Virus record (IMG/VR): IMGVR_UViG_3300045284_000061
Span: 1-41,024 of that record
DNA from: a virus
Reading direction: 5' to 3' (one strand)
Length of the DNA: 41,024 nucleotides
Shown: positions 1 to 41,024 of the stretch, one piece after another
Layout: each line of letters starts with the position of its first letter
Numbering within the stretch: position 1 is the stretch's first letter
Position numbers and translations under genes: made by a program
The notes under the pieces: generated by a model
What the model was told of the DNA's origin: nothing
What the model saw: the letters and a program-made list of their open reading frames with translations, nothing else
Database searches by the model: none

Positions 1-127
1 TGCACGTTGAATACAACTTGCAAATTCTCACGGAAGCGCAGAATATCAGGAAGCACAATAAGCATCCTGATCGGATCGCCGCGTGACCGAACGACTGCGG
101 GTCATTCGGCAATTCGCACAGAGTCGT
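1..127. repeat. Terminal direct repeat, left copy (assembly circle join)
   Basis: These 127 bases recur exactly at 40898-41024. An exact overlap this long at the two ends of a contig is the usual sign that the assembler closed a circle; 127 is also a common maximum k-mer length. The repeat lies inside the HNH gene whose full copy is at 40279-40983, so it is unlikely to be a biological terminal repeat. A circular map fits headful packaging of permuted DNA, as in P22. Confidence 0.93.
3..86 (+). CDS. 3' end of the HNH endonuclease gene (duplicate of 40900-40983)
   Basis: This is the last 27 codons plus stop of the HNH protein encoded at 40279-40983, seen a second time because the contig ends overlap. 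It reads HVEYNLQILTEAQN and ends with TGA at 84-86. It is not a separate gene. The longer frame at 7-207 is out of frame with it and has no support. Confidence 0.9.
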   Translation, partial: HVEYNLQILTEAQNIRKHNKHPDRIAA

Positions 128-240
128 TTGTAGTTTCTCGCCCGCGCGCGGCCGTTTCTCCGGCCTCGACCGCGTCAAGGGCACTTACATCACGTCGCGC
201 TTTTTAGCCGGGAGCGCGATGCTGAGAGAGTAGGTGTCAC
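87..240 (+). other. Gap between the HNH gene and the coat gene
   Basis: These 154 bases carry no convincing gene. They hold the coat ribosome-binding site, AGTAGGTG at about 228-235, a few bases before the TTG start. The GC-rich stretch around 140-165 could fold weakly, but I see no clear terminator or promoter. Confidence 0.5.
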
Positions 241-1491
241 TTGGCGAACACATTATTGACAAATGCGATCGTGACGTACGAGGCGCTTGACGTCCTCGAA
301 AACACGGACGCCGTGCTCATCAACATCAATTCCGAATATTCAAACGCCTTCGAGTTCGGCGGTGCCGTGCTCGGCCAAACGCTTTCTATTCGCAAGCCAC
401 CGCGGTACATCGGGCGCTTGGGTCAGGCAGCCCAGATCGAGGCGATCACGGAGACGCAGGTTCCGTTGACCCTCTCGTTTCAGCGCGGCATCGACACGCA
501 AGTGTCGAGTCAGCAGCTCACGCTGGACATCGACGATTATAGGAATCGCGTCCTCAAGCCGCAGATCGTGCGCGTGTCGAACCTCATCGACCAGGACTGC
601 TGCAACCTCGCGCAAGGCTTGAACAACTTCGTCGGCGTGCCGGGCATCACACCCTCCACGCTCACGACCTGGCTCGCGGCCAAGGTGAAGCTCGACAACA
701 TGGCGGCGCCGGAAGAGGACCGCTGGAACTTCACCAATCCGATTGCCGACGCGACCCTGATGGACAACCTCAAGGGGTTGTTCAACAGCGTGAGCGAGAT
801 CAAGGGCCAGTATGAAAGCGGCTCGATGGTGCGGTCGAACACCATCGGCGCGAACTGGCGCATGGATCAGAACATCTTCGTGCAGACGGTCGGGGCGCTC
901 GGCGTCTCGGCGCCGACCACGAACGGTGTCCCGGCTTCGGGTGCGTCGCAGATCGTGACGGCGGCGTGGGCGGCTGGTGCGGTCATCAATGCGGGCGACA
1001 TCATCAGCTTCGTGTCGACCACGACGCCCGTCAACGGCATCAACCCGCAATCGTTCCAGAGCACCGGCCAGACGATGCAATTTGTCGTCACGGCCACGAC
1101 GACCGCCGATGGCGCGGGCGCGGCCACGATTCCGATTGCGCCGTCGATCATCGGGCCGGGATCGCAGCTCCAGAACGTCACCAACCTGCCGGCCTCTGGC
1201 ACGCCGGTGTTTGTGTATGACCAGCCCGCCGCGAACTTCGCCAGTATCGCCGGCAAGCAGACGCCGCAAAATCTCGCGGTCCAAAAGGACTTCGGGACCG
1301 TCGCGATGGTCGACATGCCGCTGCCGGGTGGAACGGATCGCGCGTATCGGGCCGCGTCGCGCAAGTCGGGGAAATCGCTCCGCGTGATTCGCGATTACGT
1401 CGCGACGTCCGATCAGTGGATTCAGCGGATTGACGTCCTGTACGGAACGGCGGTGCTCAGGCAGGAACTCGGATGCCGCGTGGGCGGGTAG
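241..1491 (+). CDS. Major capsid (coat) protein, P22 gp5-like
   Basis: This 416-residue protein is the best coat candidate. It follows the scaffold gene as in P22, has a usual length for a P22-type coat protein, and resembles gp5 in pattern: an early segment rich in SIRKPPRY, a helical region near residues 100-130 (NRVLKPQIVRVSNL), and an inserted beta-rich part around 235-330 with GDIISF, which matches the gp5 I-domain style. It would form the icosahedral shell around the scaffold. The TTG start at 241 is preceded by AGTAGGTG and the frame has no earlier start after the upstream stop. Family assignment is by pattern and synteny, not alignment. Confidence 0.88.
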   Translation: MANTLLTNAIVTYEALDVLENTDAVLININSEYSNAFEFGGAVLGQTLSIRKPPRYIGRLGQAAQIEAITETQVPLTLSFQRGIDTQVSSQQLTLDIDDYRNRVLKPQIVRVSNLIDQDCCNLAQGLNNFVGVPGITPSTLTTWLAAKVKLDNMAAPEEDRWNFTNPIADATLMDNLKGLFNSVSEIKGQYESGSMVRSNTIGANWRMDQNIFVQTVGALGVSAPTTNGVPASGASQIVTAAWAAGAVINAGDIISFVSTTTPVNGINPQSFQSTGQTMQFVVTATTTADGAGAATIPIAPSIIGPGSQLQNVTNLPASGTPVFVYDQPAANFASIAGKQTPQNLAVQKDFGTVAMVDMPLPGGTDRAYRAASRKSGKSLRVIRDYVATSDQWIQRIDVLYGTAVLRQELGCRVGG

Positions 1492-1518
1492 CGCGTGATT
1501 GCGTAAAGGAGAATTGAC

Positions 1519-2103
1519 ATGGCTTTAGTTGGAACCACGCTCGCCCGTGCCCATACGATTTTGAACGGCGAAGATGCCAAGCGCATCACGCTGACGACTG
1601 CGACGGGCGCGACCACGCAGATGATCGGGTATATGGACACCCTTGAATGCTTCCGCATCGTTGACGTCTCGAACAGTCCGACGCTGGGCATTGTGCCCGG
1701 CTACACGGCCAGTACCGCCGGGCCGCACAACATCGGGGCGCCGGTCGTCTTCGGCGTGCCGAGTGATTTCGTCAACATCGGTGGGCCGATGTCGCTCGAC
1801 TTCAACGTCTCGGGTGCGATTACCGGGCCGGGTGGCGTGGGGACGCTGCCGGTGGTCGATACGATCATCTTCCTCACGGCGACTGGCGTCGGGGTCTACA
1901 CGATCGCGGCGCCTGCGGTCGATGCGAACAACACGCTCACGTTTATCGCGACGACCGCGCAGGCGCATACGTTGACGATGACGGGCAACCCGGCCGCGAA
2001 CGACGTCGCGACCTGGACGGCGGGCATCGGGAACTCGCTCACCATTCGGGCAACGAATGGAAGTTGGAGCCCGATTGCTTCTTCCGGCGTAACAGTGGCG
2101 TAG
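1519..2103 (+). CDS. Head-associated protein made of two shared domains
   Basis: A 194-residue protein of unknown function directly after the coat gene, with a good ribosome site (AAAGGAG at about 1505-1511). It is Gly/Thr/Ala-rich and predicted all-beta, as in capsid decoration or fibre proteins. Residues 1-90 resemble the start of the protein at 2683-3393 (SPTLGIVPGYTASTA against TPTLGVVPGYDGTTA). Residues 110-194 resemble the end of the protein at 3403-3792 (GVYTIAAPAVD against GAYTLRAPTVD). It therefore looks like a fusion or the source of two modules also found in its neighbours. A decoration role is inferred from position only. Confidence 0.75.
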   Translation: MALVGTTLARAHTILNGEDAKRITLTTATGATTQMIGYMDTLECFRIVDVSNSPTLGIVPGYTASTAGPHNIGAPVVFGVPSDFVNIGGPMSLDFNVSGAITGPGGVGTLPVVDTIIFLTATGVGVYTIAAPAVDANNTLTFIATTAQAHTLTMTGNPAANDVATWTAGIGNSLTIRATNGSWSPIASSGVTVA

Positions 2104-2107
2104 GTTT

Positions 2108-2593
2108 TTACTCGACGTGCCGCCATCTTTTGCGTTGCCGAATCAGTCCGATCGTGGTTCGTTTGACGTGGAATGTGGCGGCAATCTCCTTGTGAAGTCC
2201 GGTGGCAGAGCGGATCGCGCGCACGTCGGCCTCGGTTAATTTGGAGCAGTAATGGCGCTCACCGTTGACAGCTGCGTGTCCATCGCTAAAGCGCCCTTTC
2301 GCTCGGCCTTTGGCCGCCATATCAGCGATGTTTTCAGCTTGGGTGCCGAGAAACAGATGCGACGGATTGAAGCAACGCCGATTGTCACAATGATGGCAGA
2401 CCAACATGCCGTCAGGTATCGGCCCATGGACGGCCTCCCATGCGGCGCGATGGACGAAGATACGTCGCTTGTTGAACGATATCCGTCCGTATCCTTGGCT
2501 ATTGACTGCTCCGGTCCAATTCCAACAGGCGCTGTGGTCGCTGAATTGCGCGAGGTGTTCGGCGATAGATCGTCTAATGTATCGTCTAGCCAT
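2108..2593 (-). CDS. Free-standing HNH homing endonuclease (HNH_3 type)
   Basis: 161 residues, leftward within a rightward module. Residues about 20-100 carry the HNH core: WNWTGAV, YGRISF, HRAAWEAVHG, MLVCHHCDNRRC, NPSHLFLGTQAEN. These supply the metal-binding and catalytic His/Asn of the family. The C-terminus (KLTEADVRAIRS, KEIAATFHVKRTTIGLI) is a small helix-turn-helix DNA-binding segment. GGAGGT lies just upstream of ATG 2593. A -10-like TAAAAT sits 65 bases upstream. It probably cuts DNA lacking the insertion and spreads by repair. The related cassette at 3762-4232 has the same layout. Confidence 0.88.
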   Translation of the reverse strand: MARRYIRRSIAEHLAQFSDHSACWNWTGAVNSQGYGRISFNKRRIFVHRAAWEAVHGPIPDGMLVCHHCDNRRCFNPSHLFLGTQAENIADMAAKGRAKGRFSDGHAAVNGERHYCSKLTEADVRAIRSATGLHKEIAATFHVKRTTIGLIRQRKRWRHVE

Positions 2594-2657
2594 AGCAACC
2601 TCCCGAGTTGCGTGGTGAGAGCGGCCACGGCGTTGAAGTCGCCGGGGTCGCTCGCCT

Positions 2658-2663
2658 ATTTTA
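2658..2663 (-). promoter_or_regulatory. Predicted -10 of the leftward HNH gene
   Basis: The reverse strand reads TAAAAT here, 65 bases before ATG 2593. The second leftward HNH gene has TATAAT at exactly the same distance. No good -35 is visible. Confidence 0.35.
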
Positions 2664-2682
2664 CCGCAGAAGGCGGCGTGTA

Positions 2683-3393
2683 ATGGTCACGACGTCACTG
2701 GCCACCGCGAAGGCCGTCAACGACCGCCAGATCACGTTGACCTCGGCAGCCGGGGCCACGACCGGGATGTTCGTCCGCGTCGGGGCCGAGAAAATGCGGA
2801 TCGTGAGCGTGGACCGAACGCCAACCCTCGGTGTGGTGCCAGGCTACGACGGCACGACGGCGGAATCGCATCTCGTGCTCTCGAAAGTGACCTTCGGCCT
2901 TCCTGGCGAGTTCCTGAGTGTGGACTATCGCAATCAGGTGCTCGTCAGCACGACACTCACGGCGGTCGAAGACGGCATCAGCACGGCGGGGCGTGGCTTG
3001 CCAGCGATTCGGGCAGCGGCGCACATCCGTGGGCAAACGGCGGCGGTGCCCGCCATTGTCACGTATACGCCGCTCGTCGACACGACCATGAATGTGATGG
3101 TCTCGATTCTGATCACGACCAGCGCGGCTGAAAGCTTCACCGCGTTCGTGAGTTACACCGATACGGGCGGCATTTTTCGGACGGCCACGCTCTCGTTTCG
3201 GGTGTTGTCCGGGGCGCAAGTCGTCATCATCACCTTCGCACAAGGGGCGATCCCCTATGCCGGGGTCTGTCAGCAGTTTCGGGCGCGAGCCGGGACGATC
3301 GTGACCATTGGGACATCGGCCGGCCAAGCGGGATGCGTGTATGACTGTTCGGCCATCATTCTCGACAGCCAGACGGGCGAGACCGTGATCTAA
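2683..3393 (+). CDS. Head-associated protein sharing its N-terminal domain with 1519-2103
   Basis: A 236-residue beta-rich protein, function unknown. I chose ATG 2683 because AAGGCGG lies a few bases before it, the preceding in-frame codons are basic and unlike a head protein, and the start then aligns with its paralogue. Residues 1-80 match the first domain of the 1519-2103 product. Residues 85-236 (VDTTMNVMVSILITT, FTAFVSYTDTGG) are not shared with the neighbours. It probably decorates the capsid or joins head to tail. An HNH cassette separates it from its paralogue, so the two were probably adjacent before that insertion. Confidence 0.72.
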   Translation: MVTTSLATAKAVNDRQITLTSAAGATTGMFVRVGAEKMRIVSVDRTPTLGVVPGYDGTTAESHLVLSKVTFGLPGEFLSVDYRNQVLVSTTLTAVEDGISTAGRGLPAIRAAAHIRGQTAAVPAIVTYTPLVDTTMNVMVSILITTSAAESFTAFVSYTDTGGIFRTATLSFRVLSGAQVVIITFAQGAIPYAGVCQQFRARAGTIVTIGTSAGQAGCVYDCSAIILDSQTGETVI

Positions 3394-3402
3394 GGAGACA
3401 GC

Positions 3403-3792
3403 ATGTCAGTATACGGACAACAGAGCGGCGGCGCCTTCTTGCCGAATCAGGCCGCAGATGTGCGGGCTTGGGCGGTAACGCAGCCCGTGACGACGCTGTC
3501 GGTGAACGGCGCCATTCCGGTCCTCAGTGGCGCCTATCGCATCATCAACGTGGCGGCTGGGGCCTACACGTTACGCGCGCCCACCGTCGATGAAGAGGGG
3601 ACGACGCTGTTTATCACGGCCGGCACGGCGGCAGCGCACGCGATCACGGCCACGGGCCTGATTCAGAATGGGATCGTCGGCGGCGCGAAATCGAGCGCGA
3701 CGACTGCCGCCTTTATCGGCTCAAGCATCACACTCGTGGCCTTGAATCTCAATTGGTTCGTTCAATCATCGGTGGCCATCACCTTCGCGTGA
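3403..3792 (+). CDS. Small head-associated protein sharing its C-terminal domain with 1519-2103
   Basis: 129 residues, with AAGGAG before ATG 3403. Residues about 45-129 resemble the last 85 residues of the 1519-2103 product: GAYTLRAPTVDEEGTTLFI, then AHAITATG, then a closing SSVAITFA against SSGVTVA. The first 45 residues (YGQQSGGAFLPNQ) are separate. The family looks like a small beta fold found in capsid or fibre proteins. The last 31 bases overlap, on the other strand, the end of the HNH gene at 3762-4232. Confidence 0.72.
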   Translation: MSVYGQQSGGAFLPNQAADVRAWAVTQPVTTLSVNGAIPVLSGAYRIINVAAGAYTLRAPTVDEEGTTLFITAGTAAAHAITATGLIQNGIVGGAKSSATTAAFIGSSITLVALNLNWFVQSSVAITFA

Positions 3793-4232
3793 CGGCAACT
3801 GACATGGCGCCCTTTCGCGATGCAATCGTGCGTATTGTCGGCCATTGTGCCGAGAAACAGATGATCGACTCGGCAGCATCGAGGCGTATCGCACCGATGG
3901 AGTACACACAGTCCGGTGGGGACAGGACCATTCGCTTGTTCCCATGCCGCGCGGTGAGCCAAGGCTCTGCCGCTGTGTCGTCGGCCCAAGCCGAGATAGC
4001 CGTAGTGCATGTTATTAACGGGGCCGGTCCACAGATGACAGCCGTCCGGAGTTGTCGTGGTATCGATGCGCTCGTTCAGTCGTTCATGCAGCGGGCGTAC
4101 GCGGGCGATGGCAGAACAGGCATACGTGCAAAAACGGTTGGCTGCGCGCGTGCCATTGAATGGGCGAAAGGCTGCGCCGCAGTGCTCGCAGGACTTCGTG
4201 CGGATATTTCGGTTACTCTTCTTCTTAGCCAT
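3762..4232 (-). CDS. Free-standing HNH homing endonuclease with added zinc motif
   Basis: 156 residues, leftward. The N-terminus (SCEHCGAAF, RFCTYAC, residues 13-40) is a Cys-pair zinc ribbon often found on homing enzymes. Residues 58-140 are an HNH_3 core: CHLWTGPVNN, YGYLGLG, HRAAWEQANG, CVLHRCDTPRCC, DHLFLGTMADN. GGAGGT precedes ATG 4232. It is a diverged paralogue of the enzyme at 2108-2593 but lacks that enzyme's C-terminal HTH. Its 3' end overlaps the structural gene 3403-3792 by 31 bases, antisense. Confidence 0.87.
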   Translation of the reverse strand: MAKKKSNRNIRTKSCEHCGAAFRPFNGTRAANRFCTYACSAIARVRPLHERLNERIDTTTTPDGCHLWTGPVNNMHYGYLGLGRRHSGRALAHRAAWEQANGPVPTGLCVLHRCDTPRCCRVDHLFLGTMADNTHDCIAKGRHVSCRHAKVMATDD

Positions 4233-4296
4233 GTGACCTCCATCCGGTCATTGGTGAGGGCCGTTCCGGTGCTGATTACACCGTGGCGGCCCGCTC

Positions 4297-4302
4297 ATTA
4301 TA
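4297..4302 (-). promoter_or_regulatory. Predicted -10 of the second leftward HNH gene
   Basis: The reverse strand reads TATAAT, a consensus -10, 65 bases before ATG 4232. The -35 region is poor. The equal spacing to the equivalent hexamer of the first HNH cassette is the main support. Confidence 0.42.
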
Positions 4303-4315
4303 GCCGAGGTATCGC

Positions 4316-4504
4316 ATGATCGACTTTCCGCGCTTGCTGTTCAAGGCCGGCGTTGAATGCACGGTGATCGCCTCGGATGAGTATGCCGCGAAGCTCAAGG
4401 ACGGTTGGACGGATTCACTCGCGCCGCCGCTCGAGCCGCTGCATCCCGTGACGCATACGACCACGACCGGGTGGGGCGCCGCCCGCAAGAAAGCGAAGGA
4501 GTAA
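4316..4504 (+). CDS. Small conserved-looking head/tail-region protein
   Basis: 62 residues, function unknown. It is the first rightward gene after the second HNH cassette and its TAA is followed directly by the next ATG. The sequence (MIDFPRLLFKAG, then a Lys-rich end ARKKAKE) is short and has no membrane segment or metal motif. It may be a small virion accessory protein; there is no direct evidence. Confidence 0.6.
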   Translation: MIDFPRLLFKAGVECTVIASDEYAAKLKDGWTDSLAPPLEPLHPVTHTTTTGWGAARKKAKE

Positions 4505-5050
4505 ATGGCTGGACTCGATCTGACCACCCTGACCCCTGAACAACTGGCCTCGTTACGCGCGCAACTCGGCTTGCCGGCGGGCGACGCCTCTGGCCGTTCG
4601 CCATTCCGGCCACGCCAGTTGCACGATCTGCGACTCTTGCCCACGGCGGAAGATCCGCGACCGACCTTCTTCTGGTCAGCGGTGTCGCCGCGCGATGTCG
4701 ATGTGACCACCACATCACCCTATCCGCGATTGCTCTGGAACACGGCCACGGATGAAGAAGTGACGGTGGGCGACCTCGAGACGCATCAAGCGTATCTGGC
4801 CGAGGGCTACACGGAACAGGCCCCGATGCACGCGCCCGTGGATCCGATGGCCGAGATCGAAGCGGCCCTCGCCGCGCTCAGCGTTGAGGAACGCGCCATG
4901 GTGGTCGAGAGCCAGCGGAAACAGCGTGTGGCGGCGTTGACCGAGAAGATGGCGGGGCTGTCGGATGGGGCGCTCGCGTCGTTGCTCAGTGACGCGCCGA
5001 AAACGGAAAAAAGAAAACCAGGCAGGCCGCGCAAGTCTGACGCGGCGTAG
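4505..5050 (+). CDS. Head-region protein with a basic AT-hook-like tail
   Basis: 181 residues. The start MAGLDLTTLTPEQLASLRAQLG is a small helical motif. The middle (RLLPTAEDPRPTFFW, PYPRLLWN) is unassigned. Residues 115-160 are helical. The C-terminus KRKPGRPRKSDAA contains the GRP core of an AT-hook, which binds the minor groove of DNA. It starts immediately after the preceding stop and ends (TAG 5048-5050) ten bases before the likely gp4-like start in the same frame. A DNA-contacting role at the head is inferred only from the basic tail. Confidence 0.65.
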   Translation: MAGLDLTTLTPEQLASLRAQLGLPAGDASGRSPFRPRQLHDLRLLPTAEDPRPTFFWSAVSPRDVDVTTTSPYPRLLWNTATDEEVTVGDLETHQAYLAEGYTEQAPMHAPVDPMAEIEAALAALSVEERAMVVESQRKQRVAALTEKMAGLSDGALASLLSDAPKTEKRKPGRPRKSDAA

Positions 5051-5059
5051 AGGTGTGCC

Positions 5060-5794
5060 ACGGCCACGGTACGCGACATCATTTCAGACGCCCTGTCTGA
5101 GATCGGCGTGTTGGCCGGGAATGAAACACCCCAGGCCGCCGATGCGAATCTCGGGCTGTTGCGCATCCAGAACATGATCGATGCGTGGGCCGCAGACCGG
5201 CTCACGCTGAGTGTGCAGCTCAAAACGACGTTCGTGCTGCTCTCTGGGGTCAGCACCGTGACTGTTGGCACGGGCGGCACGGTGCCCATTACTCGGCCGG
5301 TCTGGCTGAACCATCTCAGCTACAACATTCCGGGCAGTAGTCCAGCCGTCGAAGTCCCGATCGCGTTGCTGGACGAAGACAGCTTCGCGCAACTGAGTAT
5401 CAAGCTTCTGCAATCGACCTTACCGGAACAGGCGTTTTACAACACCCGCATTCAAGGCGTGTTCGCGGATCTGACGTTCTGGCCGGTGTCGACGCAGAAC
5501 ATCACCGTGAACGTGTATTCGCCCCAGTCGATCGATGTGCCGGCGAGTCTCAACACCGTGATTCTCGGGCCATCGGGTGCGGCGGAAGCGTTGATGTACA
5601 ACTTGGCAGTGAGACTCTGGCCGCCGTTTCGCCGGCCGGATCCCGTGCCGCAAGAACTGAAGGACAGCGCGCGCGACACGTTCGCCACCTTCAAGAAACA
5701 AAATGTGAGTCCGGGTCTGCTCGCGGTCGACGCGGGGTTGACGCTGACACAGACCGGCGGACGCTATAACGTGCTCTCGGATACCGGAGGCTAG
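5060..5794 (+). CDS. Tail adaptor / head completion protein, P22 gp4-like
   Basis: About 244 residues. The gp4 family plugs the portal after packaging and begins the tail. Support is a typical helical start (ATVRDIISDALSEIGVLAG, then NLGLLRIQNMIDAWAADRL), which matches gp4-type and head-tail adaptor proteins, plus its place between coat and gp10. The first ordinary start is GTG 5108, which would cut off the conserved first helix. No ATG/GTG/TTG exists in frame between the stop at 5048-5050 and 5108. AGAGGTG at 5049-5055 stands four bases before an in-frame ACG at 5060, so a rare ACG start or a sequence error is likely. The stop at 5792-5794 abuts the next ATG. Confidence 0.78.
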   Translation, partial: TATVRDIISDALSEIGVLAGNETPQAADANLGLLRIQNMIDAWAADRLTLSVQLKTTFVLLSGVSTVTVGTGGTVPITRPVWLNHLSYNIPGSSPAVEVPIALLDEDSFAQLSIKLLQSTLPEQAFYNTRIQGVFADLTFWPVSTQNITVNVYSPQSIDVPASLNTVILGPSGAAEALMYNLAVRLWPPFRRPDPVPQELKDSARDTFATFKKQNVSPGLLAVDAGLTLTQTGGRYNVLSDTGG

Positions 5795-6067
5795 ATGCCG
5801 AGTTCCTACATTCAACGCTACAACCGATGGCAAACCATCGTTCCATCAGACACGGTGAACATCAGCGTCGCGCTCGGCATCGGGGAAAACGATATCCCGA
5901 CGGATGCGATCTGGTGTGGCACGGCCGGTACGGTAACGGCGGTGATGCAGAGCGGCCAAGCCGTGCAGTTCACCGTCGTCGCGGGGACGCTGCTGCCGAT
6001 TGCCGCGATTCGTGTGAATCTCACCGGCACGGCGGCGACCCTCATGGTCGCCCTGTTCCAGGTCTAA
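5795..6067 (+). CDS. Small beta-rich virion protein
   Basis: 90 residues, starting directly after the gp4-like gene. It is predicted all-beta (YIQRYNRWQTIVPSD, ALGIGENDIPTDAIWCG, VQFTVVAGTLLPI). Proteins of this kind are common in podovirus tail regions, often as decoration or tail-hub accessories. The exact role is not recognised. Confidence 0.62.
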   Translation: MPSSYIQRYNRWQTIVPSDTVNISVALGIGENDIPTDAIWCGTAGTVTAVMQSGQAVQFTVVAGTLLPIAAIRVNLTGTAATLMVALFQV

Positions 6068-6070
6068 CCC

Positions 6071-7099
6071 ATGCCAGCCCTTGGGACGCCGTATCCGTTT
6101 CTCCCGCTCGAGCTCTACGATGGGAATGGTAATCCCCTGTCCTCGGGGACCATCACGTTTTTGGCCGCTGGCACCGCGACGCCGCTCGCGACGTTCCAAG
6201 ACTCCGCGCTGACCATCGCCAACACGAATCCCGTGGTACTCGATGCCGCTGGGCGCTGGGTGCAGGGCGTCTATCTCCAGCCGGTCGGCTACAAGATCGT
6301 CATTCGCGATCAGTTCGGCGTCATCATCGCGACCTACGATAACGTCTTCCCCAGCAACGCCATCGGTAGCATCGCCAGTTCGACGATTGCGACGGCTGGT
6401 GTCGTCACGGCGTTGCCATTGCCAGCGAACAGCGGCGGCGACCTAGTCATCTACATGACGAATCCGACGCTGACGACGATTCAGGGCATTGCGGCAGGTC
6501 AAGCGAATCAGGGGCTGACGATCATCGCGACCGGTGCAGGGCAAGTGGATCTGGCGAATCAGAACGTGGGCGCGGCGGCGGCGACGCGGCTGATGAACTT
6601 TGCCACGAGCGCGAATACGTCGTTGTCGCCGCCGTTGGGCACCGGAACAGGGGGCGAAGCGCGATTCATCTATGACGCGGTGGCCCTCCGCTGGCGGATG
6701 GTAGCGCATGATCAAGGGACGTGGATCACGCCCGCCTTCAATGCGGCGAATTACACAGCCTCGGCGGGGACATGGACGCTGCAAGCTGGGGATGTCACAG
6801 CTAACGCCTATCGCTTGTCTGGGAAAACGCTCCAATGGAATCTAAATCTCGTCACGACGAGTGTCAGTAATGCGGGCGTGAATCTGATCGCGGCCATTCC
6901 TGGCGGCTTTATGAACGCGACGGTTGGTTTTCAACTCACTCGCTCGTCCGATAACGGGGCTGCGGTCGTCGTGGGCATCGCGCAACTCATTAACGGCACG
7001 GCGTCTGTCTTACTCGCCTCGACCGTCGTCGGGGTGGGCTATGCCATTGCCGCGAATACGACAGCCATTCAAGTGCTCCTCACCCTCGAAGTAACCTAG
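6071..7099 (+). CDS. Tail fibre/spike-like protein
   Basis: 342 residues. The first 100 residues carry the pattern seen at the start of many podovirus tail fibres and spikes: PLELYDGNGNPLSSGTI, FLAAGTATPLATFQD, NTNPVVLDAAGRW, YKIVIRDQFGVII, YDNVF. This module usually binds the virion. The rest is Gly/Ala/Thr-rich beta structure, and the end (residues 250-342) resembles a receptor-binding or trimerisation tip. It ends with TAG three bases before the gp10-like start. The pattern match is good; the receptor is unknown. Confidence 0.75.
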   Translation: MPALGTPYPFLPLELYDGNGNPLSSGTITFLAAGTATPLATFQDSALTIANTNPVVLDAAGRWVQGVYLQPVGYKIVIRDQFGVIIATYDNVFPSNAIGSIASSTIATAGVVTALPLPANSGGDLVIYMTNPTLTTIQGIAAGQANQGLTIIATGAGQVDLANQNVGAAAATRLMNFATSANTSLSPPLGTGTGGEARFIYDAVALRWRMVAHDQGTWITPAFNAANYTASAGTWTLQAGDVTANAYRLSGKTLQWNLNLVTTSVSNAGVNLIAAIPGGFMNATVGFQLTRSSDNGAAVVVGIAQLINGTASVLLASTVVGVGYAIAANTTAIQVLLTLEVT

Positions 7100-7101
7100 C
7101 C

Positions 7102-9381
7102 GTGGATTTCCAGAAATTTCTGGGCCCAACCTACCAAGCGCGCAGCCACAACCAAGACGCCGAGCGGTGCGTGGATCTGTTCGTGGATGTCCCGAGCAAT
7201 GGTGGTGGGAAGCCGGTGCTGTACGGGCGCCCCGGCCTGTTGCCCGTGGGTCGTGGCTTTGCCTTCGTGGCGCCGTTCACGAGTTCGTTTAACAACGCCT
7301 TTTATGGCGCGTGGCGTACCCTCTTTAGTCAAGATGGGCGACTGTTCGGAATCCTCGGATTCGATGGAGCTGGCCAGATTGGCATCGCGGTCGAATTGCT
7401 CGCGGCTCCACCGTTCACCATTTACGGCGATACAGATCCCACCCGTCGATTCGACCTCTACATCGCATCGTTTACCAACATTGGTGGCATCACGACCGCG
7501 AATGATCCCGCGTGGATTGCCTCGAATGGATCGGTCGGTCATCAGATTCTGTTCACGAATCGAGGCGGCGTCATCTTCGATCTGGTCACGAATGCCTATG
7601 CGACGATTGCTGATCCAGATTTCCCGACCAATGCGGCGCGGTGTGGCCAGTTTATTGATGGCTACTTCGTCATCGTCAATGAAACGCTGAACGCGCTGCA
7701 AAGCTCGGCCTTCTTCAATGGCCTCGCGTGGTCCGGGTTGGACATCGCTCGGCGGCAACTCGCCAGCGATCAACTCGTATCGCTCATGGTCGTCAATCGC
7801 CAGATCTGGCTCTTCGGGACCGAGACGACGGAAGTCTGGGCACCGGCTGGGACAGGGAATCCGCCCTTTGCGCCCATCCCTGGCGTGTTCGTCCAGTGGG
7901 GCATTGCCGCCGCGAATACGGCGCAACTCTTCGCGGGCACCGTCGTGTGGCTCGCGCAGAACATGCAAGGGATTCGGATGGTGATGATGGCGCAGGGCTT
8001 CGATCCGCGCCGGATCTCCACCGCGCCGTTAGAGTTGTTGCTCCAGCCGCTCGACAACGTCGATGATGCCTTCGCGTGGACGTATCAGGAAGACGGGCAC
8101 GAATTCTATGTGCTCAGCATCCCGAGTGCGAAACTGACCTGGGTGTATGACGGGCTGACGCAGCTCTGGCACGAGCGCGGATGGTGGAATCAGATCGCGG
8201 GGGAATACGAATCGCACCGCGGCCGGTGTCATGCGATGCTCCAGCAGCAGGGGTTCACGGCGCATCTCGTGGGGGACCGCGAGACGAGCACGATCTACGA
8301 ACAGAGTCCACGCTTCTATACGGATGCCCGCGCGTTAGCACCAGCGCCCGCGCAATTTGGGACCGTCTCCCTCACGCCGACGTATGGCCCGATTCGCGCC
8401 TTGCGCCGCACGCCGGGGATTGATCAGGAACTCACCCGTATTCCCTACAGCAGCTTCCAGCTCGACCTGGAACCTGGCGTGGGCCTCGATGGCGTGGGCG
8501 TGTCGATTTCCACCGTCTCACCCTATGAATCGGCGATCCTCAGTTCACAGCCAGCGGGGTTCTGGCGGCTGAATGAAGCGACCGGCCTTGTGGCGGCGGA
8601 TAGTAGTGGGCACGGATTGGCTGGGGCGATTGCGGGCGGCGTCGTACTCGGGCAACCGGGGGCGATCGGTGATGGCTCCACGGCCATGCGGTTCGATGGC
8701 ACGACGGGTGTGGTCACCGTGCCGGCCGCCGCTGGGTTGGCGTTGAGTGCGGCGATCACCGTGGAAGCGTTGGTCAAAGTGCCAGATATTACCGGCACGT
8801 ATGGGATTCTGCAAAAGACGATCGGCGGCATCGATGACACGTCCTATGTGCTGTTCGCTGGGGCCGGCTTTTGGATCTGGCGGACCTTTGGGCCCACTGT
8901 GTCGGCACTGGTCGCCCAGATCCCTGCGGATATCGGACGGTGGGTGTATCTCGTTGGGACATTCGACGGCGCGAATCTCCGCCTCTACAAAAACGGCGAT
9001 CTCGTCCGTACGACGCCGATGGTGAATCCGATCCCGGCCGGCGCTGGCATTCTGACCATTGGCCGATATGACGGGAACTTCATGAACGGGTTTCTTGACG
9101 AGGTCGCGGTGTATCCGACCGCGCTGTCAGCGGCGACGATTGCCCAACATGCGGCCGTGCCGCTTGGGGGGACCGACCCCACCCTGATGCTTCGGTACAG
9201 TGACGACGGCGGGTTCACGTACCACAACGAGATTACCGCGAGTGCGGGCCTGATCGGGCAATACGGTCGGCGCGCGATCTGGCGACGGCTTGGCACCGGG
9301 CGCAACCGTGTCTGGGAAGTCGTCATGACCGACCCGGTGAAACGTGTGTGGACGGGATGTTTTCTCAACGGGCCTGGCTAA
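7102..9381 (+). CDS. P22 gp10-like tail/DNA-stabilisation protein with inserted LamG domain
   Basis: 759 residues from GTG 7102. Residues 1-470 follow the gp10 family: an opening MDFQKFLGPTYQARS, then repeated propeller-like beta strands (DGYFVIVNETLNAL, RQIWLFGTETTEVWAP, EDGHEFYVLSIPSAKLTW, YDGLTQLWHERG). In P22, gp10 closes the portal channel and anchors the spikes. The conserved end PTLMLRYSDDGGFTYHNE is at about residue 692. Between them, residues 480-685 form a LamG/concanavalin-like fold: GFWRLNEATG, AMRFDGTTGVVTVP, WVYLVGTFDGANLRLYKNG, GFLDEVAVYPTALS. LamG folds often bind sugars. The insertion is unusual for this family as I know it. Confidence 0.85.
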   Translation: MDFQKFLGPTYQARSHNQDAERCVDLFVDVPSNGGGKPVLYGRPGLLPVGRGFAFVAPFTSSFNNAFYGAWRTLFSQDGRLFGILGFDGAGQIGIAVELLAAPPFTIYGDTDPTRRFDLYIASFTNIGGITTANDPAWIASNGSVGHQILFTNRGGVIFDLVTNAYATIADPDFPTNAARCGQFIDGYFVIVNETLNALQSSAFFNGLAWSGLDIARRQLASDQLVSLMVVNRQIWLFGTETTEVWAPAGTGNPPFAPIPGVFVQWGIAAANTAQLFAGTVVWLAQNMQGIRMVMMAQGFDPRRISTAPLELLLQPLDNVDDAFAWTYQEDGHEFYVLSIPSAKLTWVYDGLTQLWHERGWWNQIAGEYESHRGRCHAMLQQQGFTAHLVGDRETSTIYEQSPRFYTDARALAPAPAQFGTVSLTPTYGPIRALRRTPGIDQELTRIPYSSFQLDLEPGVGLDGVGVSISTVSPYESAILSSQPAGFWRLNEATGLVAADSSGHGLAGAIAGGVVLGQPGAIGDGSTAMRFDGTTGVVTVPAAAGLALSAAITVEALVKVPDITGTYGILQKTIGGIDDTSYVLFAGAGFWIWRTFGPTVSALVAQIPADIGRWVYLVGTFDGANLRLYKNGDLVRTTPMVNPIPAGAGILTIGRYDGNFMNGFLDEVAVYPTALSAATIAQHAAVPLGGTDPTLMLRYSDDGGFTYHNEITASAGLIGQYGRRAIWRRLGTGRNRVWEVVMTDPVKRVWTGCFLNGPG

Positions 9382-10005
9382 ATGGCGATCTACGTTCCCG
9401 AGCAGCATCCCGTCACCGAAGAGAAAACCCGCCGGATCACGTATCCCTGGTTGCAGCTCGTCAATCAGCTCACGGGTTTCTTCCCGGTCAATCTCGCGAC
9501 GAATGTCACGGGCGTCCTCCCCACGGCGAACGGGGGGACGAGCGTCAACATCGCGACGCAAGCCTTACCGCTGGGCAGCGGGCAGATCACGTTCCCGGCG
9601 GTGCAGAATCCGTCCGCAAATGCCAATACGCTGGATGACTACGAAGAAGGGACGTGGACGCCGGTCGATGGGAGCGGTGTCGGCCTCGTCTTCACCACAG
9701 GGTCGGCGCAATACCTCAAGGTTGGGCAAGGCGTCTGGTTGTCGTTTCATGTGGTCTATCCCGTGACGGCGGATCCGACGAATGCCTCTATTGGTGGCTT
9801 TCCGTTCGTGCTGCAAACGACGGCGCAGGCGGTCTATGGCGGGGTCTCGATCTTTCAGAACTCATTGACAGCCGTCAGTTGGCTCGCGCTCAGTGCGGCC
9901 TCGAATGCGATTGCGGTGAATACGTCGACGGGTGCCAATATCTCGAATGCGAATCTCTCCACGCGCACGGTGCGCGGGGTGCTCATGTACCGGGCGGCGG
10001 CCTAA
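9382..10005 (+). CDS. Tail-associated protein with fibre-type motif
   Basis: 207 residues, starting directly after the gp10-like gene. The segment TLDDYEEGTWTPV near residue 84 recurs in many phage tail fibre and tip proteins, where it opens a beta-sandwich. The first 40 residues (HPVTEEKTRRITYPWLQL) may bind the virion. The stop overlaps the next ATG (TAATG). A short fibre or tip is likely; no enzymatic motif is visible. Confidence 0.68.
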   Translation: MAIYVPEQHPVTEEKTRRITYPWLQLVNQLTGFFPVNLATNVTGVLPTANGGTSVNIATQALPLGSGQITFPAVQNPSANANTLDDYEEGTWTPVDGSGVGLVFTTGSAQYLKVGQGVWLSFHVVYPVTADPTNASIGGFPFVLQTTAQAVYGGVSIFQNSLTAVSWLALSAASNAIAVNTSTGANISNANLSTRTVRGVLMYRAAA

Positions 10006-10250
10006 TGGCTGAACGCCTCGAGTATGACAGCCTGACGATTCTCCTGGATGGGCAGATCCAGGTCAGACGGTCGCGGGTGTTCCTGGAAGCGGATGGCGTG
10101 ACGGAAGCCGCGCGGAGCTATTTCCGCACGGTGCTCGTGCCTGGGCAGGACGTGACGAGTTATCCGGCGCGGGTGCAGGCGCTCTGCGGCTTCGTCTGGA
10201 CGCCGGCCGTGATTGCGGCGTATCGGGCGGCCCATCCGCCCGGTGGATAG
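10005..10250 (+). CDS. Small tail-region protein
   Basis: 81 residues, start overlapping the previous stop. The sequence (ERLEYDSLTILLDGQIQVRRS, FLEADGVTEAARSYFRTVL, YPARVQALCGFVWTPAVI) resembles short conserved proteins found beside tail fibre genes. It converges with the leftward gene that ends at 10255, with only four bases between. Confidence 0.62.
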   Translation: MAERLEYDSLTILLDGQIQVRRSRVFLEADGVTEAARSYFRTVLVPGQDVTSYPARVQALCGFVWTPAVIAAYRAAHPPGG

Positions 10251-10254
10251 CGGG

Positions 10255-10575
10255 TTATCGTTGAATCGACAATGGGCAGAGCTTGACGCTACTGATGGTG
10301 ATGGCGGCTTCGCCGGACGGGCAACTGTAGAAGCACGTCTTGTTCATGCCGTCGGTTTTCTCGCCTTTCGAGAAGCAGGTTTCCGAGTAGGCGACGAGGG
10401 AGACGCTTCCCAGGATCGCGAGAAGGGCGCCGGTGAGGATGAGTTTTTTCATGGGTCGGCCACCTAACTGGCCATTGCGTCGGGCCGCGGCGGCTTTCGC
10501 CGGGCTGGTTTTGCCTTTGTTGGCGTGGCCGCCTTTGCGGCCGAGGGCGACTGCGTGAGGATTCTTCTTGGTCAT
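10255..10575 (-). CDS. KGG-type basic segment joined to a small exported protein; possible dual start
   Basis: 106 residues from ATG 10575, which overlaps the upstream stop. Residues 1-41 are basic and contain ALGRKGGHANKGKT, as in small KGG-type proteins. Residue 42 begins MKKLILTGALLAILGSV, a clear signal peptide, followed by a Cys-rich 45-residue body (CFSKGEK, NKTCFYSCPSG, KLCPLSIQ). A strong AGGTGG stands seven bases before this inner ATG (10450-10452). The inner start would give a 65-residue secreted protein. Either both products are made or two small genes have fused. Function unknown. Confidence 0.65.
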   Translation of the reverse strand: MTKKNPHAVALGRKGGHANKGKTSPAKAAAARRNGQLGGRPMKKLILTGALLAILGSVSLVAYSETCFSKGEKTDGMNKTCFYSCPSGEAAITISSVKLCPLSIQR

Positions 10576-10880
10576 TTGTCGAATAGTCGCGATTCAGCGG
10601 GGAGCGTCGCGACAGCCGCGTCTCTGGCTTCCGCGTCGAGAATTTTGGTTTCATCGAACGTCGACACGATGGCATCGCGTCCGTGCATCAGCATCAGGTC
10701 TTGACAGACATGATTCGCAATCCAGCCGCGCGTTCTCAGGTAGCGGGCCTTGTAGGTTTCGCCGGTGGTGTTGTCCATGCCGTAAGAATACCAGAACCGC
10801 TTTGGGTTGTCCATCACCGAATGAGGCATCTCGCAGATTCCGTGCAGTATCGTGCAAGCGGCGTAGAATGAGGCAGGCAT
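10572..10880 (-). CDS. Small leftward protein, unknown function
   Basis: 102 residues from ATG 10880; later starts at 10829 and 10814 are possible and none has a strong ribosome site. The body (RFWYSYGMDNTTGETYKARYLRTRG, split here as RFWYSYGMDN and ETYKARYLRTRG, then HGRDAIVSTFDE) is soluble and mixed-charge. It overlaps the following leftward gene by ATGA. The first start would overlap the divergent GNAT gene by two bases. Confidence 0.55.
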   Translation of the reverse strand: MPASFYAACTILHGICEMPHSVMDNPKRFWYSYGMDNTTGETYKARYLRTRGWIANHVCQDLMLMHGRDAIVSTFDETKILDAEARDAAVATLPAESRLFDK

Positions 10881-11337
10881 GATCCGCGCCGCCGTCGAGG
10901 CTGATTTAGACGCACTCGTGACACTCGGGGCGCAATTCCATCAGGAGCACTATGCCGGCTTTCTCCCGTGTAATGCCGTGCAGTTCCGCTCCATTGGCGC
11001 CCATTTGATCGAGAATCCGCACGGAACGCTCCTCGTGCTCGAGCGAGCCGGCGAACGCATCGGGATGCTGGGCGCCATGCTGATTACCCACCCGCTCAGT
11101 GGGGAATGGATCTGTAGTGAGCTCTTTTGGTACGCGCGTCCGGCGGCTCGCGGCGACGGGGTGAAGCTCCTGAAGGCCGCGACGGAGTGGGCGCGGTCGA
11201 ATGGCGCGCGGAAGCTTCAGATGGTGGCCCCGAACGACCGTGTCGGGGAGTTTTACGCGCGCTGTGGCTTTGAGAAGGTCGAGACGGCCTGGCAGTTGAC
11301 GCTGGCCCCGCCGGCTGTGGTAGAGGGCGTCGCCTAA
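10879..11337 (+). CDS. GNAT-family N-acetyltransferase
   Basis: 152 residues. It would move an acetyl group from acetyl-CoA to an unknown amine. The fold is clear: a first strand and helix (MIRAAVEADLDALVTLG), the core strand ERIGMLGAMLI, the CoA-binding turn PAARGDGVKLLKAATEWA (canonical Q/RxxGxG/A style), then ARKLQMVAPN and the final EFYARCGFEKVE. It sits between the tail and ejection genes and overlaps the oxygenase-like gene by TAATG, so the two are co-translated. In a phage it could modify a host or virion protein. Confidence 0.85.
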   Translation: MIRAAVEADLDALVTLGAQFHQEHYAGFLPCNAVQFRSIGAHLIENPHGTLLVLERAGERIGMLGAMLITHPLSGEWICSELFWYARPAARGDGVKLLKAATEWARSNGARKLQMVAPNDRVGEFYARCGFEKVETAWQLTLAPPAVVEGVA

Positions 11338-11903
11338 TGGACCCGATTCGCATCCATGACGGCGTGCTGGCCGATCCGCAGGTCTACCGCGCTCGTGCGT
11401 TATCGAACCGTTTTCAGACGGTGCAGGATCAGAGCGTCCAGTTTCGCGGGATTGCGCCATGTGCCGACCCGACGATTCCGATGTGGCTGAAGGAGCATTA
11501 CCCGAAGCTGCACCCGTTGGTGAGTTTCTTTCGCCAGAGCCCCGAAGGGCAGCTTGAGCCGCACACGGTCCATGAGGACCGGAGCATGGGCGATATCACG
11601 GCCCTGTATTACGTGAATCCGCAGCCGCCGACTGGTGATGGCACGAACTTCATGCGGCATCGAGTGACCGGTGTCACGGTGAGCACCAAGCCGTATGGCT
11701 CTCAGGCGTGGCTCGAGGACGCGAAGGGGTGGGGCGATCCCGATCTATGGGAGTGCTGGAAGCATGTGCCGGCGCGGTTCAACCGGCTCGTCGCGTTCCC
11801 CGCCGCGCTCTATCACAGCCGTGCAATTCTGGAGAACTACGGCAGTATCGAGTCCGGCACCGCTAGACTCCTGCAAGTGGTGTTTTGTGAGGGAACCTTA
11901 TGA
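11337..11903 (+). CDS. 2-oxoglutarate/Fe(II) oxygenase-like protein
   Basis: 188 residues. The likely iron site is H79-x-D81 (VHED) with distal His160 (FPAALYHSR), and an Arg such as Arg177 for 2-oxoglutarate. The surrounding sequence fits the double-stranded beta-helix pattern: ITALYYVNPQPPTGDGTNF, then FNRLVAFPAALYHS, ENYGS and RLLQVVF. Related proteins (DUF6445-like) occur in podovirus structural regions. The substrate is unknown. It is flanked by overlapping starts, with the GNAT gene upstream and the first ejection protein downstream (ATGA). Confidence 0.72.
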   Translation: MDPIRIHDGVLADPQVYRARALSNRFQTVQDQSVQFRGIAPCADPTIPMWLKEHYPKLHPLVSFFRQSPEGQLEPHTVHEDRSMGDITALYYVNPQPPTGDGTNFMRHRVTGVTVSTKPYGSQAWLEDAKGWGDPDLWECWKHVPARFNRLVAFPAALYHSRAILENYGSIESGTARLLQVVFCEGTL

Positions 11904-12544
11904 GCGCAGCCATTGCGGCGATCGGCATCTCAGCAGGCGTCGCGGCCTACTCAGCGCACAAAGCGGCCAGCGCCTCAAAGGAAGCCTCGAATGCGCAGGT
12001 GGCCTCCGCTGGCAATGCGCTCGACCTCCAGAAGGGCATCTACGGCGAGCAGACGGCCAATCTCGCACCCTACCGGGCTGCGGGCGAAGCCTCTCTGGCG
12101 CGGCTGAACAACTTCCAGACGTTTAACGGTGTGCCGGGGCGACTCGGGGCGGGCGTCAATCCCCAACCGAGCGATCCCACGCGCTCGCAGCGGACGCCGG
12201 GTGAAATCGCCAACGGGCAGCAGTTCAAAGCGAATATGCCGATGGCGAGCTCGACGCCCATGGCGAGCTTGGCGCAGCCGCAAGGTCCAGCGATGCAACC
12301 GCCGCCGAATCAAGGGCCGATGGCCACGCAACCTATGCCCTCGTCTCAGATGCCTTCAGGAGCGCCCCAGATGGCTCCAGGAGCGGTTCCAGCGCCAGGA
12401 CAGGCCACGGCGGCGACGGCAGCCACGGCCGCCACCGGGGGCGAACGGATGGTGATGATGAAATCGCCCACCGGCGAGACGGGTCAAGTCCCTGAATCTC
12501 AGGTTCAGCACTTCGTCCAGAAGGGCGCGACGGTGGTGCAGTAA
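11900..12544 (+). CDS. Internal virion (DNA ejection) protein 1
   Basis: 214 residues in the position of P22 gp7. The first 75 residues follow the DNA-transfer pattern: a short hydrophobic helix (AAIGISAGVAAYSAH), a helical Ala/Gln region (GNALDLQKGIYGEQTANL), then PYRAAGEASLARLN. Residues 90-190 are Pro/Met/Gln-rich and disordered. Such proteins leave the head before the DNA and help build a conduit through the cell envelope. The gene is coupled to both neighbours by overlaps. Confidence 0.78.
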   Translation: MSAAIAAIGISAGVAAYSAHKAASASKEASNAQVASAGNALDLQKGIYGEQTANLAPYRAAGEASLARLNNFQTFNGVPGRLGAGVNPQPSDPTRSQRTPGEIANGQQFKANMPMASSTPMASLAQPQGPAMQPPPNQGPMATQPMPSSQMPSGAPQMAPGAVPAPGQATAATAATAATGGERMVMMKSPTGETGQVPESQVQHFVQKGATVVQ

Positions 12545-14016
12545 TGCCCATTCCAGGTTTGGGCTGGGTCGGCGACAAAGTGCCCGGCGTGGGGGCGGTG
12601 CCAGGCGTGGGCGGGTGGTTCCAAGACAATCAGCCGGAAGCCCCGCAAGCGGCGGCCAATGCGAATCCTGTCGTCAAAACGAATCCTGATGGCAGCTTTG
12701 AGTATGCCAACGGGATCAAGGTCGCGGCGAATGGCGCGGTGGACTATTCCCAGGAGCGCAAGCCGGCGCAAGCTGCCGCGCCTCAAGCGGCCCCACAGCA
12801 AGCCTCACTCGCCCAACCGACTGGCGGCACAGCGGGCCGCAACTACGGGAATGCTGGCGACACGCAAGAGTTCTTGTGGCAACAGGTGATTTCAGATCCA
12901 GCCCTCGGCGGCAAGGTCAACGCGGATAACTCCGTCAGCGGCGTCAACATCGAAGCGGCGGTCGCACGGTACAACCAACTCCACCCGGACGCGCCGGCCC
13001 AATACATGGGCGGGCCGAGTGGTGATCGGGTGTCGTTTCCCGGCATGGGCGTGGTCGATACCAAGAAGGCCGATGAGACGCTCTGGTTCGGCTCGCCGCA
13101 GAACAAGGACGGCTCACCGGCGACGGGCGGCGCGTCAGGTGGGGGCGGCGGCGCGTCGCTCGCCAATCCCGGCGGCGGCGGGCGGGTCAGTAGCGGTCCA
13201 GCTGATTTGGGCGGGCCGACGTTACAAGGCACGACAGGATCGAGCAGTTCCAGCTATGCGACTGGCCAACCGGGCGATTTCCAGTTCAAGCCGTGGGAAC
13301 AGAAATTCGTCGCGCCCACCGATGTCACCGAGCAGAACGATCCCGGCTATGCGTTTCGCCAGCAGCAAGCGCAACTCGGCCTCGAGCAGAGTGCCGCCGG
13401 ACGCGGCACGGCGCTGACGGGTGGCTTCCAGAAGGATCTGGCTCAACTGAATCAAGGGCTGGCCTCACAGGAATACGCGGCCGTCAACAAGCGCGCCCAA
13501 GACCAATACGCAAGTGATTACAACGACTTTCTCGGGAACGAGAACCGGCGATATCAGGCGTACCAGGGGAACTTCGGGAACAACCTGGCGACGCAGCAGC
13601 AAGGACTCGCGCAACAGCAATTTGGGCTGGCCTCAAACAACCAGGCGTTTAACCAGGAAATGGGGCGCGCGAATCTCGGGCTGGCGACAAACGCGCAGAA
13701 CTTCGGGCAGGAGTTCTCTACGAACCAGAATCAGTTCAATCAGGGTTTGGCGCTGAATCAGAACCAATGGGGCCAGAACTTGAGTTTGGCGACGCTCGGC
13801 CAAAACGCCGCGAGTGGACAGAACGCCGCCGCTGGGGCCTATGGAACGAACTCAGGCAACCTCTACACACAGATCGGGAACACGAACGCCGCGGGCATCG
13901 TCGGCGCAGCCAATGCGAACAACGCGGGATGGTCGAATCTCGCGGGCATTGGCAACGACGCGCTAGCACAGTGGCAGAATGCCAACAATAACAAGAACAC
14001 GTTCACGAGTTCCTAA
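12544..14016 (+). CDS. Internal virion (DNA ejection) protein 2
   Basis: 490 residues. Residues 1-95 hold Pro/Gly/Ala-rich low complexity. Residues 95-180 are a small folded region (AGDTQEFLWQQVISDPALGG). A Gly/Ser linker follows at about 195-240. Residues 255-460 are Gln/Asn-rich helical repeats such as QNFGQEFSTNQNQFNQGLALNQNQ, given here in parts QNFGQEFSTNQ and NQFNQGLALN. This composition is typical of podovirus ejection proteins that must thread through the portal. It shares TAATG overlaps on both sides. Confidence 0.75.
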   Translation: MPIPGLGWVGDKVPGVGAVPGVGGWFQDNQPEAPQAAANANPVVKTNPDGSFEYANGIKVAANGAVDYSQERKPAQAAAPQAAPQQASLAQPTGGTAGRNYGNAGDTQEFLWQQVISDPALGGKVNADNSVSGVNIEAAVARYNQLHPDAPAQYMGGPSGDRVSFPGMGVVDTKKADETLWFGSPQNKDGSPATGGASGGGGGASLANPGGGGRVSSGPADLGGPTLQGTTGSSSSSYATGQPGDFQFKPWEQKFVAPTDVTEQNDPGYAFRQQQAQLGLEQSAAGRGTALTGGFQKDLAQLNQGLASQEYAAVNKRAQDQYASDYNDFLGNENRRYQAYQGNFGNNLATQQQGLAQQQFGLASNNQAFNQEMGRANLGLATNAQNFGQEFSTNQNQFNQGLALNQNQWGQNLSLATLGQNAASGQNAAAGAYGTNSGNLYTQIGNTNAAGIVGAANANNAGWSNLAGIGNDALAQWQNANNNKNTFTSS

Positions 14017-15704
14017 TGCCTCTTGACCCTGCGATCGCCCTCGGCGTGAATCCGCCCGCTCCGATCAAGAGCTACCAGACGTCCCTGGCGCAGATCGGAC
14101 AGCAGCAGGATCAGGCGCAAGCGCGACAAGTGCGCGGGATGGAGATTCAGCAAGCGCGCCAAGGCGTGACCGATCAAGAGACGTATCGGAAGGCGCTGCA
14201 AGCCTCAGGCGGCGATCTCGATCGGGCCGCGAATCTGATCGAGCAACAGATGGGCGATCCCAAAGGCGCGGCGGCTCTCCGTGCCCATGCGGCCGAGGCG
14301 CGGACCCAACTGATCAAGAACGGCAAAGAGCAGATCGAGACGCAATCCAAAGCCTTGGCGATGGCGTCTCAGATCGCGCAGACGATCACGGATGAGCCGA
14401 GTTTTCAACTCGGCCGCAAAGCGACGGCGGCGCTGCTCGGTCCCGACATGGCGGCCCATCTGGGCGATGCCTATGACCCTGAGCGCATCAAACAAGCGGT
14501 GGGCATGGGCGAAACGGCGAAAGAACGGCTCGACCGTCTGAAGCAAGCGGCGGATTCAGCCGAAGCCGCGGTGAAAGCCTCCGCGACTGGAGCCAAAGAT
14601 GCGCCGGCCACGCTCGAGCACTGGATGAAAGCCGGATCCGGGATGTTGTCGGTCGCACAGACACCAGAAGCCTGGAGCACGGCCCAGAAGAATCTCAAGG
14701 CGCTCGGGATGCCGCCAGAAGCCTTAGCATCGTTCGGCGCCTTTGACCAGACCGCGCCGCAACGCGCGGCCCAACTCGGCATGGCGCCGAAAGAACGGGC
14801 CGATGTGTCGACGGCGGCCATCAACGCACAGACCGCACGGGGCAATCTCGGCGTGTCGCAACAGCGGGAGACGCGCGAAGGGCAGCAATTCAACGCCACA
14901 TTTGGCGGCGGGATGACCCCAGACGGCAAGCCCGCTGAAGGCTCGGCGCTCGCCAAAGCCATTGCGAATTATCAAGTGCCACCGCCCGCGACGCGCTCAA
15001 TGGCGAGCGGCCTCGGCCAAGCCTTGATGAATCAAGTCTTACGCGAGAATCCAGACTACAAAGCCGAGATGTTCCCGACGCGCGCCGCCACGCGGAAAGC
15101 GTTCACATCTGGGACGCAGTCGCAGACCATCAACTCGTTGAATACGGCGATCGTCCATCTGGATCAATTTGTGGACGTGGCGAAGGCGCTGGACAATGGG
15201 ACGTTCAAGCCTGGGAACGCGGCGTATAACTGGGTGAAGACGCAATTCGGGGACAGTGCCCCGACGAACTTCAAGGGCATCTCCACGATCATGGCCGGCG
15301 AGCTTGCTTCAGCCTTCAAGAAGTCCGGCGCCACCGACGAAGAGATCGCGGCCGTGCGATCCGCGATTGAGACGTCCAACAGCCCGAAACAGCTCAAGGA
15401 CTACGCCACGACGATCGCGATTCCCGCGCTCGGTGGGAAGGCGGCGACCTTCGATGAGCAATACCGGCAAGTGATGGGGGAGAAGGATCCCTTTCAGGTG
15501 ATTCTCCCAGGTGCCAAGCAAGTGCTCGAGAAATACGGATTTGACCCGAAGCATCCACGGATGGGGCAGGCCACGTCTGGATCAACGACCGCAGGACCGA
15601 AACCGAACACACCGGGCGGTGTGATGCGCGCCCGTGACCAACTAAGGAAGCTCCACGAAGCGCCGGCCGGGACGGCCCTTCCGGCTGGCTGGAAGATCGA
15701 GTAA
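14016..15704 (+). CDS. Internal virion (DNA ejection) protein 3
   Basis: 562 residues, mostly alpha-helical. Residues 1-75 repeat the Gln-rich ejection-protein style (SYQTSLAQIGQQQDQAQARQ), and 50-250 are long helices rich in Ala/Lys/Glu. Residues 330-520 are a more ordinary folded domain (NSLNTAIVHLDQFVDVAKAL, AFKKSGATDEEIAAVRSAIE). The order matches P22 gp20/gp16. It overlaps both neighbours by TAATG. No lysozyme motif was seen, so local wall cutting is not supported here. Confidence 0.75.
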   Translation: MPLDPAIALGVNPPAPIKSYQTSLAQIGQQQDQAQARQVRGMEIQQARQGVTDQETYRKALQASGGDLDRAANLIEQQMGDPKGAAALRAHAAEARTQLIKNGKEQIETQSKALAMASQIAQTITDEPSFQLGRKATAALLGPDMAAHLGDAYDPERIKQAVGMGETAKERLDRLKQAADSAEAAVKASATGAKDAPATLEHWMKAGSGMLSVAQTPEAWSTAQKNLKALGMPPEALASFGAFDQTAPQRAAQLGMAPKERADVSTAAINAQTARGNLGVSQQRETREGQQFNATFGGGMTPDGKPAEGSALAKAIANYQVPPPATRSMASGLGQALMNQVLRENPDYKAEMFPTRAATRKAFTSGTQSQTINSLNTAIVHLDQFVDVAKALDNGTFKPGNAAYNWVKTQFGDSAPTNFKGISTIMAGELASAFKKSGATDEEIAAVRSAIETSNSPKQLKDYATTIAIPALGGKAATFDEQYRQVMGEKDPFQVILPGAKQVLEKYGFDPKHPRMGQATSGSTTAGPKPNTPGGVMRARDQLRKLHEAPAGTALPAGWKIE

Positions 15705-17599
15705 TGCCGGCCGGCTGGACGCCCATTGAGGAGCCGACCACGACCACGGCGCCAGTCGCGCCGGGATGGGCGCCTGTCGCTGAAGCCAAGCCCGAGAAAT
15801 CGACCTTCGCGTCCTTCACGGATTTTGCGAAAGAGGCGCTGGCGAGTCTCAATCCGGCTTCCATTAATCGCGGCGTCCAAAGCCTCTTCTGGGATCCCAT
15901 CGGCACATTGAAGACGGTCGGCGGCGCCCCGGCGAAGCTCGCCCGCGATGCGGAAGCCGCCTATAAGCAGGGCGATTACGCCGCGGCCTCGCGCCATCTG
16001 CTCAATTCCGTCGTCCCCTTAGTCGGGCCGCGGCTCGATGAAGCCGGGAACCTGATGCAGAAAGGGGAGATTGCGAAGGGGCTTGGCGCCACGGCAGACG
16101 TCGGGTTGCAGATCGCGGGGCCGCTGGCCGCACGCGGACGCGCGCCGCTCGTGGTCAAAGGGATGGGCACAACCGTACCCGAAGAGCGGGCCGCCATCGC
16201 CTTTGCGCAGCAGCGCGGCATTCCCGTAGACGCGGCGACGGCCACCGGTGGGAATGCGGCCGTGGCGGGCACCCAGGCGCTCGCGGATCGGTCGTTTGGG
16301 GGATCCATCATCGGGCAGCGGGCGCGAGCCGCTCAAGGCGCGGCTCTGAAAGCCACAGGGGAAGACATCGCCAGTCGGGTCAATGCGCCCACCACGGGGC
16401 CATCGGCGCCGGTACGTGCGGCCGTCGACCAATTCGGCCAGCGGATTCAAGGCGAGGGATCCGTCATTGACTGGCCCGCTGAAACCGGTGTCGGTCGCAC
16501 CGTGACGGATGCATCCGGCTCGCAAGTGCCCGCGCCGTTGGCCGGCACGGCGCAGACGGCCGAACAAGCGGGGACCGGCGTGCGGGGCGCGATTCAAGCG
16601 CGGGTCGATGCCCTGAAGCAATCAGCGAGCGCCAGTTATGATCGCTTCGCTGAGACGACGCAGGGCGCGCAGCTCGACACGACACCGATCAAGACCGCAC
16701 TGGCGCCGGTGCTCGCCGATCTTGAGAAAACCATGCCGCTGGGTCTCAAGCAGATGTCCAAGCCGCTCACGGCCTTGCGGAACATCATGGACGGGCCGGA
16801 TGTGACCGACCTCGCGACGGCGGAATCCAATCGCGGATCGCTCTTGGCCCTCCAACGGATGGGCGATGCGACCCCGAACGCGAAGCGCATTATCGGGAAG
16901 GCGATTGACGAACTCGATGCGTCGATTATGAAACGTGTCGACGAAGCCGGGCCGCAGGCACGGGCGGCGTTACTCCAAGGTCGGGCCGCGACGCGCGAGA
17001 AATACGCAACAATCGACACGCTCGATAGCCTCAGCGCCGAACCGGTGCGTATCTTCAACCAGGCGACGTGGGCGAAGGATTCCGGGATCGACCAACTGCG
17101 GTCGGTGCAGAAAGTGGCACCTGAACAAATGCGAAATCTTGGCCGCGCGTGGCTGGATGATGCCCTCGACAAAGCGACGGCCGAAGGCGGCTTTGGGCAT
17201 GGGGATAAGCTCTGGGCGAATTGGGAGAAGCTCGGGCCTGAAACCAAGAAGGTGCTCTTCGGCGAGGCGCACACCAGCGATCTCGACAAGTTTTTCTTGC
17301 TGGCGAAGAAGGCGGCGGCGAATCCGAATCCGAGCGGGAGCGGCTATGTCGCCACGCTCGGCGCCGAAGGGGCGCATCTCGTCTTTTCGCCGCTCACGGC
17401 GATTCCGTTACAGGTGGGTCTTGGCGCGATCTCGAAACTCCTGCACAGTCCGGCTGGTGTGCGATTACTCACGCGCGGCTTGACGGTGCCCGTCAAGAGT
17501 GCCGCGGGGCCGATGGTGGCCGCCGCGTTAGCCAAAGCGATAGACGAGGCCACGTCGCCGCCTCAGCCGCCCGCGAGCGCTGATGAAATCGTCCCCTAG
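15704..17599 (+). CDS. Internal virion (DNA ejection) protein 4, with membrane-active C-terminus
   Basis: 631 residues, last in the ejection block. The start (PAGWTPIEEPTTTTAPVAPG) is a short Pro/Thr linker repeated as APGWAPV. The centre is helical. Residues 560-620 are hydrophobic or amphipathic (SPLTAIPLQVGLGAISKLL, then AAGPMVAAALAKAID), suited to membrane insertion during DNA entry, as proposed for P22 gp16. Role inferred from position, composition and the terminal hydrophobic stretch. Confidence 0.72.
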   Translation: MPAGWTPIEEPTTTTAPVAPGWAPVAEAKPEKSTFASFTDFAKEALASLNPASINRGVQSLFWDPIGTLKTVGGAPAKLARDAEAAYKQGDYAAASRHLLNSVVPLVGPRLDEAGNLMQKGEIAKGLGATADVGLQIAGPLAARGRAPLVVKGMGTTVPEERAAIAFAQQRGIPVDAATATGGNAAVAGTQALADRSFGGSIIGQRARAAQGAALKATGEDIASRVNAPTTGPSAPVRAAVDQFGQRIQGEGSVIDWPAETGVGRTVTDASGSQVPAPLAGTAQTAEQAGTGVRGAIQARVDALKQSASASYDRFAETTQGAQLDTTPIKTALAPVLADLEKTMPLGLKQMSKPLTALRNIMDGPDVTDLATAESNRGSLLALQRMGDATPNAKRIIGKAIDELDASIMKRVDEAGPQARAALLQGRAATREKYATIDTLDSLSAEPVRIFNQATWAKDSGIDQLRSVQKVAPEQMRNLGRAWLDDALDKATAEGGFGHGDKLWANWEKLGPETKKVLFGEAHTSDLDKFFLLAKKAAANPNPSGSGYVATLGAEGAHLVFSPLTAIPLQVGLGAISKLLHSPAGVRLLTRGLTVPVKSAAGPMVAAALAKAIDEATSPPQPPASADEIVP

Positions 17600-17648
17600 C
17601 CGCTATCCGAAACAGGACAGACGATATGTGCGACTCTGAGGGAGGCTC

Positions 17649-18911
17649 ATGTTTGTGAAACGCGTCTTGCTGGCCTGCACTGTCGTGTGTGTCGTCGGCG
17701 CGCTCATGTACGTGTCCACCATTTCTCATCGCCCTCGATACGCCGCGGCCTTTCGCGTCGGTGAGGTGACCCTCAATGCCCAGTCGCCAGCCGCGTCGTT
17801 GGCCGCGCAGATCAAGGTGCTACTGGGTCAGGTCGAGGCACTGAACGACCAGATTATCGCCTTGCTGCTGCCGCCGCCGCCCGCTCCGATTCCGCCGCCG
17901 ATTCTGACGTTGCCCGCGAATCAGACGGCGACGACAACGGGGACGGGCGTTGCCGTCTTTTACAACCCGCCGCCAACCGTGAGCGGGGGCGTACCGCCCG
18001 TGCCGATTCTCGCTGTGCCAACCAGTGGATCGATTTTCCCTGTGGGCACAACGACGGTGCTGGTGACGGCGCGTGACGCGCTCGGGCAACCGGCCATCCC
18101 TGGCAGCTTTACCGTGACCGTCACGAGCACCGCGCCACCTCCCACGCCGCTGCCTCCGGTAACGGGTGTGATTCTCCAGACGAGCTTTGAATGTCCAACA
18201 TGGGTGCAGAACAAACCGTCGGCCGGCAGTGATCCCGATCCTGCGTGCAAGGTGCATCGCAGCGGCGATTGGCAAGTGAACAGCACGACCCCGGAGACGA
18301 TCACGCTGGCGGCGAACAACCCGAAGGGGCCGGGCCTCGGGTTTCGGCATTGGCGCAATGACGGCGCGAACAGCAACGGGGGCGGGATCAACGTGGACCT
18401 CGGACGCGCGTATCCCGAGCTGTTCATTCGCTTCTACATGCGCTACCAGTCGGGTTTCAGATGGTCATCGCTCAACTACACCAAGGAGCTGTATCTCACG
18501 CCGCAGGGACCAGGCGCGGCCGAGATCGGCTTTCATGGGGGCACGGCTGGCGGATCGACCGGCGTCGTTGGGACAGGGCCGCGCTTCGGTCCCTACGTGG
18601 AACAGGTCGGGCGCTATGTCGATGCGGGGCCGGGGTGGGGCGCCGTGATGGGCGGTCCGGTTAGCGATGGACAGTGGCACGCCTACGAAATCCACATCAA
18701 GGCTGGCACCGCACTGAACGGCGTCAGCGAGCAGTGGATCGATTGCGTGCAACGATTACCGGCCGTCACGAATGTGAACTGGAACACGACGAACGGCTGG
18801 GACGGCTTCATGGTCGGCAGTAATCAAGCGACCCCCGCGAATGGGGCCGTGATGTTCACCGACTATGACGATCTCGTCGTGGCAACGGCACGGGTGGGCT
18901 GTCTGCCCTGA
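17649..18911 (+). CDS. Exported HYR-domain plus polysaccharide-lyase-like protein
   Basis: 420 residues, with GGGAGG before ATG 17649. Residues 5-25 are a signal peptide or membrane anchor (VLLACTVVCVVGALMYV). A Pro-rich linker lies near 72-84. Residues 85-165 resemble a HYR repeat (SGSIFPVGTTTVLVTARDA, PGSFTVTVT). Residues 175-420 resemble a concanavalin-like polysaccharide lyase or binding fold (LFIRFYMRYQSGF, KELYLTPQGPG, GQWHAYEIHIKAG, MFTDYDDLVVATA). It sits where P22 has the tailspike, but the N-terminal signal suggests export by the cell. It could degrade or bind host glycans, or coat the infected cell. Confidence 0.68.
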   Translation: MFVKRVLLACTVVCVVGALMYVSTISHRPRYAAAFRVGEVTLNAQSPAASLAAQIKVLLGQVEALNDQIIALLLPPPPAPIPPPILTLPANQTATTTGTGVAVFYNPPPTVSGGVPPVPILAVPTSGSIFPVGTTTVLVTARDALGQPAIPGSFTVTVTSTAPPPTPLPPVTGVILQTSFECPTWVQNKPSAGSDPDPACKVHRSGDWQVNSTTPETITLAANNPKGPGLGFRHWRNDGANSNGGGINVDLGRAYPELFIRFYMRYQSGFRWSSLNYTKELYLTPQGPGAAEIGFHGGTAGGSTGVVGTGPRFGPYVEQVGRYVDAGPGWGAVMGGPVSDGQWHAYEIHIKAGTALNGVSEQWIDCVQRLPAVTNVNWNTTNGWDGFMVGSNQATPANGAVMFTDYDDLVVATARVGCLP

Positions 18912-18923
18912 GTCGAGGGAGCG

Positions 18924-19283
18924 ATGACGCACTTTACCGCAGCCGAATGGGTGCTCGTCATTACGGCGTTGGGATTAGCCGTCAAGAGTTGGATCGATTC
19001 GTGGGGGACGGGTCGCAAACTCGATAAGGTGGAAACCAAACTGGACGCCAACACGATCGTGACGGCCAAAGTCGAGGCGCACGTCAATAGCAAGGAAACG
19101 GGCTATCTCGGCAAGATCGAAACGCTCGAAAAGGAAAACGCCTTGCTACGCGAGATGGGCGCCGAGAAAAAACAAACGGCCGCGCTGCTGGCGCAAGCGG
19201 TCGCGCAAGGGATCACCACCACGGCCCCAATTCCCGTATCGGTGGTGGATCGGCTAGCGATGAAAGGCGACACCGCGCCATGA
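18924..19283 (+). CDS. Membrane-anchored coiled-coil protein, i-spanin- or holin-like
   Basis: 119 residues. One membrane helix at 8-26 (EWVLVITALGLAVKSWI) is followed by a long charged coiled coil (KLDKVETKLDAN, LGKIETLEKENALLREMG). This topology, N-in with a periplasmic coiled coil, is that of inner-membrane spanins, and some holins look alike. The end overlaps the next gene by ATGA. Confidence 0.62.
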   Translation: MTHFTAAEWVLVITALGLAVKSWIDSWGTGRKLDKVETKLDANTIVTAKVEAHVNSKETGYLGKIETLEKENALLREMGAEKKQTAALLAQAVAQGITTTAPIPVSVVDRLAMKGDTAP

Positions 19284-19468
19284 CGTTACCCGCGGTCCCG
19301 TTCTGTCGGCAGTATTTCGTGGGGGCGATCAACCCGGCGGGTGGCCGTGAACCGATCTGCGTGCGCTGTTTCCTGGTGAAGACCGAGCATCAGCGGCTCG
19401 AGCGCGAGGCCCACATTCCGCCGTCGCCGTGGCCCATGATTCCGGTGCCCAACCTCAAGGAGAGCTGA
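19280..19468 (+). CDS. Small Cys-containing protein
   Basis: 62 residues, start overlapping the previous stop. Visible motifs are PFCRQYFVG and ICVRCFLVKTEHQRLE; the CxxC may bind zinc. It lies between two membrane-protein genes of the presumed lysis block. Function unknown. Confidence 0.6.
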   Translation: MTLPAVPFCRQYFVGAINPAGGREPICVRCFLVKTEHQRLEREAHIPPSPWPMIPVPNLKES

Positions 19469-19471
19469 GAC

Positions 19472-19666
19472 ATGAAATCCTATCTCTGGCGGGCGATTTA
19501 CGCGGCGATCGTCGTGGCGTGCGTCTGGTGGCTCGTGCCGTTGTTTCTTGCGGCGATTGGGATGGGCGCAGTGAGCGGGGCGCTCTGGGCCTTCCTGAAA
19601 GCCGCCAGTATCGTGCTGGCCATTCTCTATGTGCTGTTCGGATCGGAACCGCCGTATCCCTTTTGA
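19472..19666 (+). CDS. Small two-helix membrane protein, holin-like
   Basis: 64 residues with two hydrophobic stretches (IYAAIVVACVWWLVPLFL, then LWAFLKAASIVLAILYVLF), a short Gly turn between them, and an acidic/Pro end. Size and topology fit a class II holin. It lies in the presumed lysis block, before the glycosidase-like gene. AAGGAG stands before ATG 19472. Confidence 0.6.
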   Translation: MKSYLWRAIYAAIVVACVWWLVPLFLAAIGMGAVSGALWAFLKAASIVLAILYVLFGSEPPYPF

Positions 19667-19739
19667 GCGATTGGGCGGCGTAAACGTCTGACGTCCGAGC
19701 GGCGACGCCAGCCCGCGTGTTTTAGAGAAGGAAACGCTG

Positions 19740-20834
19740 ATGCCTGATTTTGGGTTGACGTTCCACGTCCGAGAAGGCAACGACAGCGGTCCCGATGTGC
19801 AAGGGGCCACGGTCAGCGGTGAGCTCGTCCCCGTGACCGGCGACGGCACGGTCACGGTTGAGGACGTGCTGGTGTCTGTTCATGCGCCGGGGTTCGCGGC
19901 GTACGATCGTCAACGGTATCACCGGCCTAACCTCCAGGCCGAAGTTCCGATCAGCCTCCAGCGCACGGGCGACTCAGCCATCCCACGGCTGCAAGTAGTC
20001 GATGGGCATTTCCACGATGGCAGCCAGCGCGTGCATCTGCGCACCGTGACGAGTTTCCTGCTATTCAACAGACTGTTGCGCGGGGAGGATATCGCGCCCT
20101 ACTGCCAGTATTGGCGTGACCTAGCTGGCACGGGCGTCGAGTTTCGCGTGTTCCTGTTCAACAAGAGCGCCCCGGACGCGATGGGCTGGCCGGTGTTGCG
20201 GCCGGAAAGCTACGGCGATTACTGGACGGTGCTCCAAGCCCTGCCCGGTGTCGTGGCGAAATGGGGCCATCGGCTGAAACTCTGTGTCTTCACCGATATG
20301 CAGGACATCAACCGCGATCAGGGCTATCACAACGGGATGTTCGATGGGGTGGTGGGATCCGTGCGGGACGCCTCCAACGTACGGATTCAGCTCGGCAACC
20401 AATACATCAAGAACGGCTACGACCCGCAAGCCTTCCGCAAACCCGAGGGGACGGGCCTCTTATTCTCGAAAGGATCGACGGCTGAGCGGTGGATGCCGCC
20501 GCGGAATCCGTGGGACTGGAGCGATTGGGACGCCGGCCGCACGACGAAGTTCACCGATAGCGAATCGCTGATCAACATCGGGAACGGGGATCTGGACGGC
20601 AGCGGGACGCACGTCACCGGACGGCATCCCTGCGATTCAGGTGAGCCGATTGGTTTTGACGAACAAGACAAGCCGGGGAGCCGGTCCACGAATCCGCTGT
20701 GGGCGATGGCGGTGCGCGCCGAAGCGGAAGCCTTCGCTGATGCCGTCTGCTTCCATCACCAATCAGGGGCGTTCAGTCAAATTCCTGGCCCCGTGACCGA
20801 GCGATGCGCGCGGGCCTTTTTCGGGGTGGCATGA
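19740..20834 (+). CDS. Glycoside-hydrolase-like (TIM-barrel) protein
   Basis: 364 residues; AGAAGGAAA precedes ATG 19740. Residues 1-80 form a small beta domain. From about residue 88 the pattern fits a clan GH-A barrel: LQVVDGHFHDGSQRVHLR, TSFLLFNRLLRGEDI, VEFRVFLFN, LKLCVFTDM, then NVRIQLGNQYIKNG and a late GEPIGFDEQDKPG, WAMAVRAEAEAFADAV. In active enzymes the fourth strand normally ends in Asn-Glu; here it is Asn-Gln. It may degrade or only bind a host glycan, and it is the only lysis-enzyme candidate in the block. Family not certain. Confidence 0.58.
   Translation: MPDFGLTFHVREGNDSGPDVQGATVSGELVPVTGDGTVTVEDVLVSVHAPGFAAYDRQRYHRPNLQAEVPISLQRTGDSAIPRLQVVDGHFHDGSQRVHLRTVTSFLLFNRLLRGEDIAPYCQYWRDLAGTGVEFRVFLFNKSAPDAMGWPVLRPESYGDYWTVLQALPGVVAKWGHRLKLCVFTDMQDINRDQGYHNGMFDGVVGSVRDASNVRIQLGNQYIKNGYDPQAFRKPEGTGLLFSKGSTAERWMPPRNPWDWSDWDAGRTTKFTDSESLINIGNGDLDGSGTHVTGRHPCDSGEPIGFDEQDKPGSRSTNPLWAMAVRAEAEAFADAVCFHHQSGAFSQIPGPVTERCARAFFGVA
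20787..20821 (+). terminator. Possible intrinsic terminator inside the glycosidase-like gene end
   Basis: GGCCC (20787-20791) can pair with GGGCC (20812-20816), followed at once by five T. The stem is short and the loop long, so this is weak. It would end transcription near the stop codon of the gene. Confidence 0.3.
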
Positions 20835-20986
20835 CGAAAATCCGAGGCCCGCAAGACTCGACACGTCGCAATGTGCGCGCGTCCGTGAAGCGTGATCAGA
20901 CGCTGAAGCTCGCCATCGTCGGCCTGTTGAAGCGCGTTGAAGCCTGTGAACGCGCCATCGCGGCCGGTCGGAAGACGCGACGGTGA
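20831..20986 (+). CDS. Small basic protein
   Basis: 51 residues from ATG 20831, overlapping the previous stop (ATGA). It is Arg/Lys-rich (MTKIRGPQDSTRRNVRAS, GLLKRVEACERAIAAGRKTRR) and likely binds nucleic acid. It is coupled to the next small gene through GTGA. Confidence 0.58.
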   Translation: MTKIRGPQDSTRRNVRASVKRDQTLKLAIVGLLKRVEACERAIAAGRKTRR

Positions 20987-21150
20987 CGAAGGCTGATCGT
21001 CTTCAGGCGCTCGCAGCCCTCGTGGCGGAATGGCGACGGGATAGCGCCCGCGTCATGGCTGATCCGGAAGCGACGGATGCGGATCGGTCGGAGGCACTGC
21101 TCCTCGATGCCTGCGCGCTCCGCGTCGACATCCTGCTGAGTCGGACATGA
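20983..21150 (+). CDS. Small helical protein
   Basis: 55 residues from GTG 20983, which overlaps the previous stop, to TGA 21150. The sequence (TKADRLQALAALVAEWRRDS, then DADRSEALLLDACALRVDI) is helical and acidic/basic mixed. Unknown function. It overlaps the next ATG by ATGA, one link in a chain of five tiny coupled genes. Confidence 0.52.
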   Translation: MTKADRLQALAALVAEWRRDSARVMADPEATDADRSEALLLDACALRVDILLSRT

Positions 21151-21218
21151 ACGATCTGCTCGAGGTGGTGTGGTTCCTCGGGGTGTTCTACGTAATCTGT
21201 CGGGCGATCGCGCGATGA
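21147..21218 (+). CDS. 23-residue membrane peptide
   Basis: MNDLLEVVWFLGVFYVICRA continues to AR. It is a single hydrophobic helix with a basic end, translated between two genes with overlapping start and stop codons. Such tiny membrane peptides occur in phage lysis regions. The overlap chain is the main support. Confidence 0.45.
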   Translation: MNDLLEVVWFLGVFYVICRAIAR

Positions 21219-21385
21219 CGTTGACACCGTGGCAGCGTGCGCAGTTGTGGGCGCTGAAAGGCCGCTGCTGGTGTTCCCGTGCGTGGCGGTCGACGCGGCC
21301 ACGGAATCATCAAGACGCCTGCGTGGCGCGGTATGAAAGTAAGCGGCGAGCCATTTATGCGGCGGTAACAGAAAGGCAGCTATGA
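21215..21385 (+). CDS. Small basic Cys-containing protein
   Basis: 56 residues from ATG 21215, which overlaps the preceding stop. It has CWCSRAW and a later Cys (QDACVARYES), plus many Arg/Trp. A metal or nucleic-acid role is possible but unproven. The end overlaps the lipoprotein start by ATGA. Confidence 0.5.
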   Translation: MTLTPWQRAQLWALKGRCWCSRAWRSTRPRNHQDACVARYESKRRAIYAAVTERQL

Positions 21386-21774
21386 AATTCTTGTGTTCGG
21401 TTCTGCTCGGCGTGTCGTTGATCGGAGTGGGCTGTGCATCGGCCCCGCCCGCCTTTACGCCTGAAGGCCAGATCGTCTGGAAAGCGCGCGAAGCCCAGAG
21501 CTCGTTAGGCGTGATTCAATCGACGGCGATTGCGCTCAACAAGGTCCAGGTGTGCGACCCCGCGCCCTGTCACCCGCTGCTCTCTGACGACAACACGCGA
21601 ATCGTGATCGTGGCGGTGCGGGATGGGGTGAAGACGCTCCAGGCGGTGCCGGCGGGCTGGAAGACGACGGCGCTGGCGGTAGTCGATCAGATCGATGCCC
21701 GGCTGGATCAATTCGGCAAAGAGAAGCTGAAGACGTGGACCGCCGCGGCCCGCGTGGTGATTACGGGCCTGTGA
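21382..21774 (+). CDS. Lipoprotein of unknown function
   Basis: 130 residues. Residues 1-17 are a lipoprotein signal peptide and the lipobox is GVGC with Cys18, so the mature protein would be lipid-anchored in the envelope. The mature part (GQIVWKAREAQSSLGVIQS, VQVCDPAPCHPLLSDD, VVDQIDARLDQFGKEKLK) is helical. Its place after membrane-protein genes makes an outer-membrane lysis or exclusion role plausible. It is longer than most o-spanins and not Pro-rich, so I do not call it a spanin. Confidence 0.65.
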   Translation: MKFLCSVLLGVSLIGVGCASAPPAFTPEGQIVWKAREAQSSLGVIQSTAIALNKVQVCDPAPCHPLLSDDNTRIVIVAVRDGVKTLQAVPAGWKTTALAVVDQIDARLDQFGKEKLKTWTAAARVVITGL

Positions 21775-21899
21775 TGAAGGGCTCTCTGGCCGGGCTTGAG
21801 TACCGGCTAGTGAACGATATCGCCGAAGCTAAGCACGTCCTTCCGTGCTGCAGAGAGCCGCACACAGTTTACCTTGAGGTAGTCCAATGGTGTCCGTGA
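21774..21899 (+). CDS. Possible 41-residue protein over a structured stretch
   Basis: ATG 21774 overlaps the lipoprotein stop by one base and runs to TGA 21899, overlapping the next gene. The product has CC and HTVYLEVVQWCP near its end. The same bases can fold into a three-way junction (21780-21859), so this may be RNA structure rather than a gene. Confidence 0.35.
   Translation: MKGSLAGLEYRLVNDIAEAKHVLPCCREPHTVYLEVVQWCP
21780..21859 (+). other. Possible structured RNA: three-way junction
   Basis: GGCTCTCTG (21780-21788) pairs perfectly with CAGAGAGCC (21851-21859). Inside are two hairpins, GCCGG/CCGGC near 21788-21806 and AGCACG/CGTGCT near 21832-21849. A 9-bp stem alone is expected several times by chance in 41 kb; the nested hairpins make it more interesting. 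It lacks a tRNA T-loop. Confidence 0.35.
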
Positions 21900-22105
21900 T
21901 TCTCGATGTGTTCTTTCGGTTGCTGCCGCTGTATCAGACCTTCGTGGACAATTGGAAACGCTCGCACGGAGGGACCGCGCCCACGGAGGCGGACGTCAGA
22001 AGCGCCTTTCTCGCGGAAGGGACGGCGATCCTCGACGAAGGCTACCAATGGGAGCAGCAGCACAAGGCCCTGGCGGATGCGGACATCATCCCCGGCCCGA
22101 TCTAG
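21887..22105 (+). CDS. Small protein of unknown function
   Basis: 72 residues; TTGAGGTAG lies before ATG 21887. The start is hydrophobic (VILDVFFRLLPLYQTFV) and the rest acidic and helical (EADVRSAFLAEGTAILDEGY). It could be membrane-associated by its first helix. No family recognised. Confidence 0.6.
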   Translation: MVSVILDVFFRLLPLYQTFVDNWKRSHGGTAPTEADVRSAFLAEGTAILDEGYQWEQQHKALADADIIPGPI

Positions 22106-22115
22106 CCGGTGACGG

Positions 22116-22286
22116 ATGCCGACCCCCGCCCCTGATCCGCCCGTCAGTAATTGGAAAGCGGCGACGCAGGAGCCGCTCCGCTGCCCATTCTGCCGGAATG
22201 ATGATCCATCGCTCCTAGAACGACATGGGGCGACATGGCTCTGCTGCTGTTGTGCGCGCTCATTTCCCGTGATCACGTCCGCGTGA
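22116..22286 (+). CDS. Small zinc-ribbon-like protein
   Basis: 56 residues, ATG 22116 to TGA 22286. The motif LRCPFCRNDDPSLLERHG then WLCCCCARSFPV is a classic CxxC-x(n)-CxxC zinc ribbon like those of restriction-alleviation and small phage regulators. It is the last rightward gene before the convergent leftward module. Confidence 0.62.
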   Translation: MPTPAPDPPVSNWKAATQEPLRCPFCRNDDPSLLERHGATWLCCCCARSFPVITSA

Positions 22287-22317
22287 TTCTACGTGATGTA
22301 AATGCCATTGATCACGT
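22271..22317. repeat. ATCACGT inverted and direct repeats between convergent genes
   Basis: GATCACGT occurs at 22271-22278 and 22310-22317; the reverse complement ACGTGAT lies between them at 22291-22297, with GCGTGAT at 22281-22287. Either half can pair with the central copy as a 7-bp stem. It might be a protein binding site or a two-way terminator; no T-run follows. Confidence 0.4.
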
Positions 22318-22357
22318 TGTCGAATCGCGGATGGAGTTGGATGGTCATCGGGTAGAC

Positions 22358-22471
22358 CTATTTCAGTTGTGAGACATACAGCCAGAACAACAGCATCGCG
22401 TAGAGACTCGCCACGAGAAAGCCAAACATGAACCAGCCGAACGCTGGTGACGGTTCACGCCAGGGCTTCAT
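22358..22471 (-). CDS. 37-residue membrane protein
   Basis: ATG 22471 lies inside the end of the upstream leftward gene (17-base overlap). The product has a charged start (MKPWREPSPAFG) and one strong helix (WFMFGFLVASLYAMLLFWLY). Small single-pass proteins of this type are common at the ends of phage operons. Unknown function. Confidence 0.5.
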   Translation of the reverse strand: MKPWREPSPAFGWFMFGFLVASLYAMLLFWLYVSQLK

Positions 22472-22790
22472 CGATTTCGTCTGAGGCACCATGAATGCCA
22501 GCCGTCCGCCATTTAGTAATGACGGCTTGCACGCGCTGCAACTTGAGAAGGGCGCCCGCGAGTTCTTCATCGCGCACCACGGCGGCGTAGGCGTTGTTGT
22601 TGAGCGTGGCCTTGAGTTCCGCGATATAGGCGATGCAGGCGGCGTCATGGTCTTGCCACCGCGCGATCGTGGACAGGTTGAGACGTTGCAATTCGTCAAT
22701 CTTGGCATGTAACTCGCGCACCACAGTGGTTTCCATGTCCACTCGCGCTGCCGAGAGCCGCTGGAGCATACTGATGACATCGTCGGTCAT
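22455..22790 (-). CDS. Helical protein of unknown function
   Basis: 111 residues, almost all helix (VISMLQRLSAARVDMET, ELHAKIDELQRLNLSTIARW, ACIAYIAELKATLNNN). A coiled-coil dimer is likely. ATG 22790 overlaps the stop of the RHH-like gene (ATGA), so it is in the leftward control operon. No DNA-binding motif is clear. Confidence 0.65.
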   Translation of the reverse strand: MTDDVISMLQRLSAARVDMETTVVRELHAKIDELQRLNLSTIARWQDHDAACIAYIAELKATLNNNAYAAVVRDEELAGALLKLQRVQAVITKWRTAGIHGASDEIDEALA

Positions 22791-23005
22791 GGCGCTGGCT
22801 TTGTGTTGTCAGTCACTGACCCATATCCAGCCGGTATGGTTGACGTGTGCGCTGTTGAGTTGGCTACGATCACGTCAGGATTGATGACGTATGCGGTCAA
22901 GAGTTTCACCAGGACTTCCCGCAATGGGATCCCCTGCTGCCTGCTATGCGCTTTCACGTGCGCCCACAAGTCGGGGTCAAGGTCTCGCAGGATATAGGTT
23001 GGCAT
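22787..23005 (-). CDS. Ribbon-helix-helix-like DNA-binding protein
   Basis: 72 residues from ATG 23005, which overlaps the methyltransferase stop (TAATG). The first 40 residues fit an RHH pattern: a strand PTYILRDLD, then helix DLWAHVKAHSRQQG, turn, and helix PLREVLVKLLTAYV. The tail is short and polar. Such proteins repress their own operons as dimers of dimers and could act at the divergent promoters at 23931-24000. A longer frame upstream overlaps the methyltransferase and is unlikely. Confidence 0.62.
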   Translation of the reverse strand: MPTYILRDLDPDLWAHVKAHSRQQGIPLREVLVKLLTAYVINPDVIVANSTAHTSTIPAGYGSVTDNTKPAP

Positions 23006-23712
23006 TAGCTGACTTCCAGTGGAAGCACTTCCTGCTGGAGGCGCGTCGCCGCGATCTCGCAATACTGTTCTTCGAACTCAATGCCGATAGCGTTCCGGCC
23101 GAGATATTTTGCCGCGCTCAATGTCGTCCCACTGCCCATGAACGGGTCGAGAATCAAACCGTGCGGCTTCGATAGAATCGCCACATACCGGCTAATCATT
23201 GGCAACGGCTTTATGGTTGGGTGGAGCCTGTCTTTCGTGCTGCCCAGCCAGTGTTGAAATACCTTGGAATAGGTCGCTTCGCCAAGATCGTTCTGAAATG
23301 GTCGCCCTGGTTCATAGATAAGGCAGACATACTCCAGGTCGCTCTTGAAGGTGTTGTTGCAGAACGGCACTGCGTTGGGCTTCCACAGCACATGCAGATC
23401 GAACTTCCGGCCTTCGGCTAGTCGTGCATATTCTTGAATGAGATCGCGGCTCCCAAACGCCACGAAATTCGCCACAGCCTGAAGCGAGAGGCACTGTGGA
23501 ACAAACGTAGACGGCTCGCACGCGCTCATTTCTCTAAACTTTGGCAACCGATGGATCGGTGACCGAGCGACAATACCGCCGCCATCAGCGTGTTCATGGC
23601 GATAGGGCGGGTCAGTCAACACTAAGTCCACCCCACAAGCGAGCAACGGCATTACATCCCGGCAATCCCCGTGGTAAATGGTGACCCCGGCGTGCTCGTA
23701 ATACGGGACCAT
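23005..23712 (-). CDS. DNA N6-adenine or N4-cytosine methyltransferase
   Basis: 235 residues. Motif IV is DPPY at 34-37 and motif I is DPFMGSGTT at 189-197, an order (IV before I) of beta-type amino-methyltransferases. It opens with PYYEHAGVTIYHGDCRDV and ends with EIAATRLQQEVLPLE, nearly the same frame as the second enzyme at 30452-31207. There is no restriction partner, so it probably protects phage DNA from host restriction or affects gene control. The target sequence cannot be told. It is in the leftward operon and overlaps the RHH-like gene. Confidence 0.9.
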   Translation of the reverse strand: MVPYYEHAGVTIYHGDCRDVMPLLACGVDLVLTDPPYRHEHADGGGIVARSPIHRLPKFREMSACEPSTFVPQCLSLQAVANFVAFGSRDLIQEYARLAEGRKFDLHVLWKPNAVPFCNNTFKSDLEYVCLIYEPGRPFQNDLGEATYSKVFQHWLGSTKDRLHPTIKPLPMISRYVAILSKPHGLILDPFMGSGTTLSAAKYLGRNAIGIEFEEQYCEIAATRLQQEVLPLEVS

Positions 23713-23715
23713 CGG

Positions 23716-23922
23716 CTAGGCGGCCGGTTCTGAGGCCCCAGGCGGCGCAGGGGCGACGATCTGGGCGGCTTTGGCCCTCACCCTATCCCACCGGGCTTGA
23801 CACGCCTGGCGGGCAATCTCGGAGCGGCGCTCGGGCGTGAGCTTCTGGGCGCGGGCCAGCCCCCCCTTCTTCCCGAGGCGCTTGTGGTAGCGTTTAACGA
23901 TTTCGCGGGGCGTGAGAGCCAT
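23716..23922 (-). CDS. KGG-type small basic protein, first gene of the leftward operon
   Basis: 68 residues. Residues 8-45 (KRYHKRLGKKGGLARAQKL, then PERRSEIARQACQARW) are the KGG repeat pattern of small stress or DNA-binding proteins; a relative opens the gene at 10255-10575. It starts at ATG 23922 only eight bases after a TATACT -10, so its message is near-leaderless. It may regulate the leftward unit. Confidence 0.66.
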   Translation of the reverse strand: MALTPREIVKRYHKRLGKKGGLARAQKLTPERRSEIARQACQARWDRVRAKAAQIVAPAPPGASEPAA

Positions 23923-23930
23923 CTGGCGGG

Positions 23931-23960
23931 AGTATAGCCGATCTCGGTTCTAAACGGCAA
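23931..23960 (-). promoter_or_regulatory. Leftward promoter of the control operon
   Basis: Reverse strand: -35 TTGCCG (23955-23960), 18-base spacer, -10 TATACT (23931-23936). ATG 23922 begins nine bases past the -10, close to the expected start of transcription. GGTTCT at 23946-23951, in the spacer, is the inverse of AGAACC in the opposing promoter. Confidence 0.68.
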
Positions 23961-23971
23961 GAAATAACCCC

Positions 23972-24000
23972 TTGCTACTAAGAAAGAACCCTGCTATCCT
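23972..24000 (+). promoter_or_regulatory. Rightward early promoter
   Basis: -35 TTGCTA (23972-23977), 17-base spacer, -10 TATCCT (23995-24000). ATG 24007 is seven bases beyond the -10, so transcription should begin at or next to the start codon. AGAACC at 23985-23990 lies in the spacer. It probably drives the early block from 24.0 kb. Confidence 0.66.
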
Positions 24001-24006
24001 TCTCTC

Positions 24007-24084
24007 ATGTCCAATCTGAAACACATCCTGAGCGGCGCGATTGTCCTGACCCTGCTGGCCCTCGTGCTAGTGTGGGTGGCCTAA
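24007..24084 (+). CDS. 25-residue membrane peptide, first gene of the early block
   Basis: MSNLKHILSGAIVLTLLALV continues LVWVA. It is one membrane helix with a polar, weakly basic start. The stop is followed directly by TTG of the next gene. It appears to be translated from a leaderless message. Confidence 0.55.
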   Translation: MSNLKHILSGAIVLTLLALVLVWVA

Positions 24085-24342
24085 TTGCCTGAACGGATCG
24101 ACCCGGAGACCGAGCCGTGGAATACGCCAGATAACGCGTGGGCGACGGTGATCGATGACTTCGCGATTACCGATGCGATGATTCGCTACGGCGGCTCGTT
24201 CGTGTCGGGCCTCGGCCGGTTATATCGGCAAGCGGACGCGGACAACCGGGCGAGTCTCAAAACGGCGTTTCCGGCGTATTGGAAGACCTATCACGACCTC
24301 GCCCTCTTCAAAGCGCACGACGCACAGTGGGGTGAAGCCTAA
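24085..24342 (+). CDS. Small early protein, unknown
   Basis: 85 residues from TTG 24085. The sequence (NTPDNAWATVIDDFAITDAM, GLGRLYRQADADNRASLKTA, WKTYHDLALF) is soluble and helical, with a WxxY-type start seen in small phage early proteins of unknown role. It overlaps the next gene by TAATG. Confidence 0.6.
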   Translation: MPERIDPETEPWNTPDNAWATVIDDFAITDAMIRYGGSFVSGLGRLYRQADADNRASLKTAFPAYWKTYHDLALFKAHDAQWGEA

Positions 24343-24602
24343 TGAGTGACGAGTTTACGATGACGGAACGGCCGATGACAAAAGCCAGAGGCCGCTCGGA
24401 GATTAGCGCCATCCGCCTCGCGTTGCGGGAGACATTGACGAACGGCCGCGCTATTCGTGTGCCGTTGAATGGCACGACGGAACACATAATGCGAGCGCGG
24501 ATCGCCGGTCATGCGAAGGCCGAACAGGCGGGATCACGGACGCGGCGCGACGGAGATGCGCTGATCGCGTGGCTCGTGCCGAAAGTCGAGGCGCCGAAGT
24601 GA
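24342..24602 (+). CDS. Small early protein, unknown
   Basis: 86 residues. It contains EISAIRLALRETLTNGRAIR, VPLNGTTEHIMRARIAGHA and an Arg-rich GSRTRRDGD, suggesting nucleic-acid contact. The end overlaps a GTG start (GTGA). No family recognised. Confidence 0.6.
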   Translation: MSDEFTMTERPMTKARGRSEISAIRLALRETLTNGRAIRVPLNGTTEHIMRARIAGHAKAEQAGSRTRRDGDALIAWLVPKVEAPK

Positions 24603-24682
24603 CCGTTCTCACGCTCTGGCATGTCGCGGTGTACGCCTGTCTCGGGTTGGCCTTCGCGGGCTTCGTGCTGATGCTCGCGTAG
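24599..24682 (+). CDS. 27-residue membrane peptide ending at an in-frame TAG
   Basis: GTG 24599 overlaps the previous stop. The peptide TVLTLWHVAVYACLGLAFAG then FVLMLA is a single membrane helix. The TAG at 24680-24682 is followed in the same frame by 48 codons that continue the protein logic (see 24683-24829). Confidence 0.5.
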   Translation: MTVLTLWHVAVYACLGLAFAGFVLMLA

Positions 24683-24829
24683 ATCGTCATCGATATCGAG
24701 GCGTACCGAAAATCGCGTGTCCTGCCCTTTGATGATGTGGATGAAGCGTTGGCCCGAGACGCGGCGCGACGGCGGCTCGAGCTGGATCTGGCGTCGCGGA
24801 CGAAACACGGCTTACGACAGGTGAAATGA
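24683..24829 (+). pseudogene. Cytoplasmic part of the membrane protein, cut off by TAG
   Basis: Forty-eight codons in the same frame as the upstream membrane peptide, ending TGA 24827-24829. They read IVIDIEAYRKSRVLPFDDVD, then EALARDAARRRLELDLASRT. Together with the upstream helix this looks like one 76-residue, single-pass protein. There is no good start of its own (GTG 24737 would remove the first 18 residues). TAG is an ordinary stop elsewhere in this genome. It may be a mutation, a sequencing error, or occasional read-through. Confidence 0.42.
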
Positions 24830-24830
24830 A

Positions 24831-25235
24831 TTGCCCAACATCAACGACGTGTTCCCGACGAAATATCTCAAGGCCCACGAGCTGAAGGGCAAAGAACCGA
24901 TTGTCACGATTGACCGTGTCGCGTTTGAGCCGGTCGGTCGGGACCGCGAAATGAAGCCGGTCGTCTACTTCGTCGGCAAAGAGAAGGGCATCGTCCTCAA
25001 CAAGACGAACGCCAACAAAATCATCGAAATCTCCGGGTCGGCCTTGACGGAAGAGTGGACGGGCACGCGGGTGAAGCTCTACGCCGCTGAGGCCGATTTC
25101 GGCGGGGACACCTACGATGTCGTCCGGATCAAGTCGCCCAATGGAAGCCGGATGTCACGGATGACGCCCGCTCCACCGCCTCCACCCCCAGCGAGAGTAC
25201 ACGATGACATCGGGGACGATGAAATCCCGTTCTGA
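24831..25235 (+). CDS. ssDNA-binding-like protein with SSB-type tip
   Basis: 134 residues from TTG 24831. The body (NINDVFPTKYLKAHELKG, VVYFVGKEKGIVLNKTNAN, TGTRVKLYAAEADFGGDTY) matches a phage family usually placed among early DNA-metabolism proteins and predicted OB-like. The tail is Pro-rich (PAPPPPPPARVHDD) and ends in DDEIPF, the acidic-aromatic tip by which SSBs recruit partners. It lies next to a nuclease gene, fitting recombination or replication. Confidence 0.68.
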   Translation: MPNINDVFPTKYLKAHELKGKEPIVTIDRVAFEPVGRDREMKPVVYFVGKEKGIVLNKTNANKIIEISGSALTEEWTGTRVKLYAAEADFGGDTYDVVRIKSPNGSRMSRMTPAPPPPPPARVHDDIGDDEIPF

Positions 25236-25247
25236 TCAAAGGACGAC

Positions 25248-26066
25248 ATGACACCCAAGACGACGAAGCCGGTTCGGAAAGACAGCGCGATCGGGGGACG
25301 GTTCTACACCGTCGAGGGCGTGGACTATCCGAGCGTGACGCATATCCTGACGGCGATCGCGAAGCCCGCCCTGATTGCCTGGAGCGCGAATACGGAACGA
25401 GCCGCGGTGACGGAGGCGGCGGCGGATCTCTATACCGAGTGGGCGAAAGAGATTGTCCCGCCGGTGATGCCGCGTGAATCCTACGTCGCCACACTCATGA
25501 CGCGACTCGGCACGGTGAAAGCCCACCAAAAGGAACTAGCCAAGGCCGGCGAGATCGGGACACAGATTCACCAGTACATCGAATGGTTCATGCGGACGGC
25601 CATTGGTGCGGAGCCAGGCCCGGAACCGAAGGTCTGCGACAATGCGCTCTGGGGGTTCATGGCGTTTCAGGATTGGGCGAAAAGCGTGAACCTCAAGCCG
25701 GTGCTCATCGAACAGACGATCTACTCCAAATCCTACGGCTACGCGGGGACGATGGATCTCTTGGCGCGAGTAAACGGGACATTGACGCTGGTCGATTTCA
25801 AGAGCGGGAAGGCGGTCTACCCGGAATCCTTTCTTCAGTCAGCGGCCTACAGCGTCGCGCTCGGTGAAATGGGCTACGTGCTTCCGGCCGAGGCGCTGAT
25901 CGTGCGGCTCCCCAAGGTGGACACGGACCCGGACTTTGAAGTCGTGACGGTGCCGCCCGTGACGGAGCTGTTCCCGGTGTTTCTGGCGGTGAAGGAACTG
26001 TGGACATGGACCTACGCCAACGAGGCAGCGTATCGCGAGCGCCGGCAGAAAGCGGCGGTGGCCTAA
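25248..26066 (+). CDS. PD-(D/E)XK exonuclease (RecB/Cas4-like)
   Basis: 272 residues. Motifs in order: a GEIGTQIHQYIEW helix (Gly104-x3-His108), Glu155 (VLIEQTIYS), GTMDLL with Asp170, DFKSGK with Asp183 and Lys185, and Q197SAAY201. These are the metal and catalytic residues of PD-(D/E)XK nucleases. It probably resects DNA ends for recombination with the neighbouring SSB-like protein, or degrades host DNA. Its stop overlaps the next start (TAATG). Confidence 0.88.
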   Translation: MTPKTTKPVRKDSAIGGRFYTVEGVDYPSVTHILTAIAKPALIAWSANTERAAVTEAAADLYTEWAKEIVPPVMPRESYVATLMTRLGTVKAHQKELAKAGEIGTQIHQYIEWFMRTAIGAEPGPEPKVCDNALWGFMAFQDWAKSVNLKPVLIEQTIYSKSYGYAGTMDLLARVNGTLTLVDFKSGKAVYPESFLQSAAYSVALGEMGYVLPAEALIVRLPKVDTDPDFEVVTVPPVTELFPVFLAVKELWTWTYANEAAYRERRQKAAVA

Positions 26067-26281
26067 TGCCTGCGGTGGACTATCGCCAACTGGCCGCCGA
26101 CATCGCCCGCCAAGAAGCGCAGCGCATAAAAGCGTACTCGCACTGGTCGGACTGGGAATATCCCTCCGTCGCGTTGTGCGGCGCGAGCATTGAACACATG
26201 CCGCGCGATTTCTCCTTTGAGCCGACGTGTCCGACGTGTGCGGTGTTGAAGGCGCGAGCGGATGCGCTGAGATTCGAGTGA
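26066..26281 (+). CDS. Small Cys-containing protein
   Basis: 71 residues from ATG 26066. It has VALCGASIE and EPTCPTCAVLKARAD; CxxC plus a further Cys suggests a zinc ribbon. It overlaps the HTH gene by one base (TGATG). Unknown role. Confidence 0.6.
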   Translation: MPAVDYRQLAADIARQEAQRIKAYSHWSDWEYPSVALCGASIEHMPRDFSFEPTCPTCAVLKARADALRFE

Positions 26282-26769
26282 TGCGACCGAAACTCAGCGA
26301 CGACAACTTCTGGCCCAGTGACGCGCTCGCGCGGCGCGTCCGGGCCGAAGAGCTACGGCGGCTCTATCTCGATGAACGGCAGACCACGATTGAGATCGGG
26401 CGCCTCTATGGCGTGGCGCACAACACGATTCATGGGCGACTCAGAAAACTCGGGATTCCGACGCGGCGGGTGGGTGTATCGCGGCATGTGACGTGTTGTG
26501 AGCCGGACTGTCAGTTGCCGATTCATCGCGTGCTGCATAAAACGAACGGCTCTTGGTACGGACGGCGCTGCCGACTCCACTGGATCATCTTTCGGATGGA
26601 AGTCGTCGCGCGCTACAACGATAAGCATCTCGGAAAGGACGATGAAGCATGGCTCCGGAGAATGAGGCAGTTACTGGCACGAGTCAAAAGACTGAACCGC
26701 GAAGTCTCGCAATCGCTGAAGCCGGAATCGGCACCGGCAACGACTTCGCCCGCTGCATGTCCGCCTTAA
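26281..26769 (+). CDS. HTH DNA-binding protein with zinc-like segment
   Basis: 162 residues from ATG 26281. Residues 20-60 (AEELRRLYLDERQTTIEIGR, then VAHNTIHGRLRKLGIPTR) form an HTH of the sigma-4/transposase type. Residues 70-100 have CCEPDC and RRCRLHW, a likely metal site. The rest is helical and Lys/Arg-rich. The last 121 bases also encode, in another frame, the start of the next gene. It may be a regulator or a nuclease-associated DNA-binding protein. Confidence 0.65.
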   Translation: MRPKLSDDNFWPSDALARRVRAEELRRLYLDERQTTIEIGRLYGVAHNTIHGRLRKLGIPTRRVGVSRHVTCCEPDCQLPIHRVLHKTNGSWYGRRCRLHWIIFRMEVVARYNDKHLGKDDEAWLRRMRQLLARVKRLNREVSQSLKPESAPATTSPAACPP

Positions 26770-26957
26770 TGAGCGACATCATCGCATCTCGGGTGACGCC
26801 GCAAGTGGGCAACGCGGTGTGCAATGCGGGCGGGAAGCTCTTGAAGGTGGTCGAACTGCAATTGCGCTACGGCAGCGCCAAGGAACCAAACGGCGAACGG
26901 GTCTTGCATTTGACGCCCGCGATGGACCTGGGCGGCGACAAGCATGGATCTCAGTAG
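26649..26957 (+). CDS. Conserved-looking early protein, long overlap with the previous gene
   Basis: 102 residues from ATG 26649. The core (FARCMSALMSDIIASRVTP, QVGNAVCNAGGKLLKVVELQ, RYGSAKEPNG) looks like a real soluble protein. The first 40 residues overlap the C-terminus of the HTH protein in another frame for 121 bases. A later start would be possible but the downstream part is clearly coding. Unknown function. Confidence 0.62.
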   Translation: MAPENEAVTGTSQKTEPRSLAIAEAGIGTGNDFARCMSALMSDIIASRVTPQVGNAVCNAGGKLLKVVELQLRYGSAKEPNGERVLHLTPAMDLGGDKHGSQ

Positions 26958-27297
26958 CTTAAAGCTCGACACGCTGGCGGATCGCCCACGGATGGCCATC
27001 CCCAAACCACGCGCGGTCATTGAAGACCGAATTGCTTACAAGAGAGGCCGCGAGCAGCAGGCGCGTTCGTTTCGCGCACAAGTCTGGCTTCGTGATGAGG
27101 GCAAGTGTCGCGTGTGCGGGCGAAAGGTGATTCACAGCCTCGAGCTCGTGCCGAACAGAGGCGACGTCCACCATCTGGAAACGCGCGGCGCACATCCAGA
27201 GAAGCGATTCGACCCCGCGAATGGTGTCCTACTGTGCGCGGTCTGCCATCCGAAGGTGCAACGCGGCGCGATGAAGGTTCCTGGAGGCGTGCGGTGA
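26944..27297 (+). CDS. HNH endonuclease
   Basis: 117 residues. Residues 45-110 hold a zinc-bound HNH: CRVCGRKV, then GDVHHLETRGAHPEKRFD, then NGVLLCAVCHPKVQRG. The VHH His is the catalytic pair and the two CxxC bind zinc. It may act in packaging, recombination or homing. It overlaps the preceding gene by 14 bases and the next by GTGA. Confidence 0.86.
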   Translation: MDLSSLKLDTLADRPRMAIPKPRAVIEDRIAYKRGREQQARSFRAQVWLRDEGKCRVCGRKVIHSLELVPNRGDVHHLETRGAHPEKRFDPANGVLLCAVCHPKVQRGAMKVPGGVR

Positions 27298-27512
27298 GCT
27301 TCATTCACGTCTACATGCACGCCCCTGACGACTTTGAAGTCTGGCTCGATACCGAGGTCGGGAATAGCCAGGACGGGCTGTGTGTCGGCAAAGGGGCCAC
27401 CGAGGAAGATGCCGTCTCAGACGCCCATCGGACACTGACGGCTGGTGTGGACACGCTGGTGCGACGGCTCGCGCTCATCGAGACTGATGCGCCCGCTGAA
27501 GTGAAGCGATGA
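27294..27512 (+). CDS. Small early protein, unknown
   Basis: 72 residues from GTG 27294, which overlaps the HNH stop. It reads SFIHVYMHAPDDFEVWLDTE, GKGATEEDAVSDAHRTLTAG. The pattern of short strands and a helix resembles small dsRBD-like or HicB-like folds, but the match is too weak to name. ATGA overlap follows. Confidence 0.58.
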   Translation: MSFIHVYMHAPDDFEVWLDTEVGNSQDGLCVGKGATEEDAVSDAHRTLTAGVDTLVRRLALIETDAPAEVKR

Positions 27513-27700
27513 GTCTGGACTATTTCCGGGGTTCGGCGTTTGCGTTTAAGGAACTGATGCGCAAAGCCCTAGCGGAGATCGACCGAGGCGATGGGGAGTT
27601 GAAGCCGGTGCGCTGGCGGTTCACGACGGCGAATCCGGCCAGAACACAGATCAGCCAGTTCAAGGCGCGGGTCTTACGACTCCAAAAGAAGGCGCGATGA
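27509..27700 (+). CDS. Small basic protein
   Basis: 63 residues (YFRGSAFAFKELMRKALAE, FTTANPARTQISQFKARVL). Basic, likely helical, unknown function. Coupled to both neighbours by ATGA overlaps. Confidence 0.55.
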   Translation: MSLDYFRGSAFAFKELMRKALAEIDRGDGELKPVRWRFTTANPARTQISQFKARVLRLQKKAR

Positions 27701-27930
27701 GCCTGATCAGTATTTGCCAGCGGTGTGGCGACAACAACCAGCATGCGTGGAACATCAAGCAAGCTGAGTTTCACGTGGGCGGGCTGATGAACTGGAAAGT
27801 GCAACTCTGTCCAGACTGCACCGTGACGGTGGAACAAGCACTCTTGAAGGCGCTGAGACCACCACGGGCGGTGGGCGCGGTAGATCCAGTCGGCGCGACG
27901 CAGGGGCAGGAAGGTTCGACGCGCGACTGA
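27697..27930 (+). CDS. Small zinc-ribbon-like protein
   Basis: 77 residues. CQRCGDNNQHAW and VQLCPDCTVTVEQALLKAL form a four-Cys ribbon in the first 55 residues; the tail is flexible. Probably a metal-stabilised regulator or adaptor. A half parS-like GTTTCACGTG lies inside but is not a full site. Confidence 0.62.
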   Translation: MSLISICQRCGDNNQHAWNIKQAEFHVGGLMNWKVQLCPDCTVTVEQALLKALRPPRAVGAVDPVGATQGQEGSTRD

Positions 27931-27977
27931 GTATCTTCTGTATTTTCTAGCTGTTGGCGTCGTGGGAAGGCGGGACG

Positions 27978-28421
27978 ATGACGGACTGTGAATCGGCGGA
28001 GCAGCCGAACCTGAATCAGTGGACGTGTTTCCACTGCGGAGAAACATTCACCACGCCAGGGTCAGCTCGGGACCACTTCGGCGCTGTTGAGGGTACGGAC
28101 GCGGGATGTCTCGTTGATCGTGTGGCTGTCGAGGAAGGCGGCACGCCTGAACGGGGACGCGGGCTCCTGATGGCGCTCCGAAAGGCTGAGGGCCGGATCG
28201 CGGAACTTGTGCGCGAATTAGATCGTGTGGAGAACGATGCGCGGCTCTGGCATGAATCTGAAGCCGAACGACGTCGGTTACAACAAGGTCACGACACGTC
28301 ATGGTTTCTGTTCCTGGATTCCTTAGAAGGCGAGCGCCTGGTCTTAACTGAGCGCGTGAAGGAACTGGAAGCCATCGTGGGCGTGTCGGCGGGCCTCCCC
28401 GCGGCGGGGGAGGGGGAGTGA
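27978..28421 (+). CDS. Zinc-finger plus coiled-coil protein
   Basis: 147 residues from ATG 27978 (AAGGCGGG upstream); an earlier TTG would add eight residues. Residues 14-45 (WTCFHCGETFTTPGSARDHF, DAGCL) form a C2HC-type finger. Residues 65-140 are a coiled coil (KAEGRIAELVRELDRVEN). It ends in PAAGEG, encoded by the first copy of the GC-rich repeat that supplies the next gene's ribosome site. Confidence 0.65.
   Translation: MTDCESAEQPNLNQWTCFHCGETFTTPGSARDHFGAVEGTDAGCLVDRVAVEEGGTPERGRGLLMALRKAEGRIAELVRELDRVENDARLWHESEAERRRLQQGHDTSWFLFLDSLEGERLVLTERVKELEAIVGVSAGLPAAGEGE
28398..28415 (+). repeat. GC-rich ribosome-site repeat, copy 1
   Basis: CCCGCGGCGGGGGAGGGG. It encodes PAAGEG at the end of one gene and gives GGGGGAGGGG to the start at 28418. 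Copies follow at 28880 and 29219, with a partial one at 29402. Confidence 0.75.
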
Positions 28422-28903
28422 AGGCCTTGAGCCTGACGCAACCGTGGGCGACGTTGGTTGCCCTCGGCGCGAAGCGGATTGAAACCAGAAGCTGGTCGAC
28501 GTCGTTTCGTGGGCCGATTGCGATTCACGCCTCAAAGAGGTTCCCGCGAGATTGTCAGGAGTTGTGCGCGAACGAACCGTTTCTCAGTGTTCTCAAGGCG
28601 GCTGGGTTCACTAACACGAACGAACTACCAAATGGCGCCATCGTCGCCATGTGCAGGCTCGTACATGTGTTCCTGACTGGCGACACCCTGAACTATCACG
28701 ACCGAAGCCGCACGATACGCGGGCCGAATGGGTTGACCTACGAGATAACACCGCAGGAGATCGCCTTCGGGGACTACTCGCCCGGTCGATACGGCTGGGC
28801 GTTGGCTGAGGTGTGTCGGCTTCCGCAACCGATTCCGGCGAAGGGGTCACTCGGGTTGTGGAACGTCCAATTACCAGAGCCCGCGGCGGGGGAGGGGAAA
28901 TAG
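28418..28903 (+). CDS. ASCH-domain protein
   Basis: 161 residues from GTG 28418. The opening MKALSLTQPWATLVALGAK and RIETRSW, then FRGPIAIHASKRFPRD, are the classic ASCH signature, an RNA-binding or nucleotide-modifying beta-barrel related to PUA. Phage members are found beside DNA-modifying enzymes. It may read or act on modified bases or tRNA; function is not known. Its last codons are repeat copy 2. Confidence 0.85.
   Translation: MKALSLTQPWATLVALGAKRIETRSWSTSFRGPIAIHASKRFPRDCQELCANEPFLSVLKAAGFTNTNELPNGAIVAMCRLVHVFLTGDTLNYHDRSRTIRGPNGLTYEITPQEIAFGDYSPGRYGWALAEVCRLPQPIPAKGSLGLWNVQLPEPAAGEGK
28880..28897 (+). repeat. GC-rich ribosome-site repeat, copy 2
   Basis: CCCGCGGCGGGGGAGGGG again, identical over 18 bases to copy 1. 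It encodes PAAGEG at the end of the ASCH protein and places an SD just before the start at 28905. Confidence 0.75.
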
Positions 28904-28904
28904 C

Positions 28905-29039
28905 ATGACCGTTGTCGCGTTGTGCTTCGTGAGTTTTGGTGGCGGGTGGCTCCTGGGCTACGTGCTCGGCTGGAATGCGGGCACGAAGGACACCGAACGG
29001 CGCTGGTCCGACGCGGTGGGGCGAGCGGGGCATCGATGA
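28905..29039 (+). CDS. 44-residue membrane protein
   Basis: ATG 28905 to TGA 29039. A membrane helix (VVALCFVSFGGGWLLGYVLG) is followed by a charged tail (TKDTERRWSDAVG). Strong SD in repeat copy 2. The end overlaps the next ATG (ATGA). Confidence 0.58.
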   Translation: MTVVALCFVSFGGGWLLGYVLGWNAGTKDTERRWSDAVGRAGHR

Positions 29040-29242
29040 CGGACCGCACGCGCGACAGATCAAACTTCTACGGCGTCACGGTCTATGACCACGACGGCAC
29101 GATTGTGACCATTGAACCGGACATGCTCGCGGGGCGCGACATTGGCGAGCGCGAAGACGCGGCGATTCGTGCGGCGATTGAGCAACTCCGTGGGTTTATC
29201 GGGACCGAACGCCCACGGCCCGCGGCGGGGGAGGGACGCTAG
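29036..29242 (+). CDS. Small early protein ending in PAAGEG
   Basis: 68 residues from ATG 29036. It reads NFYGVTVYDHDGTIVTIEPD, EREDAAIRAAIEQLRGFIG and ends RPAAGEGR through repeat copy 3. Unknown function. It is the last well-supported gene before the structured region. Confidence 0.6.
   Translation: MTDRTRDRSNFYGVTVYDHDGTIVTIEPDMLAGRDIGEREDAAIRAAIEQLRGFIGTERPRPAAGEGR
29219..29235 (+). repeat. GC-rich ribosome-site repeat, copy 3
   Basis: CCCGCGGCGGGGGAGGG, matching copies 1 and 2 over 17 bases, again in the frame that gives PAAGEG. Confidence 0.72.
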
Positions 29243-29422
29243 ATGAGACATGAGGGTCGCAGCCCGGATGGTGACGGGCACGATAGACGGTTTCCTGCCT
29301 CGGCTCACCCTGAGCACGAAACTCCTTTGCCAAAAGCGTCTATTGGTCACGATAACCGTGCAGCCGGTTCGAATCCGGTCGACTCTCATCAGGACATGAA
29401 AGCGGCGGGGGACGCGCCCTGA
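29243..29422 (+). CDS. Doubtful 59-residue frame over the tRNA-like element
   Basis: ATG 29243 follows the preceding TAG at once and has the SD of repeat copy 3; the frame ends KAAGDAP* through a partial fourth repeat. The product is His/Asp/Pro-rich and not protein-like. Most of it coincides with the tRNA-like fold at 29253-29387, so I favour RNA. Kept as an alternative. Confidence 0.22.
   Translation: MRHEGRSPDGDGHDRRFPASAHPEHETPLPKASIGHDNRAAGSNPVDSHQDMKAAGDAP
29253..29387 (+). tRNA. tRNA-like RNA with enlarged anticodon arm
   Basis: Acceptor AGGGTCG (29253-29259) pairs with CGACTCT (29380-29386), one G.U at the third pair; TG/CA extend it outward. D-arm GCCC/GGGC (29262-29265/29276-29279) has a GG-containing loop. 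A 9-bp stem CGATAGACG/CGTCTATTG (29281-29289/29337-29345) replaces the anticodon arm and encloses 47 bases with further hairpins. A variable arm CACG/CGTG (29348-29360) and a canonical T-arm with loop TTCGAAT (29363-29379) follow. No anticodon with T33 is apparent and no encoded CCA. It may be a tRNA with an insertion, a pseudo-tRNA or a tRNA mimic. Confidence 0.52.
29402..29412 (+). repeat. GC-rich repeat, partial copy 4
   Basis: GCGGCGGGGGA shares eleven bases with the three full copies and again codes AAG(D) in the doubtful frame. Confidence 0.45.
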
Positions 29423-29443
29423 CGGCGACGGCCGCGAGAGTTC

Positions 29444-29471
29444 TTGATTTTTCTGACGAAAGGTATAGGCT
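29444..29471 (+). promoter_or_regulatory. Weak sigma70-like promoter
   Basis: TTGATT (29444-29449), 16-base spacer, TAGGCT (29466-29471). Its -10 overlaps the outer stem of the structured segment, so it may not be used with it. Confidence 0.3.
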
Positions 29472-29568
29472 GTGCGGGTAAGAAAAAAGGCCGCCTGGGA
29501 AGGGCGGCCGGTCTCAGGTCAAGCACTGGAAGCAACAGCGCCGGGCCGTCATCGACCCGCACAGTTTA
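29466..29568 (+). ncRNA. Structured segment closed by a 14-bp stem
   Basis: TAGGCTGTGCGGGT (29466-29479) pairs with ACCCGCACAGTTTA (29555-29568): ten perfect Watson-Crick pairs, then two G.U and two A.U. Inside is GGCCGCC/GGCGGCC plus an A-rich strand. It could be a small RNA or an mRNA leader element. No known riboswitch was recognised. Confidence 0.42.
29483..29509 (-). terminator. Leftward intrinsic terminator
   Basis: On the reverse strand a 7-bp stem GGCCGCC/GGCGGCC (29489-29495/29503-29509) is followed by six T. It would stop leftward transcription, although no leftward gene lies just upstream. Alternatively the A-tract and hairpin belong to the structured segment. Confidence 0.5.
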
Positions 29569-29826
29569 CCAGCCTTTTCCCGAACTACAAACCCTTTCCC
29601 GCGCTTGGGCTCACGCACGTTGCGAGCGCCATTGGGCACCCCCTCACTGGCCCGTTGTTTAATCTGAGGGACCTAAATCCGGGAAGTGCGCCGCGGACAC
29701 CTAAACCTGGTAACAGGGATACGCGCCCGGTCCCCATCCTGTCGTGGAAGGATTCAGGGTTTGCTTTTTCCGTACACTCTCAAAGAGAGATGGGGGAAAA
29801 AGGTGTCCGGGACTGTCGCTACGGCT

Positions 29827-30198
29827 ATGGTTGAGATCGATGCTCAGCGACGGAGTTATCAGGCGAGTCAGCATCTCAAGAAGTTTTGGGATGCGGCGCA
29901 TCGGGCGACACGGTTGGGGCGGCGCGATCTGCTTCGACGATACGCGATGCTTAAACTGGACCCAGATCCCTATTTGGCGGCGAATCCTAGCGTGGCACGT
30001 CACCACTTCGAGAAGCGAAAATCGCGGGGTCACTATCGCATGAACGGCGCGTGTTGGTGTTGTCGCGTTGAGCCGGCCCGCGAGCGTCACCACATTATCG
30101 CGTTGGCACATGGCGGGCCGAATCGGACGCTCAACATCGTGAAGATTTGCGCGGCATGTCACGACGAGATCCACCCGTGGCTGAAAGCGCACCGCTGA
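29827..30198 (+). CDS. HNH endonuclease
   Basis: 123 residues from ATG 29827; GTG 29803, after a GGGGGAAAAAG tract, is an alternative that adds eight residues. Residues 75-120 hold CWCCRVEPARERHHIIALAH, GGPNRTLNIVKICAACHDEI, a zinc-bound HNH with catalytic HH and Asn. The first 60 residues are helical and basic. It follows the structured RNA region, as homing enzymes often follow introns, but no intron could be shown. TGATG couples it to the next gene. Confidence 0.85.
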   Translation: MVEIDAQRRSYQASQHLKKFWDAAHRATRLGRRDLLRRYAMLKLDPDPYLAANPSVARHHFEKRKSRGHYRMNGACWCCRVEPARERHHIIALAHGGPNRTLNIVKICAACHDEIHPWLKAHR

Positions 30199-30461
30199 TG
30201 CGAACCTGGCTGAAGCTCACGGCCTCGCATCGCTGTAATCTCTGCGGCCAGTCGTGGCCCGTGGGAACCATCATGCTCAAGCTGACGTTTCCTCGAGCGA
30301 AGGCGAGTAGCTATCGCGGGCCATGCTGTTCAGGTGAGTTTGGCGACGCGCCGGTGATTCTGGATGTGCCGCCGTTGCCGTTTGACATCAACGATCGGCA
30401 GCGGAATCGGACGACGAAACCGATGGTGGGGATTGGGAAGCTGGCGGCGAAATGGCGCTGA
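30198..30461 (+). CDS. Small zinc-binding-like protein
   Basis: 87 residues from ATG 30198. SHRCNLCGQSWPVGTIML and YRGPCCSGEF give CxxC and CC, a probable zinc site in a beta-ribbon. It overlaps the second methyltransferase start by ten bases. Unknown function. Confidence 0.62.
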   Translation: MRTWLKLTASHRCNLCGQSWPVGTIMLKLTFPRAKASSYRGPCCSGEFGDAPVILDVPPLPFDINDRQRNRTTKPMVGIGKLAAKWR

Positions 30462-31207
30462 GTATTGATGAGATCCGAAAGCGCCTCGACCAACTCCATC
30501 CTGAAGACCAAGGACTGGAAATCGGCCGCGACGAATTACGAGCGGTGTTGGCGCAGGTCCATGGAAAAGCGATGCACCCTTACTACGACCGAAGCGGCGT
30601 GACGATTTACCACGGCGACTGTCGTGAGCTAATCCCGGCGTTGACGTGGGACACGGCGTTCGCTGATCCGCCGTACAACGTCGGTCGGAAATATCTCGGA
30701 CTGGACGATTCGTTACCAGACGTGGACTTTGCGGCATTTGTGGCAAGTTGGTTACCTGCACTTATCGCGAAGTCCAAGCGATTAGCCGTGACTGGGGGCG
30801 TGGCGAATCAAACGGTGTATTTGTCGTACAAGCCGAAGTGGACGATCGCATGGGTGAAGCCGTTCAGTGTGTCTCACTCGCCGCTCGGCGCGTCGAACTG
30901 GGAGCCTGTCAGTGTGTGGGGGGACGGTTGGCATGGCGCGAGAAATGATGTTATCCGCGAGACGTGGATACGTGCTGCAGACGCGACCGGTCACGATTGC
31001 CCGAAATCCCTTAACTTCATGATGGCGATTGTGCGAAGACTCCAGGGCGATGTGCTGCTCGATCCATTTTGTGGTTCCGGTACGACTCTTGTCGCGGCGA
31101 AGCGGCAAGGCGTGAAGGCGATTGGGATTGAAATCGAAGAACGCTACTGCGAAATTGCAGCCAAGCGGTTGCAGCAAGAAGTGTTACCGCTCGAGATGGC
31201 GCGATGA
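30452..31207 (+). CDS. Second DNA methyltransferase (N6-adenine/N4-cytosine type)
   Basis: 251 residues. DPPY is at 72-75 and DPFCGSGTT at 204-212, the same beta-type order as the leftward enzyme. From residue 43 it matches that enzyme at both ends (PYYDRSGVTIYHGDCREL; EIAAKRLQQEVLPLE), but the middle differs, so target recognition may differ. A 40-residue helical extension precedes this, and Met41 could also serve as start. It probably adds a second protection against host restriction. Confidence 0.9.
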   Translation: MALSIDEIRKRLDQLHPEDQGLEIGRDELRAVLAQVHGKAMHPYYDRSGVTIYHGDCRELIPALTWDTAFADPPYNVGRKYLGLDDSLPDVDFAAFVASWLPALIAKSKRLAVTGGVANQTVYLSYKPKWTIAWVKPFSVSHSPLGASNWEPVSVWGDGWHGARNDVIRETWIRAADATGHDCPKSLNFMMAIVRRLQGDVLLDPFCGSGTTLVAAKRQGVKAIGIEIEERYCEIAAKRLQQEVLPLEMAR

Positions 31208-31386
31208 GACGTAAACACCGACTCACTGTCCAAGCTTGTGCCGTGTCTATTCTGCGCAAGGCTGAGGCCGGGGTAACGGAGCATGAACTCGCCGAGCGGG
31301 TGAAAGAGCTGGCGGCGAAGCGGCAGATTGGCTGGATGCCGCACGAGATCACGGAGGCGCTCGCGAAAGCGCGACGGTATTCATGA
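31204..31386 (+). CDS. Small helical, possibly winged-helix protein
   Basis: 60 residues. HRLTVQACAVSILRKAEAGV, TEHELAERVKELAAKRQIG, HEITEALAKA suggests a short winged-helix. Overlaps: ATGA on both sides. A regulatory role is guessed from the fold only. Confidence 0.55.
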   Translation: MRRKHRLTVQACAVSILRKAEAGVTEHELAERVKELAAKRQIGWMPHEITEALAKARRYS

Positions 31387-31598
31387 GTCCGACCCGCACG
31401 ACGATTTGGCGCTGGACGGATCGGGAACTCGTCACGGTGAAGGCGTTGTTGCCGCCGAGTCTCACGAGACGCACGGCTCTGAAGCTGGCGTATATCGTGA
31501 CGGGATCATCGACGCAGGGGCCGGGGCTGTTTGCCTTGCTGCTGAGACGGGGGTGGATCGTGCGCGAGGGGCGCGGGACGTATCGAAAGGCAGAGTAA
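31383..31598 (+). CDS. Small winged-helix-like protein
   Basis: 71 residues. Residues 12-68 (TDRELVTVKALLPPSLTRRT, LKLAYIVTGSST, FALLLRRGWIVREGRGTY) look like a winged helix, with the closing strand pair in the last part. Probably binds DNA. Coupled to the previous gene by ATGA. Confidence 0.58.
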   Translation: MSPTRTTIWRWTDRELVTVKALLPPSLTRRTALKLAYIVTGSSTQGPGLFALLLRRGWIVREGRGTYRKAE

Positions 31599-31602
31599 AC
31601 CG

Positions 31603-31908
31603 ATGTTTAGAAGAACCGCGCGTCCACTGATCGCGCCTCCGCTGATTCTGTCACACGGAGGATTCGTGCTCGGGCAAGTCGTGAGGCACAAAATCGATGG
31701 CGTGCGTGTCGTCATCACCGAGTTCTATCCGCGCGATGGCGTGATTATGGCGGCGGGTTCGTACAGCTCGAAGGCTGGTGACACCGCCGACTTCAGCGTG
31801 TACGAGCTGGAAGCGGTGGAACACGCTGAGGCGCTCGCCGCGGTAGATCCTGTCGAGGGGAGTGGGGAAGGACGTCCACGCGCGCCCAAGGATGCGATCG
31901 ATGGCTGA
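31603..31908 (+). CDS. Small beta-barrel-like protein
   Basis: 101 residues. VLGQVVRHKIDGVRVVITEF, YPRDGVIMAAGSY, DFSVYELEAVE look like a small SH3- or YopX-like barrel. The tail PVEGSGEG is encoded by a GA-rich stretch that may be a ribosome site for the overlapping next gene, a looser version of the PAAGEG endings. Confidence 0.58.
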   Translation: MFRRTARPLIAPPLILSHGGFVLGQVVRHKIDGVRVVITEFYPRDGVIMAAGSYSSKAGDTADFSVYELEAVEHAEALAAVDPVEGSGEGRPRAPKDAIDG

Positions 31909-32365
31909 TCCCTCCGTCCCCGACCTCGACGGGATCCGCCAGCGGCTTGACCTGGACTATTCGAGAGCCGTCTGTGATGCCTGTCCTGACTGCGCTCCCA
32001 TCGTGATGTGCCGGTATCACAGCGCGTGTAGTGAGTTAGCGGAGTTACTGGCGTACGTCACCACTCTGGAGGCGCACATCACGGAAGAAGTGCAATGGCG
32101 AATCGACCTTCAGGAACGGCTCGCCCGCTGCGAACAGGCCCGAGACGCGCTGACAGTTGCCAGGCATGTCACGGATTCAGAGCTGGACCGGCTCGGAATG
32201 GAGCGAGACGTGGCCGAGGCCAGGGCCACCACCCTCACCCGATTACTGGAAGAGAAAACCAACGAAGAGAAGACGTTAGCGCGCGGACAAGCTGTGGAGA
32301 TACCCGCAGGACATCCTACCGCATCGCAAGACGCGGGGGCTCAGAAGGCTGGTGAGAGCGAATGA
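31901..32365 (+). CDS. Cys-rich head plus coiled-coil protein
   Basis: 154 residues from ATG 31901. CDACPDCAPIVMCRYHSAC (residues 24-42) is a likely zinc site; residues 45-130 are a coiled coil (ELAELLAYVTTLEAHITEE, TLTRLLEEKTNEEKTL). Unknown function. It overlaps both neighbours. Confidence 0.6.
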   Translation: MADPSVPDLDGIRQRLDLDYSRAVCDACPDCAPIVMCRYHSACSELAELLAYVTTLEAHITEEVQWRIDLQERLARCEQARDALTVARHVTDSELDRLGMERDVAEARATTLTRLLEEKTNEEKTLARGQAVEIPAGHPTASQDAGAQKAGESE

Positions 32366-32643
32366 AAGTGTACTGGCTCGGCATTGTCATCGGCTTCATA
32401 GTCGGGTTGTTCGTGCCGCTGCCGCCCTTCCTGCACGCCCAGAAAGCCGAGAAGGGCACCCAGCAGTGGCGCATCAGCCTTGACAATGCGTATGGGGGTA
32501 TCACCGGGACGGTCCAGGTGCATGTCATCGATACCACGGGCGTGTGTCTCTACATCGTCCGTGATTCGACGACGTCGATGAACAACGTGGCCATCGCCGC
32601 GGTGCCAAAGACGGCGCTTCCGCAAGCCGCAGGTTGCCAGTGA
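32362..32643 (+). CDS. Exported or membrane-anchored small protein
   Basis: 93 residues. A signal or anchor helix at 3-25 (VYWLGIVIGFIVGLFVPLP, then FLHAQ, a plausible signal-peptidase site) is followed by a beta-rich domain (GGITGTVQVHVIDTTGVC, YIVRDSTTSMNNVAIAA). May act in the envelope, for instance in exclusion. Unknown. Confidence 0.6.
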   Translation: MKVYWLGIVIGFIVGLFVPLPPFLHAQKAEKGTQQWRISLDNAYGGITGTVQVHVIDTTGVCLYIVRDSTTSMNNVAIAAVPKTALPQAAGCQ

Positions 32644-32732
32644 GCCCTCCCCTGCCCGGCTCGCCGTTCGTCGCCCAGCGAGGCTTCTACGGCCTCCCGC
32701 GGGCCGTCCTGGGCATCCTGGAGGAGCTGTGA
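32640..32732 (+). CDS. 30-residue peptide
   Basis: GTG 32640 overlaps the previous stop and TGA 32732 overlaps the VRR-NUC start. SPPLPGSPFVAQRGFYGLP, AVLGILEEL. Its existence rests on the gapless overlap chain; its last codons supply GGAGGAG to the next gene. Confidence 0.4.
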   Translation: MSPPLPGSPFVAQRGFYGLPRAVLGILEEL

Positions 32733-33025
32733 GACGAGCCGCCCGCGTGGATGGGACGCACACCGCCATTGTGCAGGCGCTTCGGCAGGCAGGCTGTTCC
32801 GTGCTGGACTTGAGAAGCCTCGGAAGCGGAGCGCCAGACCTGTTGGTGGGCTTCAGGGGCCGCGACCGGCTCCTGGAGGTCAAGACGGCTCGAGGGCGTC
32901 TCTTAGAGGCGCAGAAGGACTTTGCGCTGGCGTGGCGCGGTCATGAGGTGTCCGTGGTGCGGAGCGTGGATGAGGCGCTCGCGGCCTTCAGCATCTATTC
33001 GGTGACGTTTCGGAGGAAGGCGTGA
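32729..33025 (+). CDS. VRR-NUC (PD-(D/E)XK) nuclease
   Basis: 98 residues from GTG 32729, with GGAGGAG upstream. The motif order is that of stand-alone phage VRR-NUC enzymes: an early Glu/Gln helix (DGTHTAIVQALRQAG), LRSLGSGAPDLLVGFRG with the catalytic Asp, LLEVKTARG with Glu-Val-Lys, then EAQKDFALAWRGH. It probably resolves branched DNA before packaging, which suits its place just before the terminase genes. Confidence 0.84.
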   Translation: MRRAARVDGTHTAIVQALRQAGCSVLDLRSLGSGAPDLLVGFRGRDRLLEVKTARGRLLEAQKDFALAWRGHEVSVVRSVDEALAAFSIYSVTFRRKA

Positions 33026-33216
33026 GCAAAGCGCCAAGCGTCTGGGTGCAAGGATTAACCGACGCGCATTTCTACGACATGGCCGAGTTTGAGCTCCAGG
33101 CCGACCCGCATCGCCTGTACATCGGCCTTCGACTCGACTCCGGGCAAACGGTGTATCTTCACATCGTGCATGATCCCGAGGGCTTTCGCGTGCTCCTGGA
33201 TCAGGAGAAGGCGTAA
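33022..33216 (+). CDS. Small protein before parS
   Basis: 64 residues from GTG 33022. SKAPSVWVQGLTDAHFYDM, LYIGLRLDSGQTVYLHI look like a small beta sheet. Unknown function. It ends three bases before the parS palindrome and is the last gene of the early block. Confidence 0.58.
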   Translation: MSKAPSVWVQGLTDAHFYDMAEFELQADPHRLYIGLRLDSGQTVYLHIVHDPEGFRVLLDQEKA

Positions 33217-33218
33217 AC

Positions 33219-33234
33219 TGTTCCACGTGGAACA
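33219..33234. promoter_or_regulatory. Perfect parS-like site
   Basis: TGTTCCACGTGGAACA is a perfect 16-base palindrome and fits the chromosomal parS consensus TGTTNCACGTGNAACA at every fixed position. By chance a match to 14 fixed bases is expected about 0.0002 times in a 41-kb sequence. It lies between the early block and the terminase genes, and no ParA or ParB gene was found, so it may bind host ParB. Confidence 0.82.
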
Positions 33235-33249
33235 CATGACACACTTCAT

Positions 33250-33277
33250 TGGCACACTTTTTGATATCTTAGATATT
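33250..33277 (+). promoter_or_regulatory. Promoter-like region of the late genes
   Basis: TGGCAC-N5-TTGAT (33250-33265) is close to a sigma54 promoter (TGGCAC-N5-TTGC) and TTGGCA is also a fair -35. ATATCT-T-AGATAT (33264-33276) is a hyphenated palindrome just before the start codon and could be an operator. Which is used cannot be told. Confidence 0.42.
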
Positions 33278-33281
33278 CCCC

Positions 33282-33665
33282 ATGCCACGAGGCGGTAAAC
33301 GACCCGGCGCTGGCAAGCCGCCAGGCCCTCATCAAGCCACGATTGAAAAGCGTATCTGGCTGGAGGAATACCGCGCCGCGATTGCCGCAGAGCTCCCCGC
33401 GCTCATCAAGGCGCAGCTCGACTTGAGTAAAGGCGTCTACCACATGATGGGGCGCAACCCAGATGGGACGTGGGCGCGCGTCACGGACCCCGAGATCATG
33501 CTCAAGGTGCTCAACAGCGGCGAGCAGTTCTACGAGATTCGGGCGCAGAATCCCGATGGACGGGCGCTCGCGGACATCTTCGATCGGCTCATGGGCAAGC
33601 CGGCGCAAGCCGTGACGGGCGAAGACGGCGGGCCGGTGGAGCACGTCTTCCGGTGGCAAAAGTAG
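33282..33665 (+). CDS. Terminase small subunit (probable)
   Basis: 127 residues. PRGGKRPGAGKPPGPHQATI is the basic opening often seen in small terminase and terminase-adjacent proteins; the rest is helical (RIWLEEYRAAIAAELPALI, ILMLKV-type helix and LADIFDRLMGKPAQAV). It lies just upstream of and overlaps the large subunit by 13 bases. It would recognise the packaging site. Identity rests mainly on position. Confidence 0.7.
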   Translation: MPRGGKRPGAGKPPGPHQATIEKRIWLEEYRAAIAAELPALIKAQLDLSKGVYHMMGRNPDGTWARVTDPEIMLKVLNSGEQFYEIRAQNPDGRALADIFDRLMGKPAQAVTGEDGGPVEHVFRWQK

Positions 33666-35113
33666 TCGAGATCGAGATCCCCTATCGCCCCAGGCTGTGG
33701 GCGCAGCCCTTCCACGACTGTCTGCGACGCTGGGCCGCGCTCGTGCTCCATCGGCGGGCTGGGAAGACAACGGCCGTCCTCAACCACCATCAACGCGCGG
33801 CCCTCGATGATCGGTGGGAAACCGAACGGCTGCAGTACTTGGAGCCGAAGTTCACGACAGCGGAAATCGCCGAACTGCTCGAGCATCGCCACTACGGCCA
33901 CATTCTGCCGCTCTTGGGCCAAGCCAAGTCCGTGGCATGGGAGCCGTTGAAACGTATCGCCGCCGGCGTGCCCGGCCACAAGCCTAACGAGTCGGAGCTC
34001 TCCATCAAGTATCCGCGGCAACCCAAAGCGCCGAACCGGGTGCTGGTGGGCCAGTTTGGTGCCACGACGCCAGATGCCCACAGCACGACGGTTCGACTCT
34101 TCGGGGCTGACAATCCCGACGCCTTCCGGGGCCTGCCTTTCTCCGGGGTGAGTTACGACGAATACTCGCAGCATCCGCCGAACATCCATGGGGAAGTCGT
34201 GTCCAAGGCGCTCGCGGACCATCTCGGCTATGGCGTCTTTGCCGGGACGATCAAGGGAAAGAATCAGCTCTTTCGCACCTACGAGGCGGCGAAGAGCAAC
34301 GGCGCCTGGTTCGCGCTGTGGCAGGATGTCGATAAGACGCTGGCGACGGAGGAAGGCGCGACGATCACGGCCATCCGGCGCTCGATGCAAGACGACTTGG
34401 CGCAGATCGCTCAAGGGTTGATGGCGCAATCCGAATACGACCAGGAATGGTATTTATCCCCGACCGCCGCCACGAAAGGGGCGTATTATGGCAAGCAACT
34501 GGATGCTGCCTATCGCGAAGGACGCATTCGAGCCGTGCCCTACGACCCGGCGCTGAAAGTCCATGACGTCTGGGATCTCGGCAAAGGGCCAAAGATGGCG
34601 GTGGGCATGTTCCAGCGATTCGGACGCTCGGTGCAGATGATCGATTACCTGCAAGGAAAAGAGAGCGACGGCATCCCGGATATCATTCGGCAACTCCAGG
34701 AGAAGCCGTATATCTGGGGGAAGCATTTCGCGCCGCATGACGTGCGCGCGACGGACCTGAGCACGGGCAAGACACGGCTCGCCACCGCGTTGGCGCTCGG
34801 CTGGGCCTTCGAGGTGGTGCCCGAGATCGGGATTGACGATGGCATCAGCGCGGGGCGGCTGATGTTTGCGCGCGTCTGGATTGACGACACGAAATGTCAA
34901 CTCTTTCTCGATGCGATTGGGCAGTATCGGCAAGAGTGGGACGAGAAGAAGGGCATGTTTCGTGATATCCCCCTGCACGATTGGACGAGTCATCCGGCCG
35001 ACATGTACCGCTATGCGGCGGTCGTGGAAGAGCAGATGACGAATGAGAAGCCGCGCGTGACGATGCCGCCTCAACCGGCGGCGGTGCGCGGCGAGCACGG
35101 CTGGTTGAGTTGA
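33653..35113 (+). CDS. Terminase large subunit
   Basis: 486 residues from GTG 33653; the frame reaches back to 33470 but that part is the small-subunit gene in another frame. Walker A is HRRAGKTT (residues 33-40) and Walker B is GVSYDE with Asp169-Glu170. The nuclease half contains HDVWDLGKGPKMAVGMFQ with the first metal Asp and later HDVRATD and HDWTSHPADMYRY with further acids. It powers DNA packaging and cuts headfuls. A circularly permuted genome fits. Confidence 0.93.
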   Translation: MAKVVEIEIPYRPRLWAQPFHDCLRRWAALVLHRRAGKTTAVLNHHQRAALDDRWETERLQYLEPKFTTAEIAELLEHRHYGHILPLLGQAKSVAWEPLKRIAAGVPGHKPNESELSIKYPRQPKAPNRVLVGQFGATTPDAHSTTVRLFGADNPDAFRGLPFSGVSYDEYSQHPPNIHGEVVSKALADHLGYGVFAGTIKGKNQLFRTYEAAKSNGAWFALWQDVDKTLATEEGATITAIRRSMQDDLAQIAQGLMAQSEYDQEWYLSPTAATKGAYYGKQLDAAYREGRIRAVPYDPALKVHDVWDLGKGPKMAVGMFQRFGRSVQMIDYLQGKESDGIPDIIRQLQEKPYIWGKHFAPHDVRATDLSTGKTRLATALALGWAFEVVPEIGIDDGISAGRLMFARVWIDDTKCQLFLDAIGQYRQEWDEKKGMFRDIPLHDWTSHPADMYRYAAVVEEQMTNEKPRVTMPPQPAAVRGEHGWLS

Positions 35114-35358
35114 ACGCGAGCGAACAGAAGCTCCATCGCACGGTGACGGCCTCACTCGATGCGCGCGTGTCTGACCTGGAAGTGTTGGTCCCGCAGTGGT
35201 TGTCCGATCTGCGATGTGAGATGCGCTACGCGGACCAGGCGCAGTCGGAGAATATGCGAGAGAAATGTGAGTGGCTCCGGTTGCGTGGGGCTGACGCGAA
35301 CGAGAAACTTGAGCGCGGCTTCTGGGGTCGGCTCCGTTGGCTCCTCACGGGTCGCTGA
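35110..35358 (+). CDS. Small helical protein
   Basis: 82 residues from TTG 35110, overlapping the terminase stop. SEQKLHRTVTASLDARVSD, EMRYADQAQSENMREKCEWL are helical; the end FWGRLRWLLTGR is an amphipathic or membrane-binding helix. Unknown function. Confidence 0.58.
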   Translation: MNASEQKLHRTVTASLDARVSDLEVLVPQWLSDLRCEMRYADQAQSENMREKCEWLRLRGADANEKLERGFWGRLRWLLTGR

Positions 35359-35549
35359 TGGACGCCCCTGTGTGTCGCCATTCAGATCGGGACGTCGAGT
35401 ACAAGATCCACCTTGATCAACTCGTCTGTCGCTGTGGGATGTGGCGCGAAGCGGTGGACCGTGGCGCGGGGACGGCGTGGCGCCCCCGCGAGGAACGGGA
35501 CCAATCGATGGCCTTTCGTCTGAGCCAGCCCGAGCATGACCGCCCCTGA
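35358..35549 (+). CDS. Small Cys-containing protein
   Basis: 63 residues from ATG 35358. CRHSDRDVEYKIHLDQLVC, RCGMWREAVDRG provide C-H...CxC, a possible zinc site. It overlaps the next gene by 14 bases. Confidence 0.55.
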   Translation: MDAPVCRHSDRDVEYKIHLDQLVCRCGMWREAVDRGAGTAWRPREERDQSMAFRLSQPEHDRP

Positions 35550-35925
35550 TCTCTTCCACCTCCCTGATCTGCCTACAGCTGGGTACGCCACCCGCCGCGA
35601 GAAAGCCCTCTCGGACGGCATCCAAGAGTTTTTACGGCAGGTTGAACGCGACAGACTCCTACTCTTGTCGATTGTCATCGACGGCCTCGCGAAGTGGCGC
35701 GTGACAGGTAAGCAGGCGCTTGGCTTGCGCATTGATCACGAACTGCTCGATGCGATGTTCTCGTACCTGGAGCTGTTGGCGTGTCGGCCCGAGTATCAGC
35801 GGCGGTTGCTCGCCGCGCAGTCGAATTCTGAGATTTGGCGCATGGTGATGGCCGAGGCGATGCCGGACATCGAGGCGCAGCGCGAAAACGTCCGGCTGAT
35901 CCAGCGGTGGAGTCCTTTTGCCTGA
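35536..35925 (+). CDS. Helical protein between terminase and portal
   Basis: 129 residues. EKALSDGIQEFLRQVERDR, LLLLSIVIDGLAKWRVTGK, LDAMFSYLELLACRPEYQ, RLLAAQSNSEIWRM are long helices. Location suggests a packaging or head-assembly helper, but no family was recognised. Confidence 0.62.
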   Translation: MTAPDLFHLPDLPTAGYATRREKALSDGIQEFLRQVERDRLLLLSIVIDGLAKWRVTGKQALGLRIDHELLDAMFSYLELLACRPEYQRRLLAAQSNSEIWRMVMAEAMPDIEAQRENVRLIQRWSPFA

Positions 35926-36079
35926 CGAAGGGACTTACCCTGTGCTGCTCCGGCGGCGGGCGCGGTATCAACGGGCCGCACGATGGCCGATCACGCTCTG
36001 GCGCTTTCATCAGATTCCTGGCGTCTCGTGGCGCATGGCGTGGCGCTTGACCCATCACGTAGTCTGGTTCAATGGCTAA
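35918..36079 (+). CDS. Small basic protein overlapping the portal start
   Basis: 53 residues from TTG 35918 to TAA 36079. PDEGTYPVLLRRRARYQRAA, RFHQIPGVSWRMAWRLTHH are Arg/Trp-rich. It overlaps the previous gene by eight and the portal by eight bases. The tight overlaps and protein-like sequence support it. Confidence 0.5.
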   Translation: MPDEGTYPVLLRRRARYQRAARWPITLWRFHQIPGVSWRMAWRLTHHVVWFNG

Positions 36080-38447
36080 CCAAGACGACGAAGCCATTCT
36101 GGCTGAGGCCCGCAAGCGGTGGACCCGCTGTGATGACGCCGAAGACGCGCAACGTCGCGCCATCCTCCTCGCCAAGCAGTTCCGCGCCGGCGACCAGTGG
36201 CCGGCGGCGATCAAGACCCAGCGGCAAGGCGCGCACGCCATCGCCGGCATTCCCGCCCAACCCGCTCGCCCCTGTCTCGTTGTGGACCGCCTGAGCCAAC
36301 CCGTCCGCCAGATCAGCAATGTCATCAAGAATGCCAGCTTCTCCTTCGACGTCGTGCCGAATGATGGCGTAGCGGATCAAGAAGTCGCGGACATCTTCAA
36401 GGGCTACATGCGCCGCGTGCTCGAGCAGAGCCGCGATGAATCCCCCGTCGAGTGGGCTGCCGATGGTGCGATAGAGTCTGGCCTTGGCTGGTTCAGACTC
36501 CGCGCGGATTACGTCCACCAGACCTGGGAGGGCGACCCGAACAATCCGGCCGTGTTCGACCAGGAGCTCGTGCTCGAGCGCATCACGAACAACCTGAGCG
36601 TCTATTGCGACCCCTCCGCGTTGAAACCCACCCGCGCCGATGCGCAATTCATGTTTGTCACCGAAGACTTGGACCGCGATGAGTTTCGGCGCCGCTGGTC
36701 GAAAGCCGATGAGAAGGGGCTAGAGGCGTTGATGTCCACCGGGGACATGCAAGGGTGGGTTGGGGAGCATGTGATTCGCATCGCGGAATACTGGCGCATC
36801 ACCTACGAGAATCGGCGCTTTGAACTTGGCGAAGATGGCACGGTCAGTGAAGTGCCGACGAAGACGTCTCCGAAGCCGAAGACGGATCGCGACGCCATCG
36901 AGCCAGAGAAGACTGGAGATAGCCAGGCCGACGATCAGCCCGGCGATCTGACGCCACAGACGCGGATCATGCGCGTGCCGAAAGTCCAAGGCTTCAAGAT
37001 TACGGCCTGTGAAATCCTCGAGCGGTGGGAGTGGGCCGGGTTGCGCATTCCCATCTTCCCGATTCTCGGGGAAGAGTTGAACATCGACGGCAAGCCGAAA
37101 CTCCGCGGCGTGATTGAAGAGGGCATGGACGCGCAGCGCATGGTGAACTACACGTACTCCGGGGCGATGGAAATCTTCGCGCTCGCGCCGAAATCGCCGT
37201 ATGTCATTGCCGCGGGGCAAGTGGACAACTACAAAGACCTGTGGCAGACGGCGAACGTCTACAATCACGCCTATCTGCCCTATGACCCGATGTCGATTGT
37301 CGGCGTGGCGGTCCCGCCCCCGGAACGCAACCAATCGGAGCCCCCGATTCAAGCGGCCGTGGCCTTGATGCGGACGTCTGAAGAGGCCATCAAAGCCACG
37401 ACAGCCACGGGCGACGCGAGTCTGGGTAACAGCAACCCGAACGAACGCAGCGGAAAAGCCCTCCAAGCGTTGCAGCAGCAGAGCGAGCTCGCCAACAGCA
37501 ACTATCCCGACAATGTGCGGCGGGCGCTGATTGCCTGTGCGAATGAGATGGTCATCGTGATTCCGCGCATTACGCGGAAGGGGCAGATTCTCCATCTGAT
37601 GGGGCAGGACGACGAGCCGCAACAGGTGATTGCGGGCCAGCCGTTCACGCCGGGACCGCCTGGACGGCCGCCGATTCCCGCGCCCGTCAGCCCTGAGGCC
37701 GCGCAACAGTCCAAGGGGCTGATCAAGTTTTACGATTTGAATCAGGGCAAGTTCGCGGTGACGGTGACGGTCGGGAAGTCGTCCACGTCGAGACGAGAAG
37801 AAGGCGCCAGCGCACTTGGGGCGCTCATTCCACACCTTCCCCCGGAGATGGCCGCCGTGGCAACGCCAGACTTCGTGGAACAGCTCTCCTTCCCAGGCTC
37901 GCATAAAATCGCGGAACTGTTGCGGAAGACGCTGCCGCCGCAGTTGCAGCCGCAGGATCCGAACAAACCGCCCGTCGATCCGCAGATGCAGGCCCAAGTG
38001 CAGCAGATGGGCGCGGCCCTCCAAGACGCCCAGAAGCAACTGGAGACGGATGGCATCAAAGCGCAAGCGGACTTCCAAAAGGCGCAGCTCGATTCACAGA
38101 CCAAGCTCCAGATTGCCAATATCGAGCGGCAGACCAAGATGGACTTGGCGAACCTCGAGGCGCAAGCGAAAGTTGCAGCGGCCGATATTGCGGCGCAGAA
38201 TGCGGACCTCGATCGCCGGCTGAAGGCGATGGAGATGTTCCTGTCGGCGGCGCAAGAGAAGCGGCTCGAAGCGGAATCGCAGGCCCACGAGCATGCGCAA
38301 GGGGAGCTGGATCGCTCGCATGAAGTGGGGCTGACGTTACTCGAGCAGCAACACGCGAAGGAGTTAGCGGGGCAACAGCACCAGCAGGGATTAGAAGCGC
38401 AGCAAGCCGCGGCCGAGATGCAGCCGCCGGAACAGGGTGGCGCATGA
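36072..38447 (+). CDS. Portal protein, P22 gp1-like
   Basis: 791 residues, close to the P22 portal's 725. The start is typical (RWTRCDDAEDAQRRAILLAK, QFRAGDQWP), then CLVVDRLSQPVRQISNVIKN, FDVVPNDG, ESGLGWFRLRADYV, LVLERITNNLSVYCDPSA, PYVIAAGQVDNYKDLWQ, ATTATGDASLGNSNPNERSG. Residues 600-791 are a Gln/Ala-rich coiled coil, the barrel that reaches into the head in P22. It forms the dodecameric DNA channel that terminase and the gp4-like protein dock on. Confidence 0.93.
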   Translation: MANQDDEAILAEARKRWTRCDDAEDAQRRAILLAKQFRAGDQWPAAIKTQRQGAHAIAGIPAQPARPCLVVDRLSQPVRQISNVIKNASFSFDVVPNDGVADQEVADIFKGYMRRVLEQSRDESPVEWAADGAIESGLGWFRLRADYVHQTWEGDPNNPAVFDQELVLERITNNLSVYCDPSALKPTRADAQFMFVTEDLDRDEFRRRWSKADEKGLEALMSTGDMQGWVGEHVIRIAEYWRITYENRRFELGEDGTVSEVPTKTSPKPKTDRDAIEPEKTGDSQADDQPGDLTPQTRIMRVPKVQGFKITACEILERWEWAGLRIPIFPILGEELNIDGKPKLRGVIEEGMDAQRMVNYTYSGAMEIFALAPKSPYVIAAGQVDNYKDLWQTANVYNHAYLPYDPMSIVGVAVPPPERNQSEPPIQAAVALMRTSEEAIKATTATGDASLGNSNPNERSGKALQALQQQSELANSNYPDNVRRALIACANEMVIVIPRITRKGQILHLMGQDDEPQQVIAGQPFTPGPPGRPPIPAPVSPEAAQQSKGLIKFYDLNQGKFAVTVTVGKSSTSRREEGASALGALIPHLPPEMAAVATPDFVEQLSFPGSHKIAELLRKTLPPQLQPQDPNKPPVDPQMQAQVQQMGAALQDAQKQLETDGIKAQADFQKAQLDSQTKLQIANIERQTKMDLANLEAQAKVAAADIAAQNADLDRRLKAMEMFLSAAQEKRLEAESQAHEHAQGELDRSHEVGLTLLEQQHAKELAGQQHQQGLEAQQAAAEMQPPEQGGA

Positions 38448-38632
38448 GCGTGATGGTTGAGCCGCGTTGTCATCGATGTGGGTATTGCGGAGCGTATTTG
38501 ATCTATGTGGGCCAGGTCACCGCGCCAGCCTTTGAGGTCGATGCGCAGTGTCCTGGCTGCGGGCGCGCGTGGCGCATTCAATTACAGACGACACAGGCGA
38601 TTGAACTTCCAGCGTCGGAGGTGGGCGCATGA
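38444..38632 (+). CDS. Zinc-ribbon protein after the portal
   Basis: 62 residues. PRCHRCGYCGAYLIYVGQV and AQCPGCGRAWRIQLQTT form a CxxC-CxxC ribbon like the Mu Com family of small zinc proteins. ATGA overlaps on both sides. Could regulate translation or assembly; unproven. Confidence 0.65.
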   Translation: MSVMVEPRCHRCGYCGAYLIYVGQVTAPAFEVDAQCPGCGRAWRIQLQTTQAIELPASEVGA

Positions 38633-38835
38633 CGATTCCCGAACTCCAGGAGCAGCGCACGGCGATGCTGGCCTATCTTCGCATGAAGCTCGACGCCAAC
38701 GACATGCACGCGGTGCAAGATGCGGCCTCGGACATTCGGGAGATTGACGCCAAGCTGGAGGTGCTGCGCGAGCCGACGAACGAGGCCGAGGCGGAGCGAG
38801 CCGCGAATCCCGCACTGGCGCGGCGGATTGGGTGA
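38629..38835 (+). CDS. Small helical protein
   Basis: 68 residues, helical throughout (IPELQEQRTAMLAYLRMKL, HAVQDAASDIREIDAKLEVL). A coiled-coil hairpin of this type is seen in small phage head-assembly proteins. Overlaps the zinc gene by ATGA. Confidence 0.6.
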   Translation: MTIPELQEQRTAMLAYLRMKLDANDMHAVQDAASDIREIDAKLEVLREPTNEAEAERAANPALARRIG

Positions 38836-38838
38836 AGC

Positions 38839-39129
38839 ATGTTTGTGAATCTGAACGCAGAGGAACTCGCGTCTATTCGCGCGGCTTTGCCCACAGCCCC
38901 GACAACGTTGGCGCTTCGTGACGGCGAGACTATTCTCATGCTCCAGATCGACGTGCCAGGGCATGGTTTAATGGGCGTTGAAACCATTGTCAAACTCGCG
39001 GATTGTACCTTGCCCTTTGACGATGTGCTCCGCCGTGCTTTTCTGCCGTCCCTGATGCGCGTCTACGAACGTGTCAAGGCTACGCAGGCGCTTGGACGAG
39101 GTACTGATGAAAAAAGTCAGGCAAGATAG
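38839..39129 (+). CDS. Small protein before scaffold, unknown
   Basis: 96 residues. FVNLNAEELASIRAALPTA, LALRDGETILMLQIDVPG, DVLRRAFLPSLMRVYERVK. Mixed alpha/beta, unknown. Its last 23 bases overlap the next gene. Confidence 0.6.
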   Translation: MFVNLNAEELASIRAALPTAPTTLALRDGETILMLQIDVPGHGLMGVETIVKLADCTLPFDDVLRRAFLPSLMRVYERVKATQALGRGTDEKSQAR

Positions 39130-39274
39130 AGCGAATACCAAATGTTCGTTCTGCCGCAAAGGTCAAGCTATTGCGACGCACAATTTCAGAACGATCTGTC
39201 ATAAATGCTTAACATCGCGGTCGTTGGTGAACGAGCGCGTAACTTATCGGCGACGTGTTACGGCTGGCAGGTGA
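39107..39274 (+). CDS. Small zinc-ribbon protein
   Basis: 55 residues from ATG 39107, inside the end of the previous gene. KKVRQDRANTKCSFCRKGQ, then RTICHKCLTSRSLV is a CxxC-CxxC ribbon with a basic surface. Base use is more AT-rich than neighbours, which may mean recent arrival. Probably nucleic-acid binding. Confidence 0.58.
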   Translation: MKKVRQDRANTKCSFCRKGQAIATHNFRTICHKCLTSRSLVNERVTYRRRVTAGR

Positions 39275-39287
39275 GGACGGTTGATGT

Positions 39288-40262
39288 ATGAGTGAAACCC
39301 CCGACGCCAACGCCGTCGTCTCCGTGGAGCAGGATGGGAGAACGCTCAGTGGTGTCGGGGCGACCACGGCCGAACTCGAAGCCGTGATGGAGCGGCACGC
39401 GCCAGAAGAGAAAGAGGCGCCCGCTGAACTCCCTGCTCCCAGCCCCCAAGATACGCAGCCAGCGCCCACCGAACCGGAGAAACCAAAGACGCGCGGGCAA
39501 GCGAGATTCGCAGAATTAGCCGCCCAGCGTGACGCCGAAAAGACGAAGCGCGAGGCCGCCGAGAAAGAGCGCGACGAACTCAAAGCGCGACTGAGCCAAC
39601 CGCCAGTTGTGCAGACGCCGCCGGCGCACCAGACCCAGCCGGCGGCCCCCTCTCGCCCTGAGCCGATTCCGCAGACGCCGCCCGCGAAACGCCCCTCCAT
39701 CGATCAGTTTGCCACCTGGGACGAATACGAAGACGCCCGCGATGCCTGGGTGAAGCAGCAGACGATTCAGGAGCTGAATCTCGACGCGCGCATTCGGCAG
39801 ACGCTGGATTCAGAGCGCAGTCAGCAGAGCTTTCTGACGCAGGTCGAGCAGACGCGGATAGCAGCGCGGAAGGTGTATCGCGATTTCGATCAGGTGATCA
39901 GCACCGGGCCAGGGTCACAGGTGATGATGCCGCGCGAGAAGATTGAAGCCATCATCGCGGCGCCCAACAGCGAGCATCTGCAATATCTGATCGCCAAAGA
40001 CGGGGCATTGGCGCAGCGGCTCGCGTCCGCGTCGCCGATAAATTTTGGAATGGAATTGGCTAAGTTGGCGCCCGCCTCGCAGTTACCGGCGAATGGTGGA
40101 ACTGCGCACCAGCCGCCGCCGGCTCCGTATACGCCTGTCGGAGCCGGCACGCCGACGACGGTCACGCCGTCGAGTGAACTCGTGGACAAGGGATACGATT
40201 TTGACAAGTCCGGGTACCGGGCGCGTCGCGCCGCAGAACGTGGCGTAAAGCCGCGGTATTAA
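39288..40262 (+). CDS. Scaffolding protein
   Basis: 324 residues immediately before the coat module, where P22 has gp8. Residues 30-160 are acidic and Pro-rich with a coiled coil (ELAAQRDAEKTKREAAEKER). Residues 165-250 are helical (QQTIQELNLDARIRQTLD). The C-terminus is basic (YDFDKSGYRARRAAERGVKP), and in P22 a basic C-terminal helix binds coat. It would guide procapsid assembly and then leave. Confidence 0.83.
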   Translation: MSETPDANAVVSVEQDGRTLSGVGATTAELEAVMERHAPEEKEAPAELPAPSPQDTQPAPTEPEKPKTRGQARFAELAAQRDAEKTKREAAEKERDELKARLSQPPVVQTPPAHQTQPAAPSRPEPIPQTPPAKRPSIDQFATWDEYEDARDAWVKQQTIQELNLDARIRQTLDSERSQQSFLTQVEQTRIAARKVYRDFDQVISTGPGSQVMMPREKIEAIIAAPNSEHLQYLIAKDGALAQRLASASPINFGMELAKLAPASQLPANGGTAHQPPPAPYTPVGAGTPTTVTPSSELVDKGYDFDKSGYRARRAAERGVKPRY

Positions 40263-40278
40263 ACGTGTTACACTGATT

Positions 40279-40983
40279 GTGTTGATCACTGCCGCACAAA
40301 GGCGCACCTACAACCAAGCGTATCGAGCGAAGAACCTCGATGCGTTGCGGGCCTATGATCTCGCGCGTCGCGCGGGACAGGCGACGAAAGCGGCTCGGAA
40401 TGCGAAGAGCAAGGCGTGGTACGCCGCGAATCGGGTCACGCTTCGCGCCCGTCGGAACGCGCTGGCGCTCGCGCGTCATGATGAAACGATGGACGCGCGT
40501 CGCGCGTACAACCAAGCCTATCGGGATGAGAATCGTGAGCGGTTGCTGGCGGGTGATCGTGCATATCATGCGATGAATCGGGCGGCGCGTCTCGCGGCAG
40601 GTAAGGTCAGACGAGCCGCGAAGATCGAAGACTACAAGCGCCGTGATCGGGCGTATTACCAGGCGCATCGAGCGCAAGCCCTCGCCGGCATCAAGGCGTA
40701 TCATCTCGCGCATCCCGGTAAAAAGCGTGCATTGCATGCGAAACGGCGCGCCGCAAAGCGCCACGCGACACCCGTCTGGGCAAATCACCGCGCCATCGAA
40801 GCCATTTATGTTGAAGCGGTGCGGCTCACGCGTGAAACAGGCATCAAGCATCACGTCGATCACTATTACCCCTTACTGAGTGATGTGGTGTGCGGCCTGC
40901 ACGTTGAATACAACTTGCAAATTCTCACGGAAGCGCAGAATATCAGGAAGCACAATAAGCATCCTGATCGGATCGCCGCGTGA
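40279..40983 (+). CDS. HNH endonuclease with Tyr/Asn-Arg repeats, between scaffold and coat
   Basis: 234 residues from GTG 40279; no clear ribosome site. Residues 9-145 hold four loose repeats (YNQAYRAKN, WYAANR, YNQAYRDENR, YYQAHRAQ) that form basic helices, likely DNA-binding. The last 60 residues hold the nuclease: GIKHHVDHYYPLLSDVVCG, LHVEYNLQILTEAQNIRKHN. It sits between two head genes and crosses the contig join, so its end is also seen at 3-86. A homing enzyme is likely. Confidence 0.82.
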   Translation: MLITAAQRRTYNQAYRAKNLDALRAYDLARRAGQATKAARNAKSKAWYAANRVTLRARRNALALARHDETMDARRAYNQAYRDENRERLLAGDRAYHAMNRAARLAAGKVRRAAKIEDYKRRDRAYYQAHRAQALAGIKAYHLAHPGKKRALHAKRRAAKRHATPVWANHRAIEAIYVEAVRLTRETGIKHHVDHYYPLLSDVVCGLHVEYNLQILTEAQNIRKHNKHPDRIAA

Positions 40984-41024
40984 CCGAACGACTGCGGGTC
41001 ATTCGGCAATTCGCACAGAGTCGT
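40898..41024. repeat. Terminal direct repeat, right copy (assembly circle join)
   Basis: Identical to 1-127. When these are merged, the genome is circular at about 40,897 bp and the HNH gene at 40279-40983 runs on into the coat gene at 241. Confidence 0.93.

Follow-up and report, generated by a model that had tools for sequence, protein, structure and literature searches.

It has long been known that phages produce stable tRNA-like RNAs whose purpose is unknown. An example is the species 1 RNA of T4 (rnaC, 139 nt), a small stable phage RNA found beside tRNA genes, for which we know of no function. Bacteria also have a known non-coding RNA that mimics tRNA, termed YrlA. Irregular tRNAs and allo-tRNAs encoded in polycistrons were found in metatranscriptomes from soil (Mukai et al. 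2017, described in a passage of the review PMC7609411); according to the same passage, E. coli enzymes failed to charge some of the irregular tRNAs in vitro.

The tRNA-like RNA gene analyzed here is 136 nt long (29252..29387, + strand) and was recognized by its fold, a sub-threshold match to tRNA-Sec, a chance test, and covariation. It lies in a 41,024-bp IMG/VR virus record (the window, meaning the whole stretch of DNA that was analyzed), which encodes P22-type coat and portal proteins and a terminase-like protein. No phage close to the one in the window was found, since the window's portal protein had at most 33% identity to cultured phages among the matches listed. The upstream ORF (28922..29242, + strand), which had no Pfam match, ends with its stop codon 9 nt before the element, so that the element occupies a gene gap on the coding strand. 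The element sits among a series of small genes ending in the repeated motif GCGGCGGGGGAGGG; three successive genes of this series end in it (28401-28414, 28883-28896, and 29222-29235), with three copies in the window against 0.1 expected. A degenerate copy of the motif was found at 29402, just 3' of the element, and the repeats resemble cassette boundaries. About 100 nt downstream of the element, the minus strand carries a strong intrinsic-terminator-like hairpin with a T-run (29489-29509), facing + strand genes. Viral contigs contained no relatives of the HNH neighbour. The neighbouring ASCH gene led to 49 contigs, none of which carried a relative of the window's portal protein, indicating that these contigs are not near relatives of the window phage as a whole.

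An earlier note on this DNA had placed a tRNA-like RNA at 29253-29387, with an acceptor, a D-arm, a variable arm, a T-arm carrying TTCGAAT, and a 9-bp stem around a 47-nt insert. All of these can be paired in the predicted fold (minimum free energy −52 kcal/mol, z = −2.2 against dinucleotide shuffles), and the arms stand as described, but the acceptor has 8 bp and begins one pair earlier, at 29252. It is formed by GAGGGTCG (29252..29259) and CGACTCTC (29380..29387, all features on the + strand), with no CCA encoded and ATC coming next. When the acceptor is read in a 7-bp register with 29253 as position 1, its third pair is the G.U reported in the note (G29255:U29384). The two-base spacer CA (29260..29261), which is CA or CG in the aligned relatives, is followed by the D-arm (29262..29279) with the 5-bp stem GCCCG/CGGGC and the loop GATGGTGA. 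The anticodon stem is replaced by central stem 1, in which CGATAGACG (29281..29289) is predicted to form 9 bp with CGTCTATTG (29337..29345); equivalents of this stem exist in the relatives. The 47-nt insert within it (29290..29336) can form nested GTTTC/GAAAC and CTTT/AAAG hairpins, or can supply a putative pseudoknot strand, GCACG (29314..29318), that pairs with CGTGC (29357-29361). The T-arm GCCGG-TTCGAAT-CCGGT (29363..29379, 5 bp) is stacked directly on the acceptor. The 4-bp variable-arm hairpin CACG/CGTG (29348..29361, or 29348-29360 in another reading) is less certain than the other arms, because 29357-29361 can alternatively pair with 29314-29318 in a predicted pseudoknot that has counterparts in the relatives.

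The element is not an ordinary tRNA, an intron-bearing tRNA, a tmRNA, a tRNA-Sec, or a YrlA RNA. ARAGORN found no tRNA or tmRNA in the window and reported none of the five family members described below, and Rfam at threshold gave nothing in the window. The covariance check with tRNA and tmRNA models proposed in the earlier note yielded nothing above threshold, and the sole match at the element in a permissive Rfam search was tRNA-Sec, with 27.5 bits and an E value of 0.0016, below the gathering score of 47 bits. Of the canonical cloverleaf, the element has the acceptor, D and T arms, but a 9-bp stem enclosing 47 nt takes the place of the 5-bp/7-nt anticodon arm, and the element is below the Rfam tRNA threshold. 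For tmRNA, neither Rfam nor ARAGORN gave a match in the window, and there was no tag-peptide frame; for YrlA (RF02553), there was no Rfam match up to an E value of 5. It is barely plausible that the element is a working tRNA from which an unusual intron is spliced, a reading that the earlier note had offered. A 7-nt loop becomes geometrically possible once about 56 nt are removed, but inspection of the fold revealed a continuous 9-bp helix across the would-be loop rather than the two 3-nt bulges around a 4-bp helix of a bulge-helix-bulge intron, and no group I intron was matched in Rfam. Moreover, the relatives have different central domains and lack a shared anticodon stem from which an insert could be removed.

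The core of the fold was rare in simulated DNA. A descriptor of the acceptor, the D-arm (with GG), and the T-arm, from which the 9-bp central stem was left out, had one match in the window, the element itself, compared with one match in 150 order-1 and none in 150 order-3 simulated windows. A looser descriptor had six matches in 120 simulated strands. That the fold arose by chance in coding DNA is scarcely credible: both the 59-residue frame 29243-29422 and the antisense frame are open, but neither had a Pfam match, a tblastn search of 50,697 phage records gave nothing for the 59-residue frame, about one window in 300 is expected to contain the core by chance, and there are four covarying relatives. 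Protein conservation of the 59-residue frame and loss of the stems in relatives had been named in the earlier note as signs against an RNA; neither was seen, the stems being preserved.

Distant relatives of the element, with differing sequences, were found in four other uncultured viruses, which makes it look like a real but undescribed RNA family; no description of it was found in the literature covered, which comprised open-licence papers and is hence weak evidence. A covariance model built from the window sequence alone (R1) was searched, with no motif selection, against 59 sources (514 kb) and matched L072:328-421 (36.5 bits, E 1.8e-4), whose source loci had been fetched via the neighbouring ASCH gene. 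Scans of IMG/VR with a D-loop/T-arm motif that left the stems unspecified yielded L113, L230, and L281, with R1 scores of 38.7, 42.9, and 40.1 bits, respectively. L203 carries the same element as L113, and L234 the same as L230, and the distinct members known, with the window, number five. Since three of these were baited with the D-loop/T-arm motif, the conservation of the D-loop is partly built in, while L072 was found without bait. Ordinary phage tRNAs in the same loci scored at most ~26 bits with R1. With the family model (R2), ordinary tRNAs reached up to 46.7 bits, so the tRNA body itself is not exotic.

Over 2.39 Mb of fetched DNA, the family descriptor matched no sites other than those in the window, L072, L113, and L230, L281 being a later find; in simulated DNA of equal size it had no match. 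An exact T-arm/acceptor scan of IMG/VR returned nothing beyond the window's own record. In BLASTN searches of the 50,697 phage records, the elements of the window, L113, and L072 had no match longer than 11% of the query, L230 matched only the T-arms of ordinary tRNAs, and phage tRNA genes made up most of the matches to the stretch around L281. Several candidates were set aside. None of the 10 pattern matches from a genome-collection scan was judged a member, as inspection found none with matching acceptor, D and T stems. The pattern match L202 was dropped because it reads as coding sequence, and the R1 matches L076, L035, and L014 were weak. The R1 match L018 was not accepted, being another irregular tRNA: the tRNA-like RNA at L018:1165-1284 (+) has an anticodon hairpin of the Ala(UGC) type, and ~40 extra bases separate its D region from the anticodon arm.

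Other irregular folds were observed alongside these searches. In the window, a second cloverleaf-like fold lies at 21780-21859 in the gap between two + strand ORFs, with a 9-bp outer stem, a CA spacer, a 5-bp D-like arm, and a 5-bp T-like arm on the minus strand. It scored 29.1 bits (E 0.0014) with R2; its T-loop is non-canonical, and the neighbouring genes appear to be on the + strand, so that the minus-strand orientation is tentative. In seven contigs (L226, L216, L261, L262, L264, L269, and L270), TCAAACGGGATTCATGGATGGTGACCGCTGCCA recurs upstream of short tRNA-like sequences ending in GACTTGTCA or similar, possibly another irregular tRNA-like group.

The features that define the family were found to be an 8-bp acceptor, a 2-nt spacer, a 5-bp D-stem with a GA[T/C][G/A]GTGA loop, a 5-bp T-arm, no anticodon arm, and the possibility of crossing stems. 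In the comparison of homologous loci that the earlier note had called for, the alignment of the five members shows compensatory changes that preserve the acceptor, D and T stems. In the ungapped cores of the five members (18 pairs in these three stems), 98.9% of the alignment cells were paired and 13 pairs changed on both sides; none of 500 shuffles scored as high, and slid controls were 37–49% paired. All eight acceptor pairs changed on both sides, as did three of the five D-stem pairs, and both the D-stem and the 5-bp T-arm were 100% paired in all members. Apart from the conserved D-loop, the G-C pair closing it, the first G-C pair of the D-stem, and the C at the first spacer base were invariant. 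The 8/5 acceptor/T stack was present in the window and the relatives, with an acceptor of possibly 10 bp in L230 and one mismatch in L072, and the discriminator position was base-paired in every member. The G3:U70 pair, which the earlier note had read as an alanine identity pair, is present in the window (7-bp register) but absent from the other four members, suggesting that alanine charging is no shared property. The idea of a tRNA mimic is supported in a broad sense, with a body kept by compensatory changes and no decoding arm in any of the five members, but the reading as an alanine mimic is not supported.

The same comparison bears on whether the element is a tRNA gene in decay after an insertion into its anticodon loop. 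The tRNA body is intact, and ARAGORN with a lowered threshold reads a tRNA-Asn(att) with a 56-nt intron. However, decay would lose pairing, and differently in each case, while here the stems are compensatory and the D-loop, the spacer, and the topology are common to otherwise dissimilar phage contigs. We thus regard decay, which the earlier note had raised, as highly improbable.

By inspection, a 5-bp/7-nt anticodon arm was absent from all five members. Instead, two crossing stems of one topology are possible in each central region. Stem 1 begins 0–5 nt after the D-arm; the 5' strand of stem 2 lies inside the stem 1 loop, and its 3' strand ends 0–2 nt before the T-arm. This topology occurred in ~2–14% of the shuffles of each member. 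With the first thresholds, which were chosen on four members, four of the five qualified (P ~1e-4), and after the start limit was widened from 4 to 6 nt for L281 all five qualified (P ~3e-6), both values resting on thresholds set post hoc, after inspection. Nested folds with good energies compete with the pseudoknot, particularly in L072 (a 7-bp hairpin) and the window. The central domain is probably pseudoknotted, on this modelling. Overall, we are confident that the element is a real, conserved, anticodon-less tRNA-like RNA.

The gene contexts of the members varied, and no shared neighbouring gene or protein partner was identified among the five. In L230, two phage genes on the same strand flank the element, which takes up the whole gap between them and has a ribosome-binding site after it. 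The L113 element lies downstream of YqaJ-like and RecT-like recombination genes (judged from translations). In both L113 and L281, the element adjoins a second irregular tRNA-like RNA and is surrounded by long non-coding stretches, with no tight operon. The neighbour in L113 (3355-3425, minus strand) matched the Rfam tRNA model with 35.4 bits, had no ARAGORN call, and has a reduced anticodon arm of about CCC-GACAA-GGG. The neighbour in L281 (8999-9107, minus strand) follows the family member within a few bases and has an 8-bp outer stem, a D-like arm, a long central arm, and a T-arm with an 8-nt loop; two normal tRNAs lie ~1.1–1.6 kb from the L281 element.

These contexts are relevant to the main rival explanation, in which the element is processing punctuation, serving mainly as a cutting site for RNase P and RNase Z that separates cistrons of a phage mRNA or protects a new 3' end, with the excised RNA having no function of its own. 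The acceptor and T-arm together are a minimal RNase P substrate, the window element closely follows an upstream stop codon on the coding strand, and the L230 element fits between two genes with the downstream ribosome-binding site intact. However, if the element were just a cutting site, it could do without a D-arm whose loop is conserved and without a central domain that is structured and apparently pseudoknotted, and the elements of L113 and L281 are not in tight operons. We consider this explanation unlikely.

Computation established the fold and that it is conserved in four further phage contigs, as well as the lack of an anticodon and the intergenic position on the same strand. The likeliest reading of these findings, which we favour tentatively, is that host tRNA-processing enzymes mature the element into a small phage RNA with a non-decoding role. 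A tRNA body kept without an anticodon suggests recognition by proteins that read the elbow and the acceptor, and argues against decoding. That body would comprise the stack of an 8-bp acceptor on a 5-bp T-stem, the D-arm, and an elbow formed by the D-loop and T-loop, with the anticodon arm replaced by a variable, probably pseudoknotted domain. The element would be co-transcribed with its neighbour genes and excised by host tRNA enzymes, with RNase P acting at the 5' end and RNase Z or exonucleases at the 3' end, because these enzymes read the acceptor/T stack and the elbow. The product would be a stable RNA of about 136 nt with a role other than decoding; in the simplest case, it may tie up host factors that recognize tRNA by its elbow or acceptor, while its specificity may come from the central domain. 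The paired discriminator in every member counts against this scheme, since RNase P cleavage could be shifted or weakened. For this mechanism of processing followed by an effector role, our confidence is well below that in the RNA itself being real and conserved. It is more doubtful still that the family as a whole, with its tRNA elbow, 8/5 acceptor stack, and pseudoknotted domain, acts without decoding on the host machinery for tRNA handling or translation.

A related possibility is that the RNA serves as a decoy or substitute that counters host systems for which the elbow or acceptor is the means of attacking or sensing tRNAs. A passage of PMC10264068 contains the proposal that phage tRNAs with changed anticodon loops evade tRNA-targeting defences, and the retention of the tRNA body with the anticodon absent would fit such a role. 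However, anticodon nucleases would have no target in this RNA, and with no CCA encoded and the discriminator paired, charging is uncertain. We consider a decoy quite unlikely.

The family has a defined consensus, is absent from Rfam, and is missed by a standard tRNA finder; it thus provides a handle for searches, and the RNA is compact and testable. If host tRNA enzymes do charge, bind, or cut this RNA, it would reveal phage uses of the tRNA body beyond decoding.

Among known systems, tRNA-Sec (RF01852) has the same 8+5 bp acceptor/T stack, a long D-stem, and an extra stem before the T-arm, but the element has no UCA anticodon arm, scores 27.5 rather than 47 bits, and has a 5-bp D-stem with an 8-nt loop compared with 6 bp and 4 nt in tRNA-Sec. 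The tmRNA (RF00023) also combines tRNA-like ends with pseudoknots where the anticodon arm would be, whereas the element has no tag reading frame, is much shorter, and keeps its D-stem intact. The YrlA RNA ends in an arm opposite the tRNA acceptor, while the element ends at the acceptor. The irregular tRNAs, as described in the passage of PMC7609411, resemble the element in being tRNA-like with extended acceptor stems, G-1, and extra loops and in being encoded in series. The allo-tRNAs, compared here by that description, have 8/4 or 9/3 acceptor/T stacks and anticodons, in contrast to the 8/5 stack and missing anticodon arm of the element. The nearest named precedent is, by analogy, the T4 species 1 RNA, which gave a partial match to R2 (22.8 bits, E 0.036). 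Its predicted fold has no D-arm with a GG loop and its gene context is different, but, like the element, it has a tRNA T-arm with UUCGAAU adjoining an acceptor-like helix, and long stems replace the D and anticodon arms.
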